In this document: positions 1 through 64,000 of the stretch, piece after piece
How the letters are laid out: the number at the start of each line of letters is the position of its first letter
How positions within the stretch are numbered: position 1 is the stretch's first letter
Assembly (NCBI RefSeq): GCF_001536285.1
Contig: NZ_FAOZ01000023.1
Span: 62,001 to 126,000 of the forward strand
Direction of reading: 5' to 3'
Length of the DNA stretch: 64,000 nucleotides
Source of the DNA: Parafrankia irregularis
Lineage (GTDB): Bacteria > Actinomycetota > Actinomycetes > Frankiales > Frankiaceae
The notes under the pieces: model-generated
Told to the model about the DNA's origin: nothing
Database searches by the model: none
The model's input: only the letters and a program-made list of their open reading frames with translations
Translations under genes and position numbers: made by a program

Positions 1-2
1 CC

Positions 3-392
3 CTGCGGGAGGTCATGCTGGGCGCACGCCGGTTCGACCAGATCGTCGAGAACACGGGCGCGAGCCGGGACATCCTGGCCGCGAGGCTGCGGTCGCTGGT
101 CGCGGCGGGGGTGTTGGAGAAGCGCCAGTACAGCGAGCATCCGCCGCGTCACGAGTATCTGGCGACGGAGGCCGGCCGGGCACTGCAGCCCGTGCTGCTG
201 GGTCTCATGGACTGGGGCGACCGGTACGTCACGGCCGGCCCGCCGCCGACCGTGTGGCGGCATTCCTGCGGCGCCGAGCTGCGGCCACGCTGCGTGTGCG
301 CGAGCTGCGGCGAGCAGGTGGAGGCGAACGGTGTCACGCCCGTCCGCCTCGGCGAGGTGAGGCCGGTCACCGAGGTGCGGCCGACGGGCTGA
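3..392 (+). CDS. HxlR-type winged-helix transcriptional regulator, 5' part missing
   Basis: The frame is open to the left edge (it reads LREVMLGARRF), so the gene begins before the window. Residues resemble the HxlR family: the REVxLGxRRFD stretch, the segment LAARLRSLVAAGVLEKRQY (recognition helix and wing), and Y-TEAGRAL-PVLLGLMDWGDRY. The tail holds CGAELRPRCVCASCGEQV, a cysteine-containing end common in this family. HxlR proteins are small DNA-binding regulators that often sense redox or aldehyde stress; the target is not visible here. A glutathione peroxidase gene faces it across a strong hairpin, which is suggestive only. Confidence 0.85.
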   Translation: MREVMLGARRFDQIVENTGASRDILAARLRSLVAAGVLEKRQYSEHPPRHEYLATEAGRALQPVLLGLMDWGDRYVTAGPPPTVWRHSCGAELRPRCVCASCGEQVEANGVTPVRLGEVRPVTEVRPTG

Positions 393-481
393 CATGCGAA
401 CCGGCTGGCCGGCGCGCGAACCGGCCCGGGCCGGCGGGGTAAGCCCGATTCCGCCCGGCCCACCGAGGCGGCCGGGCGGCC

Positions 482-526
482 CGGTCCCACCGGGCGGACG
501 AACCAGACGTCCGCCCGGTGGGACCG
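482..526. terminator. Perfect 19-bp hairpin between convergent genes
   Basis: Bases 482-500 are exactly complementary to 508-526 around a 7-base loop. It lies between the stop of the HxlR gene (392) and the stop of the peroxidase gene (544), so it can end transcription from both sides. There is no T tract, as is usual for actinobacterial hairpin terminators. Confidence 0.8.
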
Positions 527-543
527 AGGGGGTCGTGCGGCTG

Positions 544-1080
<537 letters not shown>

Positions 1081-1266
1081 CTGCGACCTGGCTCTCGATG
1101 GGGCGGACCCGACGATCACGGGCCCGGCGGCGGGACGCCGAGTCGTCGCTGAACCAGGGCCAGGTACGACCGGTACGCCCCGGACGGCCGGAGGACCGCC
1201 TCGGGCGAGGCTGGGCGTGCGACGTGGACGGCGCGGACACATCGGACGCTACCCGGACGGGCAATA

Positions 1267-1291
1267 TTCTGTCACCGCCGCGGTGACAGAA
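1267..1291. promoter_or_regulatory. 25-base palindrome upstream of the peroxidase gene
   Basis: Two 12-base arms are perfectly complementary around a single central base (core TGTCACCGC / GCGGTGACA). AT-rich bases adjoin it (CAATATT at 1262-1268). It sits between the GNAT stop (1374) and the peroxidase start (1080), both on the minus strand. It could be an operator over a peroxidase promoter, or a hairpin terminating the GNAT transcript. The 1-base centre favours a protein-bound dyad. Confidence 0.5.
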
Positions 1292-1373
1292 ATCGCCGGT
1301 GAAGTGGGCAGCCGAGCGAGGCATCCGGGTGAAGCAGCCCGGGTAGGTGGGTGGGGCGCGCCGAGCGGGGCGG

Positions 1374-2129
1374 TCAGTGTGTCGGGGTGCGCAGCTGGAC
1401 GAACGACATCTCGCGGCGGACCCGGAAGCCGAGGTCCTCGTAGAGCCGGATCGCGTCCATGTTCGAGACCATCACGTGGAGGAAGGGTCGGTCGCCACGG
1501 GCGAGGATGCCCATGGCCGTCGCCCTGATCAGGCGGGTGGCGAAACCGGCCCCGCGGTGCACCGGATCGGTGCACACGGCACTGATCTCGGTACGACCCG
1601 GGAATCGCATCCGCTCCCCTGCCATCGCGACGAGCCGCCCGCCGCGCCGGATGCCCAGGTAGGCACCCAGTTCGATGGTGCGCCGCTCGAACGGACCCGG
1701 CTGGGTCCGGGCGACCAGGTCGAGCATCTCCGGCACGTCCTGCGCTCCCAGGCGAACCGCCTCGGGGTCCGGACGGCCGGCCACGTCATCGCCGAGCAGC
1801 TGAACGGCGGGGACCGCCATCACGATGTCCCACCCCGGAGGCGGCAGTGACCTCAGACCCGCGCAGCCGAGGAGGACACCCGGCCCCACCAGATCGGCGA
1901 GGTCGGCCCACGCGGCCGGATCGGTGTCGTCGCTCACCGCGGCGAACGGCGAGATATCGGAGGGGTAACGCGCCGCGCGCCCGTGCACGATGGCCAGCGC
2001 AGTGTGTACGCCCGTCAGCGACGCCCAGACCGGGTTGTCGAGTGCCGCCTCCGGAGTGGTGACTGCCACCGACCCCAGGCTCGCGCCCGGCAACGCACTC
2101 GGGCTCGGGCTTGCGCCCGTCGGACCCAT
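1374..2129 (-). CDS. GNAT family N-acetyltransferase (FR47-like)
   Basis: About 251 residues. The C-terminal half carries the acetyl-CoA fold: TEISAVCTDPVHRGAGFATRLI (motif A, R/Q-x-x-G-x-A/G form) and VSNMDAIRLYEDLGFRVRREM (motif B). The N-terminal half is a second, degenerate GNAT-like lobe, as in FR47-type proteins. ATG at 2129 is preferred over GTG at 2141 because GGGAGG lies 4 bases before the ATG and the GTG overlaps that ribosome-binding site. The substrate cannot be told. It is upstream of and co-directional with the peroxidase gene. Confidence 0.85.
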   Translation of the reverse strand: MGPTGASPSPSALPGASLGSVAVTTPEAALDNPVWASLTGVHTALAIVHGRAARYPSDISPFAAVSDDTDPAAWADLADLVGPGVLLGCAGLRSLPPPGWDIVMAVPAVQLLGDDVAGRPDPEAVRLGAQDVPEMLDLVARTQPGPFERRTIELGAYLGIRRGGRLVAMAGERMRFPGRTEISAVCTDPVHRGAGFATRLIRATAMGILARGDRPFLHVMVSNMDAIRLYEDLGFRVRREMSFVQLRTPTH

Positions 2130-3349
2130 CCAACCTCCCACCGGCGACAGGCGCCCAGGACGCGCCCACGGTCAGACTATGCGCCGGGCCCGAAACCCGG
2201 TGAACGGCCCACCCTCGTCGCGGGCCGGCGGCCACCCGCCACCAGCTCGGCCGAATGCCGCACCGGGCCCGTCAGACGGCTCCTCGAGCGGGTCGGCGGT
2301 CGTGACGCGGGGTCCGGACGCGCCCGCGCGAGAAGGGCCCGTCAGCCGCGCCGTCAACCGCGCCGTGGACCGGCCCGCCGCACGCCTGAGCCAACCGGGG
2401 GGCGACCGCAGGTGGCGCTCCGAACGGCGACACGCGCGACCGGCCATGGGCGTCGAACTTGACAACCAGCCGAGGAACGCCCCCTCCGGGCCACGGAACA
2501 GCCCGCACCCGGCGGCCGCACCACCCCCGTTCGGAGGGGGCGCGGCCCACCGCCCCGCACCCGGCCCCGACCGGAATGCGCTTGGAACAGGCCGGATTCT
2601 CACCCACCCGCACACCGGCCGGCAGACCGAACCCGTGAACTGAGAATGAATTTAGCACATAACAGCAGCGGCCGACACCGACTTAAAAGCGTCGTCGTTT
2701 CTGGCGAGAAATAGCCCGGTCAGGCCAGCGCGGCCGCCGGGAATGCCAAGCTGTCAACTCCGCGCAGCGGCGCCCCCGTTCAGCCGGGGGCTGTGCATCG
2801 GTTTCCAGCAAAACAGGATCAATCCAGATTCACTACAGAAACACAACAGAAACACTCCGATACCACTTTCGGCTATGGCCCGGAGATAGCCCGCAACGCC
2901 CGCCGCACGACCCGCCTAGGCGGTCAATAGCATGTGCGACGCGCAGATGACCTGCACTGATAGTTCGGGTTCGACCCAGGATCGACACCGGATCAACCCA
3001 GGTAGGACAGGCGCATCGGGGCGACGGCAAGGGGGCGGAGATCGACGCGGTCAGCACGGCCGGAGAGGGGCTCCAGGCCGGTGTCAATAGGCATCGGGAA
3101 CCACATTTCAGCGGCCACTTCACTTCATTTTTCCGCGACGCGGAGAAACATTACGAAACTACCCCGGGCGACCCCTCGAAGGCGACTCACAAGCGCCCCG
3201 GAGGAACCTCGGGAGACATCAGCCAACGAACGGGACAACGCGCGGCGCCACGCAAGATCCGTCGATTCTCAGCCGAATTCCCGACGGAAGTTCCTGACCG
3301 CGGCGGGCCGGCCCTGAGCCACCGACCACCGACGACGAGGACCTGATCG
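2130..3349. other. Long intergenic stretch without a supported gene
   Basis: About 1.2 kb between the divergent GNAT and cvnA genes. Open frames here lack recognisable protein features and have inconsistent codon use. The part after about 2640 is less GC-rich than its surroundings, with AT-rich patches near 2640-2700 and 3100-3165, fitting promoter and leader DNA for cvnA. I see no RNA gene. Confidence 0.5.
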
Positions 3350-5737
3350 ATGTCAGAACACGCAATCGCGCGCCATCAGGTGCGGCGACCACCGACGGTC
3401 CGCGACCTGATCGCACCGCCGATCGCCGCGGTGCTGGTGGTGATGCTCACCGGCCTCGGCATAGCCGCGGTGTCACCCACCGACGCCCGCGGGCCGGTCC
3501 TGTTCTGCGCATCCGTCGCCGCCATAGTCGTCGGGCTGGCGAGCGTCTTCGCGGTCCGCAACCGGCAGATCGCCATGGAGCTGCGCGGCCGGGTCGTCAC
3601 GCTCGAAGCGAAGGTCAAGACCTCCACGGCGCAGACGGAACGGCTGTCCCGGGAGGTGCTCCCCCTCGTCGTCACCCGCCTGCGAGAGGGCGCCACCGCC
3701 CAGGCCGCCCTCGGGGAGGCGCCGCGAGGTACCGACGGCGCGCACCTGCACATTCTGCGCACCGTGGCAGAGGAGGTCAGCCGCGGCGAACGGATGCGCT
3801 CCGCCGCGATGGCCGCCTGCGCGAGCGCCGCCGGCCGCATGCAGGCGTTGAGCACCGCCATGCTCGCCGACCTTCGCACCATGGAGGAACGGCACAGCGA
3901 GGAGGTTCTCGGCGACCTGCTGCGGCTCGACCACCTCACCGCCCAGGCGGGGCGCCTCGCTGACAGCATCGCCGTTCTCACCGGCGGGCGTTCGGGTCGT
4001 CGCTGGACCAAGCCGATCGTCATGGAAAGCCTGCTGCGCGGGGCGATGGGACGGATCAGCGCCTACCAGCGGGTCCGGCTCCACTCGACCAGCACCGTGG
4101 CCGTGGTCGGCTACGCCGCCGAGGGCGTGATGCACACGCTCGCGGAACTCATGGACAACGCCACCAGCTTCTCGCCGCCCTCCGAAGAGGTGCACGTCTA
4201 CGTCGAGGAGGTGCAGGCCGGCGTCGTCATCACCATCGAGGACGGCGGCCTGGTCATGGGGCAGGCAGCCCTCGAACGGGCCGAACGCGCCGTCTCGGCG
4301 GAATCGCTCGACCTGACCAGCCTCTCCGGCACCCGGCTGGGCCTCGCGGTCGTCGGCGTGCTCGCCCGCAAACACGGTCTGACGGTGTCCTTCCGCCCGT
4401 CGTCGCGCGGCGGAACCGGTGCCATCGTGATGGTTCCGCGCCAGCTCATCACCGCGCCGAGATCGGTGGAGCCACCGCCCACGATCAGCGACGCGACGGA
4501 CGCGGCGACCACGGGCCTGCGCACCGCCGTGGCGGCCCGGGCCCCACGGGCCCTGCCGCCCGCGGCCGCCGACGACCGGCACAGCCGAAGCGCGGCCGCG
4601 TCGGACCCCGGCTTCAACCGGCAGCGGCAGGGAGCGGGTGGTGGTGGTGACCTGGCGAACCACCAGCCACGCAGACCGGATCCGTCCGAGTTCGTCACGG
4701 CCCTGGGTGCCCTTCCCACCCGTGAACCCGGCGCCTTCCCGACCCGCGCCGGTACCAGGAACGCTCCGAGCACGGAGCAGACTCACGCCCACCCCCACGT
4801 CGCGCTCGACACCGGGCCGAGCGGCACCGCGGACACCGCAGCCGCCACCGGCATCGATGCCGTCACCGCCCGGATCACCCTGCCCAAGCGAGCCCGCGGC
4901 CAGTCCCTCACCGCCAGCACCCGCGCGGCCGGCCCCGCCGTCTCCCGCCCGCGCTCACACCGGGCCCGTCGCAACTCCATCGCGAACTTCGCCGCGTTCC
5001 GTCGAGCCATGCGCGCCGCCAGCGCGACCAGGTCGACCACAACGCGCCCGGCGGCTCCTGGTCCGACGCCGGCGAGCCCGCAGATGCCGACCCAGGGGAC
5101 GGCGGAGCTGGCAATGCCGGGACTGGGCATGCCTGGACCGGGCATGCCGGGCCCTGCGGCGCTCTTCGGCCCGACAACGGGCACAGCGTCCGCGACGAAC
5201 CCGGCGCCCATCGACGCGGAAACCACCATCTCCGCGGAGCAGTTCGAGATGGCGGCGCTGGCGGAGCTGATCGAGATGGCGGAGCTGGCCGCGGCCCGCA
5301 CCTCGGACGAGGCCCCGGCCATGCCGACGGACACACCTGAGCCGGGCCCGGAGCTGGCCACGACCGTCCAACCGGAGAGCTTCGCCGCCGCGGTCGGCCC
5401 GACCGACACGGCCGACACCGCCGCCGCCGATGTCGCCGATGTCGACGCCGCTGCTGCGACCGCGCAGGCCTCCGAGACCGCGACGACCTCCGCGACCACG
5501 CGGGGCTCCGCTACCGGGGAGCTGCCCGCGGCGGCGACGGACAGCTCCGAGTCGGCCGTGACCGACATCGAGGACAGCCGGCCACCGGCCACGCCCGGCC
5601 CGACCACCGGCCCCAGCCCGGCTGGAGGGGCCGGAGCGGGGGCTTCGGCTGGGGCCGGTTCGAAGCCGCCGCTGGCTCCGACGCGCGTGGGGTCCGCGCC
5701 GACCCGACGCACCCGGCCGACGAGGACGTCCCGGTGA
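3350..5737 (+). CDS. cvnA: Conservon sensor-histidine-kinase-like protein CvnA
   Basis: 795 residues. Two membrane segments lie near residues 20-60 (LIAPPIAAVLVVMLTGLG; VLFCASVAAIVVGLASVFAV), followed by a coiled-coil-like linker and a dimerisation-like helix with LLRLDHLTAQAGR. The GHKL ATPase domain has the N box ELMDNATSFSPP (Asn270), then TIEDGGLVMG and TRLGLAVVGVLARKHG. The last roughly 430 residues are low complexity (Ala/Pro/Thr-rich, with MPGPGMPGP repeats). CvnA proteins form a membrane complex with CvnB, C and D; the family gates a GTPase-like switch. The ATG follows GAGGACC. The C-terminal tail is unusually long. Confidence 0.93.
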   Translation: MSEHAIARHQVRRPPTVRDLIAPPIAAVLVVMLTGLGIAAVSPTDARGPVLFCASVAAIVVGLASVFAVRNRQIAMELRGRVVTLEAKVKTSTAQTERLSREVLPLVVTRLREGATAQAALGEAPRGTDGAHLHILRTVAEEVSRGERMRSAAMAACASAAGRMQALSTAMLADLRTMEERHSEEVLGDLLRLDHLTAQAGRLADSIAVLTGGRSGRRWTKPIVMESLLRGAMGRISAYQRVRLHSTSTVAVVGYAAEGVMHTLAELMDNATSFSPPSEEVHVYVEEVQAGVVITIEDGGLVMGQAALERAERAVSAESLDLTSLSGTRLGLAVVGVLARKHGLTVSFRPSSRGGTGAIVMVPRQLITAPRSVEPPPTISDATDAATTGLRTAVAARAPRALPPAAADDRHSRSAAASDPGFNRQRQGAGGGGDLANHQPRRPDPSEFVTALGALPTREPGAFPTRAGTRNAPSTEQTHAHPHVALDTGPSGTADTAAATGIDAVTARITLPKRARGQSLTASTRAAGPAVSRPRSHRARRNSIANFAAFRRAMRAASATRSTTTRPAAPGPTPASPQMPTQGTAELAMPGLGMPGPGMPGPAALFGPTTGTASATNPAPIDAETTISAEQFEMAALAELIEMAELAAARTSDEAPAMPTDTPEPGPELATTVQPESFAAAVGPTDTADTAAADVADVDAAAATAQASETATTSATTRGSATGELPAAATDSSESAVTDIEDSRPPATPGPTTGPSPAGGAGAGASAGAGSKPPLAPTRVGSAPTRRTRPTRTSR

Positions 5738-5765
5738 GGACGTCCCGATGAGCGGCACCGGCTGC

Positions 5766-5806
5766 CCGCTGGCTGACCGGACCGGACCGGTTCGGTCAGC
5801 CAGCGG
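5766..5806 (+). terminator. Long hairpin in the cvnA-cvnB gap
   Basis: Bases 5766-5779 pair perfectly with 5793-5806. The 13 bases between can add five more pairs, leaving a 3-base loop. GGACGTCCC occurs three times around it (5724, 5738, 5807). The gap between cvnA and cvnB (191 bases) is unusual because cvnB to cvnE overlap. It may be an attenuator or partial terminator that separates cvnA expression from the rest. Confidence 0.5.
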
Positions 5807-5928
5807 GGACGTCCCGATCAGAACCTTCCCGACCTGGCCTTTCCACGACGACCAGACCAGCACTGGACGACCAGATTGGAGGCAGGGGCAACCCGGGCGG
5901 GCCCACCGCACGGCACCCCGCAATCCCG

Positions 5929-6348
5929 ATGAATACCACTGAGAGCGATCTTGACTGGCTGCTGGAGAACCTCCTCGCTCGTACCCCGGGAACGCACCAT
6001 GCCCTGGTGCTGTCCCGGGACGGGCTCAAGCTGTGCCGGTCATCGGGCCTGAGCATCGACCAGGCCGACCAGCTCTCCGCGATCGCCTCGGGCATCCAGA
6101 GCCTCGCGCACGGAGCGTCCATCGAGTTCGGGGACGGCACCGGCGGGGTTCGGCAGTCGATGACCGAGTTCCACGGCGGCCTGCTGTTCATCGTCGACGC
6201 CGGCCAGGGTGCCCACCTGGCGGTGATCGCGACCGACGACGCGGACGCCGGCATCATCGGCCACAACATGAGTGAGCTGGTCGAACAGATCGGCGAATAC
6301 CTGAGCGCCGCACCCCGCGGGCCCGTCCAGCCCGCCGGACAGCCGTGA
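5929..6348 (+). CDS. cvnB: Conservon roadblock/LC7 protein CvnB
   Basis: 139 residues, the full length of a roadblock/LC7 domain. Typical features are LDWLLENLLARTPGTHHALVLS (first helix and strand), DGLKLCRSSGL, ADQLSAIASGIQSLAHG and the long C-terminal helix. Roadblock proteins dimerise and regulate small GTPases; in conservons CvnB contacts CvnA and CvnD. The stop overlaps the next start (GTGA at 6345-6348), so translation of cvnB and cvnC is probably coupled. Confidence 0.93.
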   Translation: MNTTESDLDWLLENLLARTPGTHHALVLSRDGLKLCRSSGLSIDQADQLSAIASGIQSLAHGASIEFGDGTGGVRQSMTEFHGGLLFIVDAGQGAHLAVIATDDADAGIIGHNMSELVEQIGEYLSAAPRGPVQPAGQP

Positions 6349-6704
6349 TCCGACGGCTCGTCGACAGCGAGGACCCGGACCGGCTGTACACCGTCACCGG
6401 TGGTCGCAGCCGGGCCGGACGCACCGCGTTCGACCTCGTCACGCTCGTCACGAGCAGAGCGGACCCCGCCCCTGGGATGCAGTCCGAACACATTCGGATC
6501 CTGCGGGTCTGCCGGGCCCCTACCGCAGTGGTCGAACTCTCGGCGGATCTGAAGCTCCCCGTGAGCATCGTGAAGATCCTGCTCTCCGACCTGTTGGAGA
6601 GGGGCCTGATCGCGGCAAGCCACCCCTCCACCCCGACCGATCCGCTTCAACTTCCCGATCCCGCGTTCCTGAAGCAGGTGCTCGTTGGACTCCAGAAGCT
6701 CTGA
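6345..6704 (+). CDS. cvnC: Conservon DUF742 protein CvnC
   Basis: 119 residues, the standard size of DUF742. It shows the family pattern: RLYTVTGGRSRAG near the start, FDLVTLV, then a winged-helix-like part (EHIRILRVCRAPTAVVELSADLKLPVSIVKILLSDLLERGLI) ending with LKQVLVGLQKL. Its biochemical role is not established; it accompanies CvnB and CvnD in every conservon. It starts with GTG inside the cvnB stop and overlaps cvnD by 20 bases. Confidence 0.93.
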   Translation: MIRRLVDSEDPDRLYTVTGGRSRAGRTAFDLVTLVTSRADPAPGMQSEHIRILRVCRAPTAVVELSADLKLPVSIVKILLSDLLERGLIAASHPSTPTDPLQLPDPAFLKQVLVGLQKL

Positions 6705-7293
6705 GGTCGCCGTCCGGCCGCCGCTGCAGACCACGGCCAAGGACGGCGTCAAGATCGTGATCGTCGGCGGATTCGGCGTCGGCAAGACCACGATGGTCCG
6801 TTCCGTCAGCGAGATCCGCCCACTGAGCACCGAGGAGGTGATGACCGAGGCCGGCGTCGGCATCGACGACCCCGGCGCGGTCACGGACAAGAACACCACC
6901 ACCGTCGCGTTCGACTTCGGACGCATCAGCCTGGACGCGCAGATGGTGCTGTACCTGTTCGGCGCGCCCGGTCAGGAACGGTTCTGGTTCCTGTGGGACC
7001 GCCTGTTCGCCGGCACCATCGGCGCGGTCGTCCTCGTCGACACCCGCCGGGTCTCCGACTCCTGGTATGCGATCGATCGGCTGGAACACCACCGGATGCC
7101 GTTCATCGTCGCGAGGAACAACTTCGGCGAGCCCGAGCACTCCCTCGAGGACCTGCGCGAGGCGCTGTCCCTCTCCCCCGACGTGCCCGTCATCGACTGC
7201 GACGCCCGGCACCGCTCGTCCAGCAAGGACGTGCTGATGACGCTCGTACAGCACCTCTACGAGCAGGCCTCCGCCCGCAAGGAGGCCTCATGA
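6685..7293 (+). CDS. cvnD: Conservon ATP/GTP-binding protein CvnD
   Basis: 202 residues. Walker A is GGFGVGKTT (residues 28-36), the switch region SEIRPLSTEEVMTEAG follows, then TTTVAFDFGRISL and the G3-like FGAPGQERFWF. The usual N/TKxD guanine-specificity motif is not seen in standard form (VARNNF occupies that area), as in many Mgl/Cvn GTPases. A TTG start at 6685 is used because the ORF begins inside cvnC; an internal start would remove residues before the P-loop strand. It ends in an ATGA overlap with the P450 gene. Confidence 0.92.
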   Translation: MDSRSSEVAVRPPLQTTAKDGVKIVIVGGFGVGKTTMVRSVSEIRPLSTEEVMTEAGVGIDDPGAVTDKNTTTVAFDFGRISLDAQMVLYLFGAPGQERFWFLWDRLFAGTIGAVVLVDTRRVSDSWYAIDRLEHHRMPFIVARNNFGEPEHSLEDLREALSLSPDVPVIDCDARHRSSSKDVLMTLVQHLYEQASARKEAS

Positions 7294-8717
7294 CCACGAT
7301 GCTCGGTCCGGGCGCGGGGCCGGCTCCGCGCCCGGGCGTGGGCCGCGGCCGCTCCGACATCGCCCCGGTGCGGCGCCCGCAGGCCCGGGGCCACCGCGAC
7401 CCGCGTCCCAATCCGGCCTCGAACCCGCACCGCACCCCCGCTCCCGCCCCTGCCGCCGCGCCCGGCCCGGTGATCCCGGTGACGTTCGACGGCACCCGGC
7501 ACGCCTGGCTGGTTCTGGGGTACCGCGAGCTGCACTACGTTCTGAGCAGCCCGGAGATCTTCACCAGCGATCCGCGTAACCGGGCCCGCCGGGAGAACAT
7601 CCCTGCGGACTGGGCGCCTCTCCCCGGGCTGGGCCGGCGCCCCTCGCTGCTCCACACCGACAGCGAGGACCATCAGCGCCGCTACCAGGCGGTCAACGAC
7701 GTCCTGGGCGAGGTGGACGTCTTCCTCCTGCGCGCGCGGGCCGAGGCCATCACCGACAGCGTGATCGACGACTTCGCCGGGCTCGGCTCGGCCGATCTGG
7801 TCGCGTCGTTCGCGCACCAGGTGCCCGCCCTGGTCCTGGCCTCGCTGTGCGGACCGGACGACCTCGACGCCACCCAGATCGCCGAGGACCTCGTCGACCT
7901 GGTCGACATCGACGCGGACGCCGCCCGCGGCCATCGCCATCTCGTCGCCCGGCTGCGCGACCTGCTCGCCATCCGACTGGACGAGCCTCCCACCGAGGAC
8001 ATCATCTCCGGCCTGATCGACCATCCGGCCGAGCTGACGGACGACGAGATCGTCGAGGATCTCGCGGTCGCCCTCGGCTTCGGGATGCGCACGGTGGCTG
8101 GTTGGATCGGCAACTCGCTGCGTCTGCTGCTCACCGACGGGTCCTTCGCGCTGGAGCTGTCCGGCGGGCGGCGCAGCGTCATGCAGGCACTCACCCGGGT
8201 CCTGTGGGAGGACACGCCCCTGCAGATCACCGCCGGCCGCTGGGCGACCCGCGACATCCAGCTCGGTGGCCAGCGGATCAGGGCCGGGGAGATGGTCGCG
8301 CTCGGCCTCGCGGCGGCGAACTCCGATCCCCGGGTCCGCCGCGACCACGCCTCGGGCCCGCCGGCCGGGTGCGGCGCCGCGCTCGCCCACCACCACAACC
8401 CGGGCGGCGGCCCGGCCCTGCGGGGCACCGCGCACCACGCCGGAAACGCGACCGGCGCCGACGCCGACGCCGACGCCGACGGCACTGTCACGGCGTCCGG
8501 GCCCAACAGCGCGCACCTGTCCTTCGGGCACGGTGCGCACCGCTGCCCGTTCCCCGCACAGGAGATCGCCGAGGTCATCACACGGACCGCCGTCGAGGTG
8601 CTCCTCGACCGGCTGCCCAACGTGCGGCTCGCCGTACCCGCGGGCGCGCTGGCCTGGCGACGCACCGCGTGGAACAGGGCACTGACCGCCCTGCCGGTCC
8701 GGTTCAGCCCAGTTTGA
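7290..8717 (+). CDS. cvnE: Conservon cytochrome P450 (CvnE, CYP157-like) lacking ExxR
   Basis: 475 residues, starting at the ATG inside the cvnD stop. The haem ligand is Cys419 in FGHGAHRCPF. The K-helix ExxR motif, nearly universal in P450s, reads R303-V-L-W306. Loss of ExxR with tryptophan at the arginine position is known for conservon-linked CYP157 enzymes. The I helix has GFGMRTVAGWIGN rather than the common AGxxT oxygen-activation motif. The first 60 residues are Pro/Ala/Arg-rich. A roughly 45-residue insertion before the haem loop includes ADADADAD. Substrate unknown; a redox or ligand-sensing role linked to the Cvn GTPase switch is an inference. Confidence 0.88.
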   Translation: MTTMLGPGAGPAPRPGVGRGRSDIAPVRRPQARGHRDPRPNPASNPHRTPAPAPAAAPGPVIPVTFDGTRHAWLVLGYRELHYVLSSPEIFTSDPRNRARRENIPADWAPLPGLGRRPSLLHTDSEDHQRRYQAVNDVLGEVDVFLLRARAEAITDSVIDDFAGLGSADLVASFAHQVPALVLASLCGPDDLDATQIAEDLVDLVDIDADAARGHRHLVARLRDLLAIRLDEPPTEDIISGLIDHPAELTDDEIVEDLAVALGFGMRTVAGWIGNSLRLLLTDGSFALELSGGRRSVMQALTRVLWEDTPLQITAGRWATRDIQLGGQRIRAGEMVALGLAAANSDPRVRRDHASGPPAGCGAALAHHHNPGGGPALRGTAHHAGNATGADADADADGTVTASGPNSAHLSFGHGAHRCPFPAQEIAEVITRTAVEVLLDRLPNVRLAVPAGALAWRRTAWNRALTALPVRFSPV

Positions 8718-8775
8718 CGTCCGCGACTGGCCGCGCCGCACGGCATCACGCTGAAACCGAGCCCGGAGACCACCG

Positions 8776-10431
8776 ATGACCGATCCCCACTCACGCCAGC
8801 CCGGCGCCTGCCCGAGCGGCATGCCCCGGCCGCTGAGCGGCGCGCGCCAGTACAGCCCACTGCGCCAGTACGGCACGTCCTGCCCGGCGCCGAGCACCAC
8901 CCGGCGCGGCGAGGCTCCCGGAACCGGCAGGACCCGCGGGTCTGCCGGGCCGGGTTCGTCCAGCTCCCCGGCCGTGCCGGCCGCACCGGCCACACCGGCC
9001 GCGTCCACCGCGTCCGCGATGCCCGCATCGTCCGCTCCGCCGGGAACGGCCGATGCGCCCACCACCGCGCTCGGGTTCACCGGCACGCCCGGCGCCACCG
9101 CGGCCGGCCCACCGGAGCCCCGACGTCCCGGCTCACCGCCGGTGCCGCCCATCGCGCCACCCGGTGAGCGGGACCGCGGCCAGGAACCGGCGCGCCAGCC
9201 CGACGACCGGTCGACGTTCGAGGCCCGCTGGCCCGCGCACCACGGCGCCGCCCGGCTGCCCGCCGAGGGACCCGGCAACCGGCGCGCCGCCTTCTACCAC
9301 CAGATCAGGGACGAGCACGGGCCGGTCGCGCCGGTCCTGCTCGAAGGTGACATCCCGGCCTGGCTCGTCCTCGGCTACCGGGAGGTCGTCTACGTCGCGG
9401 GGACGCCCGCCCTGTTCGGGCGGGATGCCCGGATCTGGAATGCCTGGGATCTGGTCCCGTCGGGCTGGCCCCTGCAGCCGATCGTCGGCCAGCGACCCTC
9501 CCTGCGCAGCCTCGACGGGCCCGCCCACACCCGGCGGCTGGCGGCGATCGGTGACGTGGTCGGCAGGTTCGAGTCGCACGACCTGCGGGCCCGGGTGACC
9601 CGTGGCGCGGACACCCTGATCGACGCGGTGGCGGGCAACGGCCGGGCGGAGCTGATGAGCCAGTACGCCGGCCCGCTGCCCGCGATGGTCAACGCCGAGA
9701 TGTGGGGGCTGCCCGCCGGCGACCTGACCGCCCTGGCCCGGGATCTGACCCTGCTCGTCAGCGGTGGCACCGGAGCCCGCGACGCGCGCCGCCGGGTCCA
9801 CGCGATGCTCGTGCGGGTCGTGCGCCGCCGCCGTGACCAGCCCTGCGACGACGCCGTCTCAGCGCTGATCGCCCACCCGGCGGAGCTCACGGACGAGGAG
9901 ATCGTCGAGGACGTCATGGCGACCCTGACCGTGGCCCAGGCACCGACCGCCGACTGGATCGGGAACACCCTTCGCCTGATGCTCACCGACGACCGGTTCG
10001 CCGTGGATCTCGCGGGCGGCCGGCTCAGCGTCGGCGGTGCCATGGCCGAGGTCCTCTGGGCGGACCCGCCGATCCAGAACCTGGTCGCGCGGTGGGCTCG
10101 CCGTGACCTCCGGCTCGGCGGGCGGTGGATCCGCTCCGGCGATCTCCTCATCTTCGGCCTCTCCGCCGCGAACACCGATCCGCGCGCGCGTCCGCGCGAG
10201 TCCGGCCGGGCGGCCGGCAACAACGCCCACCTGGCATTCGGCCACGGCGAGCACCGCTGTCCCTTCCCCGCGCAGATGGCCGCCGAGACGATCGCGACCA
10301 CGGCCGTCGAGGTCCTGCTCGATCGCCTCCCCGACCTGGAGCTCGCGGTGGAGCCCACGGCGCTGCTGTGGCGCCCCTCGGTCTGGGTGCGTGGCCTCGC
10401 CACCCTGCCGGTCCGGTTCACGTCGCCTTGA
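8776..10431 (+). CDS. Second conservon-linked cytochrome P450 with Arg-to-Trp in ExxR
   Basis: 551 residues, 58 bases after the first P450. The first 170 or so residues are low complexity (Pro/Ala/Thr), then a P450 domain begins around HHGAARLPAEG. Haem ligand Cys495 is in FGHGEHRCPF. The K helix reads E425-V-L-W428, so glutamate is kept but arginine is tryptophan. The I helix has TVAQAPTADWIGNTLRLML, matching the first P450 (WIGNxLRLxL), so the two are paralogues. GGAG precedes the ATG. It is probably transcribed with cvnA-E, ending at the 10469-10510 hairpin. Confidence 0.86.
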   Translation: MTDPHSRQPGACPSGMPRPLSGARQYSPLRQYGTSCPAPSTTRRGEAPGTGRTRGSAGPGSSSSPAVPAAPATPAASTASAMPASSAPPGTADAPTTALGFTGTPGATAAGPPEPRRPGSPPVPPIAPPGERDRGQEPARQPDDRSTFEARWPAHHGAARLPAEGPGNRRAAFYHQIRDEHGPVAPVLLEGDIPAWLVLGYREVVYVAGTPALFGRDARIWNAWDLVPSGWPLQPIVGQRPSLRSLDGPAHTRRLAAIGDVVGRFESHDLRARVTRGADTLIDAVAGNGRAELMSQYAGPLPAMVNAEMWGLPAGDLTALARDLTLLVSGGTGARDARRRVHAMLVRVVRRRRDQPCDDAVSALIAHPAELTDEEIVEDVMATLTVAQAPTADWIGNTLRLMLTDDRFAVDLAGGRLSVGGAMAEVLWADPPIQNLVARWARRDLRLGGRWIRSGDLLIFGLSAANTDPRARPRESGRAAGNNAHLAFGHGEHRCPFPAQMAAETIATTAVEVLLDRLPDLELAVEPTALLWRPSVWVRGLATLPVRFTSP

Positions 10432-10468
10432 CCGGTGTCGGTCCGCGCGACTGATCCGAAGCCCGGAA

Positions 10469-10510
10469 AAACCTCAGGGCCCGTGGGGAAACCCACGGGC
10501 CCTGAGGTTT
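10469..10510. terminator. Perfect 19-bp hairpin with GAAA loop
   Basis: Bases 10469-10487 pair without mismatch with 10492-10510 around a GAAA tetraloop. A short T run flanks the + side and an A run the other, so it can work both ways between the convergent P450 and rpsA genes. Confidence 0.9.
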
Positions 10511-10556
10511 GGTGCTGGTCACCAGCGCCGGGAGCACCAGGTGCTCCCTCGCCGGA

Positions 10557-12035
10557 CTACTCCCTGCCGAACTGCTCCCGAAGCCGCCGCAGCGCCTCCT
10601 CGTCGATCGCCGAAGCGGGCTGCTCCGACTGCGAGGTGTAGGAGGACGGCGCCGCAGCTGCCGCGTCCGCCTCCTGCGCCGCCCGGATCTGGGCCTGGTG
10701 GGCCTCGTACCGGGTCTGGGCCTCGGCGTACTGCCGCTCCCACTCGGCCTGCTGCTCCTCGAAGCCCGGCAGCCATTCGCCGGTCTCGGGGTCGAAGCCC
10801 TCGGGGTAGACGTAGTTGCCCTGCTCGTCGTACTTGGCTTCCATGCCGTACTGGCTCGGGTCGAACGTGTCGCCCTCACCGGCCAGCGCGGAGGCCTCGT
10901 TGGCCTGCTTGAGCGAAAGGCTGATCCGACGGCGGTCGAGGTCGATGTCGATGACCTTGACGAGGATCTCGTCGCCGACGTTCACAACCTGCTCGGGGAT
11001 CTCGACGTGGCGCTCGGCCAGCTCCGAGATGTGCACCAGGCCCTCGATGCCCTCGTCCACCCGGACGAACGCACCGAACGGCACGAGCTTGGTAACGCGG
11101 CCGGGCACGACCTGGCCGATCGCGTGGGTCCGGGCGAACTGACGCCACGGGTCCTCCTGCGTCGCCTTCAGCGACAGGGAGACCCGCTCGCGGTCCAGGT
11201 CGACGTCGAGGACCTCGACCGTGACCTCCTGGCCGACCTCGACCACCTCGGACGGGTGATCGATGTGCTTCCAGGACAGCTCGGAGACGTGCACGAGACC
11301 ATCCACGCCACCCAGGTCCACGAAGGCACCGAAGTTGACGATGGAGCTGACCACGCCCTTGCGGATCTGACCCTTGGCAAGCTGCGCCAGGAACTCCGAG
11401 CGCACCTCGCTCTGGGTCTGCTCCAGCCAGGCGCGGCGGGAGAGAACCACGTTGTTGCGGTTCTTGTCCAGCTCGATGATCTTGGCTTCGAGCTCGCGGC
11501 CCACGTAGGGCTGAAGGTCGCGGACGCGACGCATCTCCACGAGCGAGGCGGGGAGGAAGCCACGCAGGCCGATGTCGAGGATGAGACCACCCTTGACGAC
11601 CTCGATGACGGTGCCGGTGACGACGCCGTCCTCCTCCTTGAGCTTCTCGATCGTGCCCCAGGCGCGCTCGTACTGGGCGCGCTTCTTGGACAGGATCAGA
11701 CGACCTTCCTTGTCCTCCTTCTGGAGGACAAGGGCCTCGACTTCATCTCCGACCGAGACGACCTCGTGCGGGTCGACATCGTGCTTGATCGAGAGCTCCC
11801 GTGACGGGATCACACCCTCGGTCTTGTAGCCGATGTCGAGGAGCACCTCGTCGCGGTCCACCTTGACGATGACGCCCTCGACGATGTCGCCGTCGTTGAA
11901 AAACTTGATCGTCTTGTCGACCGCGGCGAGGAAGTCCTCGGCCGAGCCGATGTCGTTGACCGCAACCTGTGGTGTGGTCGGGCTGTGCGAGGTGGTCACG
12001 GTCTCCACGGGTCGTACGTCGGTGGTGCTCGTCAA
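10557..12035 (-). CDS. rpsA: 30S ribosomal protein S1
   Basis: 492 residues with four S1 RNA-binding domains (for example IVEGVIVKVDRDEVLLDIGYKTEG, then VTGTVIEVVKGGLILDIG, RKGVVSSIVNFGAFVDLGGVDGLVH and PGRVTKLVPFGAFVRVDEGIEGLVH). Four domains plus an acidic, Gln-rich tail (DPSQYGMEAKYDEQGNY) is the actinobacterial form. It binds mRNA at the small ribosomal subunit. The apparent start is TTG at 12035, with no clear Shine-Dalgarno; a GTG nine codons in is the alternative. A promoter is visible about 160 bases upstream. Confidence 0.97.
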   Translation of the reverse strand: MTSTTDVRPVETVTTSHSPTTPQVAVNDIGSAEDFLAAVDKTIKFFNDGDIVEGVIVKVDRDEVLLDIGYKTEGVIPSRELSIKHDVDPHEVVSVGDEVEALVLQKEDKEGRLILSKKRAQYERAWGTIEKLKEEDGVVTGTVIEVVKGGLILDIGLRGFLPASLVEMRRVRDLQPYVGRELEAKIIELDKNRNNVVLSRRAWLEQTQSEVRSEFLAQLAKGQIRKGVVSSIVNFGAFVDLGGVDGLVHVSELSWKHIDHPSEVVEVGQEVTVEVLDVDLDRERVSLSLKATQEDPWRQFARTHAIGQVVPGRVTKLVPFGAFVRVDEGIEGLVHISELAERHVEIPEQVVNVGDEILVKVIDIDLDRRRISLSLKQANEASALAGEGDTFDPSQYGMEAKYDEQGNYVYPEGFDPETGEWLPGFEEQQAEWERQYAEAQTRYEAHQAQIRAAQEADAAAAAPSSYTSQSEQPASAIDEEALRRLREQFGRE

Positions 12036-12195
12036 GGGGTCGGCTCCGACTGGGAATCGTCTCTTCGCGCGAGGGCCGGATCGAACCGCCGGGACGGAGG
12101 GACAGGCACCGCAAGAACGACACTGTCAGAACCGAAAGCGACTGCTCGAGTGGATCCGCTCGGTCTGAGACCCACGAACCCTCGTGCAACTCCCA

Positions 12196-12225
12196 AGTCT
12201 AGGGAGCGGTGTCCCTGGAGGTCAA
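12196..12225 (-). promoter_or_regulatory. Sigma70-type promoter of rpsA
   Basis: On the minus strand TTGACC (12225-12220) is followed by 18 bases and TAGACT (12201-12196). Transcription would begin near 12188, giving a leader of about 150 bases before rpsA. Confidence 0.65.
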
Positions 12226-12339
12226 CGGGAGCAGCCACCGACTCGAAGTCGATCGGCCGGATCGCCGGCTCGGCAGGCCATCTCGTGGCCACCCAGCGGC
12301 CATCCCGCTCACCCTTTGACGCTCACATAGTACGAAAAG

Positions 12340-14076
12340 TCACCTGGTCTCGTCCTCGAGTTGACTGTGAAAGTGTCCACGTCGACCCTCGGGCGTTCCG
12401 CCCGGGGACGGCTGGTGCGACCGCGCGTCACGCCGATCCCGGCGGCTGAATCCCCGGTGGGCGGCCCGGGGAGCAGGTGCGCCCGGGATGTCCTCGGGAG
12501 GCACCCGGGTGGCGGGCACGTCGCCGGATCGAGCCTGTCCCGTCCCGCCGATCCGCAGCGGCATCGTCCGTGCCGGGTCACCGTCCACAGCACCGGCGGC
12601 GACGCCGCCCACACCGAGGTGTCCGCCATCCGACACCGCGACGCCGCGCGTCAGGCCGGTCGCCAATGGCGCCGTGGTGCCTGGCCCGGCTGCCTGGCCG
12701 ACCCGCCCGGCCGGCCTCGAACGGGCCCGCAGCCGGCCCACCAGCCACCGCCCCAGCGCGATGAACGGGCGCTCGACCAGCAGGTAGGTCACCGCGGAGA
12801 CGGCGCAGGTCAACCCCAGGACCATGAGGAAGAACGGCCAGAAGGGGCGCGCGCCGTCGGCCGGGCTGATGCGCTCGACGACGACGTCGATGACGGTGGT
12901 GTGCCACAGGTAGATGCCGTACGAGATCATCCCGAGCCAGGCCATCGGGCGGCAGGCGAGGAACCTGCGCACCAGGCCGCGGTCGCTCGGCCCGAACACC
13001 GCGGGCATGAGCAGGAAGAAGCCGGTCAGGCCGTAGAAGAGGTGGCGCCCCATGTCCTGGCCGCGGTCCGGGATGAACAGCGGGCTGCGGGGCAGCCCGA
13101 GCTGCGTGCTCGAGAACCAGTAGAAGAACGCGGCGGCCAGCACGCAGGCGGCCCCGAACCAACGCCACTGCGCCCAGCGCGGCGAGCGCCCGTTCTGGGT
13201 GTACCAGGCGGACAGGACCGCGAGCAGCATGCCCATGGCGAACAGGTCCCACCAGACCGGCAGCCACACCGTCCAGCCGTCCGCCCACCAGATGTCGGAC
13301 CCGATCAGCTTGTAGTGCAGCACCCGGCTGATGACGAAAATCACCGCGAGCGCGGCGAGCTCGACCTTCAGCTGGGCGCGGGGGGAGCGCCGCCGGCGGA
13401 CGAGCAGCCAGGCGTAGAGCGGGATGGAGAGGTAGAACGCGAACTCGATGTTGAGGGTCCAGGCCTGGGTCAGGCCCTGGATCGCGGTCTCCTTGCGGTA
13501 GCCCTGCGCGAACAGGGCGGTCTGCACCAGCCCCTTGAAACCGTGGACGCCCATCCGCTCGTCCGGCACGACGTTCAGCGCGACCGCGAGCGCCAGCCAG
13601 TAGAGCGGGATGATCCGCAGCAGGCGACGGACGTAGAAGGCCGGGGCGTCGGGAGCCCGGCGGCCACTGAGGTGCGCGGCGGCGAACGGCCGGTAGAGCA
13701 GGAAACCCGAGATCAGGAAGAAGATCTCCACGCCGATCTCGCCCCGGGCCACGTAGGTCCCGATCGCGTTGTCGCCCGTGGTCAGCCCGCTGTAGAAGGC
13801 CACGTGGACGACCAGCACCAGCAGCGCGGCGATCCCACGCAGCCCGTCGAAGCCGGGGAACACCACCGGCGGGCCTGACCGGGCCTCCGACCGCCCCGTC
13901 ACCTCCGCCGATCCGGATGATCCGGATGTTTCAGTCGGTTCGGCGCCAGCCGGCCCACGCCGGGACTCCACGGCGGGCCCCGCACCATCGGTGACAGCAC
14001 CGGCACCAGCGCCAGCACCAGCGAAGGCCACGCTTTTCGTGGCAACGCCGAGCTTGCCTCGGAAGCCGGCGGTCAT
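12340..14076 (-). CDS. Acyltransferase-3 family membrane protein (OafA-like)
   Basis: 578 residues. After a Ser/Gly/Ala-rich stretch of about 75 residues, the acyltransferase-3 domain begins with FPGFDGLRGIAALLVLVVHVAFYSG and GEIGVEIFFLISGFLLYRPF, the family signature with the conserved histidine and R/K-R-x-x-R-I-x-P-like RRLLRIIPLYW. About ten membrane helices follow, ending near RPFIALGRWLVG. The last 130 residues are a basic, low-complexity cytoplasmic tail. Such proteins move acyl groups (often acetyl) onto surface polysaccharides or lipids. It faces away from the glycan genes but probably belongs to the same function. Confidence 0.9.
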   Translation of the reverse strand: MTAGFRGKLGVATKSVAFAGAGAGAGAVTDGAGPAVESRRGPAGAEPTETSGSSGSAEVTGRSEARSGPPVVFPGFDGLRGIAALLVLVVHVAFYSGLTTGDNAIGTYVARGEIGVEIFFLISGFLLYRPFAAAHLSGRRAPDAPAFYVRRLLRIIPLYWLALAVALNVVPDERMGVHGFKGLVQTALFAQGYRKETAIQGLTQAWTLNIEFAFYLSIPLYAWLLVRRRRSPRAQLKVELAALAVIFVISRVLHYKLIGSDIWWADGWTVWLPVWWDLFAMGMLLAVLSAWYTQNGRSPRWAQWRWFGAACVLAAAFFYWFSSTQLGLPRSPLFIPDRGQDMGRHLFYGLTGFFLLMPAVFGPSDRGLVRRFLACRPMAWLGMISYGIYLWHTTVIDVVVERISPADGARPFWPFFLMVLGLTCAVSAVTYLLVERPFIALGRWLVGRLRARSRPAGRVGQAAGPGTTAPLATGLTRGVAVSDGGHLGVGGVAAGAVDGDPARTMPLRIGGTGQARSGDVPATRVPPEDIPGAPAPRAAHRGFSRRDRRDARSHQPSPGGTPEGRRGHFHSQLEDETR

Positions 14077-15359
14077 CTATCCCGACCGCCACTGTCGGTG
14101 ATGTCAGGCACGCACGCAAGGTACCAGGAGGTACCACGCGCGGGCCCCGCGCAAGCGTGACGCCGGACCGCTACCGACCTCGCCGCAAGCGCCCGTTTCC
14201 CCCGGCGTCCAGCGAGAATCCTGACCCGACGGCGCTTGGTGAAGCCCGCCACGGCCAGCCGGCGCGGCCTGCGCCTTTCTCCGGGGCGGCACGCGACCAT
14301 ACAGAGGACCAGCACGGACAGTAGTGACTTGGCAAGATTGCGCCGCAACTGATCGCAGTGTGTTTAGCGCGGATCGCACGAAGCGCCACCGCGGTGGCGC
14401 CAGCGACGCGGAGCGGCTACGCCCGGCACGCACTAACACCCATATACCGACATACAACGACCAGCACCAACGATCGCGAATGCTCAACGGAGGACGTATA
14501 CATCGGAAGTGGTGGTCAATTAATCAACGGGTTGAGCTGTCCGACCAGCCGACCGGCTAACGTGGATGCCGCGCCGTCCGGCCAGCGGACGACGAGCGGC
14601 GCGCCTGACCCCAGCCTCGCCAGCCGAACGGGCAACTACGCTGAACTGCGCCGACGGTGCCAGCAGTCCCGCCACAGGCCCTCCGGTCAGCCCGGCCAGG
14701 CAGCCCATCCGCCCACGCGCAATGGGCTTCCGTCGTGCCGATCAACACACTGGACAGCTCGAGCCTCGCCACCCATCAGTGTCGTCGGGCGATCCCTTCG
14801 TCGTAGCCTCGACGCCGTGGTACCGCCGGGACGACAACTGGGTGAATCCGACGGGCAAGGATGATTCCGAGTTTTCTCCCCCGACCACAGCGAGGTGACG
14901 TCGAGCCCATCCAGGACAGGCAATGGCAATGTGGATGCCGGCCGGGGCACATCGCCGGCGCAGCCGTGACCACGCGGCCGGGCGACAAACTCGTTTCCCG
15001 CGACGACACGGCGAATTCGGGCGGACCGGGCAGTCGGGCCGGGCCGACGTCGGTCGACCCGGCCAGCCCTCGATCCGCGTCAAAGGCGGACCCGCGAGCA
15101 GGCGCCCGCCTCACATCGGGCATCGTGGTCGTAACGGACATTGCACCCAGGCCGGGAGATCGTTCCTGGTCAGCCGCGTTCCGAGCCCAGGATCCGCGGG
15201 TCACCGGATCGACGGGCCAGGTAACAACGACTCGGAAAGGGGACTGGGCTGAGCCGCCGAGAGATCGACACCCACCCGCTGGCCCGCCCCCGACGCGGCA
15301 GTTCGCGGGAAGGCCGGGCCACCACCAGGACTGGCTCGCGCCGGGAGCGTGACCGCGCC
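14077..15359. other. Intergenic stretch between divergent acyltransferase genes
   Basis: About 1.3 kb with open frames on both strands but no recognisable protein. An AT-richer island around 14440-14530 contains a GGTCAATTAATCAAC stretch and a TCAAC-GGG-TTGA inverted repeat, possibly a promoter or operator. I see no RNA gene. Confidence 0.4.
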
Positions 15360-17786
15360 GTGGGCTCCGACCAGCTGGCCACCGGCCTTTCACCCGACCA
15401 GAACCGCCTCGACCGCAGCCGCCTCGACGCCGCGTACCAGCGCGACGCCGTCCCCGACCCTGATGGTCGGCTGCGCACGGCGACCGGCTACCGGGGCGAG
15501 GACACCGAGCGGATCGAGCGCACCTCCGCCCGGACACGGATACCGGGACCCCCCCGGCCATCGGCACGCACCCGGCCACCGACGCAGCCGGGCCCGCTGG
15601 AGACCGGCCCGATGGAGACCGGCCCGGCGCGTCCCAGCCTGCGCAGGAGCGGCCCGCGGAAGGCCGCTCCGACGGACTCCGGCCCGCGGGAGACCGGCGT
15701 GCCGCGGCCCAGCAGCTCTCCAGAGACCGGCCCGACCGACACCGGCCCGATGGAGACGGGCCCGCTCACGGCTCCGGTCCTCGCGCCGCTCGGCCACTCC
15801 CCCGCGCTGGACGGCCTGCGGGCACTGGCGGTCATGAGCGTCATGGCCTACCACGCCGGTCTGAGCTGGATGCCGGGCGGACTGCTCGGCGTCGACGCCT
15901 TCTTCGTGCTCTCCGGATTCCTGATCACCGGCCTGCTTGTCACCGAGTACCGCGCGACCAGGCGCATCGACCTCAGGTCGTTCTGGATCCGGCGCACCCG
16001 CCGGCTGATGCCGGCGCTGCTGACCATGATGCTCGGGGTGGCGGCCTATGCCCGCTGGGTAGCGGCTCCCAGCGAGGTCGCGACGTTGCGCATGGACGCG
16101 CTGGCCACCCTCGGCTACGTCGCCAACTGGCGCTTCGCGCTGTCGGACCAGAGCTACTTCGATCATCTCTCCACCCCGTCGCCGCTGCTGCACACCTGGT
16201 CGCTGGCGGTGGAGGAGCAGTTCTACGTGCTGTGGCCGCTGTGCGTCTACCTGCTGATGTGGCAGACCGGACGGACGGTGGCCCGCTGGCGCAACCAGCG
16301 CCGCCGGGCCCAGACCCTGATCCTCACCGTGGCGGTTCTCGGGGCGGAGGCCTCGGCGCTGCTCGGGCTGTTGCTGGTCCTGCTCGACAGCGACGAGTCC
16401 CGGATCTACTACGGCACGGACACCCGTGCCCAGGCACTGCTCGCCGGCGCGGCCCTCGCCGTCTGGCGGATCCAGCGGCGGACTCCGCTCACCGCACGGA
16501 CGAAGAAGGGCCTGGCGGTCGTCGGGTGCCTGGCGGGCCTGGCGATGCTCACGATCTGGGCGACCGTCGACGGGGAGAGCCGGATGCTGTATACCGGCGG
16601 CTTCCTGGGCGTGGCAGTCGTCGTGATGCTGCTGATCGCCTCGATCATCGAGGTGCCGACCGGGCCGGCCGCGAAAGTGCTCTCCTGCGCCCCGTTGCCT
16701 GCCATCGGTCGGGTCTCCTACGGGCTTTACCTGTGGCACTGGCCAGTCTTTCTGACTGTCACCGCCAGCCGCACCGGGCTGAGCGGCCCGGCGCTGCTCG
16801 CGGCCCGGGTCGCCGTCACGGCGGCGATCACCATCGCCTCGTTCCACCTGGTCGAGAACCCGATCCGGCGCGGGAAGATCCGCTTCCCCCGGCCGCGGCT
16901 CACTGTTCCCGCCTCGATCGGCGCCGTCGTCGCCGTCGTCATGGTGGCGACGATCGCGGATCCTGCCGCCGGACGTGGCGCGGCCGATCTGGAACGCCTG
17001 GCACAGCAGGCCGCGTCCGCGGCGCCACCGACGGCGCGCGCCGAGCCCGCCTCCGGTGGCCGGGCCCTGCGCGCGATCATGGCCGGCGACTCGCTCGCGC
17101 TCACGCTGGGTTTCAGCCAGTTCACCGTCACCGCGGCGGACCAGGGGATGGAGGTCCGCGACGCCTCCGAGCTCGGCTGCGGCGTCTCCCGGGCACAGCC
17201 GAGGTACCTCAAGGGCGAGCGGGACTATCCGCAGGCGAGCTGCGTCAACTGGCCCAACCGGTTGCGGCAGAAGGTCGACGAGGTCCACCCCGACGTCGCG
17301 CTGCTGCTGGTCGGCCGCTGGGAGGTCACCGACCAGGTGTACAACGGTCGCCGGACGCACATCGGCGATCCCGCCTTCGACGCCTACCTGGGGCGGGAGC
17401 TCGATCTGGCGATCACCACGCTCTCGGCCGGCGGGGCGAAGGTGGTCCTTCTCACCACCCCCATGTTCAGGAAGGACGAGGCGGCTGACGGCAGTATCTA
17501 CCCGGAGACCAGGCCGGACCGGGTGATCGCGTTCAACGCCCTGCTACGCCAGGCAGCCGCCCGGCACTCCGCGGTGACAACTGTGATCGATCTCGCGACG
17601 ATCCTCAGCCCGGACAACCAGTACCGCGACGAGATCGACGGCGTACAGGTACGCGACGACGACGGCGTGCACATCAGCAACGGTGGTGGCGCACGGGCAG
17701 GTGATGTCATTGTGCCTCAGCTTGTACGGATGCTCCGCCCGGCCACAACTGGCGGCGCGGGCACGCCGAGCCCGGTACCCGAGTGA
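15360..17786 (+). CDS. Acyltransferase-3 with C-terminal SGNH domain
   Basis: 808 residues from a GTG at 15360; the true start is uncertain because the first 140 residues are low complexity with TGPMETGP-type repeats. The acyltransferase-3 membrane domain starts at [22 protein letters not shown] and includes [32 protein letters not shown] and [16 protein letters not shown]. After about ten helices there is an exported SGNH-hydrolase-like domain: [12 protein letters not shown] (block I Ser), LLLVGRWEV and DDGVHIS (Asp-x-x-His). This architecture is typical of O-acetylation of exopolysaccharide or peptidoglycan. It precedes the gmd-like gene by 64 bases. Confidence 0.92.
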
Positions 17787-17850
17787 CCTCGTCGCTTTAC
17801 CTGGCGCTAACCTTCCGCAGCAGTACTCCACGGTCCACAGGAGGATGATC

Positions 17851-18852
17851 GTGCCTCGCGCACTGATTACGGGAATCACCGGCCAGGACGGCTTGTACCT
17901 GGGTGAGCTGCTGGTCGGGCGGGGTTATGAGGTGTTCGGCCTGGTGCGCGGGCAGTCGAACCCGAAGGTCGCGACGGTGGAGCGGGTGGTCCCGGGGGTG
18001 GTGCTCCTGGAGGGGGATCTCACCGATCTGCCGTCGTTGATCGGTGCCGTGGAGATCTCGCAGCCGGACGAGGTGTACAACCTGGGTGCGATCTCCTTTG
18101 TGGGTCTCTCCTGGAAGCAGGCGGAGCTGACCGGTGAGACCACCGGAATGGGAGTTTTGCGGGTTCTGGAGGCGTTGCGGATCGCGGCGGGTAACGATTT
18201 GTCGCGCGTGCGCTTCTACCAGGCGTCCTCGTCGGAGATGTTCGGGAAGGTGCGGGAGACCCCGCAGCGGGAGACGACACCATTTCACCCGAGATCGCCG
18301 TATGGGGTGGCGAAGACATTCGGGCACTATCTGACGGTGAACTACCGCGAGTCATATGGGTTGTTCGCGTGTTCGGGGTTGCTGTTCAACCACGAGTCGC
18401 CGCGGCGCGGGATCGAGTTCGTGACGCGGAAGATCTCTCGGGCGGTGGCGCGGATTTCGCTGGGGTTGCAGGACTCGGTGTCGCTGGGAAATCTCGAGTC
18501 GCGGCGGGACTGGGGTTTCGCCGGGGATTATGTGGACGCGATGTGGCGGATGCTGCAGCAGGACGTCCCGGACGACTTCGTGGTCGCGACGGGTGAGACG
18601 CACAGCATCCGGGAGCTGTTGGATGTGGCGTTCGCGCGGGTGGGGATCGAGGACTGGTCGGAGTACGTGCGGGTCGATCCGCGGTTCTTCCGGCCGGCGG
18701 AGGTCGACGTGCTGGTGGGTGATGCGTCCAAGGCTCGTGAGGTGCTGGGGTGGAAGCCGCGGGTGGGCTTCCATGAGCTGGTTGAGATGATGGTCGACGC
18801 CGACCTCGCCGCCGAGGCCGCAGCCGCGGGACAGACGCTGACGAACAGGTGA
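17851..18852 (+). CDS. gmd: GDP-mannose 4,6-dehydratase family NAD(P)-dependent enzyme
   Basis: 333 residues. An extended SDR with [15 protein letters not shown] (nucleotide-binding loop), ASSSEMFG, the catalytic [10 protein letters not shown] (Tyr-x3-Lys), NHESPRRG and [12 protein letters not shown]. These are the GMD hallmarks; the enzyme makes GDP-4-keto-6-deoxymannose, precursor of fucose or rhamnose-type sugars. GTG at 17851 is preferred over ATG 17845 because AGGAGG (17839-17844) is 6 bases before the GTG and abuts the ATG. It sits between the SGNH acyltransferase and the flippase, consistent with nucleotide-sugar supply for a surface glycan. Confidence 0.93.
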
Positions 18853-18989
18853 CTGATGCTGCCCGGACACTCATGTCGGGACGCGTGCGAAAGGCCCGCA
18901 TCCCACACCCTGCGGCCCGCGCCACGACTCGGCGCGGGTGAGTTCACGTCCGGATGCATGTCACGCCCTGTGACGGGGAGGGTACGCGC

Positions 18990-20732
18990 GTGCGTGACTC
19001 CGGGGGACAGCCGATGAACACTGGTCCGGCCGCCGGTTCCCTCCCCCCTCAGTCCCGCGGACGACACCGTTCGGGCCGACGGGCACCCATGTCGTTCCGC
19101 GCGTCCGACCCGGCGGCGGGCCGGGCGCCGACCTCCTCCTCGCCCGCGGGCACGGCATCACCCGCAGGCACCGCGCCCAGAGGCACCGCGTACGACGGCG
19201 GCACGGGTGCGTCCAGCACCACAGGCGCGGCCGGCATCACGGCCGGCACGCCGGCCTCGGGCCAGGCACCCGGCCTGCCGGACCCGCGTGACGCGGGCGG
19301 GGCGGGCGCGGCACGGCGGACGCATCCGAGCCTGGCGGCGTTTCCCGGGCTCGCCGGCCTGGCGCCCGCGCGCCTGCGCGGCCAGAGCGACCGCATCCGG
19401 GCCGCGATGCGCGGCGCCATCCCGCTCGCGCTCGCCGGCCTGGTCGCGAACGCGGCGAACCTGGGGGTGACCCTGGTGATCGCGCGGGCGATGAGCACCC
19501 GGTCCTACGGTGCCGTCGCCCAGCTCTTCGCGATCTTCTTCGTCGTCTCCATGCCCGGCAGCGCCCTGCTCGTCGGCGTCGTCCGGCGGATCACCAACTG
19601 GCAGCACACCGGCCAGGCCAACCTGATCGACGCGTGGATCAGCCGGGTTCGACGGGTCGGCGTCATCGTGGTCCTCTCTGTCGCCGTGGTCGCGATCCTG
19701 GCCCGCGGCTTCATCGCCGACGAGCTCTCGCTGCCCGGCGCCGGCGGCGTCGCGGAGATCATCATCGCCGGTGCCGCCTGGTGCCTGCTGTGTGTCGACC
19801 GCGGGCTGATGCAGTGCGGGCGGCTGTACCCCGCGTTGTCCGCGAACCTGCTCGTCGACGCCGCGGTGAAGAGCGGCTCCACGATCGCGCTCGTGCTCGC
19901 CAGTCTGGACGAGGCCGGCGCGGCGATCGCCGTCCTGCTCGGCGTGCTCGCCGCGCTGGTGCACACCCGGTGGTGCCTGCGGCGGCATCCGTCCGCGCTC
20001 GGCAACCTGGAGCCGGTAGGCTGGCAGCCGCCTCCGGCGACCCCGGCAGGCCCCCCGGCAGGCACGGACACCGCGGCGACGACGCTGCCGTTGCCCGTCG
20101 CCGGCCCGGCGGCCACCGCGGAGCCTCGGCGCCTCGCCGTCGAGGTCGGTTCGGCCCTGGTGACACTGGCGTTCCTGGCCATCCTGCAGAACATCGATGT
20201 TCTGCTGCAGGGCAGGCTCTCTCCGGACGAGTCCGGCCCCTACGCGGCTGTGTCGGTCGCGGCGAAGGTACTCGTGCTGGGAGCCATCGTTCTCGCCGGC
20301 TTCCTCCTGCCTGAAGCCGCGGACCGTAATCACCTGGGGCAGCACGCACTGCATCAGCTCGGCGCAACCCTGGCGATACTCGCCGTGCCTGCCGTGGGGC
20401 TGCTCACAGTGGCCGCCATCGCACCCGACACACTGCTGTCTCTGGCTTTCGGGCCGCGTTTCACCAATGCCTCCGGTGCCCTCCTTCCACTCGCCGGAGC
20501 AATGACCTGTCTCGGAGCGACCGTGTTGTTCTCCCACTACCTGCTCGCACTCGGCGAACGAGCCGTGCTCGCCGTGCTCGCCATCGCGACCGGTGCCGCC
20601 GTGTCCCTGATGGTCTGGGCCCAGGGCTCCCCCGTGTCGACCGCGCGCGCGAATCTCGGCTGCCAGGCGGTTCTCGCGGTCGTGACCGGGCTGATGGTCC
20701 TCGCCGCCGCGCGCCGGACGGCCCGCGCATGA
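18990..20732 (+). CDS. Polysaccharide flippase-like membrane protein (MOP superfamily)
   Basis: About 580 residues with a Pro/Ala/Thr-rich N-terminal 120 residues followed by 12 or more predicted helices (for example IPLALAGLVANAANLGVTLVIARAM, VSMPGSALLVGVV, LVTLAFLAILQNIDVLLQGRL). The STRSYGAVAQLFAIFF and NIDVLL positions resemble Wzx/MurJ-type lipid-linked oligosaccharide exporters. The start is uncertain: GTG 18990 follows GGGGAGGG at a good distance; ATG 18954 and 19014 are in frame. It overlaps the glycosyltransferase gene (ATGA). Confidence 0.8.
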   Translation: MRDSGGQPMNTGPAAGSLPPQSRGRHRSGRRAPMSFRASDPAAGRAPTSSSPAGTASPAGTAPRGTAYDGGTGASSTTGAAGITAGTPASGQAPGLPDPRDAGGAGAARRTHPSLAAFPGLAGLAPARLRGQSDRIRAAMRGAIPLALAGLVANAANLGVTLVIARAMSTRSYGAVAQLFAIFFVVSMPGSALLVGVVRRITNWQHTGQANLIDAWISRVRRVGVIVVLSVAVVAILARGFIADELSLPGAGGVAEIIIAGAAWCLLCVDRGLMQCGRLYPALSANLLVDAAVKSGSTIALVLASLDEAGAAIAVLLGVLAALVHTRWCLRRHPSALGNLEPVGWQPPPATPAGPPAGTDTAATTLPLPVAGPAATAEPRRLAVEVGSALVTLAFLAILQNIDVLLQGRLSPDESGPYAAVSVAAKVLVLGAIVLAGFLLPEAADRNHLGQHALHQLGATLAILAVPAVGLLTVAAIAPDTLLSLAFGPRFTNASGALLPLAGAMTCLGATVLFSHYLLALGERAVLAVLAIATGAAVSLMVWAQGSPVSTARANLGCQAVLAVVTGLMVLAAARRTARA

Positions 20733-21991
20733 GCGCGTTCCCGCAGGAGGAAGCCGCGCTGGCCGCGCTCTCCGGAATCGACCTGACGGCGCTGTCCGCC
20801 CCCACCCCGACCCTGGCCGAGCTGGTCGAGCTGTCGGGCCTGCGCCGCATCCACATGTTGGCCTGGCGTGATCTCGACGACCCCGAGTCAGGCGGTTCGG
20901 AGCTGCATGCCGACAAGGTGGCCGAGCGGTGGGCCGCGGCCGGTGTCGACGTCAGCCTGCGCACCGCGCTCGCCCCCGGCCATCCGGAGACCGCACGGCG
21001 GCACGGGTACCAGGTCGTGCGCAAGGCCGGGCGCTATTCCGTCTTCCCGCGCACGGCGATGTCCGGCGCGTTCGGGCGGGGCGGCCCCTGGGACGGGCTG
21101 GTCGAGATCTGGAACGGCATGCCGTTCTTCTCCCCGCTCTGGGCACGCTGCCCGCGGGTGGTGTTCCTGCACCATGTGCACGCCGAGATGTGGCGGATGG
21201 TGCTCTCCCCCAAGCTGGCCCAGGTCGGCGAGACCATCGAGTTCAAGATGGCGCCGCCGATGTACCGGCGGACCCGCATCCTCACGCTGTCCCAGTCGTC
21301 CCGCGACGAGATCATCGAGCTGCTCGGCCTGCCGGCCGGCAACATCTCGGTGATCCCGCCGGGCATCGACCCGTCCTTCAGCCCGGCCGGGGAGCGTTCG
21401 CCGCATCCGCTGGTGCTGGCGGTCGGCCGGCTGGTCCCGGTCAAGCGGTTCGACGTGCTGATCGACGCGCTCATCCGTGCGCATGACGAGCATCCGGCGA
21501 TGGAGGCCGTGATCGTCGGCGAGGGGTACGAGCGCCCGGCGTTGGAGGCACGCGTCGCGGCCGCCGGCGCCGGCCGCTGGCTGCGGCTGGTCGGCAGGGT
21601 GGACGACGCGGAGCTTCTCGACCTCTATCGGCGCGCCTGGGTGCTGACCTCCGCCTCCGCCAGAGAAGGTTGGGGCATGACGATCACCGAGGCCGCCGCC
21701 TGCGGGACACCCGCCGTCGCGACCAGGATCGCCGGCCACACCGATGCGGTCGTGGACGGCGCGTCCGGTCTGCTCGTGGAGGATCCGCACGACCTGGGCA
21801 AGACGCTCGCGAGCGTGCTGACCGACACCGAGCTGCGGACCCGGCTGTCCACCGGCGCCCTGGCTCACGCGGCGACGTTCACCTGGGAGCAGACCGCCCG
21901 CGCGACCTACCTCGCCCTGGTGAACGAGGCCGCTCGTCGCAAGCTGCTGCGCCGCCCCGCCCCGAGCAGCCACCCGGGCACGCCCCAGTGA
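20729..21991 (+). CDS. GT4-type glycosyltransferase
   Basis: 420 residues with a GT-B fold. The N-terminal domain begins RRIHMLAWRDLDDPESGGSE; the linker contains LTLSQSSRDEIIELLGL and SVIPPGIDPSFSPAG; the donor domain has AVGRLVPVKRFDVLI, VIVGEGYERPALEARV and the E-x7-E element SAREGWGMTITEAAACGTP. The family uses nucleotide-sugar donors and retains configuration. ATGA and GTGA overlaps link it to the flippase and AftD-like genes, so all three are likely made together at the membrane. Confidence 0.94.
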   Translation: MSAFPQEEAALAALSGIDLTALSAPTPTLAELVELSGLRRIHMLAWRDLDDPESGGSELHADKVAERWAAAGVDVSLRTALAPGHPETARRHGYQVVRKAGRYSVFPRTAMSGAFGRGGPWDGLVEIWNGMPFFSPLWARCPRVVFLHHVHAEMWRMVLSPKLAQVGETIEFKMAPPMYRRTRILTLSQSSRDEIIELLGLPAGNISVIPPGIDPSFSPAGERSPHPLVLAVGRLVPVKRFDVLIDALIRAHDEHPAMEAVIVGEGYERPALEARVAAAGAGRWLRLVGRVDDAELLDLYRRAWVLTSASAREGWGMTITEAAACGTPAVATRIAGHTDAVVDGASGLLVEDPHDLGKTLASVLTDTELRTRLSTGALAHAATFTWEQTARATYLALVNEAARRKLLRRPAPSSHPGTPQ

Positions 21992-24900
21992 CGTTGACCG
22001 CTCAGGCATCCGGCTCCGCGACGCCCGACGGGCCGGAGCCGGGGCCGGATGCCACGCTGGGCCCCGACGGCCCAGGCTCGACCCGCCGACCGCGCATCCC
22101 CCACCGCTTCCAACGTGTGATCCCCTCGTGGCCCACGCTGGTGCTGGCGGCCCTGGCCTACATCCCGCTGCTGGCAACGGCGCCCGGGCGGATCGGCGCG
22201 GACACGAAGGCCTACCTCTACCTCGACCCGGGCCGGATGCTCTCCCGCGCGGTGTCGATGTGGGATCCCGACGTCGGCATGGGCACGGTCACCCACCAGA
22301 ACATCGGCTACCTGTTCCCGCAGGGCCTGTTCTACTGGCTCCTCCAGCTCGTCGGGCTGCCCGACTGGGTGGCCCAGCGGCTGTGGACCGGCTCGATCCT
22401 GTTCGGCGCGGGCGCGGGCGTGCTGTTCCTGATGCGGTCGTTCCGCTGGCCCGACCGGTACGCGTTCATCGCCGCGCTGGGCTACATGCTCACGCCCTAC
22501 ACCCTGGAGTACGAGGCACGGATCTCGGCGATCCTGCTGCCGTACGCGGGCCTGGGCTGGCTGATCGGCATCACCGTGCGCGGCCTGCGCGAGGCCGGCG
22601 TGGACGAGCTCGCCCGAGCGGGCGTCACCGATGCCTCCGGTGGCTCCGCTGCCGCTGCCGCTGCCGCCACGGGCCGCGCCCGGTGGGCCCGCCTGCGCTC
22701 CGGCTGGCGGTGGCCGGCGGCGTTCGCGCTGATGGTGACCCTGATCGGCAGCATCAACGCGTCCAGCCTGATCTTCATCCTGTTCGCGCCGCTGCTGTGG
22801 GTGCCGTTCGCGGTGTGGGGCACCCGCGAGATCCGGTTCGCGACCGCGCTCGGCCTGTGCACGCGGGCGGTGGCGCTGATCATCGTCACGTCCGCGTGGT
22901 GGATGGCCGGTCTGTACACGCAGGCCGGCTACGGCCTGAACGTGCTCGCGTTCACCGAGACGGTGAAGACCGTCGCGAGCAGCTCGCAGGCGTCCGAGGT
23001 GCTGCGGGGCCTCGGCAACTGGTTCTTCTACGGCGAGGACGCCCTCGGGCCCTGGATCAGCCCGGCGACCGAGTACACCGGCAACCTGGTGATCATCGCG
23101 ATCAGCTTCGCGGTGCCCATCCTGGCGCTGGCCGCCGCCGCCTGCGTGCGCTGGGGCCATCGCGCCTACTTCGTCGCCCTGATCACGCTCGGCGCGACGA
23201 TCTCGGTCGGCGTGTACCCGTACGACGACCCGTCGCCGCTGGGCCGGCTGTTCCGCGACTTCGCCGAGGGCTCCACCGCCGGGTTGGCGCTGCGTTCGCT
23301 GCCCCGCGCGGTTCCCATGGTGGTGCTGGGGCTGTCGGTGCTGCTCGCCGGCGGCCTGGCCGTCCTCGACCAGAGATTCGCGGCCAGCCGCGCACGGCGA
23401 GCCGAGGCCGCAGCCGCGGCAGCCGCGGCAGGCGCGGCCACGGCAGGCACGGCCTCCGCGCGCCGACGGCCCGCGCTGGTGCCGACCCTGGCGTTCGGCG
23501 GGGCGGCGCTGATGCTCGTGCTGAACATGTCGCCACTGTTCCGCGGGCAGTTCATCGAGCCGCTGCTGGACCGCCCGGAAGACATCCCGGCCTACGAGCA
23601 GCAGCTCGCCAGCGCCCTCGATGCCGTCGCCGCGGACACGACCGGCCAGCAGACCCGGGTGCTGGAGCTGCCCGGAGCCGACTTCGCCCACTACCGGTGG
23701 GGCACCACGCTCGACCCGGTCACCTACGGGCTGATGGACCGGCCGTCGGTGGTCCGCGAGCTCATCCCCTACGGCGACGCCGGCACCGTGGACCTGGTGC
23801 GCGCGCTGGACCGGCGGATGCAGGAAGGCGTGCTCGACTCCGAGTCGATCCCGGACATCGCCCGGCTGATGAGCGCCGGCGACGTCGTCCTGCGCAGCAA
23901 CCTCGCCTACGAGCGGTTCCGGACCCCGCGCCCCCGCGCGACCTGGGACCTGGTGGCCAACAACCGGCCGGACGGGCTGAGCGAGCCGCGCGCCTTCGGG
24001 CCACCCACCCTCGAGGACCCCGGCATCCCCTACACCGACGAGATCACGCTGGGCACCGACGCGGACGTCATCGACCCGCCGGCGCTGGCCGACTTCGCCG
24101 TCGACGACCCACATTCGATCGTGCGGGCCGAGAGCACCGAGGCACCGCTGCTGGTCAGCGGAAACGGTGAGGCCCTCGTCGACGCGGCCGCCACCGGCCA
24201 GCTCGACGCCGTGCTCGACAGCGGGCGCACCGTGCTCTACGCGGGCGACCTCGTCTCCGACCCCGACAAGATGCGCCAGGCCCTCAACGACGGCGCGGAG
24301 CTGCTCGTCAGCGACACCAACCGGCTGCGGGCCGAGCGGTGGACGGGCGTCCGCGAGAACTTCGGGTATGTCGAGCAGCCAGGCGTCACGCCACTGACCA
24401 AGGATCCGAACGACAACCGGCTGGTGCTCTTCCCCGACGCCGGGCACGCGTCCGAGACGATCATGCAGACGTCCCCGCCCGGCTCCGCGGCGCAGGTCGC
24501 GAACGTGCGGGCCACCGACTACGGCAACACGTTCTCCTACGGTGTCGCCGACCGGCCGACCCAGGCGATCGACGGCGACATGAAGTCCGCCTGGCGGGTG
24601 GGGGCGTTCACCGACCCGACCGGCGCCGCCTGGCAGGTACAGCTCACGAAGGCGACGACCGCCGACCACATCCGGCTCGTGCAGCCGATCAACGGCCCAC
24701 GCAACCGGTGGATCACCCGCGTCACGCTGACCTTCGACGGCGGCTCCCCCGTCACCGTCGACCTGCGGGACTCCTCCCGCACCGAGCTGGGCCAGGTCAT
24801 CGACTTCCCGTCCCGGACCTTCACCACCCTGCGGGTGCACGTCGACGCCACGAACTACGGCGAGCAGCGCACCTACGACGGTCTGTCCGGGGTGGGCCTG

Positions 24901-27009
24901 GCCGAGGTGGAGATCCCGGGCCCGGACGGCAAGCCGCTCACCGCGGACGAGGTGCTGCGCCTGCCCACCGACACCCTCGACGCCGCCGGCGCGGACTCGC
25001 TGGAGCACCGGCTGAGCCTGCAGATGTCGCGTGACCGCGCCAACCCGGCGGAACCGTTCCGCATGGACCCCGAGTCGACGATCAAGCGCACGTTCAACCT
25101 GCCCACGGCGCGCACGTTCGCGCTCACCGGCACGGCCCGGATCTCCGCCTACGCGCCGGACCAGCTCATCGACGCGACGCTGGGCCGCGCCGCGGCGGCG
25201 CCGACGGTGTCCTCGTCCGGCCGGCTGCCGGGTGACCTCGACGCGCGTGCGTCGAGCGCGTTCGACGGGAACGCCACCACGGCGTGGAGCCCGGGCCTCG
25301 GCGACCAGGTCGGGACCTGGCTGCAGATCGCCGCACCGACGCCGGTCACGTTCTCCACGATGAACCTGACGGTCGTGGCCGACGGGCGGCACTCGGTGCC
25401 GACGAAGATCGGCATCGTGGTCGACGGGCGCCGGGTCGGCGCCGTCACCGTCCCGCCGATCAACGACACCAAGGTGACCTCCCAGACCCGGGACGCCACC
25501 CAGACCGTGAGCCTGAGCTTCCCGGCTGTCACCGGGAACACCATCCGGATCGTCGTCGACGACGTCCGCACGGTCACCAGCACGGACACGATCAGCGGCG
25601 CGATCACCAACCTGCCGGTGGGTATCGCGGAGCTGTCCGTCCCCGGGATTGACGGCACCGCCGGCGGGACCGGCCGCAACGAGGCGGCCACCACGGCACC
25701 CGGCGCCGCCGGCTCCACGGGGGCCACCGCCGCCGCCACGGGCGACACGATCAACGCGGTCCCGGCGAGCACCGCCGGCCCGGCCGGCTCGGCCGGCACC
25801 GGATTCGTCGCCGCCGCCGCGCAGGACATTCCCGCGCCGTGTCGCACCGATCTGCTGACCATCGACGGCGCACCGATCGGGGTCCAGGTCACCGGCACCA
25901 TAAAGGACGCCAGCGGCCGCGACGGCCTCTCGCTGCGCGCCTGCGGGACGCCGGTGACCCTCAGCGCCGGCGACCACGTGATACGCACCGCGAACGGTTC
26001 CGTGACCGGCATCGACATCGACCGGCTGCTGCTCGCCTCCGAGGCCGGCGGTGGCGCATGGCTCGACGCCACCGGCGACAGCACGGACGCCGCCGCGATC
26101 ACCACCGGCGGAACCTCGGCGCCCGCGACCGCGACCACTGCGACCAGCGGTACGGGCAGCGGCGGGGCCGCGTCTCTGCCCACGCTGAAGGTCAAGGCGA
26201 CCAGCGACACGTCGTTCCGGGTGGACGTCACCGGGGCGACGCCGGGCAAGCCGTTCTGGCTGGTGCTGGGCGAGAGCCAGTCCCCCGGCTGGACGGCGAA
26301 GGCCGACGGCCAGGACCTCGGCAAGCCCCGGCTGGTGGACGCCTACGCCAACGGCTGGCGGGTCGACCCGACGAGCGGCAGCTTCAGTGTCGTCATCGAC
26401 TGGGCGCCGCAGCACGTGGTCGGCCTGGCGCTGAAGCTTTCGGTCGTCACCGGGGTGCTGAGCCTCGCGGTGCTGATCGCCAGCACCTACCGGCGCCGCC
26501 GCGGGCGGACCTGGCGCGACCTGGGCCTGCCCGCGGTACCGGGCGCGGCGAACCTGCCCGGCTCGGGTCGGCCCGGTCCGGGCGCCGCCAGCCTGGCCGA
26601 GCTGCCGACCGCCGAACCGTGGCGGGGCGCGGCACCGGTCGTCTCCGGGCGGTCGACCGTGATTCTGGCGCTGGCTCTCGGCGCGGTGAGCGTGGTGCTG
26701 GTCAGTCCGCTGGTCGGTCTGATCGTCGCGCTGTGCACCGCCGCCGCGGCACGGGTGCCCCGAGCCCGGATCGTGCTGCGTCTGGCGCCCGTGGTGTGCC
26801 TGGCGGTCAGCGCGCTCTACGTGCTGCAGGCACAGGGCCGGTTCGACCTCCCGTCGAACGGGTCCTGGGTGGCCGCGTTCCACAAGGTCGCCGCGATCTC
26901 CTGGCTTGCCGTCCTGTTGCTGGCCGCCGAGACGGTCATCACCCTCGCGGCCCGACGCCGCCAGCGACCGGCGACGTCCGCCCCCGCGGACGCAAGTCCG
27001 GCACGGTAG
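21988..27009 (+). CDS. AftD-like alpha-(1->3)-arabinofuranosyltransferase (DUF3367) with discoidin-type modules
   Basis: 1673 residues from the GTG inside the previous stop. The N-terminal membrane glycosyltransferase carries the AftD signature LDPGRMLSRAVSMWDPDVGMG and THQNIGYLFPQGLFYW, then about ten helices to residue 520. The extracytoplasmic part has two F5/8-type-C-like modules, near residues 840-980 (TQAIDGDMKSAWRVG) and 1085-1210 (SSAFDGNATTAWSPG), and further low-complexity linkers. Membrane helices return after about residue 1470. Mycobacterial AftD adds arabinofuranose from a decaprenyl donor to cell-wall arabinan. Here the acceptor could be a different glycan, because the genus is unknown. 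It is larger than the roughly 1400-residue mycobacterial form. Confidence 0.92.
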   Translation: MTLTAQASGSATPDGPEPGPDATLGPDGPGSTRRPRIPHRFQRVIPSWPTLVLAALAYIPLLATAPGRIGADTKAYLYLDPGRMLSRAVSMWDPDVGMGTVTHQNIGYLFPQGLFYWLLQLVGLPDWVAQRLWTGSILFGAGAGVLFLMRSFRWPDRYAFIAALGYMLTPYTLEYEARISAILLPYAGLGWLIGITVRGLREAGVDELARAGVTDASGGSAAAAAAATGRARWARLRSGWRWPAAFALMVTLIGSINASSLIFILFAPLLWVPFAVWGTREIRFATALGLCTRAVALIIVTSAWWMAGLYTQAGYGLNVLAFTETVKTVASSSQASEVLRGLGNWFFYGEDALGPWISPATEYTGNLVIIAISFAVPILALAAAACVRWGHRAYFVALITLGATISVGVYPYDDPSPLGRLFRDFAEGSTAGLALRSLPRAVPMVVLGLSVLLAGGLAVLDQRFAASRARRAEAAAAAAAAGAATAGTASARRRPALVPTLAFGGAALMLVLNMSPLFRGQFIEPLLDRPEDIPAYEQQLASALDAVAADTTGQQTRVLELPGADFAHYRWGTTLDPVTYGLMDRPSVVRELIPYGDAGTVDLVRALDRRMQEGVLDSESIPDIARLMSAGDVVLRSNLAYERFRTPRPRATWDLVANNRPDGLSEPRAFGPPTLEDPGIPYTDEITLGTDADVIDPPALADFAVDDPHSIVRAESTEAPLLVSGNGEALVDAAATGQLDAVLDSGRTVLYAGDLVSDPDKMRQALNDGAELLVSDTNRLRAERWTGVRENFGYVEQPGVTPLTKDPNDNRLVLFPDAGHASETIMQTSPPGSAAQVANVRATDYGNTFSYGVADRPTQAIDGDMKSAWRVGAFTDPTGAAWQVQLTKATTADHIRLVQPINGPRNRWITRVTLTFDGGSPVTVDLRDSSRTELGQVIDFPSRTFTTLRVHVDATNYGEQRTYDGLSGVGLAEVEIPGPDGKPLTADEVLRLPTDTLDAAGADSLEHRLSLQMSRDRANPAEPFRMDPESTIKRTFNLPTARTFALTGTARISAYAPDQLIDATLGRAAAAPTVSSSGRLPGDLDARASSAFDGNATTAWSPGLGDQVGTWLQIAAPTPVTFSTMNLTVVADGRHSVPTKIGIVVDGRRVGAVTVPPINDTKVTSQTRDATQTVSLSFPAVTGNTIRIVVDDVRTVTSTDTISGAITNLPVGIAELSVPGIDGTAGGTGRNEAATTAPGAAGSTGATAAATGDTINAVPASTAGPAGSAGTGFVAAAAQDIPAPCRTDLLTIDGAPIGVQVTGTIKDASGRDGLSLRACGTPVTLSAGDHVIRTANGSVTGIDIDRLLLASEAGGGAWLDATGDSTDAAAITTGGTSAPATATTATSGTGSGGAASLPTLKVKATSDTSFRVDVTGATPGKPFWLVLGESQSPGWTAKADGQDLGKPRLVDAYANGWRVDPTSGSFSVVIDWAPQHVVGLALKLSVVTGVLSLAVLIASTYRRRRGRTWRDLGLPAVPGAANLPGSGRPGPGAASLAELPTAEPWRGAAPVVSGRSTVILALALGAVSVVLVSPLVGLIVALCTAAAARVPRARIVLRLAPVVCLAVSALYVLQAQGRFDLPSNGSWVAAFHKVAAISWLAVLLLAAETVITLAARRRQRPATSAPADASPAR

Positions 27010-27039
27010 GCCGAATCTCCGACTCAAAGGTTGCAGAGA

Positions 27040-27066
27040 GTAACTTCCGGTTACCCTCCGTATAGC
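27040..27066 (+). promoter_or_regulatory. Inverted repeat and -10-like box before the hydrolase gene
   Basis: GTAAC-N5-GTTAC (27040-27054) is followed by TATAGC (27061-27066). This is the only AT-rich patch between aftD-like and hydrolase genes and could be an operator plus -10 element. No convincing -35 hexamer is visible. Confidence 0.35.
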
Positions 27067-27149
27067 ATCGCTGCGTCATCTGCTACGAGCGGCTCCTGGT
27101 CGACGAGTGCGACCGACCACGGGTCCTGACGAAGGGATGAGGCGCGGGG

Positions 27150-28877
27150 GTGCCACAAGAAACCACTTCGGATCGGGGGATTTCGCCGCAGGAGGCAACC
27201 GACTCCGGCGAAATCAGCCCGACGCACGGTCGGCACGGTCGGCATCGACGATCCGCGACCTGGCGGATCCGGCCGGCCAGGCCACACGGCGCGGGCAAGC
27301 AGAGCGTGGGCAGGCACAGCGGGGGGGAGCACAGCTTCGCGAGTGAAAACATCCACGCCGGCGGTCGACACGGTGCCGGCAGTCAACACGGTGCCGGCGG
27401 CCAACACGGCGCGCACGCCATGGCGGGTCGGCGGCGGCGGTCGAGGCGGCGCACTGCGCTGCTGCGCCTCGCGGTCCTCGTGCCGGTCCTGGTCGCGGGC
27501 ACGACCATCGCCGACCTCGGCGCGCAGGCGGTGCCGGTGCCCAGCGTCGTCATCGAGGACAACTCCGTCGGCTCCGGGGTCTCCCAGATCAGCTATTTCG
27601 GCGACTGGACGGCCTGCGTGGGCTGCTCGCCGAGCACACCCAACGGGCGTTACGCCCGTACGGCCGACGCCTCCAGCGGCGCGGTGCTCCGTTTCTCCGG
27701 CACCCAGGTCGACATCTACGGTGTGCTCGCGCCCAACGGAGGCATCGCGACCATCAGCGTCGACGGCGGGACGCCGACCGCAGTCAACACCTACTCCGCC
27801 ACCCCGTCGGTGGCCCGCATCTACCAGTCCGCCCTCCTCAATCCCGGCATCCACACCGCGGTACTGGTGAACGTCGGCTGGCGCGAACCGGCATCGGGCG
27901 GAATTCAGATCACGTTCGACCGGGCACAGGTCTTCGTCGAACAAAGCGGCGGGAACCCCGGCAACCGGTCCGGTCAGCCGTGGTTCTCCGGGGCGAACGG
28001 CGATCCCGTCCAGAACGCGGCGAACGTCGACGCCTTCTGCGACCGCAGGGGAAGCCCCTGCGACCTCGCCCATGTGTTCGTCAGCCGGAACAACTGGCAG
28101 AACATCGTCCAGCCGTCCTGGACCCAGGCCAACTTCGCCAACTGGCCGGGCCGTCTCGTCATCTCGGTACCTCCCTTCCCCGAGAACTCGGGGAGCACAC
28201 TCACGGCCTGTGCCGCGGGCGCCTATGACGGCTACTGGCGCACCTTCGGACAGACCCTCAACACCACCGGCAGGCAGAACTCGATCATCCGGATCGCCTG
28301 GGAGGCGAACGGCGACTGGTACCAGTGGTCCGGAAGCAACCCGTCGGCCTACATCGGCTGCTGGCGGCACATCGCCGACTCGATCAACGCGACGTCCGAT
28401 CCGGATCCGCTGCTCGACTGGACCATCAACGCGCACTACTCGCAGAACCCATCCAGCCACAACCCGCTCGACCTCTACCCCGGTGACAACTGGGTGGACA
28501 TCATCGGAATCGACGCCTACGACCACTACCCGCCGTCACGGACCCAGGCGGAGTTCAACAACCAGGCCAACGCCATCGGTGGAGTCACCTGGCTCTACAA
28601 CTTCGCCCGCGCCCACAACAAGCTCTTCGGCATCGGGGAGTGGGGAGTGGTGAGCGGGCGCGACGAGAACGGCGCCGGGGACAACCCCAACTACATCCGG
28701 TTCATGCGTGACTGGATGGAGCAGCGTGCCGGGCAGGGCCTGTACTACGAGAACTACTACAGCACCTGCGAGCCGCCGAACGTCGGCTCGAACCTGTATC
28801 GCCCCACTGATGATCACTGCCTGTTCATCAACAACGCCGCCGCACTGCTCTACACCGATCTGTGGAGCAGCCCCTAG
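27150..28877 (+). CDS. Secreted glycoside hydrolase, GH26-like
   Basis: 575 residues from GTG 27150 (GAGG seven bases before). A basic stretch MAGRRRRSRRRTALLRL followed by a hydrophobic core and ADLGAQA looks like a signal peptide beginning at ATG 27420; if that is the start, the protein has 485 residues. The preceding 90 residues are His/Gly-rich. A beta-sandwich-like module covers about 130-260, and the catalytic domain follows: IRIAWEANGDWYQW (acid/base Glu385) and FGIGEWGVVSG (nucleophile Glu497), as in GH26 mannanases and related beta-glycanases. It may trim or remodel the polymer made by the preceding cluster. Confidence 0.85.
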   Translation: MPQETTSDRGISPQEATDSGEISPTHGRHGRHRRSATWRIRPARPHGAGKQSVGRHSGGEHSFASENIHAGGRHGAGSQHGAGGQHGAHAMAGRRRRSRRRTALLRLAVLVPVLVAGTTIADLGAQAVPVPSVVIEDNSVGSGVSQISYFGDWTACVGCSPSTPNGRYARTADASSGAVLRFSGTQVDIYGVLAPNGGIATISVDGGTPTAVNTYSATPSVARIYQSALLNPGIHTAVLVNVGWREPASGGIQITFDRAQVFVEQSGGNPGNRSGQPWFSGANGDPVQNAANVDAFCDRRGSPCDLAHVFVSRNNWQNIVQPSWTQANFANWPGRLVISVPPFPENSGSTLTACAAGAYDGYWRTFGQTLNTTGRQNSIIRIAWEANGDWYQWSGSNPSAYIGCWRHIADSINATSDPDPLLDWTINAHYSQNPSSHNPLDLYPGDNWVDIIGIDAYDHYPPSRTQAEFNNQANAIGGVTWLYNFARAHNKLFGIGEWGVVSGRDENGAGDNPNYIRFMRDWMEQRAGQGLYYENYYSTCEPPNVGSNLYRPTDDHCLFINNAAALLYTDLWSSP

Positions 28878-28898
28878 CGGGAGGCCCTCGGAGCGGCG

Positions 28899-28935
28899 CG
28901 TCGCTCGCGGGAACGTGGGGGACCCGCGAGCGACG
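28899..28935. terminator. 13-bp hairpin between convergent genes
   Basis: Bases 28899-28911 pair perfectly with 28923-28935 around an 11-base loop, between the hydrolase stop (28877) and the DUF3037 stop (28946). It can serve both strands. Confidence 0.8.
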
Positions 28936-28945
28936 TCGCCTTGCG

Positions 28946-29344
28946 TCAACGGACGATCGGACCCGGCGGAGCCACCAGCAGCTCGACCAGCCGGTCCAGC
29001 TCCGCCGGGGGGTCGTCGGTGAAGCCGGTGTGGACCGGTGAGGTCTGCACCACCGTGCTGCGGGGAGCGGTCAACCACCTGAACCGCTCCCCGCCGGAAA
29101 GCCGCGCGGCCGGGCCGGCGTCCGGGCCGCCCGCACAGACCTTCCGCAGCGCCGTGAGATGCGCGGCCACCGCGTCGAGATCCACGAACGGGTCGAGGCA
29201 GACCAGGCGGGCCCGATCGACCAGGCACCGCGACCCGAGATAGTTCGCCGCCTGGCACCACAGCAGCACCCCTACGTTGACGCACTCGCCCCGGTCGACC
29301 CGGGGCATCACCCGGACCATCGCGTACTCGAAAAGGTCAGGCAC
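28946..29344 (-). CDS. DUF3037 family protein
   Basis: 132 residues. It opens with FEYAMVRVMPRVDRGECVNVGVLLWCQ, the clear start of DUF3037, and includes RARLVCLDPFVDLDAVAAHL. The function of the family is not known. The GTG start (29344) lies inside the end of the HipA-like gene, an 8-base overlap (GTGCCTGA), so the two are translationally coupled. DUF3037 proteins are commonly found beside HipA-like proteins, which suggests a functional pair. Confidence 0.88.
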   Translation of the reverse strand: MPDLFEYAMVRVMPRVDRGECVNVGVLLWCQAANYLGSRCLVDRARLVCLDPFVDLDAVAAHLTALRKVCAGGPDAGPAARLSGGERFRWLTAPRSTVVQTSPVHTGFTDDPPAELDRLVELLVAPPGPIVR

Positions 29345-30167
29345 CCAGGCCTCCGCGCAGCCAGTCGGGACGTCCACCGCGGGTGCCCGCCGAGCGGTCC
29401 GGGACGGTCGACGGGGCCGGGACCAGCAGCTCCGCGAGCCAGGGGCGGCGCCCGGAGACCCGAGCGAGCAGCCAGTCGACGTAGGCCGAGCCCGGGGCGT
29501 CCGTCCACTCTCCCGGCACCAGGCCGACGGCATCGGCGAGCAGGCCGGCGGTGACCGCGGGCGCGAGCTGGGCATCCGCGGCCGAGAGCAGTTCCGGCGC
29601 GTCCGCGCCGAGCACCGGAAGCAGGACGTGGTCGGTGAAGCCGGGCGCGGCGCGGTCCACCGCCGCCTCGATGCCGGCCCAGTCGTGGTGCGGATACAGC
29701 GCGGCCCCGTGATCGATCAGCCACAGGCGCCCGCCCCACACCAGCAGGTTCGGGTTCCGCCACGACCTGTCGACGTTCAGGGTGAACGCGTCGAGCCAGA
29801 TCACGCGGGCGGCGAGCGACGGCTCGACGGCGAACGCGAGCGGGTCGTAGGTGATCGACCCGGGCAGGTAGTCCATGCCGAGGTTGCTGCCGGGGCTCGC
29901 TCGGAGCAGCTCCTGGACCTCCTGGTCCGGCTCGGTGCGGCCCAGATCCGGATCGACGTCGATGACCACGAGCTCTGGCACCGCGAAGCCGAGGCGGCGG
30001 GCGAGCTCACCGACGACGACCTCCGCCACCAGCGACTTCGGGCCCTGGCCCGCTCCGGTGAACTTGACCACCCAGGTGCCGAGATCGTCGCCCTCCATCA
30101 GCCCGGGAAGGCTGCCTCCCTCCCGCAGCGGTGTGGCGTAGCGAACGGCGCGAACATGACGGAGCAC
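29337..30167 (-). CDS. HipA-like kinase family protein
   Basis: 276 residues from GTG 30167 (TGGGGA just before). Reads LRHVRAVRYATPLREGGSLPG, then DDLGTWVVKFTGAGQGPKSLVAEVVVGELARRLG (Lys in VVKF as a nucleotide-binding lysine, followed by a helix), IWLDAFTLNVDRSWRNPNLL and LWLIDHGAALY. D-x-x-x-x-N-x-D-R-x-x-x-N and DHG are HipA-type kinase elements. There is no adjacent HipB-type antitoxin; DUF3037 sits downstream instead. It may be a protein or small-molecule kinase rather than a toxin. Confidence 0.82.
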   Translation of the reverse strand: MLRHVRAVRYATPLREGGSLPGLMEGDDLGTWVVKFTGAGQGPKSLVAEVVVGELARRLGFAVPELVVIDVDPDLGRTEPDQEVQELLRASPGSNLGMDYLPGSITYDPLAFAVEPSLAARVIWLDAFTLNVDRSWRNPNLLVWGGRLWLIDHGAALYPHHDWAGIEAAVDRAAPGFTDHVLLPVLGADAPELLSAADAQLAPAVTAGLLADAVGLVPGEWTDAPGSAYVDWLLARVSGRRPWLAELLVPAPSTVPDRSAGTRGGRPDWLRGGLGA

Positions 30168-30265
30168 ATCCCCAGCATGCCCGCCGGCCACCGGACCGGA
30201 TGGAGCGGGGCACGGACACGAACGCGGACACGGGCCCGGGCCCGGCGGGGCTGGGGCGGGGGGCG

Positions 30266-30835
30266 TTACCTCGGGCCGGCGACCGCCGGAAATGTGAGCG
30301 GGAGCGGAAGGGCCGCGGACATCGACACCCACGCGAGGAAACCCGAACCGGGCACGACCACCTGCCGGAAGGCGGTGAGGTCGAGGCCTTCCGCGCCGTC
30401 GTCGCCGACCACGTCGTCGAACAGCTCGGCGGAGATGATGAGCGCGAAATCAGCGTGCGGATGTTCCGCGAGCTCGCGCTCGACGATGTCGGCGTCACGC
30501 AGGCCGCAGGCCTTCTCGACCGCGCGCCCGCCGAACCCTCGTTCGTCACATCGGGTGATTCCCTGGTGCAGCGCCACCCGAAGCCGTGTTCGTGCCGCGG
30601 CACCCGCATTCATCCGGCCGACCGTGAGCCGCAGACCACGGACGAGATCGCCGACGACCCGCACCTCGTCGATTCCGGGCGGAAAAACCGCGAACTCGTC
30701 GCCCTCGGGCCGGGCAAACCAGTGTGCGCACTGGACATCGGCGGCAAGGCAGGCCTCGTCGAGAATCCCTCCCAGCGACCTGTCCGCGGCGACGGCAATG
30801 CACAGGCGCCGGATGCCGGGAACCACTTCGTTCAC
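30266..30835 (-). CDS. Degenerate nucleotide-cyclase-like domain protein
   Basis: 189 residues, GTG start with GGAGG 6 bases upstream. The layout follows a class III cyclase domain: IRRLCIAVAADRSLGG (first strand), ARPEGDEFAVFPPGID (the GDG-like loop), VRVVGDLVRGLRL, then RLRVALHQGITRCDERGFGGRAVEKACGLRD and a C-terminal helix ADFALIISAELFDDVV. The first metal site aspartate seems absent (AVAADRS), so it may bind nucleotide without making cAMP. It lies between the Crp/Fnr and HipA-like genes on the same strand. Confidence 0.65.
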   Translation of the reverse strand: MNEVVPGIRRLCIAVAADRSLGGILDEACLAADVQCAHWFARPEGDEFAVFPPGIDEVRVVGDLVRGLRLTVGRMNAGAAARTRLRVALHQGITRCDERGFGGRAVEKACGLRDADIVERELAEHPHADFALIISAELFDDVVGDDGAEGLDLTAFRQVVVPGSGFLAWVSMSAALPLPLTFPAVAGPR

Positions 30836-30993
30836 GCTCAGCCTCCGATGGCGACGTTCCAGCGGAATTTACCGTTCATCTACGGAACACCGAATCACCG
30901 GTGGCATGCCGAACACATCCTCATGTGACGGGTTTGCGCCCACAATGTCGACCGGACAACGCAGTGGCCCCACTTCCCGTAGCGGCCGCGGGT

Positions 30994-31734
30994 TCACGGG
31001 TCCCGGGTGATTCCGGCCGCCTGGTAGAGCGCGTCCACGTCACGGATCACGATCGCCCGGTAACGGGTGTCCACGATGCCCTGCTGGCGCAGCTCGCGCA
31101 GCACCTTGTGCACGGTGGGCTCCGCGGCTCCGACCAGCGCGGCGAGCTCCGGCTGGGTGAGCGCGATCTGCACCCGACGACCCGTGCCGTCCGGCGCGCC
31201 GGCGCCGTAGGAACGCTCCAGCTCGCAGACGACCCGGGCCAGCCGCATCGCGACCGTGCACCCGCTGAACTCGACCCGCCGCCGGGTCGAGTTGCGCAGC
31301 TTGGCGCTCACCGACTGCAGCACGGGCCTGTTCGCATCCGGGTGCGCCCGCAGAAAGGCCAGGAAGGCCTCCAACGACACGACCTTCGCGAGAACGGCTC
31401 CGGCCGCGGTGACCGTCGCGGAACGGGGCTCCCCATCCAGCCCGGCCTGCTCACCGACGAGGTCACCGCCGTGCCGGATGGCCAGCAGCGCGAAGCCACC
31501 GTTCTCGGTGGTCGCGGTGACCTTGACCCAGCCGCTGAGCAGGAGGACGACGAAGCTGGTGGCGTCACCCTCCCGCAGCAGGACCTCGTCGCTGGCGAAC
31601 TCCCGGTAACTGCCGAGCGCGACGAACTCCGCACGGGTCGGCTCGGCCAACATGCCGAGCAGGCTGTTCGCCGGCCAGTCCATACGACGCGGACGCTGGC
31701 GGTCCGGCCCAGCCGGGCCCACCACCGGAACCAT
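30994..31734 (-). CDS. Crp/Fnr family transcriptional regulator
   Basis: 246 residues. An N-terminal cyclic-nucleotide-binding jelly roll (FVALGSYREFASDEVLLREGDATSFVVLLLSGWVKVT...GDLVGEQAGLDGEPRSATV) is joined by a long helix to a Crp-type winged helix (LTQPELAALVGAAEPTVHKVLRELRQQGIV). The ATG at 31734 is chosen because AAGGAG is 6 bases ahead; GTG 31749 and 31737 fit less well. The effector is unknown; cAMP, cGMP or none is possible. No cysteine cluster for iron-sulphur sensing is seen. Confidence 0.92.
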   Translation of the reverse strand: MVPVVGPAGPDRQRPRRMDWPANSLLGMLAEPTRAEFVALGSYREFASDEVLLREGDATSFVVLLLSGWVKVTATTENGGFALLAIRHGGDLVGEQAGLDGEPRSATVTAAGAVLAKVVSLEAFLAFLRAHPDANRPVLQSVSAKLRNSTRRRVEFSGCTVAMRLARVVCELERSYGAGAPDGTGRRVQIALTQPELAALVGAAEPTVHKVLRELRQQGIVDTRYRAIVIRDVDALYQAAGITRDP

Positions 31735-31917
31735 CACCCGCTCCTTCACCTCACCGATCGCACTCCAGGCAGCCGCCTACCGTAACGGTTGATATCACCA
31801 CGTCGGCGCCTGGGGGTGAAGGTTTGGGTGCAGCAAGCCACGATCACACCCGCGCCGGCCCGAATCCGGCCCGCGGTACGGCCGGGCCGAGGCCGGATGA
31901 GGCCCGATGCGGCCGGA

Positions 31918-32886
31918 TCAGACGCGGTGCGGCATCAGCGCGTTCTCGGGGATGACGCCGAGCCGTCCGGCCTGGTAGTCCTCGATCGCCTGCTGGAGCT
32001 CAGCCCGCGTGTTCATCACGAACGGCCCGTACATCTCCACGCGCTCCCGGATCGGCCGGCCGCCGAGCAGCAGTACCTCCAGGTTCGGGGTGTCGCCGTC
32101 CTGGCGCGGGCCCGCCGCGAGGCTGATGCGGTCCCCAGCGCCGAGCACCGCCGTCTGACCGAGCTGCACGGGGGTGTCCTTGGCGCCGACGGTGCCCTCC
32201 CCCGCCAGCACATAGACCAGCGCGTTGTACTCCGGGTTCCACGGGACGCTGACGCGCGCTCCCGGGCTGACCGTCGTGTGCACCACCGTGATCGCCGTGT
32301 GGGTCGATCCGGGACCGCGGAAACCACCCACGTCACCGGCGATGATCCGAACCAGGCCCCCGCCGTCCGGCGAGGCGACCAGAGAGACCTGTTCGCCTTC
32401 GATGCTCTGGTACCGGGGCGGGCTGAACTTGTCCTTGGCCGGCAGATTCACCCACAGCTGCACTCCGTGGAAGAGACCACCGCTGACAACGAGCGCCTCC
32501 GGTGGCGTTTCGATGTGCAGGATGCCCGACCCCGCCGTCATCCACTGGGTCGCGCCGTCGGTGATCAGGCCACCGCCGCCATGGGAGTCCTGGTGCTGGA
32601 AGGTCCCGTCGATCATGTAGGTGACGGTCTCGAAGCCGCGGTGCGGGTGCCAGGGAGTGCCCTTGGGCTCACCGGCGGCGTAGTCGACCTCGCCCATCTG
32701 GTCACCGTGCACGAACGGGTCACGGTCGGCGAGACTCACCCCGGCGAACATCCGGCGGACGGGGAAGCCCTCTCCCTCGAACCCGGTCGGGGCGGTCACG
32801 ACCTTCCTGACGGGCCGCTCGACATCGCCGAGCCCCGGCGCGGACAGCCTCGGCAGGGTGAGGGTGTCGGCGGTGACGGCTGGCAT
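31918..32886 (-). CDS. Pirin family bicupin protein
   Basis: 322 residues. The N-terminal cupin holds the metal-ligand pattern TPWHPHRGFETVTYMIDG, then SGILHIETP; the C-terminal cupin includes EYNALVYVLAGEGTVG. Bacterial pirins act as metal-dependent dioxygenases (quercetinase-like) or regulators of metabolic enzymes. GGGAGG 5 bases before ATG supports the start. It is upstream of the Crp gene on the same strand with a gap of about 180 bases. Confidence 0.92.
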   Translation of the reverse strand: MPAVTADTLTLPRLSAPGLGDVERPVRKVVTAPTGFEGEGFPVRRMFAGVSLADRDPFVHGDQMGEVDYAAGEPKGTPWHPHRGFETVTYMIDGTFQHQDSHGGGGLITDGATQWMTAGSGILHIETPPEALVVSGGLFHGVQLWVNLPAKDKFSPPRYQSIEGEQVSLVASPDGGGLVRIIAGDVGGFRGPGSTHTAITVVHTTVSPGARVSVPWNPEYNALVYVLAGEGTVGAKDTPVQLGQTAVLGAGDRISLAAGPRQDGDTPNLEVLLLGGRPIRERVEMYGPFVMNTRAELQQAIEDYQAGRLGVIPENALMPHRV

Positions 32887-33230
32887 GGTGACCTCCCAGG
32901 TGGCTCTGTTCCCGTGTCATCGTGCCCCACCCGGACGGGATGATCCGGGCGAGGGCACGCCTTCCGCACGCGACCACCGGCACCTGGCCACCCCGGCGAG
33001 CCGAGGATCGGCGAGGCACAGACGGTTGCGCACACAACCACCCGCCACAACCCGTCGAACGCCCGGTACCTTCCCGCCACCCCGACCACGCGGGCCAGTG
33101 GCGGTAGCCGCAGAGCGGGAGCAATTCATCTCAATATCGACAAATCGGACGTAGAGGCACCCGACGATCGACAAGAAGTGAGGATCTCGGTTGTTCCAGC
33201 AGCCAAAATCCTCGCTTCTTGCTCAGCGAC

Positions 33231-33298
33231 AGCGGTGACGGAAGCAACAGCGGTGACGGAAGCAACAGCGGAGGCGGTGGCGGCAGCGGTGACGGGGG
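33231..33298. repeat. 18-base tandem repeat upstream of lon
   Basis: AGCGGTGACGGAAGCAAC occurs twice in tandem (33231-33248 and 33249-33266) followed by degenerate copies to about 33298. It lies in the 539-base gap between pirin and lon, about 130 bases upstream of the lon start. The rest of the gap holds no supported gene. Confidence 0.7.
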
Positions 33299-33362
33299 AA
33301 CAGCGCCCGACCACGGTTCGCTCAGAGCGATCGGACCCGGGAACAACCAGCGACTCCAACAG

Positions 33363-33383
33363 CTTGAGTGGTTCGTACTCAAG
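33363..33383. promoter_or_regulatory. HAIR operator (HspR site) upstream of lon
   Basis: CTTGAGT (33363-33369), 7 bases, ACTCAAG (33377-33383). This is an exact match to the HAIR consensus bound by the HspR heat-shock repressor in Streptomyces, including upstream of lon there. Its 3' end is 42 bases before the lon ATG, over the expected promoter. lon is therefore probably repressed by HspR and induced by heat. Confidence 0.92.
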
Positions 33384-33425
33384 GTTCGTGGGTCATGAAC
33401 GCTCCAATCGAGGGATGAAGGTCGT

Positions 33426-35960
33426 ATGTCACAGACCAGGCTCCTGCCGCTGCTGCCACTGGACGACACGGTGCTCCTGCCCGGCATGGTGGTTCCACTC
33501 GACCTGTCGGACGCCCGGACCCGCGCCGTCGTGGACGCGGCCCGGGGCGGCCGACCCGGCTTCGTGCCGGAGCCGCGCGCGCCCGGCATCAGCAGCCGCT
33601 CCGACCAGCGCCGACCCGAGCTCCTGCTGGTTCCCCGGGTGGACGGGGTCCGCGCCGACGTCGGCGTGGTGGCCGTCGTCGAACAGATCGGGCGGCTGCC
33701 GAACGGTGAGACGGCCGCGGTCGTCCGCGCCAGCTCCCGCGCCCAGCTGGCGACTGACGGCGCAGGCATCGCCGGCGGAGGTGAAGCCGCCATCGGCGAC
33801 AGCGACAGCGACAGCGAGGTCAGCTGGGTCGAGGCGACGATCCTCGAGTCGGCCGTGCCCGCCGGCTTCACCGGCACCCTCAGCGCCCCGCTGCGCAGCG
33901 GGCATGACGACGCCGACGGTGCCGTCGCCCGCCTCGTCGAGGTCGCGCTCGAGTACCGCACGCTGGTCACCGGCCTGCTGCGCACCCGGGGCGTCGACCA
34001 GGTCGCCGACACCGTGGCGGCGCTGGAGAACCCGAGCACCCTCGCCGACACCGCCGGCTACTCCTCCTACCTGTCGGCGGAGCAGAAGCTGGAGCTGCTG
34101 CGCACCCTGGACGTCACCGCCCGGCTCACGAAGCTCATCCCGTGGACGCGGGAGCACGCCGCCGAGGTGGACGTCGCCGAGACCATCCGGCGGGACGTCC
34201 AGGAGGGGGTGGACCGTCAGCAGCGCGAGTTCCTGCTGCGGCGCCAGCTCGACGCCGTGCGCAAGGAGCTCGCCGAGCTGGATGGAACCTCCGAGTCCGC
34301 CGACCGGGACAAGGAGGACTACCGGGCCCGGGTCGAGGCCGCCGAGCTGCCGGAGAAGGTCCGCGCGGCGGCGTTGAAGGAGGTCGACAAGCTGGAGCGG
34401 ACGTCGGAGCAGTCCCCCGAGGGCGGCTGGATCCGCACCTGGCTCGACACCGTCCTGGAAATGCCCTGGAACGAGCACGCCGAGGACACCTACGACATCA
34501 CCGCGGCGCGTGCCGTGCTCGACGCCGACCACGCGGGCCTGGCAGACGTGAAGGACCGGATCGTGGAGTACCTGGCGGTCCGCCGGCGCCGGGCCGATGC
34601 GGGGCTCGGCGTCGTCGGCGGGCGGCGCAGCGGGGCGGTGCTCGCCCTGGCCGGTCCGCCCGGGGTCGGCAAGACTTCGCTGGGTGAGTCGGTGGCCCGC
34701 GCGATGGGCCGCAGGTTCGCCCGGGTGGCGCTCGGCGGCGTCCGGGACGAGGCGGAGATCCGCGGTCACCGGCGCACCTACGTGGGCGCGCAGCCGGGGC
34801 GGATCGTGCGGGCGATCCGCGACGCCGGCTCGATGAACCCGGTGATCCTGCTGGACGAGGTCGACAAGGTCGGCTCCGACTACCGCGGCGACCCCACGGC
34901 GGCGTTGCTGGAGGTGCTCGACCCGGCGCAGAACCACACCTTCCGCGACCACTACCTGGAGGTCGAGCTCGACCTGTCGGACGTGCTGTTCCTGGCGACC
35001 GCGAACGTGCTGGAGGCGATCCCCGCGCCGCTGCTCGACCGGATGGAGCTGATCCTGCTCGACGGCTACACCGAGGAGGAGAAGGTCACCATCGCCCGCG
35101 ACCACCTGCTGCCCCGGCAGATCGAGCGGGCCGGGCTCACCCCGGCGGACGTCACCGTCGACGACGACGCGCTGCGGCAGCTGGCCGGCGAGTACACCCG
35201 CGAGGCCGGCGTGCGGGACCTGGAGCGGGCGACCGCGCGGGTGCTGCGCAAGGTGGTCGCCAAGGTCGCGCTGGGCGAGGCGGCGCTGCCGGTCACCATC
35301 GGCGTCGGTGATCTCACCGGCTACCTGGGCCGGCCGCGGCACACCCCGGAGTCCGCGGAGCGCACCGCGCTGCCCGGGGTGGCGACCGGGCTCGCCGTCA
35401 CCGGCGCCGGCGGGGACGTCCTGTTCGTCGAGGCGTCCCTGGCCGACCCGGAGACGGGCGCGAGCGGTCTGACGCTCACCGGCCAGCTCGGCGACGTCAT
35501 GAAGGAGTCGGCGCAGATCGCGCTGTCGTACCTGCGCTCACGGGGGGTGGAGCTGGAGCTGCCGGTCGGGGACCTGCGTGACCGCGGGATCCACCTGCAC
35601 GTCCCGGCCGGCGCGGTGCCCAAGGACGGCCCGAGTGCCGGCGTCACCATGACCACCGCGCTCGCGTCGCTGCTGTCCGGGCGGCCGGTGCGCGCGGACG
35701 TCGCCATGACCGGCGAGGTGTCGCTCACCGGGCGGGTGCTGCCCATTGGTGGGGTGAAGCAGAAGCTGCTCGCCGCGCACCGGGCCGGCATCACCACCGT
35801 GCTGCTGCCCGCCCGCAACGGGCCCGACCTGGACGACGTCCCGGCCGCGGTGCGGGAGGCGCTCACGGTGCACCTGGTCGCGGACGTCCGCGAGGTGCTT
35901 GAGCTCGCGCTGGAACCGGCCTTCGAGGCCGGGCGCTCCAGGACCGCCCTGGCCGCCTGA
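33426..35960 (+). CDS. lon: ATP-dependent protease Lon
   Basis: 844 residues. The N-terminal substrate-recognition domain is acidic and has a Gly/Asp/Ser insertion (GDSDSDSEVS). The AAA+ module shows Walker A GPPGVGKTS near residue 410, VILLDEVDK and the sensor ATANV. The protease domain has the catalytic Ser737 in PKDGPSAGV and Lys778 in PIGGVKQKL. It degrades misfolded and regulatory proteins in the cytoplasm. The start ATG at 33426 follows GAAGG. Regulation by HspR is indicated by the HAIR site. Confidence 0.97.
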   Translation: MSQTRLLPLLPLDDTVLLPGMVVPLDLSDARTRAVVDAARGGRPGFVPEPRAPGISSRSDQRRPELLLVPRVDGVRADVGVVAVVEQIGRLPNGETAAVVRASSRAQLATDGAGIAGGGEAAIGDSDSDSEVSWVEATILESAVPAGFTGTLSAPLRSGHDDADGAVARLVEVALEYRTLVTGLLRTRGVDQVADTVAALENPSTLADTAGYSSYLSAEQKLELLRTLDVTARLTKLIPWTREHAAEVDVAETIRRDVQEGVDRQQREFLLRRQLDAVRKELAELDGTSESADRDKEDYRARVEAAELPEKVRAAALKEVDKLERTSEQSPEGGWIRTWLDTVLEMPWNEHAEDTYDITAARAVLDADHAGLADVKDRIVEYLAVRRRRADAGLGVVGGRRSGAVLALAGPPGVGKTSLGESVARAMGRRFARVALGGVRDEAEIRGHRRTYVGAQPGRIVRAIRDAGSMNPVILLDEVDKVGSDYRGDPTAALLEVLDPAQNHTFRDHYLEVELDLSDVLFLATANVLEAIPAPLLDRMELILLDGYTEEEKVTIARDHLLPRQIERAGLTPADVTVDDDALRQLAGEYTREAGVRDLERATARVLRKVVAKVALGEAALPVTIGVGDLTGYLGRPRHTPESAERTALPGVATGLAVTGAGGDVLFVEASLADPETGASGLTLTGQLGDVMKESAQIALSYLRSRGVELELPVGDLRDRGIHLHVPAGAVPKDGPSAGVTMTTALASLLSGRPVRADVAMTGEVSLTGRVLPIGGVKQKLLAAHRAGITTVLLPARNGPDLDDVPAAVREALTVHLVADVREVLELALEPAFEAGRSRTALAA

Positions 35961-35986
35961 ATCGGCGCCCCCGCAGGGGGTTCAGC

Positions 35987-36040
35987 CGCCGCGGCACCTG
36001 AACGGGCCCACCCGAGGGGGGTCTGTCAGGTGCCGCGGCG
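35987..36040 (+). terminator. 15-bp hairpin after lon
   Basis: Bases 35987-36001 pair perfectly with 36026-36040; the 24-base loop itself contains complementary GGGCCC and GGGTC-type bases. It starts 27 bases after the lon stop. Confidence 0.7.
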
Positions 36041-36492
36041 CCGGTTGGGCTGGGTCACGCAGAGCAGCTGGTGAACACCGGTGTCACGTTGTCTGTCGGT
36101 GTCCAGCAGCAACAACGGCACGCCGCAGGAACCGATGGGACGCAACGCCCGACATCGGCGACACGCCGGGCGTTCGGTTAACACCTTGTGACGCCACCCA
36201 CGAAACGGCGCTCGGGCAGCTACCTTCGGGGTGTGGATCGTGGCCGGTGTCTTCGGCAGGAGCGCGTCGCACAGGAGCGCATCCTGGCAGTGAGTCGACT
36301 ACGGGGCCGTCAGCGCCCGCGGGACAATCGCGGGCCGGGGCGCACCCCGACCCGTCCACCGGGTCGGCGTCCGCGCTGATCTGGCGGCGGGCCGATCAGG
36401 CCCGGGCAGTGATCGGGCCCGAGTGCGGGTGGTGCGGGCCGGCGGGCTAGAGTGGGCGTCTCTACGCAGGCCGTGACGAAGGGTGCGCCCAC
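36041..36492. other. Intergenic stretch after lon
   Basis: Mostly structureless GC-rich DNA. A -10-like TAGAGT lies at 36448-36453, about 40 bases before the next start, and AAGGG 9 bases before the GTG would be its ribosome-binding site. Confidence 0.35.
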
Positions 36493-37011
36493 GTGGACGC
36501 CTTTCGGCGAGGCTGGGTTGGTCTGGCGTTGTTCCTCTCCGCCCTCGTCCTGATGCCCGTTCTGGTCGTGCAGTTCCAGCACGACGCGTCCAGGGCATCC
36601 GAGGCCGCCGATGAACTTGTCGAGCAGCAGACAGCTCCGGCCGCCTCGCAGCCGACACAGACCGGGATGATCGTCGCTCCGACGAGCGCGCCGCCGGGCA
36701 CTCTCACGCGGTTCGAGGGCGTGGCCGAAGGCACGATCATTCATGGCTTCCAGCAGATCACGCTCAGCACCACAGGCCAGGTCGGCGGGATCAGGTACAC
36801 CCTGACCGGGCCGGGCGACTTCTCCTACACCCTCGACGCGCAGGCCGCTCCCTACCTGTTCAACCCGCATCCGGGCGGCTGGCTTACCAGCGAGGTCGAC
36901 GACGGCCTCTACACGCTCAGGGCCGCCGCCGCGAACCCGGGGATCGCGCCCGCCACCATCCGCTTCCGGATCGAAAACGACACCGCCACCCCAAGCCACC
37001 AGCCGACCTGA
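36493..37011 (+). CDS. Membrane-anchored protein of unknown function
   Basis: 172 residues from GTG 36493. An N-terminal hydrophobic segment (WVGLALFLSALVLMPVLVVQ) serves as an anchor or signal, followed by a coiled Ala/Glu/Gln stretch, a Pro/Thr linker and an extracytoplasmic beta-rich domain (EGVAEGTIIHGFQQITLSTT, YTLTGPGDFSYTLDAQA, VDDGLYTLRAAAANPG) resembling an Ig- or FlgD-like sandwich. I do not recognise a family. It stands alone, with lon upstream and orn downstream on the same strand. Confidence 0.7.
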   Translation: MDAFRRGWVGLALFLSALVLMPVLVVQFQHDASRASEAADELVEQQTAPAASQPTQTGMIVAPTSAPPGTLTRFEGVAEGTIIHGFQQITLSTTGQVGGIRYTLTGPGDFSYTLDAQAAPYLFNPHPGGWLTSEVDDGLYTLRAAAANPGIAPATIRFRIENDTATPSHQPT

Positions 37012-37309
37012 CCGGCGGATCTGACCGGCGGACCTGGCTTGCGGATCTGGCCGGCCGTGCCTGCCGGGGTGAGCCGGCCTGGCCCTCCCCTGGCAACGGC
37101 ACCGCCGCGCGGCGAGTATGGACAGCCCGGCCGGGCCAGAACCGGGTGGCACCCGGTCACCGCGCGGTGTGCGCACAGTGTCATGGTGTGGCCAGGCTCG
37201 CCCGCGATGCGCCGATGCCCGACTTCCGGCTGCCCGGCACCGCGCGGGTGCGGCATTCGCCTGCGCGGCGCAGGCAGGCTGGGGCGTAGAGGTAAGTGGA
37301 GGGGCGTAC

Positions 37310-37942
37310 GTGACGACAGCGACGGAATTCCCTAATGTGAACGGGATGGATCGTCTGGTTTGGATCGACTGCGAGATGACCGGCCTCGACGCCGGTTCCG
37401 ACCTGCTACTCGAAGTTGCCTGCCTGGTAACCGACAGCGAGCTGAACGTCCTGGATGAGGGCATCGACCTCGTCCTCGGCGCGCCGGACGCAGCGCTCGA
37501 CCAGATGCTCCCCGTAGTGAAGGAGATGCACGAGGCCTCGGGGCTCACGACCGCGGTACGAGCCTCCGAGCTCAAGGTCGACGAGGCCGAGAAGCAGCTC
37601 CTCGCCTACATCCGCCGCTTCGTGCCGGACTCACGCAAGGCGCCGCTGTGCGGCAACTCGATCGCGACCGACCGCACCTTCATCGCGCGCTATCTCCCCC
37701 AGCTGGACGAGTTCCTCCACTACCGCATGATCGACGTCTCCTCGATCAAGGAGCTCGCGCGGCGCTGGTACCCGCGGGCCTACTACGCGGCACCGGTGAA
37801 GGCCGGCGGTCACCGCGCGCTCGCCGACATCCAGGAGAGCATCGAGGAGCTGCGGTACTACCGGGAGATCCTTTTCGTACCCCAGCCCGGCCCGACGACC
37901 GAGGCCGCCCGCGCCGCAGCCGCCGCGATCCGCGCCAGCTGA
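37310..37942 (+). CDS. orn: Oligoribonuclease
   Basis: 210 residues. A DEDDh 3'-5' exoribonuclease that finishes RNA decay and degrades pGpG and other short RNAs; essential in many bacteria. Motifs: [12 protein letters not shown] (Asp20, Glu22), [17 protein letters not shown] and [24 protein letters not shown] (His and Asp). GTG at 37310 is chosen because GGAGGGG lies just upstream; an in-frame ATG at 37346 would give 198 residues. The intrinsic terminator at 38018 follows. Confidence 0.96.
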
Positions 37943-38017
37943 CCTCCCGGGGGCACCGGAGGTCAGGTCGCACAAGCTACAAGGTCGAACGAGCACAGCT
38001 CGCCCGGGCGCAGCTCG

Positions 38018-38044
38018 GCCGATCAACGCTGATCGGCATTTTTT
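38018..38044 (+). terminator. Intrinsic terminator of orn
   Basis: GCCGATCA (38018-38025), loop ACGC, TGATCGGC (38030-38037) and then ATTTTTT. A classical rho-independent terminator with a T tract, 76 bases after the orn stop. Confidence 0.9.
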
Positions 38045-38137
38045 CCGTTCGAACGCCACCCCGGGCGTCACGGTGGCGTGTTCAACCGGTACGATGGCCC
38101 AGCCCGGTTGAGGTCGGGTCCGGTTGATACCGGCATG

Positions 38138-38213
38138 GTGGGTGTAGCTCAGTTGGCAGAGCACCGGGTTGTGGTCCCGGGTGTCGCGGGTTCAAATCCC
38201 GTCACTCACCCCA
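38138..38213 (+). tRNA. tRNA-His (anticodon GTG)
   Basis: Acceptor GTGGGTG pairs with CACTCAC; the D arm is GCTC/GAGC; the anticodon arm is CCGGG-TTGTGGT-CCCGG with GTG at 38171-38173; the T arm carries TTCAAAT. A G at 38137 can serve as the extra G-1 that pairs with the C discriminator, the histidine tRNA identity element. CCA is encoded (38211-38213). A TACGAT -10-like box lies at 38090-38095. Confidence 0.97.
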
Positions 38214-38227
38214 TGGCTCCAGCCGTT

Positions 38228-38252
38228 CTACCTGGCCCTTTTGGCTAGGTAG
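38228..38252 (+). terminator. Hairpin after tRNA-His
   Basis: Bases 38228-38237 pair with 38243-38252 (one G-T pair) around a CTTTT loop, 14 bases after the tRNA end. Confidence 0.7.
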
Positions 38253-38524
38253 GGCCGGTTGGGCGGCACGAAACACGGTCATCGGGTTGCGCGCCCTATC
38301 CGCGCCCAGGAAATGGGCTCGTTGGAGAGCGTCGGGCAGCCCGCCTCAGCAGGCACCCGCCGGCCCCAGCCGGGTACCTCGGCCGCGGTCATCACCCCGG
38401 CAGGTTCACGATCCCGCGCAGACGCCGCCGGGACCGTGTACACCACGGTCCCGGCGGCCTGACGGCCGAGGCGTCACCTGGTCGTCATCCGACCGTCCCG
38501 AGCCGGGATCGACTCGCTATATGA

Positions 38525-38758
38525 TCACACTGGTGGGATGAGGCCGATGTGCCGGCCTTTGCCTGCGCAGTGGCGGCAGGGCTCCAGATGCGGAGCAGTT
38601 CCGCCCTGGTCCGCGGCACGAAGCTCGAACACCGCCCGCCCACCGCGGCAGGTCAGACAGATCTGGTTGATAACGTTCACCCGCTCCGGGCTGGTATGCG
38701 CCCCGGACGGCTGCTCCGCTGTCGTCACCGATGTACCCACCTCCCCGGTCAGGACCAA
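38525..38758 (-). CDS. Small zinc-ribbon-like protein
   Basis: 77 residues or fewer. Two CxxC knuckles with DnaJ-zinc-finger character are present: ICLTCRGG and EPCRHCAGKGRHIG, about 28 residues apart. The N-terminal part is unstructured. The start is uncertain: TTG 38758 is the longest, while an in-frame GTG at 38728 has GGGGAGG about 11 bases upstream. The cysteine pattern and codon bias argue for a real gene. Partner and role unknown. Confidence 0.65.
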   Translation of the reverse strand: MVLTGEVGTSVTTAEQPSGAHTSPERVNVINQICLTCRGGRAVFELRAADQGGTAPHLEPCRHCAGKGRHIGLIPPV

Positions 38759-39638
38759 CCGTGGACCGCATCCTCCGGCCGGTCAGCGTGCGGCGCCTCG
38801 CCCGCCCGGTGCTCTCGCCACCGGCTGGACGCGCGCCAGGTGCTGTACCGGCCCTGGCCGCCGGCCCCACAAGGACCGGACTCGCTCACCTCCCGACCAT
38901 CCGTCACCGCCGGAACAGCGGACTGCCTGGTCGCCCGATGACGCTAGCCAACGTCGACATCGTATGGGCCGGAATGCAGCAAAGAGCCGCACTCCCTCAC
39001 CGGCCGCGCACCGACCGGCCATTTCCGGACACCCGATAGCCTGTCCGCGCCCACCCGACGACACGGCGGTGACCGGACGTCCCGGCCCAACCGGCGCGGT
39101 GCGGCCGCGCCGTACCCGGTTCACCAGCGGCACTCCCGGCCGCCGTTCCGACGCTTCCTACCTGGGCCTCTTTCCCGGCCCGGCGCGGACAACGCCATTC
39201 CCAGCCGCCCGCTCCTCGATTTCCCGGCAGCAATTCCCCCGGCGGCGCAGCCTCCAAGGGGAACCCGGAAAATCACCGACGGCCGCCAAACGGCCTTATC
39301 CCACCGGACCTTCCGCGCGAGGCCATCGAGACATGGATCTCACCGTCAGGAGGCTCCAGCGTGTGGTGACGCCGCACAACCACCTGACGCCGTCCGCACC
39401 GTCCACGCCGTGACATCCGTGCCGGGGAATCCGCGTGGTGACGGCCAGCCCGCGTCCTCACCCACCAGGCACCCGCCCGTCGTCTCCGCGCCGGCCACCC
39501 CTCGGGCCCGGCGACGCCCCCTGCCCGGGGCGCCCTCAGCACCGAGGCTCGGGACCTCGGTGCCCCCGGCACCCCGACACCTCGCGCGAACGGCGGGGCC
39601 GTGTGGACGCCGCGCCTGCGCGAACGCACCGGGCCTGT
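38759..39638. other. Intergenic stretch without a supported gene
   Basis: 880 bases between the small zinc protein and the response regulator. Several frames are open but none shows a domain or plausible composition. No RNA or repeat recognised. Confidence 0.4.
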
Positions 39639-40358
39639 TTATTCGATATCGAACAGGCCCTGGCGGACGGCGTACATCACTGCTTCCATCCTCGAATGGA
39701 GCTGAAGTTTGTCGAGAATATTCCGGACGTGATTCTTCACCGTATTCTCGCTGATGAACAGCTTGCGCGCGATCTCACGGTTCGCGCGCCCTTCCGCCAC
39801 CAGCTTGAGGACCTCCAGCTCACGCGCGGTCAGGTGGGGCGCGTGTGCCCGGGGCCGGTCCTCACCTCCGCCACGGGCCATCGTGGCGAACTCGACCATC
39901 AGCTTCGAGGCCATGGACGGGCTGATCAGGCTCTGCCCGCTGTGGACGGCGCGCACCGCGTCCGCCACCTCGTGCGGGGGAATCGACTTCAGCAGGTAGC
40001 CGACCGCCCCGGCCTTGATGGCCTCGAACAGGTCGGACTCCTCGTCCGACACGGTGAGCATCACGACCCGCACCCGCGGCACCGATCGCTTGATCGCGCC
40101 AGCGGCGGCAATGCCGTCACGACCCGGCATCCGGACGTCCATCAGGACGATGTCCGGCGCGGTGCCGGACGCGAGCACGAGCGCCTCCTGCCCGTCGGCG
40201 GCTCGCCCCACCACCGAGATGTCGTCCTCGGTGTCCAGGACGACCTGCAGGCCCTGAAGAAAGAGCTCGTGATCGTCCACGACAAGGACCCGTATCGGCG
40301 CCCCGTTACGGGTCGGGTCGGCATCAGCGGCCGACGGCGGCACCACACTGGCCGTCAT
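39639..40358 (-). CDS. NarL/FixJ family response regulator
   Basis: 239 residues. The receiver domain starts PIRVLVVDDHELFLQGLQ, with the phospho-acceptor Asp in IVLMDVRMPG and the switch Thr/Lys in VVMLTVSD and GAVGYLLKSI. A linker leads to a LuxR-type HTH: LTARELEVLKLVAEGRANREIARKLFISENTVKNHVRNIL. ATG 40358 is directly preceded by an in-frame GTG. No histidine kinase gene is adjacent, so it is an orphan in this window. Confidence 0.95.
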   Translation of the reverse strand: MTASVVPPSAADADPTRNGAPIRVLVVDDHELFLQGLQVVLDTEDDISVVGRAADGQEALVLASGTAPDIVLMDVRMPGRDGIAAAGAIKRSVPRVRVVMLTVSDEESDLFEAIKAGAVGYLLKSIPPHEVADAVRAVHSGQSLISPSMASKLMVEFATMARGGGEDRPRAHAPHLTARELEVLKLVAEGRANREIARKLFISENTVKNHVRNILDKLQLHSRMEAVMYAVRQGLFDIE

Positions 40359-40810
40359 CACACATCCGGAAATCGGGTTCGATTATTCTGCCTCGCGGCT
40401 TCGCCGCCGCGAACGAATGCCGTTTCGGACACCCGCCCACTCTACGTGATGCACCACACACCCGAGGTCGCAGGCACGCGGAAGTCACCTCTCACTCTCG
40501 CGGCCTTAACATATCCGACATAGACGGAAGAGTACGCGCATTCAGATCAACTGCCGCCTTCTCGGCGGTTTTCGCGCACGTCCCAGCGCCGCCCAGACCC
40601 CTGCATCAGCCCCACCAGCGGCACCGCGCCTGCCCACCACACACCCCACCACCTGCATCGATGTCGGATCGGACCGGGTCGACGGCACAGGCGTCGGCTC
40701 TCGCCGCCGGCCACGCCAGGAACTGGAACACCATTCACCTCGATGCATACCAGAACCAGGCAACCAGGCCGAGCAACCCGCACGTCCACGTAACGGCGAC
40801 TTCATAGCCA

Positions 40811-40842
40811 GTTATCCAGGTCAACTGGATGCACTGGATAAC
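40811..40842. promoter_or_regulatory. Inverted repeat upstream of the aldehyde dehydrogenase gene
   Basis: GTTATCCAG (40811-40819) and CTGGATAAC (40834-40842) are perfect 9-base arms. An inner copy makes CCAGGTCAACTGG (40816-40828), so three CTGGA half-sites occur in tandem. It lies about 70 bases before the ATG at 40911, in an AT-richer stretch, as expected for a GntR-like operator. A closely related 13-base element precedes the phosphotransferase gene (45365). Confidence 0.65.
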
Positions 40843-40910
40843 ACCAGGTGCAAGACGGCATTGAAGTCTGTTTGGTGGCGCGACGATCCGATCAGAGAGA
40901 CCCTCGGCAG

Positions 40911-42482
40911 ATGGACGCCTCAGCCAGCACGCCACCGACCCGCCTGCGCCTCAAGCAGGGCACCGCCTGGGCCGATGCCTACGGACGTGCCCGCCAGGTC
41001 GCCCCCGAAGCATTCGACGAGGACCGCCTGCTCAATCTCTGGGGCGGCAGGTGGCACCGAAGTGGTAGCCCGTTGCACAGCCTTTCACCCATCGACGGCT
41101 CCCCCATCGCCGGGCCACCGATGATGGACCCGGACGAGGCCCGCGAAGCCATCCGCGCCACCCTCGACGACCACAAGGAATGGCGCGACGTCCCCCTCGC
41201 CGACCGCCGGGCCCGGGTCACCGCCGCCGTCGAGGCCATGGAGGAACACCGCGACCTGCTCGCGCTACTGCTCGTCTGGGAGATCGGCAAGCCCTGGCGC
41301 CTCGCCCGCACCGACGTCGACCGCGCCCTCGACGGGGTCCGCTGGTACATCGACGAGATCGAGCCCATGACCGCCGGCCGCACCCCCCTGCCCGGCCCGG
41401 TCAGCAACATCGCCAGCTGGAACTACCCGATGAGCGTGCTCATGCACGCCATGCTGGTCCAGATGCTGGCCGGCAACGCCGCGATCGCCAAGACACCGAC
41501 CGACGGCGGCGCCGCCTGCCTGACGCTCGCCGCCGCCCTCGCCCGGCGCGCCGGCCTGCCGATCTCCCTGGTCTCCGGCTCGGGCTCACGGCTGTCGTCC
41601 GCACTGGTACGCGCGCCGGAGATCGGCTGCCTGGCCTTCGTCGGCGGCCGTTCCGCCGGCGGCCAGGTCGCCGCCGCCCTCGTCGACACCGGCAAGCGGC
41701 ACTTCCTGGAGCAGGAAGGCCTCAACGCCTGGGGCATCTGGGACTTCTCCCAGTGGGACCTGCTGGCCGCCCACCTGCGCAAGGGCTTCGAGTACGGCAA
41801 GCAGCGCTGCACCGCCTACCCTCGCTACGTCGTGCAGCGCCAGCTCTTCGACCGCTTCCTGGAGATGTACCTGCCGGTGGTCTCCTCGGTGCGGTTCGGG
41901 CACCCGCTCGCCGTCGAGAACGACTCCGACCCGCTGCCCGACCTCGACTACGGCCCGGTGATCACCGCCGAGAAGGCCGCGGAACTCGCCGGCAAGGTCG
42001 ACGAGGCGATCACCAAGGGCGGCGTGCCGCTGTACCGCGGCGACCTCGCCGACGGACGCTTCCTGCCCGACCAGGACCGCGCCGCCTACGTCCCGCCCGT
42101 GGCCATCCTCAACCCGCCACCCGCCGCAGCGCTGCACCACGCCGAACCGTTCGGCCCGATCGACACCATCGTCATCGTCGACTCCGAGGCGGAACTGCTG
42201 GCCGCCATGAACGCCTCCAACGGCGCCCTCGTCGCCTCACTCGCCTGCGACGACGAGACCACCGCACGGCGGCTGTCCGGCGAGCTCTCCGCGTTCAAGG
42301 TCGGAGTCAACAAGCCCCGCTCCCGCGGCGACCGCGCCGAGCCGTTCGGCGGCCGCGGCGCATCCTGGAAGGGCGCGTTCGTCGGCGGCGAGCACCTCGT
42401 CCACGCCGTCACCGTCGGCGCCGACCCGAACGAACGCCTCTACGGCAACTTCCCCTCCTACTCCCTGTACCCGGAGACGTAA
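40911..42482 (+). CDS. Aldehyde dehydrogenase family protein, atypical active-site motifs
   Basis: 523 residues. Conserved NAD(P)-binding and catalytic features: SNIASWNYPMSVLMHAM (Asn in WNYP), a glutamate in LEQEGLNAWGIWD (instead of the usual ELGG), and the nucleophile cysteine in EYGKQRCTAYPR. The C-terminal part reads FGGRGASWKG and HAVTVGADP. The ATG at 40911 is preferred over the upstream ATG at 40848, which is in AT-rich DNA near the operator. The substrate is unknown. It stands alone downstream of the palindrome, so it may be controlled by a GntR-like repressor elsewhere. Confidence 0.9.
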   Translation: MDASASTPPTRLRLKQGTAWADAYGRARQVAPEAFDEDRLLNLWGGRWHRSGSPLHSLSPIDGSPIAGPPMMDPDEAREAIRATLDDHKEWRDVPLADRRARVTAAVEAMEEHRDLLALLLVWEIGKPWRLARTDVDRALDGVRWYIDEIEPMTAGRTPLPGPVSNIASWNYPMSVLMHAMLVQMLAGNAAIAKTPTDGGAACLTLAAALARRAGLPISLVSGSGSRLSSALVRAPEIGCLAFVGGRSAGGQVAAALVDTGKRHFLEQEGLNAWGIWDFSQWDLLAAHLRKGFEYGKQRCTAYPRYVVQRQLFDRFLEMYLPVVSSVRFGHPLAVENDSDPLPDLDYGPVITAEKAAELAGKVDEAITKGGVPLYRGDLADGRFLPDQDRAAYVPPVAILNPPPAAALHHAEPFGPIDTIVIVDSEAELLAAMNASNGALVASLACDDETTARRLSGELSAFKVGVNKPRSRGDRAEPFGGRGASWKGAFVGGEHLVHAVTVGADPNERLYGNFPSYSLYPET

Positions 42483-42838
42483 GCCCACGGTGTAGGGACT
42501 TGCCGGTCACCTGCCGACACGCTGGTCCGTTCCTGGGCCGCTTCAGCGGCGAGCCGGGCTCCGAGGACCACGTCGACAGCCTTCCGGGTGTCGTCCTCGG
42601 AGTCCGGCCAAAGGTGACCGTACGGCCGCCGTGCTCACCGCTGATGGCCCCGAGCCTCCCCCGGCTCGCGGGGCGGGGCGCCCCCCAAGGACGCTGTGGG
42701 GGCCTGCGCTGGAGCTGCTGAAACCGCGGTCCTGGCCGCCCGACCCTGCGATGAAGCGTGGTCCTGCCGAGCTCGACGCAGTTTCAGGTCTGCGGCAGAC
42801 TTCGCGGACGCGTCTGCCACCGAAGCTCCCTGCCCCGG
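42483..42838. other. Convergent gap
   Basis: Convergent gap between the dehydrogenase and the pentapeptide-repeat gene. I see no gene, RNA or strong hairpin. Confidence 0.35.
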
Positions 42839-43963
42839 TCAGCGAGGATGTCTCCCATTGATGGGCCAGTCCGCCGGCATTGGGATGCCGTCCGGGAGCG
42901 TTGTCCCGCTGTCCCCGCGAGCCTCGCGAACCTGCTCGGTTGTCAGGTTGAAGGATCGATCGAGATTTGCCTCGGAAAGATTGGCGTCGGTGAGAATCGC
43001 GTCTTTCAGGTCGGCGGCTAAGCCCGCTCTCCAGAGATGCGCACCTGTGAGATCGGCTCCCGTCATGTCGCCGTTAAAGCTCGACATCGAGAGGTCGGCT
43101 CGGATGAGGATGGCGCGGGTCAGGTTCGTACCGTCGAACTGGACTCCGGCGAGTTGCGCCCCAGCCAGGGTCGCACCGTCTAGCAAAGCTGCTGCGAATT
43201 GCGGATACCCATCCGCTCGGCCACTGCCGCGGATACCTGCCAGGTTCATGCCGGACATGCGAGCCTCCGACAAGTCGGCGTGGCCGAGGTCGACCCCTTC
43301 GAGGCTTGCGCTGACGGGGAACTGCAGGCCAGCGAGACTGGCCGGTCCGGTGAGGTCAGCACCCATGAGGTCTGCGCGGGGCACGCCATCGAGTACGGGG
43401 AGGCGGGCGAGGACTTGGACGGCGGCGCGGATGTCGGCTGCCGGGCGGACCGGTGGGGTGGTGCCGTCCTCCCCCGCAGGCGGCGCCTTACGGAGCTCAG
43501 GGTCGATGCTGCGGTTGCGGACGAACGCCGACAGGACCTCGACGACGGTCGGTTGATCGGCTGGAGAGTCTTGCGCCAGCCGTTCCAGCGCGTAGATCCC
43601 GCCAAGGCGGATGTTGACCGCGTCCGAGCCGAGTTGGGTGATCGCGGCGGTGTACCGGCTGGAACGTTGTTCTGCCATCTCCCGCTCGTGCGTTAGCGCA
43701 TCACGCCGCCGTGTCTGCTCGTTGGCCTTGCGGGTCTCGATGACAGTAAGCATGACCCCGCCGAAGGCAACCGCCGCTGCAATCACTCCGAGGATGCCGG
43801 CGCGGGTGACGGCGATGGCCTGCGCTCGGCCGTCCTCCGTCGGAGTCGATGCGTACAACGCCGGGGCCTGTATCCACAGCCAGACGAGGAAAGCCGCGCC
43901 GACGCCCCCTAGGACGATCAGGGGCCAGCGACGCAGACTCCGCCGTCCAACGTTGTCGGTCAT
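42839..43963 (-). CDS. Membrane-anchored pentapeptide-repeat protein
   Basis: 374 residues. Two N-terminal membrane segments (LIVLGGVGAAFLVWLWIQ; GILGVIAAAVAFGGVMLTVI) are followed by a basic coiled segment (TRKANEQTRRRDALTHEREMAEQ), IRLGGIYALERLAQDS, and pentapeptide repeats from about residue 190 (RADLMGADLTG, LDGATLAGAQLAGVQFDGTNLTRA, ADLTGAHLWRA, TDANLSEANLDRS). The repeat folds into a right-handed beta helix; many act in binding or toxin immunity, often without enzymatic activity. The ATG at 43963 begins MTDNVGRRSLRRWP. Role unknown. Confidence 0.88.
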   Translation of the reverse strand: MTDNVGRRSLRRWPLIVLGGVGAAFLVWLWIQAPALYASTPTEDGRAQAIAVTRAGILGVIAAAVAFGGVMLTVIETRKANEQTRRRDALTHEREMAEQRSSRYTAAITQLGSDAVNIRLGGIYALERLAQDSPADQPTVVEVLSAFVRNRSIDPELRKAPPAGEDGTTPPVRPAADIRAAVQVLARLPVLDGVPRADLMGADLTGPASLAGLQFPVSASLEGVDLGHADLSEARMSGMNLAGIRGSGRADGYPQFAAALLDGATLAGAQLAGVQFDGTNLTRAILIRADLSMSSFNGDMTGADLTGAHLWRAGLAADLKDAILTDANLSEANLDRSFNLTTEQVREARGDSGTTLPDGIPMPADWPINGRHPR

Positions 43964-44099
43964 GAGCAATGTTGTACGCCACGACCGAATCGCATCGAAG
44001 TCTGCCCCGCGCCGCGCACGGTTCGCCTGGTTCGGATGCCCGGTAGGTGGATTACCGGGCGCACTGCCGGCCGCGGCGGCGGCGAGCGGACCGAGGTGA

Positions 44100-45140
44100 T
44101 CAATGGCGCCGGCCCCCTGCCCAATTCGGCGGCTCACCTGGTCTCCAGTTCTCGTCGTAGTTGGAGTGGTCGCGGAACAGCGCAGCCTGCGTCCGCAGGG
44201 CGTATTCGAGCCCGTCCGCGAAACCGGCGGCGCCCGGATTGTCCGAACGCAGCTTGTCGGCGGCCTCCCACGAAGCGAGGAGCCGTGCAGTCCCCGGCAT
44301 GCCTTCGTCGTCCGCTTGGCCGGGTGGAACGTCCAACTCGAGCCGGTAGCCGACTTCGCGCATGCGGGCGTCAACAAAGTTGATCAGAGCGCGGCGGTAG
44401 TTCGAGGCAGTTTGGGCATCGTTCGTCATAACGCCCGTTCGTCTTTTCCCCTCTGGGGTGCTGGGTACCCGGCGGTTGACGGCGCCCGCCTCGATCAGTG
44501 CGGCGAACTCTTCGGCGTTGTGCGCCCCGTGGACGTCCCGGGCGTGTTCTGCCAGCGCCTCCTCAGCGTCGCGGGCTCGGGCGAGTAGGGAATTCCGCGG
44601 CGCGGAGGCGTGGAACTCTTCCACCGTCTGGAGCAGCTCGCCTAGGAGGATCTTGCCCCCCGCCCGGCTCGGTTTGAGGGCACCAACGACCGGCCCCGGC
44701 AGGTAGCGGGCGCCGCACAGAAGGCAGAGATGGATGACGGTGTTGGCGGGCCAGACCTGCTGCTGGCCTGGGGTGAGCCAGACGCCGCGCGGTTCGCCGC
44801 TCACAGCCGTCCATCTGTCTCTCCACTGCGGGTGCTGGGTGTCGTCGTCCCGGACACTCCAGGGCGTGGCCAGGGTGCGCGCCGCGTCCTCCACTACGAG
44901 CGGGACGGGCATCTTGCCTGTGGCTTCGTTCCATCTGGCGATCAGCGCCAGGTGGGCGTCCACCACGTCCGCGTGGGCAAGGACCCAGTCTCCGCTGTGG
45001 CGGGCGACGATCTGGGAGCGGGACCGATACTTCTGGAAGGAGCCGGGCCAATGCGTCTGGAAGTAGCGAGGCCGAATCTCCTCACGGTCCTCATCGTTGC
45101 GATCGCGGACGAACGCGACCAGTTCGTCAAGATCAATCAT
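44100..45140 (-). CDS. DUF6221-like N-terminal protein with unknown C-terminal domain
   Basis: 346 residues from ATG 45140. The first 80 residues (MIDLDELVAFVRDRNDEDREE ... QIVARHSGDWVLAHADVVDAHLALIARW) resemble DUF6221 proteins of actinobacteria. The remainder is not recognised; it has one CLLCG pair, the acidic/Ala-rich helices ARARDAEEALAEHARDVHGAHNAEEF, and an aromatic-rich end (FRDHSNYDENWRPGEPPNW). A longer reading to 45344 is possible. It lies between the pentapeptide-repeat and phosphotransferase genes. Confidence 0.6.
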   Translation of the reverse strand: MIDLDELVAFVRDRNDEDREEIRPRYFQTHWPGSFQKYRSRSQIVARHSGDWVLAHADVVDAHLALIARWNEATGKMPVPLVVEDAARTLATPWSVRDDDTQHPQWRDRWTAVSGEPRGVWLTPGQQQVWPANTVIHLCLLCGARYLPGPVVGALKPSRAGGKILLGELLQTVEEFHASAPRNSLLARARDAEEALAEHARDVHGAHNAEEFAALIEAGAVNRRVPSTPEGKRRTGVMTNDAQTASNYRRALINFVDARMREVGYRLELDVPPGQADDEGMPGTARLLASWEAADKLRSDNPGAAGFADGLEYALRTQAALFRDHSNYDENWRPGEPPNWAGGRRH

Positions 45141-45364
45141 TCGTCTCACCATCCCAGCCGGGTCCGTGCCCCCTCCAGTTAGTGGTATTTCCAGCTCCAC
45201 TCCGGTCCAGCCCCACCGGGTACGGACGTAACGCTCGACAAGATCGAGGGCACGTTCCAGCCAGAGCACGGTGCACACGATGGCTGCGGCGCCAGTTGGC
45301 CCCACCATGAGGCACCTGGACCGGAACCTCCACGATGCATGCACTTGTCAGCCCCCAGGTTGGG

Positions 45365-45377
45365 CCAGATCAACTGG
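45365..45377. promoter_or_regulatory. CCAGATCAACTGG element before the phosphotransferase gene
   Basis: A near-palindromic 13-mer that differs by one base from the inner core at 40816-40828. It is flanked by TTGGG and CTAAG, giving a wider inverted repeat, and ends 46 bases before the GTG at 45424. The two copies suggest one regulator acts at both genes. Confidence 0.55.
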
Positions 45378-45423
45378 CTAAGGGATCACTGCAGGCTGAC
45401 CTCGATCTCGGGAGCGAACCAGC

Positions 45424-46224
45424 GTGACCCAACTGCCCTGGAGCGAGCTGCCGCGCTCGGTCCGCGACGAGGTGGAACGACGAGTGGGGCGCGTCACCGC
45501 GTCCCACCCCGCCACCGGCGGACGATCGAACATCACGACCACGCTGCACACCCCGCACGGGCCGGTGTTCATCAAAGGTGCCCGGGAGCGTCCGTTCGTC
45601 GGGTCACTGCGTAACGAGGCCGCGACCAACCCGTACGTGCGCGAGCTCGCGCCCGCGCTGCTGTGGAGTTTCGAGACCGACGGCTGGGTCATGCTCGGCT
45701 TCGAGCACGTGGACGGCCACCGCGCGGACTTCTCACCCGGATCGGCTGACCTGCCGCTGCTTCGTGAGGCGCTCACCCAGCTGGAAGGCCTGCCGCTGCC
45801 ACCCCACGCCACCGCCCGGGTGGAACGGCACTACGACCACGAGCCGGCCATGAGCGGTGAAGCGCTGGTGCATTCCGATCTGAACCGGCACAACGTGCTC
45901 ATCGCCCAGGGAAGGGCACACATCGTCGACTGGGCGTGGGCGTGCCGCGGTGCGCCCTGGGTCGACCTTGCCATGTGCGCCTTCGGTCTCATGGTCGCCG
46001 GCCACACCATCCAGGCCGCCGAGGACTGGTGCCGCCCCTCGCGGGTCTGGACCGACGGACCGCACCTCGATCGCTTCACCGCCGCCCATGCCCGGGTCTG
46101 GGCCCACGCCGTATCAGTCGACCCATCCGACTGGAAGCAGCGGGCCGCCGACATCGCGCAACGGTGGGCGAGCGCACATGGCATGGCACAGACTTCGATC
46201 CGTTCCAAGGAGGTCCCACCCTGA
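45424..46224 (+). CDS. Aminoglycoside-phosphotransferase-like protein kinase fold
   Basis: 266 residues from GTG 45424 (GGGAG upstream). An APH/choline-kinase fold: ATGGRSNITTTL (nucleotide loop), VFIKGAR (Lys), Brenner motif LVHSDLNRHNVLI (His150, Asp152, Asn157), and IVDWAWACRGAPWVDLA (Asp169). The substrate cannot be told; APH folds phosphorylate antibiotics, sugars, amino-alcohols or peptides. The TGATG overlap with the methyltransferase suggests they act in sequence. Confidence 0.9.
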   Translation: MTQLPWSELPRSVRDEVERRVGRVTASHPATGGRSNITTTLHTPHGPVFIKGARERPFVGSLRNEAATNPYVRELAPALLWSFETDGWVMLGFEHVDGHRADFSPGSADLPLLREALTQLEGLPLPPHATARVERHYDHEPAMSGEALVHSDLNRHNVLIAQGRAHIVDWAWACRGAPWVDLAMCAFGLMVAGHTIQAAEDWCRPSRVWTDGPHLDRFTAAHARVWAHAVSVDPSDWKQRAADIAQRWASAHGMAQTSIRSKEVPP

Positions 46225-47363
46225 TGGCTGCAGAGGAGTGGCGGGCCCACGCCCGCAACCTGGCTGACCAGGTGACCCATCCCGGCTCCCGCTGGTACGA
46301 GCAGATCGCGAACACCCCGCGGCATCTGCTCGTCCCGGCCTGGTGGGAGCGGGACGACGATGGGGCGCGGGTCCTGCGCCACGGTGACCTCGCGGGCGCC
46401 TACGCGGACCGGTCGCTGGTGACCCGCGTCGGGCCGCTGCACGCCGACCACGCCAGCAGCAGCGACCGGCCCGAGGGCTGTCCGACCTCGTCGTCGACCC
46501 TGCCGTCTCTGGTCGTGACCATGTACCGGTACGCGAACCTGACCCGCGGCCTGGCCATCTGCGATGTCGGCACCGGCTCCGGGTACGGGGCGGCACTGCT
46601 GGCCCGCCGCTACGGCGACCAGCACGTCACCAGCCTGGACGTCGACCCCTACCTCGTGTCCGCCGCCACGCGGCGCCTTGCCCGCCTCGACCTGTACCCC
46701 ACCGTGGTGACCGCGGACGCGACCGCCCCGCTACCCGGCCAGTACGACCGGATCGTGTCCATGATGTCCGTCCCCAGCATCCCGCCGAGCTGGCTGGCCG
46801 CGCTGCGCCCCGGCGGCCGGCTCGTCACGACGATCCGCGGCACCTCGATGATCCTCACCGCCACCAGGACGGCTGACGGGGTGTTCGGGCGGATCGAGCG
46901 AGACCGGGCCGGCTTCATGAGCGTCCGCACCGGACCCGACTACCCACCCGAACACCCGGCCGGCTTCGACAGGATCGCCGACCTGGACGGCGAGGAGGTC
47001 ACGGTCGGCCGGTACCCGGTGCTGAACGTGGCCGACGCCTGGGACCTGTCGACCGCGCTCACCCTGGCCGTCCCAGGTGTCCGGCACGACTACCGCGCCG
47101 AACCCGACGGCGGGCACACCGCGCTGTTGGCCCACCCCGACGGTTCGTGGGCACGGGCCACCGCCGTCGGGACCGACCCGCCGACGGTGCACCAGGGCGG
47201 GCCCCGCCGACTCTGGGATGCACTGGACGCCGCGCGGGACGACTGGCTCCGGCTCGGCTGGACACCATGGCTCGGCGCACGCGCGATGGTCCGCGACGAC
47301 GGATCGATCAAGCTCCTGCGCGGAACCTGGCGGGCCACCATCCCCGCCGCACCAGGCTGGTAG
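46224..47363 (+). CDS. PCMT-like SAM-dependent methyltransferase
   Basis: 379 residues. Begins EEWRAHARNLADQVTHPGSRWYEQIANTPRHLLVP, a PCMT-like N-terminal segment. The SAM-binding motif is AICDVGTGSGYGAALLARR, followed by VTSLDVDPYLVSAATRRLA and a post-I motif RIVSMMSVPSIPPSWLAALRPGGRLVTTI. The C-terminal 150 residues are extra (LTLAVPGVRHDYR ... GGHTALLAHPDGSWARA). Related to protein-L-isoaspartate O-methyltransferase, but longer than the roughly 210-residue repair enzyme, so a dedicated substrate is likely. The ATG overlaps the phosphotransferase stop. Confidence 0.88.
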   Translation: MAAEEWRAHARNLADQVTHPGSRWYEQIANTPRHLLVPAWWERDDDGARVLRHGDLAGAYADRSLVTRVGPLHADHASSSDRPEGCPTSSSTLPSLVVTMYRYANLTRGLAICDVGTGSGYGAALLARRYGDQHVTSLDVDPYLVSAATRRLARLDLYPTVVTADATAPLPGQYDRIVSMMSVPSIPPSWLAALRPGGRLVTTIRGTSMILTATRTADGVFGRIERDRAGFMSVRTGPDYPPEHPAGFDRIADLDGEEVTVGRYPVLNVADAWDLSTALTLAVPGVRHDYRAEPDGGHTALLAHPDGSWARATAVGTDPPTVHQGGPRRLWDALDAARDDWLRLGWTPWLGARAMVRDDGSIKLLRGTWRATIPAAPGW

Positions 47364-47367
47364 TGGT

Positions 47368-47386
47368 CCGGCTGACCGTCAGCCGG
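47368..47386. terminator. Short hairpin at a convergent junction
   Basis: CCGGCTGAC (47368-47376) and GTCAGCCGG (47378-47386) form a 9-base inverted repeat that spans the stop of the minus-strand gene and lies 5 bases after the methyltransferase stop. Confidence 0.55.
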
Positions 47387-48614
47387 CCGCGAGCGAGCGC
47401 AGCACGGTCGTCAGTGCGGCGGCACCGGCGTCGCAGTCGGCAGGTTCGGCGTGCTCGGCCGGCGAGTGCGAGACGCCGGTCGGGTTGCGCACGAACAGCA
47501 TCGCGGCGCGGACGCCGTGCGCCGCCAGCACTCCGGCGTCGTGCCCGGCGCCGGTGCCGATGACGGGAGCCCCGCCGAGCAGCCCGGCGAGGTCGGCCGC
47601 CAGCGCCGGGTCGAACCGGGTGGTCGAGGTGAACGACTCCTCCACCGCCCGCGCTCCGAGGGTCCGCTCGATCATCGGGACCAGCCGGCGCACGGCCGCC
47701 TCGTCCGCGCCACGGCCGTCCAGCCAGCCGGTCGCCGCCGACGGGATCGCGTTCACCCCGTTCGGGACGACCCGGATCTTGCCCACGGTCGCGACGCACC
47801 CGAGCGTGGCGGCCGCCTCGCGAGCGGTGAGGATCAGCGACGCGAGCGCGAGAGCGGGGTCGTCGCGGTCGGCCAGCCGGGTGGTGCCGGCGTGGTTCGC
47901 CTCGCCGGTGAAGTCGAAGCGCCACCGCCCGTGCGGCCAGATCGAGGAGGCGACGGCGACCGCCGAACCTTCGTCGACGAGCCAGCGGCCCTGCTCGATG
48001 TGCAGCTCGACGAACGTGCCGACCCGGGCGAGGGTCTCGTCGTCGCGGCCCAGCGCACGCGGGTCCCGGCCGGCCGCGGTGAGCGCCTGCGCCAGCGTGA
48101 TGCCATCGCCGTCGGTCAGCTCGAGGGCGCGGTCGGGTGACAGCGCACCGGTCAGCACCCGCGAGCCGGCGCAGGCCACGCCGAAGCGGGCGCCCTCCTC
48201 GTCGACGAAGTTCACGACACCGATCGCGCGTGCCGGGGTGAAGCCGTCGCGGCGCAGCGTGTCGACGGCCCGCAGCGCCGCGACCACGCCGAGTGGGCCG
48301 TCGAAGTTGCCGCCGCCCGGCACCGAGTCGAGGTGGGAGCCGGTGACGACACCGGGCCGCCCGGCCGCCAGGGATGCGTCCGGGTCCCCCCACCAGGCCC
48401 ACTGGTTGCCGACCCGGTCCTCGGTGACGTCCAGCCCGACGGCCTCGGCGGCACCGCGGAACCACTCCCGCAGGGTGTGATCCTCGCGGGTCCAGGCGAA
48501 GCGCTGGTAGCCCCCGGTCGAGGCCCGCCCGACGCCGGCGATCTCGCCCAGCATGTTCTCGACCGCCGCCGCGCTCTCCATCGCGCTCTCCCCACTCATC
48601 GCATCCCGGCTCAT
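47379..48614 (-). CDS. M20 family Zn-hydrolase (allantoate amidohydrolase/N-carbamoyl-amino-acid hydrolase type)
   Basis: 411 residues. The M20 signatures are GSHLDSVPGGGNFDGPLGV (His and Asp metal ligands) and VNFVDEEGARFGVACAGSRVL (catalytic Glu). The lid domain has SIWPHGRWRFDFTGEANHAGTTRL and VPNGVNAIPSAATG, then GAGHDAGVLAA. Members cleave allantoate or N-carbamoyl amino acids with release of ammonia/CO2. Its ATG overlaps the FAD gene stop (ATGA), so they form one operon, opposite the PucR-type gene. Confidence 0.92.
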   Translation of the reverse strand: MSRDAMSGESAMESAAAVENMLGEIAGVGRASTGGYQRFAWTREDHTLREWFRGAAEAVGLDVTEDRVGNQWAWWGDPDASLAAGRPGVVTGSHLDSVPGGGNFDGPLGVVAALRAVDTLRRDGFTPARAIGVVNFVDEEGARFGVACAGSRVLTGALSPDRALELTDGDGITLAQALTAAGRDPRALGRDDETLARVGTFVELHIEQGRWLVDEGSAVAVASSIWPHGRWRFDFTGEANHAGTTRLADRDDPALALASLILTAREAAATLGCVATVGKIRVVPNGVNAIPSAATGWLDGRGADEAAVRRLVPMIERTLGARAVEESFTSTTRFDPALAADLAGLLGGAPVIGTGAGHDAGVLAAHGVRAAMLFVRNPTGVSHSPAEHAEPADCDAGAAALTTVLRSLAAG

Positions 48615-49792
48615 CGCATCTCGCCGGCACCGACGTACGGGTACCGGCTGGTCAGCAGGTCGTCCTCGGCGAAACGCCCGAGCCGGAAGTCCGCCGCCGG
48701 GATGTCCGGGTCGCGGCTGTCGCCGTCGAGGATCAGGTCGGCCATCAGGGTGCCGACCGCCGGGCTGATCTTGAACCCGTGGCCGCTGAAACCGGCCGCC
48801 AGGAACAGGCCGGCCGGGCCGGCCGGCGCGACCGGCGCGATGACCGGGTTCCAGTCGGGGGTGATGTCGTAGCAGCCGGCGTAGGTGTGGGCGACCGAAG
48901 GCTCGGGGAACTTCGCGAAGCGGTGCAGCACCTTCTCTGCGGCCCGTTCCAGCCCGGCCTCGCTGGCCCGGTTGGAGTAGTCGTCCGGGTCGGCGAACTT
49001 CGGCCGGCTGTGGTCGCTGTTGCCGACCAGCAGCTCACCGGAGCCCTCGATCCGCGCGTACTGCAGGCTCACCAGGTCGGAGAGGACCGGAAGGTCGCGC
49101 AGCGGCACACCGGCGTCGACGACGAGCAGCTCCGAGCGCAGCGACTCGATGGGCAGCTCGACGCCGACGCCGGCCATCAGCGCACCCGACCACCAGCCCG
49201 CCGCCACGACGACGATGTCGGCCTCGACCTTCTCACCACCGGCCAGCTCGACACCCGTGACCGCGTCGCCGGCGGTCAGGACGCGGGTCACCGGCGTGCT
49301 CTGTCGGATGCGGGCGCCACCGTCACGGGCCTGGAAACCGAACTGGGTCGCCAGCTGTGAGGCATCCGCGTATCCGCCTCGTGGCTCGTAGGAGAACGCG
49401 GCCAGGTCGTCGAGGCGCAGGTACGGCCACAGCGCCCCGGCCCGGTCATGGTCGATCAGCTCGACGTCGATCCCGAGCGACTGGTGGGTCGTGGTGTTGG
49501 CCCGCAGCGGCTCCACGTTCTCGGGCCCGACGGCGACCATGTAACCGACCTGGCTGAACCCGATGGCCTCGCCGAGCTCCTCGAAGACCGGCAGGCTCCG
49601 CCAGGCCATCGCGGCGATCGAGGGCACACCGTAGTGGCAGCGCACGATGCCGCTCGACTTGCCGGTGCCGCCGCTGTTCAGCGTCGCCCGTTCGAGGATC
49701 AGCACGTCACCCACCCCGCGCGCGGTCAGGGCCCGGGCGATTGACAGACCGATCAGCCCACCGCCCACGATCACTACTCGTCTGCCTGACAT
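48611..49792 (-). CDS. FAD-dependent amine/sarcosine-type oxidoreductase (DAO family)
   Basis: 393 residues. The FAD Rossmann motif is VVIVGGGLIGLSIARAL (GxGxxG). Also: STGKSS-like GGTGKSSGIVRCHYG, YEPRGGYADASQLA and the C-terminal GLFLAAGFSGHGFKISPAVG. It resembles soluble sarcosine-oxidase-like or glycine-oxidase-like enzymes that oxidise secondary amines to imines with H2O2. AGGAGG 4 bases before the ATG supports the start. Neighbouring carbamoyl-hydrolase and PucR gene point to nitrogen-compound degradation. Confidence 0.92.
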   Translation of the reverse strand: MSGRRVVIVGGGLIGLSIARALTARGVGDVLILERATLNSGGTGKSSGIVRCHYGVPSIAAMAWRSLPVFEELGEAIGFSQVGYMVAVGPENVEPLRANTTTHQSLGIDVELIDHDRAGALWPYLRLDDLAAFSYEPRGGYADASQLATQFGFQARDGGARIRQSTPVTRVLTAGDAVTGVELAGGEKVEADIVVVAAGWWSGALMAGVGVELPIESLRSELLVVDAGVPLRDLPVLSDLVSLQYARIEGSGELLVGNSDHSRPKFADPDDYSNRASEAGLERAAEKVLHRFAKFPEPSVAHTYAGCYDITPDWNPVIAPVAPAGPAGLFLAAGFSGHGFKISPAVGTLMADLILDGDSRDPDIPAADFRLGRFAEDDLLTSRYPYVGAGEMR

Positions 49793-49967
49793 GCCACCTC
49801 CTGATGCGTACGGGCCGCCTGCCCCGCGCCCGTCCCGACGCTAGTCAGTGGTCGTCCTCATCACCTCCACCTGCTGTAGGAAGAATGAGGAGCAGGATGC
49901 GACAGATGAACCAACCGAGCCCGTGAACGAGGGTGAACCGCATCAGGTCGGAAAGGCGGCACCGAAC

Positions 49968-51227
49968 ATGGGGCTGCAGGACATCGCGGAGGACCTGGCC
50001 GCGCGGCTGGGCCGTTCGGTCGCGATCGACGATCTGGACTCCCGGTTGCTGGCGCACACCGCGCACGAGGAGCCCGTCGACCAGTTCCGGATCGACTCGA
50101 TCATGCTGCGCCGGCCACGGTCGGAGAACACCGTCACCCGGCACGCGCGCGACTTCGGCATCGACACGGCCACCGGTCCGGTGCGGATCCCCGCCAGCCC
50201 GCGGCTCGGCTCGTTCGCGCGGCTCTGCGTGCCGGTCCGCTGCTCCGGGACGCTGCTCGGCTACCTCTGGCTGTTCGACGAGCCGACACCCGTGCCGGAC
50301 GACGATCTGGAGCCGGCGCGCGCTGCCGCCGCGGCCGCTGGCGAGGTGCTCTTCCGCGAACGCCTGCTCGACGACCTGCGCCGGGCCTCCGAACGCGAGC
50401 TGCTGCGGGACATCCTCAACCCGGACGACGAGGTGCGCCGACACGCCGCCGCCCGGCTCGTGGCCGACCACGGCATCGCACCGGACGCCCGGGTGCTGGC
50501 CGCGGCCGTCGTGATCGACCACGCCGCCACCGCCCCCGATTCCCATGCCGGGACCGCCAGCCCGGCCGGGACCGTCGAGCTGGATCTGGCCCTGCGGCGG
50601 GCGCGGCAGCGCCTCACCCCGACGCGGGCGCTGGGCATGGCCACCAGCGCCACCGGCGGCATCCTGCTCCTGATGCACCCCAGGCTGCCCCGACGCGAGG
50701 CGCTGCGGGCGGAGGCCGAGCGGATCCACGCGGACCTCGCGACTCACCTGCCGGCGTCCGCTGTCTGGGTGGGGCTCGGGCCGGAACGCCCCGCCCTGCG
50801 GGAGGGCGCCGGCAGCTACCGCGAGGCGCTGGAGACGACCCGGGTCGCCCGCCTGGTCCCGTCGCTCGGCCAGACGGTGTTCTCCGACCAACTGGGTGTG
50901 TACGGGCTGCTCGCGCGGCTGCCACTGGAATCCCTGGAGTCCAGTGCGCTACCGGCCGGGCTGCGCCGCCTGCTCGCCGCGGACCGGTCCGGTGCGCTGG
51001 TCCAGACCCTGGAGACGTACCTGGACCTCGGCGGAGACCCGGCCCGCACCGCGGCGCGCCTGGTCATCCACCGCACCACGCTCTACTACCGCCTGGGCCG
51101 CATCGTCGACCTCACCGGCCTGGACCTGCGCGACGGAAACGACCGCCTCGCCCTGCACCTGGGCCTGAAACTACGCCAGATGCTCAGCCGTGGAACGCCT
51201 CAGGCGTGGGGCGCGCGTCAGACATAG
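49968..51227 (+). CDS. PucR-type transcriptional regulator (CdaR C-terminal HTH)
   Basis: 419 residues from ATG 49968; in-frame upstream starts (GTG 49923, ATG 49848) are possible. Its C terminus is the PucR/CdaR helix-turn-helix: LETYLDLGGDPARTAARLVIHRTTLYYRLGRIVDLTGLDL. The N-terminal half has GAF-like parts (LCVPVRCSGTLLGYLWLFDEP) and a GGDEF-like central region. PucR regulators activate purine, allantoin or amino-acid catabolism. Divergent from the FAD/hydrolase operon, it is their likely regulator. Its last 15 codons lie inside a 16-base repeat array. Confidence 0.9.
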   Translation: MGLQDIAEDLAARLGRSVAIDDLDSRLLAHTAHEEPVDQFRIDSIMLRRPRSENTVTRHARDFGIDTATGPVRIPASPRLGSFARLCVPVRCSGTLLGYLWLFDEPTPVPDDDLEPARAAAAAAGEVLFRERLLDDLRRASERELLRDILNPDDEVRRHAAARLVADHGIAPDARVLAAAVVIDHAATAPDSHAGTASPAGTVELDLALRRARQRLTPTRALGMATSATGGILLLMHPRLPRREALRAEAERIHADLATHLPASAVWVGLGPERPALREGAGSYREALETTRVARLVPSLGQTVFSDQLGVYGLLARLPLESLESSALPAGLRRLLAADRSGALVQTLETYLDLGGDPARTAARLVIHRTTLYYRLGRIVDLTGLDLRDGNDRLALHLGLKLRQMLSRGTPQAWGARQT

Positions 51228-51280
51228 AGCACGTCAGACATAGAGCACCTCAGGCATGGGGCGCCTCAGGCGTAGGGACG
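51183..51280. repeat. Array of six degenerate 16-base repeats at a convergent junction
   Basis: Units begin at 51183, 51199, 51217, 51233, 51249 and 51265, each near [C/G]TCAG[A/G]C[A/G]T[A/G]G[A/G]GC[A/G]C. Units 3 and 4 (51217 and 51233) are identical. A 2-base gap occurs after unit 2. The array covers the 3' end and stop of the PucR gene and the stop of the deacetylase gene (tail LRPYA). Slippage here would change C-terminal tails. Confidence 0.7.
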
Positions 51281-52027
51281 TAGACCGTGCTCGGCGAGCG
51301 GGCCGAGCTGAAGGCCCGCGTCGTCGCAGCGGGCCGCGAGCTCGGGCAGCGCCCCCAGCGCGCTGCGCCACGCCCCGGGCGCCGAGGTGCAGTCGCTGTC
51401 GTGCAGCAGCACCGTGGCGCCACCCCGCAGGTCCGGCTCGATCGTCGCCAGCACGTTGGACGCGGTGGCGGTCGCCGTCCAGTCCCGGCCCCAGGCCGTC
51501 CACAGCACGGGGGTGAGGCCGAGGCGGTGGGAGGCGGCGAGCACCCCGGACGACAGCACCCCGTGTGGCGGCCGGACGTACCGCGGCGCCCGGCCGGTCG
51601 TCTCGGCCAGCAGGTCACGGGTCCGCGCCAGCTGGTCGTAGGTCGACATCGGGCCCCGCAGCAGCATCGGGCGGTGGTCCCACCCATGGACGGCCAGCTC
51701 GTGCCCCGCCGCGGCCATCTCCCGCACCAGGCCGGGCGAGCGCTGCGCCATCCCGCCGAGGACGAAGAAGGTGGCGCGGACGTCGAGCTCGTCCAGCACC
51801 TCGAGGAAGCTCGGGGTTGAGGCCGGGTCGGGACCGTCGTCGAAGGTCAGAGCGACATGGTCGGCGCGGCCAACGCCGGCCAGCGCGGGCGCGACCGCGG
51901 TGCGCAGCCCGCGAAACGTCGCCAGTGACGGCAGACCGTAAAGCAGCGCGCTGGCCGCCACGAGACCACCGCCCACCGTCGCGAGACCCGTTCCCGCGCG
52001 GCCCCGTCGCGCTTCCTGTCGTCGCAT
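51266..52027 (-). CDS. Polysaccharide deacetylase (NodB homology domain)
   Basis: 253 residues from ATG 52027. A short N-terminal hydrophobic anchor (GLATVGGGLVAASALLYGLP) precedes the NodB domain: LTFDDGPDP (Asp63, Asp64 with catalytic base), HGWDH (His114, His118 metal ligands), RPPHGVLS and TVLLHDSDC. Family CE4 enzymes remove acetyl groups from chitin, peptidoglycan or exopolysaccharide outside the membrane. The longer ORF to 52147 begins with a repeat-rich sequence (LTGNGLTGNGL), probably not coding. It is convergent with the PucR gene. Confidence 0.93.
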   Translation of the reverse strand: MRRQEARRGRAGTGLATVGGGLVAASALLYGLPSLATFRGLRTAVAPALAGVGRADHVALTFDDGPDPASTPSFLEVLDELDVRATFFVLGGMAQRSPGLVREMAAAGHELAVHGWDHRPMLLRGPMSTYDQLARTRDLLAETTGRAPRYVRPPHGVLSSGVLAASHRLGLTPVLWTAWGRDWTATATASNVLATIEPDLRGGATVLLHDSDCTSAPGAWRSALGALPELAARCDDAGLQLGPLAEHGLRPYA

Positions 52028-52380
52028 GCCCCCACCGCCGTGCGCCAAGCCGTTACCAGTCAGACCGTTACCAGTCAGGCCCCATGCCGGACCAGTCCCC
52101 GATGCACACTGTCCCACACCGTCGTGGCCGTTCCGCGCGACCCGCACGTTCCGTCACCACCATGCGTGGTATTTGTGTCGGGGAGTTGACTGAAGCAGGG
52201 GCCGGCGCCCTCGGCGCGTAACAACGACAAGGCCATCCGGTCCGACTCGACACCGCAACGCGATGGCCGGCAGCACCGGGGTTCCGATGGACGTCCGTCG
52301 TGGCCCCCTATCGACAGCCACCTCCTACGGACGACCAACCGTGGCCCCTGGCAGCGGCTCGCTCACGCGGATGCAGGACG

Positions 52381-53217
52381 ATGTCACCGCGTGGTCTGTC
52401 CGTGTCCGAACGTGATACTGGTCCGGGACTGGGTCCCGGCGATCACGCGTCGGCGAACTGGAGGGGAGTCGCGCTGAACATCCCACGCATGGGCGCTATC
52501 GGCTGGATGTTCGTGGGCGCCATCGTTCTCGCCGGGATCGCGCTCAGCGCCGGCCGGCAGGACCCGGACGAGGCACGGATCGTCCTCTGGGGCGACTCGC
52601 TGGCCTGGGAGGCCCACGAATCGTTCGTCGCGGCCGCGCAGGCGGACGGCTCCAGCAAGACGCTCACCCGGACCTGGGGCGGCACGGCCCCCTGCGACTG
52701 GCTCGACGACATGCGTAAACAGGCCCGCCGCTGGGATCCGACCGTCGCCGTGCTCTCGTTCTCCGGCAACACCGGCTCCGACTGCATGCGCGACCGGGAC
52801 CTGCTCACCGCCTACCGCACGGACGTCACGGAGGCCGTCGAGATCCTGACCCGCCGCGGGGTCGAAGTCGTTCTCACCGACTCCCCGCCCCGCAAGGACC
52901 AGCCGGTCGGGGCCGACGGGCTGACCGAGCTCGACCGGCTGTGGCGCGACATCGCCAGCATGCGGACGAACGTCCGGGTGGCCCCGGCAGGGGAGGTCCT
53001 CACCATCAAGGGCCTGTTCATGCCGCGGTTGGCCTGCGAGGCCGGCGAAGCCTGCGAGAAGGATGGGCAGGTACCCGTGCGCAGCCCGGACGGTGTGCAC
53101 TTCTGCCCGATCATCATGCCGCCGATGACCCCCTGCCCGACCCGTTCCTTCGGTGCCGAACGCTTCGGCCGCGCCCTCGCGGAGGCCGCCCAGCCGGAGG
53201 ACACCGCCGCCGCCTGA
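52381..53217 (+). CDS. Membrane-anchored SGNH-hydrolase-like protein
   Basis: 278 residues from ATG 52381 (AGGA just upstream); GTG 52398 is out of frame. A hydrophobic helix (MGAIGWMFVGAIVLAGIAL) is followed by an SGNH fold: VLWGDSLAWEAHESF (Ser), WGGTAPCDW, VLSFSGNTGSDC (Asn), and SPDGVHFCP (Asp-x-x-His). It resembles the extracellular esterase domains of O-acetyltransferases, so it may act on surface glycans together with the acyltransferase-3 proteins of 12-18 kb. Stands alone. Confidence 0.85.
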   Translation: MSPRGLSVSERDTGPGLGPGDHASANWRGVALNIPRMGAIGWMFVGAIVLAGIALSAGRQDPDEARIVLWGDSLAWEAHESFVAAAQADGSSKTLTRTWGGTAPCDWLDDMRKQARRWDPTVAVLSFSGNTGSDCMRDRDLLTAYRTDVTEAVEILTRRGVEVVLTDSPPRKDQPVGADGLTELDRLWRDIASMRTNVRVAPAGEVLTIKGLFMPRLACEAGEACEKDGQVPVRSPDGVHFCPIIMPPMTPCPTRSFGAERFGRALAEAAQPEDTAAA

Positions 53218-53404
53218 CGGGCTCGTCGATGTCGAGCACCAGCGGCACGGCGTCGAAGCCCGGCAGCGGTTCCTGCGGCGGTTCCTGCGCGAACATTCCG
53301 GCCACGCGCTGGACGGCTGGTCGCGACCGGCCGATTGATTTCCTACCGGAGCGACAGCTCACGCCACGCTAGTTTTGGGGCCACCCAGAAGCAGAGGAGT
53401 GCCC

Positions 53405-53992
53405 GTGGGCAAGGTGGTCATGTACAGCTCGGTGTCGGTGGACGGCTTCGTCGCGGACGAGAATGACCAGCCCGGACCGCTGTTCGACTGGTTGACCAGC
53501 GGTGACGTCCCGTTGGACGAGAGCGGCGAGCTGAGGGTGTCGCGGACGTCCTACGACTACACCCGGCCGTACTGGGACCAGATCGGGGTGACACTCGTCG
53601 GCCGCCACGTCTTCGACATCACGGACGGCTGGGGCGGGAAGCCTCCGAGCGGGATCGACCACGTGGTCGTCGTGACGCACCGTCCGGAGCCCGAGGGCTG
53701 GGCCCCCGAGGCGCCGTTTCACTTCGTCGACGGCGTCGAGGCAGCCGTTGCCAGGGCACAGGAGCTTGCGGGCGACCGCGTGGTCGAGGTCGCCGCCGGC
53801 GAGGTCGGTGGCCAGGTGCTTGCCGCAGGTCTGGTCGACGAGGTGCGCATGGACGTCGTACCCGTCGTGTTCGGGTCCGGCAAACGCTACTTCGGGTCGG
53901 TCCACGCGCAGCACCTGCTGGAGGATCCTGACGTGATGATTCAGGGCAACCGGGTGCTTCACCTGCGCTATCGGGTGCGGAAACGAGGTTGA
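53405..53992 (+). CDS. RibD C-terminal/dihydrofolate-reductase-like reductase
   Basis: 195 residues from GTG 53405, with GAGGAG 5 bases before. MGKVVMYSSVSVDGFVADENDQPGP is the standard DHFR-like start, followed by VGRHVFDITDGWGG (active-site region), VVVTHRPEPEGWAP, VVEVAAGEVGGQVLAAGLVDEV and DVVPVVFGSGKRYFG. RibD-C family proteins in actinobacteria are NADPH-dependent reductases of unknown natural substrate. It ends 8 bases before the stop of the convergent cstA gene. Confidence 0.92.
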   Translation: MGKVVMYSSVSVDGFVADENDQPGPLFDWLTSGDVPLDESGELRVSRTSYDYTRPYWDQIGVTLVGRHVFDITDGWGGKPPSGIDHVVVVTHRPEPEGWAPEAPFHFVDGVEAAVARAQELAGDRVVEVAAGEVGGQVLAAGLVDEVRMDVVPVVFGSGKRYFGSVHAQHLLEDPDVMIQGNRVLHLRYRVRKRG

Positions 53993-54000
53993 ACGCCAGG

Positions 54001-56190
54001 CTAAAGCGGTGAATCCGCCTTGGAAGCCGTAGTTACCCCCGAGTGCGCGGTGGGCGGAACAGCCGCCTCACTCGCAGACCGACCTCGGGGCACGGCAATC
54101 CGTGAGGGCACATGCGCCACCTCCGTGGTGGGCACCGGCACCCGGCGACGGATGGTCTGTGCGCAGACCCGGGCCGCATCGACGAGCACGACGAGCGCGA
54201 GCAGGGCGAACAGCATCGCCAGGACACCGTCCACCGTGGAGTTCAGCACGACCCTGTGCATGTCACCGATGTTTTTGGCCGGTGCCAGAATCCTGCCGTC
54301 GTCGAGAGCGTCGGCGTAGCGGTCCCGCTGGGCGAAGAACCCGACCCTGGGGTCTGCGGAGAAGACCTTCTGCCAGGCCGCGGTAAAGGTGACGGCGACA
54401 TCCCAGGCGAGCGGGGCACCGGTGACCCAGGCCCACCGCACCCGCCCGCTCTTGACGAGCAGGGTGGTCGCGACAGTCAGCGCGATGGCCGCGAGCAGCT
54501 GGTTGGCCATCCCGAACAGCGGGAAAAGCTGGTTGATCCCACCGAGGGGATCAGTCGCCCCGGCCCACAGGAAATAGCCCCACGCACCGACCACCAGGGC
54601 GCTGCTCAGCCAGACTCCGGGCCACCAGCTCACCCGGCCGATCGGTTTCCACAGGTTCCCGAGCGTGTCCTGAAGCATGAACCGCCCGACCCGGGTGCCG
54701 GCGTCCACGGTGGTGAGGATGAACAACGCCTCGAACATGATGGCGAAGTGGTACCAGAAGGCGGCCAGCCCGCCGCCACCGAAAGCGCCGGAAAGAATGT
54801 GGGACATGCCGACGGCGAGCGTCGGGGCGCCGCCGGTACGGGCTACCAGCGTCGGCTCGCCCACGGCCCGGGCCGCGGCGTCGAGTGAGTCCGGGGTGAT
54901 GGTGAAGCCGAGGTGAGCGACCGCGGCCGAGGCCGAGGCCGCCGTCTGCCCGACCACTCCGGCGGGCGCGTTCATGGCGAAATAGAGGCCAGGGGTCAGA
55001 GCCGCCGCCGCGATCAGCGCCATCAGCGCGACGAAGGACTCGACCAGCATCGCCCCATAGCCGACCAGCCGTATCTGGGACTCTTTCTGGATCATTTTCG
55101 GGGTGGTGCCGCACGCGACGAGCGCGTGGAATCCGGACAGCGCGCCGCAGGCGATGGTGATGAACAGGAACGGGAACAGGCTGCCGGCGAACACCGGCCC
55201 GTTACCTCTGGTCGCGAAGGGGCTGACCGCCTCCGCCTGGAGCACCGGGAGCTCGACGACAACACCCACGGCGAGCAGACCGATGGTGCCGATCTTCATG
55301 AAGGTGGAGAGGTAGTCGCGTGGCGCGAGCAGCATCCACACCGGCAGCACCGAGGCGACGAAACCGTAGCCGACGAGGCAGATGACCAGCGCTTTCGGGC
55401 TCAGGGTGAAAGCGGAGGCGAGCCCCGACTGCTGTACCCAGCGGCCGGCGACAATCGCCGCGAACAACGCCGCGACGCCGAGGGCGGTCGCCTCGGCCAC
55501 TCGTCCGGGCCGAATCGCCCGCAGGTAGAGACCCATGAACACCGCGATCGGAATCGTCATCGCGATCGAGAAGGTGCCCCATGGCGAGTGCGCGAGCGCG
55601 TTCACCACGACGAGTGCGAGCACCGCCAACAAGATGATCATGATTGCGAAGACGGCGACCAGCGCGGCCACCCCGCCTACCGGGCCGATCTCGTCCCGGG
55701 CCAGCTGGCCGAGGCTCCTGCCGTCACGGCGCACCGAGAAGAACAGGGTGATCATGTCCTGCACCGCGCCGGCGAAGATCACGCCGACGACGATCCAGAT
55801 CGTGCCGGGCAGGTAGCCCATCTGCGCGGCCAGGACCGGGCCGACGAGCGGGCCGGCCCCGGCGATGGCGGCGAAGTGGTGGCCGAACAGCACCCGCCGG
55901 TCAGTCGGCTGGAAGTCGACGTCGTTGGCGAGGCGCTCGGCCGGCGTCGCCCGGGTGTCATCCACGCGCAGCACCCTGTCCGCCAGGAACCGTGCGTAGA
56001 AACGGAAGGCGATGGCGTAGGAGCCCAGGCCCGCGACCAGCATCCAGAGCGCGGACACCGACTCGCCCCGGGACAGCGCGAGCACAGCCCAGCCAACCCC
56101 GCCGGCCACCGCCACGATGGTCCAGACGGCGATCGACCGCGCCCGTCCGGCCCTGCCGGCGGTGTCGACGACGACGCGATGCGCGGTCAC
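54001..56190 (-). CDS. cstA: CstA family peptide/pyruvate transporter
   Basis: 729 residues, the usual length of carbon-starvation protein A. Around 16 helices are visible, with the family signature HHFAAIAGAGPLVGPVLAAQMGYLPG and AVQDMITLFFSVRRDGRSLGQ, GALSGFHALVACGTTPKMI and GGINQLFPLFGMANQLLAA. CstA/BtsT proteins take up pyruvate or peptides under carbon limitation. The GTG start (56190) lies inside the preceding gene's TGA, so both are coupled. The usual YbdD/YjiX partner is not seen downstream. Confidence 0.94.
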   Translation of the reverse strand: MTAHRVVVDTAGRAGRARSIAVWTIVAVAGGVGWAVLALSRGESVSALWMLVAGLGSYAIAFRFYARFLADRVLRVDDTRATPAERLANDVDFQPTDRRVLFGHHFAAIAGAGPLVGPVLAAQMGYLPGTIWIVVGVIFAGAVQDMITLFFSVRRDGRSLGQLARDEIGPVGGVAALVAVFAIMIILLAVLALVVVNALAHSPWGTFSIAMTIPIAVFMGLYLRAIRPGRVAEATALGVAALFAAIVAGRWVQQSGLASAFTLSPKALVICLVGYGFVASVLPVWMLLAPRDYLSTFMKIGTIGLLAVGVVVELPVLQAEAVSPFATRGNGPVFAGSLFPFLFITIACGALSGFHALVACGTTPKMIQKESQIRLVGYGAMLVESFVALMALIAAAALTPGLYFAMNAPAGVVGQTAASASAAVAHLGFTITPDSLDAAARAVGEPTLVARTGGAPTLAVGMSHILSGAFGGGGLAAFWYHFAIMFEALFILTTVDAGTRVGRFMLQDTLGNLWKPIGRVSWWPGVWLSSALVVGAWGYFLWAGATDPLGGINQLFPLFGMANQLLAAIALTVATTLLVKSGRVRWAWVTGAPLAWDVAVTFTAAWQKVFSADPRVGFFAQRDRYADALDDGRILAPAKNIGDMHRVVLNSTVDGVLAMLFALLALVVLVDAARVCAQTIRRRVPVPTTEVAHVPSRIAVPRGRSASEAAVPPTAHSGVTTASKADSPL

Positions 56191-56564
56191 GAGCCGCCAT
56201 CCCTGATCGCCCCGCTGGACAGACCCGCGAGTCCGACATCCGGCGGCAGGTCGCAGCTGAAGCGCCGCAGCCCGAACCGGCGGCGGCAGTCCACCGCGAT
56301 CGCCCGGCCCACCAGGTACGGGTAGGCCCGCGGATGGGCCACGGCGCGGTCGGGCGGGTCCGTGTCGAGCGGGCGGAAGCCGCGGTACCCGCACGTGACA
56401 GCCCTCGGCGCCGTGCGCAGCCACGGCTGGCCGGCGCATCCGCAGCACAGCCCCAGCGCGGCCCAGTCGAAAACGATCATCTCGTCCGCGCGGAGCGCCG
56501 TGCACGCACGGCCGGTCAGGCGGATCAACGCCGGCACGTCCTCATGAGCGGAGTCCACCGACAT
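56187..56564 (-). CDS. Small protein of unknown function coupled to cstA
   Basis: 125 residues, ending in a 4-base GTGA overlap with cstA. Cysteine-containing (LGLCCGCAGQPWLRT, VTCGYRGF, IAVDCRRRFG, RRFSCDLP) and partly hydrophobic, with no clear membrane helix. A YbdD-like assignment is not supported by the sequence (YbdD is about 65 residues and follows cstA). No Shine-Dalgarno is apparent. The ATG at 56564 could be too early. Confidence 0.55.
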   Translation of the reverse strand: MSVDSAHEDVPALIRLTGRACTALRADEMIVFDWAALGLCCGCAGQPWLRTAPRAVTCGYRGFRPLDTDPPDRAVAHPRAYPYLVGRAIAVDCRRRFGLRRFSCDLPPDVGLAGLSSGAIRDGGS

Positions 56565-56675
56565 GACACACGAAAAGCAACGACCCGGCTACATACAGTT
56601 TTCGCGTCGCCGCGGCGAGCCTCGGCGCCCAGGCCGACGTGATGGAGCGGCAGCAGTGCGGCCAGCCAGAACGGG

Positions 56676-56711
56676 GCAGCGCCCCGTCACGACGCTGTGA
56701 CGGGGCGCTGC
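56676..56711. terminator. 15-bp perfect hairpin after the solute-binding-protein gene
   Basis: Bases 56676-56690 pair perfectly with 56697-56711 around a 6-base loop, 139 bases beyond the solute-binding-protein stop (56850) and upstream of the small gene at 56564. It should end the binding-protein transcript before the cstA operon begins. Confidence 0.85.
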
Positions 56712-56849
56712 TTTCCCTCCGCTGCGGCCGGCCTGACATCCGGGAGGTTGTTCTGCCAGGCCGACCGCGGGAGGCCTGTCGCGCACGGGGCCGGCCCGCT
56801 GACGGGTGGGGCGCGGAGCTCCGAGCGCTGGGTGCTGAGTACTGAGTAC

Positions 56850-58178
56850 TTACTGGAAGTCGGTCGGAACCGGCTCGGACCATTTCCGGTCCGTGCCCGG
56901 CCAGCACAGCCACGGCTTCTCGGCGGTCGCCCCACCGATGAACTCGAACTTGCCGCCCTTGTAGGTCAGCAGGCTCATGCACTCCTGCTTCGGCCCGTGG
57001 GTGGCCGGGTCGTCCTGGGTCGGCATTTCGTGCTGACGTGACCAGTCGATCGCCGGGACGAGGCCGCCCGCGGTGAAGGAGGTCAGGGCGTTCGTCGCCT
57101 TGACGACGGAAGCCTGGGTGAATCCGGGGCCAGCGGCCTTGATGCCCTGGTAGGCGGTCTCGGCGGCGATCCAGCCGTACTCGGCGAGCTCCGTCAGCTT
57201 CGATCCGCTCTTTTCCATCCACTTCTTGAACAGGGCGAGGCCGTTGCCCTCCCCGTTCGACTCGAAGGGCCGGAAGGCGACACCGAGGACGTCGCCCTCG
57301 AACAGGTCACCGGCGTTCTTCATGAAGGTCAGGTCGTAGGAGTTCGACTGCAGGATCGGGACGTCCGCCATGCCCTGCCGCTTGAGCTCCTGGGCCAGCG
57401 TCTTCTGGCCGTTGATGTCGAAGCAGCTGACGATGAACTCGACGCCGGCGTTCTTCATCGCGCTGACCTCCGGGCCGATCCCGTTCGGGATGCCGAAGGC
57501 GATGCCGTTGTTGGTGTAGACGACCTGCTGGCCGGTTTCCTTCGAGTAGAGCTTGATGGTGTCGGTCGCCGCGTTCGCGCAGTCCTTGGAGCTCTGCGAG
57601 ACACCGTAACCCAGGGTGGCGATCTTCTTGTCACCGAGGACCTTGGGAGCGTAGGCCATGAAGTGGCGGGTGCAGGCGATGCACTCGACGCCGTTGCTCG
57701 CGTAGATCGAGTCGTGGCCGTTCATGTCGTCCGGGTACCACGGGACGGAGTAGACCGGGATGCCCGCGTTGGCCAGGTCCGGCCAGCCGGTCGCCAGCAT
57801 CGGGACGCTCAGGGTCGCGAAGGTGTCATTGTCGTTGATGATCTGCAGCGAGCCCTCCTTGTTCTTGGCAAGGGCGTCGTCGATCGTCGTGGTGAGCTTC
57901 AGCTTACGGCCGTCCAGGCCGCCCTCGCTGTTGCGGTAGTCGAAGTAGGCGTTGATGCCCTGGATGAAACAATCGTAAAGGCAGGTGCCCAGCGGGTTGT
58001 TCGTCTTCGTGCCGATAGCGGCGAAGTGGATCTCGTCGGCGGTGACGCCCGGCGAGGCGTTGGCCTCACGCGACACCGGGGTGTCGGGGGTCTTCTTGTC
58101 ACCCGAATTCGAACAGGCGCCGACCAGAAGGCCGGCGATGACAACGACAGAGGAAATCCACGATAAGTGTCGTCTCAT
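56850..58178 (-). CDS. Type I periplasmic binding lipoprotein (branched-chain amino-acid-like)
   Basis: 442 residues from ATG 58178 (AAGGGA upstream; ATG 58205 is a longer alternative). The lipoprotein signal is VVVIAGLLVGACSNSG, with Cys at the lipobox. The mature part has ADEIHFAAIGTKTNNP, ACTRHFMAYAPKVLGDKKIATLGYG, and FIVSCFDINGQKTLAQELKRQGM, a Leu/Ile/Val-binding-protein-like fold. No permease or ATPase gene is adjacent, so it is an orphan receptor in this window. A TetR gene is divergent (gap of 388 bases). Confidence 0.92.
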   Translation of the reverse strand: MRRHLSWISSVVVIAGLLVGACSNSGDKKTPDTPVSREANASPGVTADEIHFAAIGTKTNNPLGTCLYDCFIQGINAYFDYRNSEGGLDGRKLKLTTTIDDALAKNKEGSLQIINDNDTFATLSVPMLATGWPDLANAGIPVYSVPWYPDDMNGHDSIYASNGVECIACTRHFMAYAPKVLGDKKIATLGYGVSQSSKDCANAATDTIKLYSKETGQQVVYTNNGIAFGIPNGIGPEVSAMKNAGVEFIVSCFDINGQKTLAQELKRQGMADVPILQSNSYDLTFMKNAGDLFEGDVLGVAFRPFESNGEGNGLALFKKWMEKSGSKLTELAEYGWIAAETAYQGIKAAGPGFTQASVVKATNALTSFTAGGLVPAIDWSRQHEMPTQDDPATHGPKQECMSLLTYKGGKFEFIGGATAEKPWLCWPGTDRKWSEPVPTDFQ

Positions 58179-58298
58179 CAGACCGAAATCCCTTCGCAAC
58201 GCCATGCGATGTGCAAGGCTTGATGAATTGAACCAGTGTCTCGGCGCCCGGGCATATTCCGTCGCCTTTAATCAGATACAGCGCGCTCCCGGCCGCGA

Positions 58299-58321
58299 GC
58301 CGATCACCGGTAGCGATCGGC
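58299..58321. promoter_or_regulatory. Inverted repeat in the divergent binding-protein/TetR gap
   Basis: GCCGATC (58299-58305), 9 bases, GATCGGC (58315-58321). This is the clearest dyad in the 388-base gap and could be the TetR operator or an RNA hairpin. A TAGGCT -10-like box 8 bases before the TetR GTG (58553-58558) hints at a leaderless transcript. Nothing else stands out. Confidence 0.4.
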
Positions 58322-58566
58322 CGGGCATTGGCCGGGCCTCCCGGTGACCCGTGGGTTGCCCCATCGGCTGGACCACGCTCCTCGGCTGACGGGCCGGGCC
58401 CGAGGCCACCAGCGGGGCCCGGCTGGATCCGGGTTCCGCGCACGGCAACCTGCCCATCTCGACCTCCAGGAGTCACCGGCCACCATCCGCGCCCACTTCC
58501 TCACAAGTCTCCGCAACGGTGCGTATTGTTAATGCATCGGCGCGCCTGTGTCTAGGCTTAGGCGCC

Positions 58567-59157
58567 GTGACCGATGCCCGCCGGGGTAGACCCCGCAGCG
58601 ACCAGGCCGACCGCGCCATCCTCGGCGCCGCTGCGGACCTGCTCACCTCTGTCGGCTACGAGCGGCTCTCGGTCGAGGGCATCGCCGCCCGGGCGGGCGT
58701 GGCCAAGCAGACGATCTACCGGCGCTGGCCCTCCAAGGCGGCAGTGGTCGCGCAAGCCGTCCTCGCCGCGCAGTCCGGGGTTGCGATCGCCCCACCCGCG
58801 GACACCGGCGACCTACGCGCCGACCTGCAGGAATGGGCGCTGCAGTATGGACTGTGGCTGGCCGATCCGGTCGTGTCAGCGATGATTCGCGGGCTTGTCG
58901 CGGCAGCTGTGGACAGCCAGACCAACGCCACCCGGCTCTACGACCACCTCGCCGACCCGATCCGCACCGCGATTCTCAGCCGCCTCACCCAGGAGGCGGA
59001 ACGGGGCACGCTCCGCAAGGACGCCGACCTCGACGCGCTCATCGACGCCATCCTCGGCACCATGCTCTACCGGGTGCTCTCCAGCCTCACCGACGACCCC
59101 AAGCCCGACCTCGGGGGGCTCGTGAACATCCTCGTCGACGGGGTGCGGGCTCAATAA
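58567..59157 (+). CDS. TetR family transcriptional regulator
   Basis: 196 residues from GTG 58567. The DNA-binding domain reads RRGRPRSDQADRAILGAAADLLTSVGYERLSVEGIAARAGVAKQTIYRRWPSKAAVVAQAV, a full TetR HTH. The ligand domain (LADPVVSAMIRGLVAAAV) is of the TetR_C type. No ribosome-binding site is visible. It is divergent from the binding lipoprotein, its likely target. Its stop overlaps the stop of the next minus gene by 7 bases. Confidence 0.93.
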   Translation: MTDARRGRPRSDQADRAILGAAADLLTSVGYERLSVEGIAARAGVAKQTIYRRWPSKAAVVAQAVLAAQSGVAIAPPADTGDLRADLQEWALQYGLWLADPVVSAMIRGLVAAAVDSQTNATRLYDHLADPIRTAILSRLTQEAERGTLRKDADLDALIDAILGTMLYRVLSSLTDDPKPDLGGLVNILVDGVRAQ

Positions 59158-60185
59158 ACGCCGCCCCAGCCCACCACCTTTCGGTAGGTACGGGCGGCGA
59201 CCTTCCAGGCGGCGCGCTCCCCCGCCGCGGTGTCGGTGAGGACGGCGAAGCCGATCTGCTCCCCGAAATCCGGGCCGTTCCCCAGGTGGACCCGGAACCG
59301 GACCGCCGCATGCCCCGGATCGATGAAGACGATGTCGTCGATGCTCGGCCGAGCCGTCCGCACCATGTCCGGGTGTGCTGACCGCACCTGCTCCAGCAGC
59401 GGGCGCAACGCCTCTCCGCCCTCGATCGCCGCAAGCGTCGCGGTGGTCGCCGCGGCCACCGCGGCCGGGTCGGAGCCGCCCTGCCCACCGGTGAACGCCG
59501 TGGTGAAGGCGGCTCGGATCTGCTCGTCCGCCGCCTCCGGGTCGGCCGGCGGGACGCCGGGACAGGGCAACGCGAGCCCATCCGGCCACAGGACGACGGC
59601 CCGCTCCGCGGCTGCGCGCACGACGGCGGCGTCGACGACGGTCTCGCAGATCTGCAGCCCACGTGCCGGGAAGGCGGCCAGCAGGGTCAGGGGCCCGGGA
59701 GGTGGGAGCGGAGCGAGCCAGTAGCGGACCACCGCCCGCGGACCGGCCTCCGGCTCCGACACCTCGCGCCCCGACACGACGAGCTCCACGCCGTCGCGGC
59801 CGGGTGCCGGCCAGGCGAACTCCCGGGGCCACGGCATGCTGCTCGCCGTACGCCCGTCGGCGAAGCGGACGGCGAACGGAACGATCATGCTCGCCCCGTG
59901 CTCCCAGCCGCCCGGAAGTGTGGGCTCCCAGCCCGGCCCGCTGCCGTGCCGCAGCCGTATTTCCAGCGTGATCTCCACACCCATCGGGTAGGCGGACATA
60001 CCGACGACGGCGACCGCGGTATCCGCATTCGCGCCGATAAGCTGCTGAACCGGGGCGACACCGGGAAGAAAGTGCGTCAGGTTGCGGCCGAACGGCAGCT
60101 GCCGCGCCCTGCCACCGCCCCAGGAACCGAAGCCCCGCGCCACCGCGGACGCTATGGAACCGGGCTCCGCGGAGGAGAAGTTCAT
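59151..60185 (-). CDS. Hypothetical protein with beta-rich N-terminal domain
   Basis: 344 residues. The N-terminal 150 residues are beta-rich (AVAVVGMSAYPMGVEITLEIRLRHG, MIVPFAVRFADGR, WLAPLPPPGPLTLLAAFPARGL). The C-terminal 100 residues (IRAAFTTAFTGGQGGSDP, IDDIVFIDPGHAAVRFRVHLGN, VAARTYRKVVGWGGV) resemble a SnoaL/NTF2-like fold. I do not recognise a family. The ATG (60185) is within a palindrome and without a Shine-Dalgarno, so the start may be downstream. Confidence 0.65.
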   Translation of the reverse strand: MNFSSAEPGSIASAVARGFGSWGGGRARQLPFGRNLTHFLPGVAPVQQLIGANADTAVAVVGMSAYPMGVEITLEIRLRHGSGPGWEPTLPGGWEHGASMIVPFAVRFADGRTASSMPWPREFAWPAPGRDGVELVVSGREVSEPEAGPRAVVRYWLAPLPPPGPLTLLAAFPARGLQICETVVDAAVVRAAAERAVVLWPDGLALPCPGVPPADPEAADEQIRAAFTTAFTGGQGGSDPAAVAAATTATLAAIEGGEALRPLLEQVRSAHPDMVRTARPSIDDIVFIDPGHAAVRFRVHLGNGPDFGEQIGFAVLTDTAAGERAAWKVAARTYRKVVGWGGVY

Positions 60186-60199
60186 GATCTCAGATCATG
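60183..60199. promoter_or_regulatory. 17-base palindrome holding both divergent start codons
   Basis: CATGATCT (60183-60190), C, AGATCATG (60192-60199). The first three bases are the minus-strand ATG and the last three the plus-strand ATG. Either both genes start downstream, or the palindrome is an operator over leaderless promoters. GTG 60263 (GGGGAG upstream) is an alternative start for the plus gene. Confidence 0.6.
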
Positions 60200-60586
60200 G
60201 CAGAAATCACCCGTTCCGGACAGGCAACAAACAACGAACAACGCCGACAAGCCGGGGAGACCGTGCCTCATCTACGCGCCCGAATCCTCGACCGCATCGG
60301 CCAGCTTGAAGGGACCGCACGGGCCGTCCCGGGGCCGTCGATCTGGAATCCGCGGCAGGCCTCCGGCATGACCGGGGTCGCTCCCGCGACCGCCGCGCAC
60401 GTCGCCCGGTGGAACCCGAGCACTGTTCTCGTGCTGTGCGCCGGCGCCCGCGAGATCGTCGAGCTGCACGGCTACCGACACGACTGCGAGGGCGAGAACG
60501 GGCCGTGGAGCGTTCCCGAGGGCCGGGCCTGCGCGACCCTGCGCGCCGCCGCCCGGATGCTCGGCGTCGATCCGGACCAGGGCTGA
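60197..60586 (+). CDS. DUF6221 family protein
   Basis: 129 residues (107 if GTG 60263 is used). The core AAHVARWNPSTVLVLCAGAREIVELHGYRHDC ... GPWSVPEGRACATLRAAARMLGVDPDQG matches DUF6221 in layout: H-ARxxP-xVL, then a Cys-containing loop and an Ala-rich final helix. The function of the family is unknown. A related N-terminal domain is found at 44100-45140. Divergent from the 344-residue hypothetical protein. Confidence 0.75.
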   Translation: MAEITRSGQATNNEQRRQAGETVPHLRARILDRIGQLEGTARAVPGPSIWNPRQASGMTGVAPATAAHVARWNPSTVLVLCAGAREIVELHGYRHDCEGENGPWSVPEGRACATLRAAARMLGVDPDQG

Positions 60587-60634
60587 GCACGACGTATTAT
60601 TCGCCGGACGATCAGCGACCTGGAGGAACGGACG

Positions 60635-62080
60635 ATGGCTGTGCCTGCCGAGGAGCTGCTGCCAGGCACCCGCCGCGCCCTGCTGCACCGGCTGGCCGTC
60701 GGGCAGGCACAGGGGCGCACGCCCTCGCTGGTCGGCGCCGTCGTACGCGGCGGGCGACTGGTCTGGGCCGACGGCCGGAGCATGATCGACGGGCACAGCC
60801 CGGACGCGGACGTCCAGTACCGGATCGGTTCGATCACGAAGACCTTCGTCGCGGTCCAGGTCATGCGCCTACGGGACGAGGGGGCGCTGGATCTGGCCGA
60901 CCCGCTGGCCCGGCACCTGCCCGACCTCGCGGCCACGCCCACAGCCGAAGCCGCGGCAGCGGCTGGCCTGGGGGCGGGGGTCGGCGCCGCAGGCGGCGCC
61001 GGAGCGCTGACGATCGCCCACCTGCTCGGCCACACCTCGGGCCTCGCCTCCGAACCTCCCGGGCCCTGGTGGGAGCGCACCCCGGGAACGCTGCGGCCGC
61101 GGCTCGGCGACGTGCTCGACGAGCCGCCGCTGCGCCATCCGCCGGGCCGCCGGTTCCATTACTCCAACCCCGGGTTCGCGCTGCTCGGTGCGCTCGTCAG
61201 CCGGCTGCGCGGGCAGCCGTGGGGCGACACGCTGCACCAGGAGCTGTTGGCACCGCTCGGCCTGAGCCGGACCACACTGCTCCCGCAGGCGCCGCACGCC
61301 GGTGGCTTCGCGGTCCATCCCTGGGCCGATGTGATGCTGCCCGAGCCTCTGCAGGACACCGGTGTGATGGCGCCGGCGGGCCAGCTCTGGTCGACCGCCG
61401 CCGACCTGGCCCGTTGGGCGGTGTTCCTGACCCGCGGCGACAAGGACATCCTGAGCGCCGACACCCTGGCCGAGATGCGCCAGCCCACCTCGGGCCCCGA
61501 CAAGGCCGACGGCTGGACCACCGCCACCGGGCTCGGCCTGCAGCTGCGGCGGCACGACGGCCGCCTGCTGTACGGCCACGCCGGCTCGATGCCGGGATTC
61601 CTGGCCGGGGTCTGGGTGAGCCGAAGCGACGACGTCGCCGCGGTCGTCCTGGCGAACGCGACGGCAGGGCCCGCGGTCGCCCAGATCGCGGCGGACCTGA
61701 TCCGGATCGTCGCCGAGCACGAGCCGCGCATCCCGGAGCCCTGGCGCCCGGTGTCCGCCGTCGACCCGGAGCTGCTGGCGCTCACCGGCCTGTGGCACTG
61801 GGGCCCGGCACCGCACCTGATGTACCTGCGCGCCGACGGCGGGCTGGAGCTCATCCCGCAGGGCCAGACGGGCCGCGGCTCCCGCTTCCGCGCCGAGCCG
61901 GACGGCACCTGGACGGGGTTGGACGGCTACTACGCGGGCGAGACCCTGCGCGTCGTCCGCGCGGCGGACGGCACCGCGGGCCACCTGGACATCGGCACCT
62001 TCGTCTTCACCCGCACGCCCTACGACCCCGGCGTGGACATTCCCGGCGGCATCGACCCGGACCCCTGGCAGGCCTACTGA
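60635..62080 (+). CDS. Class C beta-lactamase-like serine hydrolase
   Basis: 481 residues; GGAGG is 8 bases before the ATG. Catalytic S66-I-T-K69 (GSITKTF), the second motif HYSNPGFALLG (Tyr-x-Asn), and GHAGSMPG in place of KTG. These define the serine beta-lactamase-related/esterase group. There is no signal peptide, so it is likely cytoplasmic. The C-terminal 110 residues add a lipocalin-like beta domain. A TATTAT -10-like box lies at 60595-60600. The stop overlaps the MarR gene end by 7 bases (convergent). Confidence 0.92.
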   Translation: MAVPAEELLPGTRRALLHRLAVGQAQGRTPSLVGAVVRGGRLVWADGRSMIDGHSPDADVQYRIGSITKTFVAVQVMRLRDEGALDLADPLARHLPDLAATPTAEAAAAAGLGAGVGAAGGAGALTIAHLLGHTSGLASEPPGPWWERTPGTLRPRLGDVLDEPPLRHPPGRRFHYSNPGFALLGALVSRLRGQPWGDTLHQELLAPLGLSRTTLLPQAPHAGGFAVHPWADVMLPEPLQDTGVMAPAGQLWSTAADLARWAVFLTRGDKDILSADTLAEMRQPTSGPDKADGWTTATGLGLQLRRHDGRLLYGHAGSMPGFLAGVWVSRSDDVAAVVLANATAGPAVAQIAADLIRIVAEHEPRIPEPWRPVSAVDPELLALTGLWHWGPAPHLMYLRADGGLELIPQGQTGRGSRFRAEPDGTWTGLDGYYAGETLRVVRAADGTAGHLDIGTFVFTRTPYDPGVDIPGGIDPDPWQAY

Positions 62081-62631
62081 CGTCCCGGCGTCCGGGCGGG
62101 CTCGGCGGCGGTCAGGCGGTCAACAGCGTCGTTGAGCGCGCCCAGCTCGGCGGCGAGGGCCCGCACCCGGTCCGGCCCGAACTCGGCCAGCGCCTTCTTG
62201 AAGACCTCGGCCCGCAGTGCGCCTTCATGCGCGTACACCCGCTCGCCCTCCGGGGTCGCCCGCAGCAGGCGGCGCCGGGTGCCGGGCGCGGGCAGGAACT
62301 CGAGGAGACCACGGCCGATCGCGGCCTTCACCTGGCGGCTGACCGTGGACTGCTCCAGTTGCAGCATCTCCTCCAGCTCTCGCATCGAGAGGGGGCCCGT
62401 TTCCGCCAGCGCCCAGAGGATCCGGAAGCTCGACCGGTCGAGGGTCGACTCCTCGGGAAGCTGGACCCGCCTCCGGCTGAGCCGCAGAACCTCGTTCCCG
62501 AGCGCCCGCAGCGCCTCGTCGTCGATCGACTCCCCCAGGTCCCCCGCCAACCTCAGATCCCCCGAGACCTCGGGTTCCGACCAGGCCCGGTGGTCAGGGT
62601 GCGGCGGGCCGGCGGTGTGGCTGCCGTCCAT
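62074..62631 (-). CDS. MarR family transcriptional regulator
   Basis: 185 residues from ATG 62631, with GGAGG 5 bases before. The winged-helix core reads DRSSFRILWALAETGPLSMRELEEMLQLEQSTVSRQVKAAIGRGLLEFLPAPGTRRRLLRATPEG, followed by the dimer helix. MarR proteins usually repress an efflux gene; the MFS gene lies 40 bases upstream on the same strand, a likely target. Confidence 0.94.
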   Translation of the reverse strand: MDGSHTAGPPHPDHRAWSEPEVSGDLRLAGDLGESIDDEALRALGNEVLRLSRRRVQLPEESTLDRSSFRILWALAETGPLSMRELEEMLQLEQSTVSRQVKAAIGRGLLEFLPAPGTRRRLLRATPEGERVYAHEGALRAEVFKKALAEFGPDRVRALAAELGALNDAVDRLTAAEPARTPGRQ

Positions 62632-62640
62632 AGCATCCTC

Positions 62641-62664
62641 CAGTACGTGGAACACAAGCAGTAC
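62641..62664. promoter_or_regulatory. CAGTAC direct repeat before the MarR gene
   Basis: CAGTAC at 62641-62646 and 62659-62664, in the 39-base MFS-MarR gap. Each contains the GTAC palindrome. Possible MarR operator; weak evidence. Confidence 0.3.
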
Positions 62665-62670
62665 CAGACG

Positions 62671-64000
62671 CTAGACGGCGGTGACGACGTCTGCCTCGGT
62701 GGCCGGCGCTGCCGGCACCGCCGTGACCGTGGCCGTGGTCGACCGCCGGCGGCGCGGAAGGAACGCGGCGATCACGGCACCGGCCAACGCCGCGATGGCA
62801 CCGATGCCGAAGCAGAGCGTGAACGCGCCCTCGCCGGGTAGCCGAATCCCCTCGAACGCGGTGGTGTTGCTGGCGAGCACGGTGCCCATGAGCGCGGCCG
62901 CCACGCTGCCGCCGACCGAGCGGGTGAGGGCGTTGAGACCGACCGCGGCCGCCGCGTCCTGGGGTGGTGTGGCGTCCAGGATGAGGGTGGGCATCGCGGC
63001 GTAGCCGATGCCGACACCGGCGGAGCCGACACACATGACGATCAGCAGCTGCCACGGGGCGTCCATGAGAACCACGCCCAGGCTGTATCCGACGGCCAGG
63101 ACCAGCGCGCCGATCACGAGGGTGATCCTCGGGCCGGTACTGCGGATCAACCTGCTGGAGATCGGGGCGAACGCGAGCATCATCAGGCCGGCCGGAGCCA
63201 TCCACAGCCCGGTGGCCTGCAACGACTGGCCGAGACCGTAGCCGGTGGCCGCCGGCAGCTGGAGCAGCTGCGGAATCACGATGGACTGCGCCATCATGCC
63301 GAAGCCGACCGCCAGGGCCGCGATGTTGGTCATCAGCACCGGCCGTTTCGCGGTGGCCCTCAGGTCGACCAGCGGCTCGTCCTGACGCAGCTCGACGAAG
63401 ACCCAGAGCACCAGGACGGCCAGGCCCCCGGCGATCGCACCGAGGGTGCGGGCATCGCCCCAGCCCCAGGCGGTGGCCTTGGAGATACCGACCAGGAACA
63501 CGACCAGGCCCACCGCGAGGCCGAGCGCGCCCAGCACGTCGAAGCGGCCCTCGTGGCCGTCATGAATGTGCGGGATGGCGACAGCCGCGAGCACGAACAC
63601 GACCGCGGCCACGGCCGTCGAGACCCAGAACACGGTGTGCCAGCCACCGACGTCGACGATCCAGGCGGCCAGCGGAAGGCCGATCGCACCGCCGACCCCC
63701 AGGGTGGCGCTCATCGCGGCCAGGGCCGTCGGCGCCATCCGCGGCGGGGTGATCTCCCGGATGAGCGAGATGCCGACCGGGATGAAACCGATCGACATGC
63801 CCTGCAGGGCACGGCCCACCAGCATCGGTGTCAGCGAGCTCGACAGCGCGCACACCAACGACCCGACGATGAGCGCACCCGCGCTCGCCATGAGCACCCG
63901 CTGCTTGCCGAACAGGTCCGCGAGTCGACCCGCGACCACCATGAACACCGAAGCGGCCAGCAGGGTGACGGTGACGACCCAGGCCGAGTTGGACGCCGAG
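62671..64000 (-). CDS. MFS drug-efflux transporter (DHA2-like), 5' end beyond window
   Basis: The open frame continues past 64000 (SASNSAWVVTVTLLAASVFMVV before GRLADLFGKQRVL), so the N-terminal helix is missing. It contains motif A GRLADLFGKQRVLM, IPVGISLIREITPPRM, the 14-helix pattern with ALAAMSATLGVGGAIGLPLAAWI and a C-terminal VGIGYAAMPTLILDATP. DHA2-type proteins export drugs or metabolites with protons. The MarR gene follows at 62631, so it is probably the repressor. Confidence 0.92.
   Translation of the reverse strand, partial: SASNSAWVVTVTLLAASVFMVVAGRLADLFGKQRVLMASAGALIVGSLVCALSSSLTPMLVGRALQGMSIGFIPVGISLIREITPPRMAPTALAAMSATLGVGGAIGLPLAAWIVDVGGWHTVFWVSTAVAAVVFVLAAVAIPHIHDGHEGRFDVLGALGLAVGLVVFLVGISKATAWGWGDARTLGAIAGGLAVLVLWVFVELRQDEPLVDLRATAKRPVLMTNIAALAVGFGMMAQSIVIPQLLQLPAATGYGLGQSLQATGLWMAPAGLMMLAFAPISSRLIRSTGPRITLVIGALVLAVGYSLGVVLMDAPWQLLIVMCVGSAGVGIGYAAMPTLILDATPPQDAAAAVGLNALTRSVGGSVAAALMGTVLASNTTAFEGIRLPGEGAFTLCFGIGAIAALAGAVIAAFLPRRRRSTTATVTAVPAAPATEADVVTAV

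Follow-up and report, generated by a model that had tools for sequence, protein, structure and literature searches.

The two cytochrome P450 genes that close a conservon of Parafrankia irregularis encode proteins with Trp in place of the Arg of the K-helix ExxR motif and an intact haem cysteine loop, and these proteins are probably sensors and not oxidising enzymes. P450-1 (475 amino acids) and P450-2 (551 amino acids) lie within a 64,000-nucleotide stretch of contig NZ_FAOZ01000023.1, the window (Table 1). A Trp at this position was already known in the family; what is new is the tandem pair of Trp-bearing proteins, the dismantling of the complete K-helix/meander lock and an E-Q-R series among P450-1 orthologues. 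ExxR serves as a recognition mark of P450s, which lends weight to a family without it, and CvnE, the class to which we assign the pair, is understood less well than any other input of a signalling system that occurs across the actinomycetes.

Read in the ExxR register, the K helix of P450-1 (SGGRRSVMQALTR303VLW306EDTP) gives RVLW and that of P450-2 (AGGRLSVGGAMAE425VLW428ADPP) gives EVLW, with residue numbers exactly those of an earlier note on this DNA, and P450-1 has indeed lost the Glu as well, carrying R303 in its place. Two positions anchor the register, Leu305/427 and Pro310/432 (the latter four residues past the Trp), both conserved across W-type and ExxR groups. That note had allowed that an alignment might place a true ExxR elsewhere; a whole-protein scan found no ExxR anywhere in P450-1, and the only such strings in P450-2 lie outside the K helix, at 114, 131 and 137 (low-complexity N-terminus) and 475 (meander), so that neither protein has one in register. 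The haem cysteine loop (FGHGxHRCPF) is present in both as described, in the form FGHG(A/E)HRCPF with thiolate Cys419 and Cys495, though the CxG glycine is gone. The two proteins share 43% identity across 415 columns. Sequencing error and chance were excluded as sources of the Trp: orthologous genomes agree codon by codon, with the same codons in Parafrankia sp. EUN1f and the same Trp pair in four further Parafrankia genomes. Ahead of its P450 domain, P450-2 carries about 150 Pro/Ala/Gly-rich low-complexity residues (8776–9230).

Table 1 Features of the conservon and its two P450 genes (window coordinates)
Feature	Position	Strand	Basis
cvnA, histidine-kinase-like, two TM helices, few-residue loop, no sensory domain	3350..5737	+	Pfam HATPase_c 3e-10 only; hydropathy
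cvnB, roadblock/LC7 protein	5929..6348	+	Pfam PF03259 2.6e-23
cvnC, DUF742 protein	6345..6704	+	Pfam PF05331 3.9e-35
cvnD, small GTPase, stop overlaps P450-1 start (ATGA)	6685..7293	+	Pfam PF03029 5.5e-29
P450-1, CvnE-type, RVLW K helix, without helix A	7290..8717	+	Sequence, homology, structure model
P450-1 K-helix codons CGG GTC CTG TGG (R303-V-L-W306) at ExxR position	8196..8207	+	Sequence
P450-1 meander insert, low-complexity His/Gly/Ala-rich, residues 357-405, predicted disordered	8358..8504	+	pLDDT below 50
P450-1 Cys loop FGHGAHRCPF, thiolate Cys419	8523..8552	+	Sequence; Cys in 52/52 W-type proteins
P450-2, CvnE-type, EVLW K helix, long Pro/Ala-rich N-terminus	8776..10431	+	Sequence, homology, structure model
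P450-2 K-helix codons GAG GTC CTC TGG (E425-V-L-W428)	10048..10059	+	Sequence
P450-2 Cys loop FGHGEHRCPF, thiolate Cys495	10237..10266	+	Sequence
Perfect 18-bp inverted repeat, 4-base loop, between operon and convergent rpsA	10470..10509	+	Sequence

Similarity and predicted fold place both proteins in the P450 superfamily. Searches of PDB P450s with phmmer gave E 1e-33 and 3e-27 for the two proteins, and Pfam PF00067 (p450) listed neither, even at E 10. Structure models, built from alignments with plasmid-derived rows left out, reached pLDDT 89 and pTM 0.90 for P450-2 and pLDDT 78 and pTM 0.77 for P450-1, whose model has a confident core, lacks helix A and shows residues 357–405 as disordered. 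The foremost PDB matches of the models were CYP107/CYP154 P450s (target-normalised TM about 0.71–0.86). The nearest solved structures and sequences include CYP154 enzymes (such as CYP154C1, 1gwi), which are ordinary ExxR proteins with AGHETT and a CPG-form Cys motif, at about 25–27% identity to the window proteins. P450-1 and P450-2 thus have the P450 fold and a Cys thiolate in the haem loop, without the K-helix ExxR, and presumably bind haem. The Pfam p450 profile recognises 18 of the 41 members in one alignment of conservon P450s, demonstrating that profile-based counts miss many of them. Surveys that demand both signature motifs class one-motif proteins as pseudo-P450s (PMC7369989), and CYP157 is still classed as a P450 despite its ExxR exception (PMC3599690).

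The proposed conservon linkage is borne out by a complete cvnA–D set directly upstream (3350–7293), of which the two P450 genes are the last members; P450-1 overlaps cvnD by 4 bp and P450-2 begins 58 bp further on. HATPase_c is the sole Pfam match of CvnA, and no NIT domain was found in that search. A P450 gene straight after cvnABCD and a CvnA with no extracytoplasmic sensory domain are the marks of CvnE accessory proteins (PMC13343842), and both are present here. The other sampled CvnE operons contain one CvnE, or a CvnE and an ordinary ExxR P450; this one contains two CvnE. Among the closest described relatives are the conservon-linked CYP157 proteins of Streptomyces, with EVLW in CYP157A and EQSLW/EQILW in CYP157C (PMC3599690), which share the Trp at the Arg position, the retained Cys and the place beside a conservon; P450-2 is 49–52% identical to a Streptomyces EVLW CvnE. 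Aligned in register, EQSLW places Gln in the Glu column (L120, L156), just as QVLW does in P. colletiae P450-1. By contrast, the W-type copy is doubled in tandem in Parafrankia, and P450-1 of the window combines Arg in the Glu column with a missing helix A and a disordered insert in the meander. The inverted repeat beyond P450-2 is likely, from its sequence, to be a terminator shared by the operon and rpsA. Two acyltransferase-3 proteins are encoded near the conservon (15360–17786 and 12340–14076), one of them fused to an SGNH domain.

Loss of the ExxR Arg is the rule for P450s encoded next to cvnD. We sampled conservons through DUF742 in relatives, class and family, added plasmid-borne conservons, and aligned 107 P450s, 54 adjoining cvnD and 53 others. 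The ExxR Arg is present in 0/54 cvnD-adjacent proteins versus 40/53 others (Fisher p 2e-18, with rows that are related and not independent). Trp fills the Arg column in 47 of the 54 (27 EW, 9 QW, 6 DW, 3 RW, 1 LW and 1 AW), and the remaining seven have Phe, Val or Tyr. The shared Trp, which the earlier note had found notable for these two paralogues, is therefore the norm, and a special tie between P450-1 and P450-2 based on it was rejected because the Trp is clade-wide. Likewise, CYP157C1, cited there as a conservon-linked exception, is rightly related but is not an isolated case, the exception being family-wide (PMC3599690). On the tree, a branch with SH-aLRT 97 separates 64 non-Arg P450s from 10 ExxR second P450s, so that Arg need have been lost only once; in total the Arg column requires five changes, and the Glu column at least eight E/not-E changes. 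This pattern supports an order in which Arg would have been lost first, once for the whole CvnE clade, and Glu later. An Actinacidiphila plasmid (L031) carries very divergent relatives at 2943–4137 and 8480–9620 with RGLW and QVLQ at the ExxR position; no cvnD was detected upstream of them on the same strand.

Sequence comparison indicates that the losses exceed those first described: the E-R-R triad also lacks its third residue, an Arg, and the CxG Gly is usually gone, as, mostly, is the I-helix acid/Thr pair. EXXR has been described as important in stabilising the meander loop (PMC3990721). Among proteins under 90% identity, we compared 52 W-type with 35 ExxR sequences, in which the Arg position holds Trp in 48/52 versus Arg in 35/35. 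The meander Arg that completes the triad is present in 35/35 ExxR proteins and is a gap in 49/52 W-type proteins; the meander Phe (33/35) is lost in the W-type; and the CxG Gly (35/35) becomes Ala in 44/52, with Gly in 6/52. The I-helix Glu and Thr, each present in 34/35 ExxR proteins, remain in 18/52 and 11/52 W-type proteins, respectively. Retained in the W-type are the Cys (52/52), the loop His (48/52), the C-helix His (47/52) and, in 36/52, an Arg in the strand past helix K. The K-helix/meander lock and, in most members, the O2-activation pair are thus dismantled around a preserved thiolate haem site.

Two readings of these proteins as something other than haem sensors bear on this pattern. 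The loss of ExxR, the triad and the CxG Gly would suit proteins that keep the P450 fold to act as partners and have dispensed with haem, as in the P450-derived glycosyltransferase activators, whose NCBIfam model (TIGR04515) is the second-best family match for both proteins, although at 58.6 and 72 bits against a cut-off of 343. That the proximal-side elements are the best-conserved part of P450-1 also counts in its favour. The invariant Cys and nearly invariant Cys-loop His speak against this reading, which we consider unlikely; DesVIII/EryCII-type activators are not known to have this Cys. Active monooxygenases that make or remove a signal molecule, with Trp packing in place of the ExxR lock, are less probable still. 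The models are good P450 folds, ETT survives in helix I of some W-type relatives, and 8 of 64 W-type proteins retain both the acid and the Thr and could still activate O2, but the pair is broken in both window proteins (G-M-R-T-V in P450-1 and A-Q-A-P-T in P450-2), with the acid replaced by Arg267 and Ala389 and the Thr of P450-2 by Pro390. Elsewhere an ordinary ExxR P450 often stands beside CvnE, as if catalysis were left to that enzyme.

Orthologues of P450-1 capture the loss of Glu in steps. At the Glu position, P. colletiae and two more genomes have the codon CAG (Q), and the window, EUN1f and one other genome have CGG (R); all P450-2 orthologues have GAG (E). The R group nests inside the Q group with modest support (89/75), supporting a series among P450-1 orthologues that would run GAG>CAG>CGG (E>Q>R). 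The stepwise loss suggested earlier thus holds for Arg before Glu and for this codon series, but the pair itself is not a series. The two Q orthologues that branch off first (L049, L050) have helix A, which the other four P450-1 proteins lack, and the large meander insert occurs only in R orthologues and is absent in P. colletiae. The insert of P450-1 (8358–8504) has His clusters HHH and HH, with HHHDHH in EUN1f and none in the L066 insert; such clusters could bind metal or haem. These orthologues, with Q or R for Glu, helix A kept or lost and the insert absent or present, form a natural set in which one can ask which parts of the fold hold a thiolate haem.

The same orthologues bear on whether P450-1 is a decaying copy heading towards a pseudogene, leaving P450-2 alone to work. 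Its loss of Glu, helix A and an ordered meander fits such decay, as does its median dN/dS of 0.45, about 2.5 times the 0.18 of P450-2 (cvnA–D, 0.05–0.16). Yet its frame is open in all six Parafrankia genomes and, with both ratios below 1, neither gene looks like a pseudogene. Identity among P450-1 orthologues is 91% in the J-K and Cys loop+L segments, conserved as in P450-2, 57% in E-H and 17% in helix A and the meander. We regard decay as very unlikely: to judge from these segments, P450-1 looks like a protein with eroded distal and peripheral parts and a frozen proximal face. It is on this face (C, J′, K, L and the Cys loop) that ordinary P450s receive their redox partner.

The reading we favour, with a little better than even confidence, takes the two as CvnE-type (CYP157-like) P450s that are unlikely to be catalytic and that dock on a sensorless CvnA as its inputs for haem, a ligand or redox state. 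P450-1 and P450-2 would be accessory subunits of the actinobacterial G-protein system that keep a Cys-ligated haem; from the cytoplasm they would sense haem, a ligand or redox state, dock on the histidine kinase CvnA, which has no sensor domain of its own, and, by way of this kinase, control the state of the CvnB/C/D GTPase switch. We infer the lack of catalysis, the docking and the signalling from the features above and from known systems. The cvnE and cvnF genes overwhelmingly accompany a CvnA without a sensory domain, CvnE11 has been modelled on the HATPase domains of CvnA11, and the analogous accessory protein CvnF8 stimulates the ATPase activity and autophosphorylation of CvnA8 (PMC13343842). 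The sensor role raised in the earlier note fits this co-occurrence, this CvnA being likewise sensorless. Counting against it, none of the CvnE experiments located demonstrates haem-dependent signalling, and the higher dN/dS of P450-1 could reflect decay. A bolder version, tentative and on balance doubtful, is that the P450 fold was converted once, in the CvnE ancestor, into a signalling subunit with the lock and O2-activation pair dismantled and the thiolate haem kept, and that the Parafrankia pair works as a haem sensor of two subunits, the first of which continues to shed Glu, helix A and meander around a proximal face frozen for kinase docking.

Two W-type proteins in tandem are an unusual trait of Parafrankia and one related genus (g6). 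Of 21 closely spaced tandem pairs, 17 have an ordinary ExxR enzyme as their second P450 and the other four belong to Parafrankia and g6; the pairs of the window, EUN1f, P. colletiae and L066, which are W-W too, are not among the 21, their domain gap being longer. All six Parafrankia genomes carry the tandem W-type pair, and P450-2 has matches of 96% in EUN1f and 72% in P. colletiae. Constraining P450-1 and P450-2 as sisters gave an AU p of 0.18, and other placements were likewise not rejected. The two g6 copies cluster together (98/99), which disfavours one duplication common to both genera and makes a separate duplication in g6 look probable. Glu has been lost from some cvnD-adjacent copies in both genera, replaced by Q or R in Parafrankia and by Q or A in g6, and distal copies keep it; g6 genome L181 has Glu in both copies. 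The source genome has a second cvnE-bearing conservon (contig C1:5660–8060; L005, L006), counted among the 17, in which an EVLF protein is followed by an ordinary ExxR P450 (EVLR); another related genus, g5, has this pair too, in three genomes.
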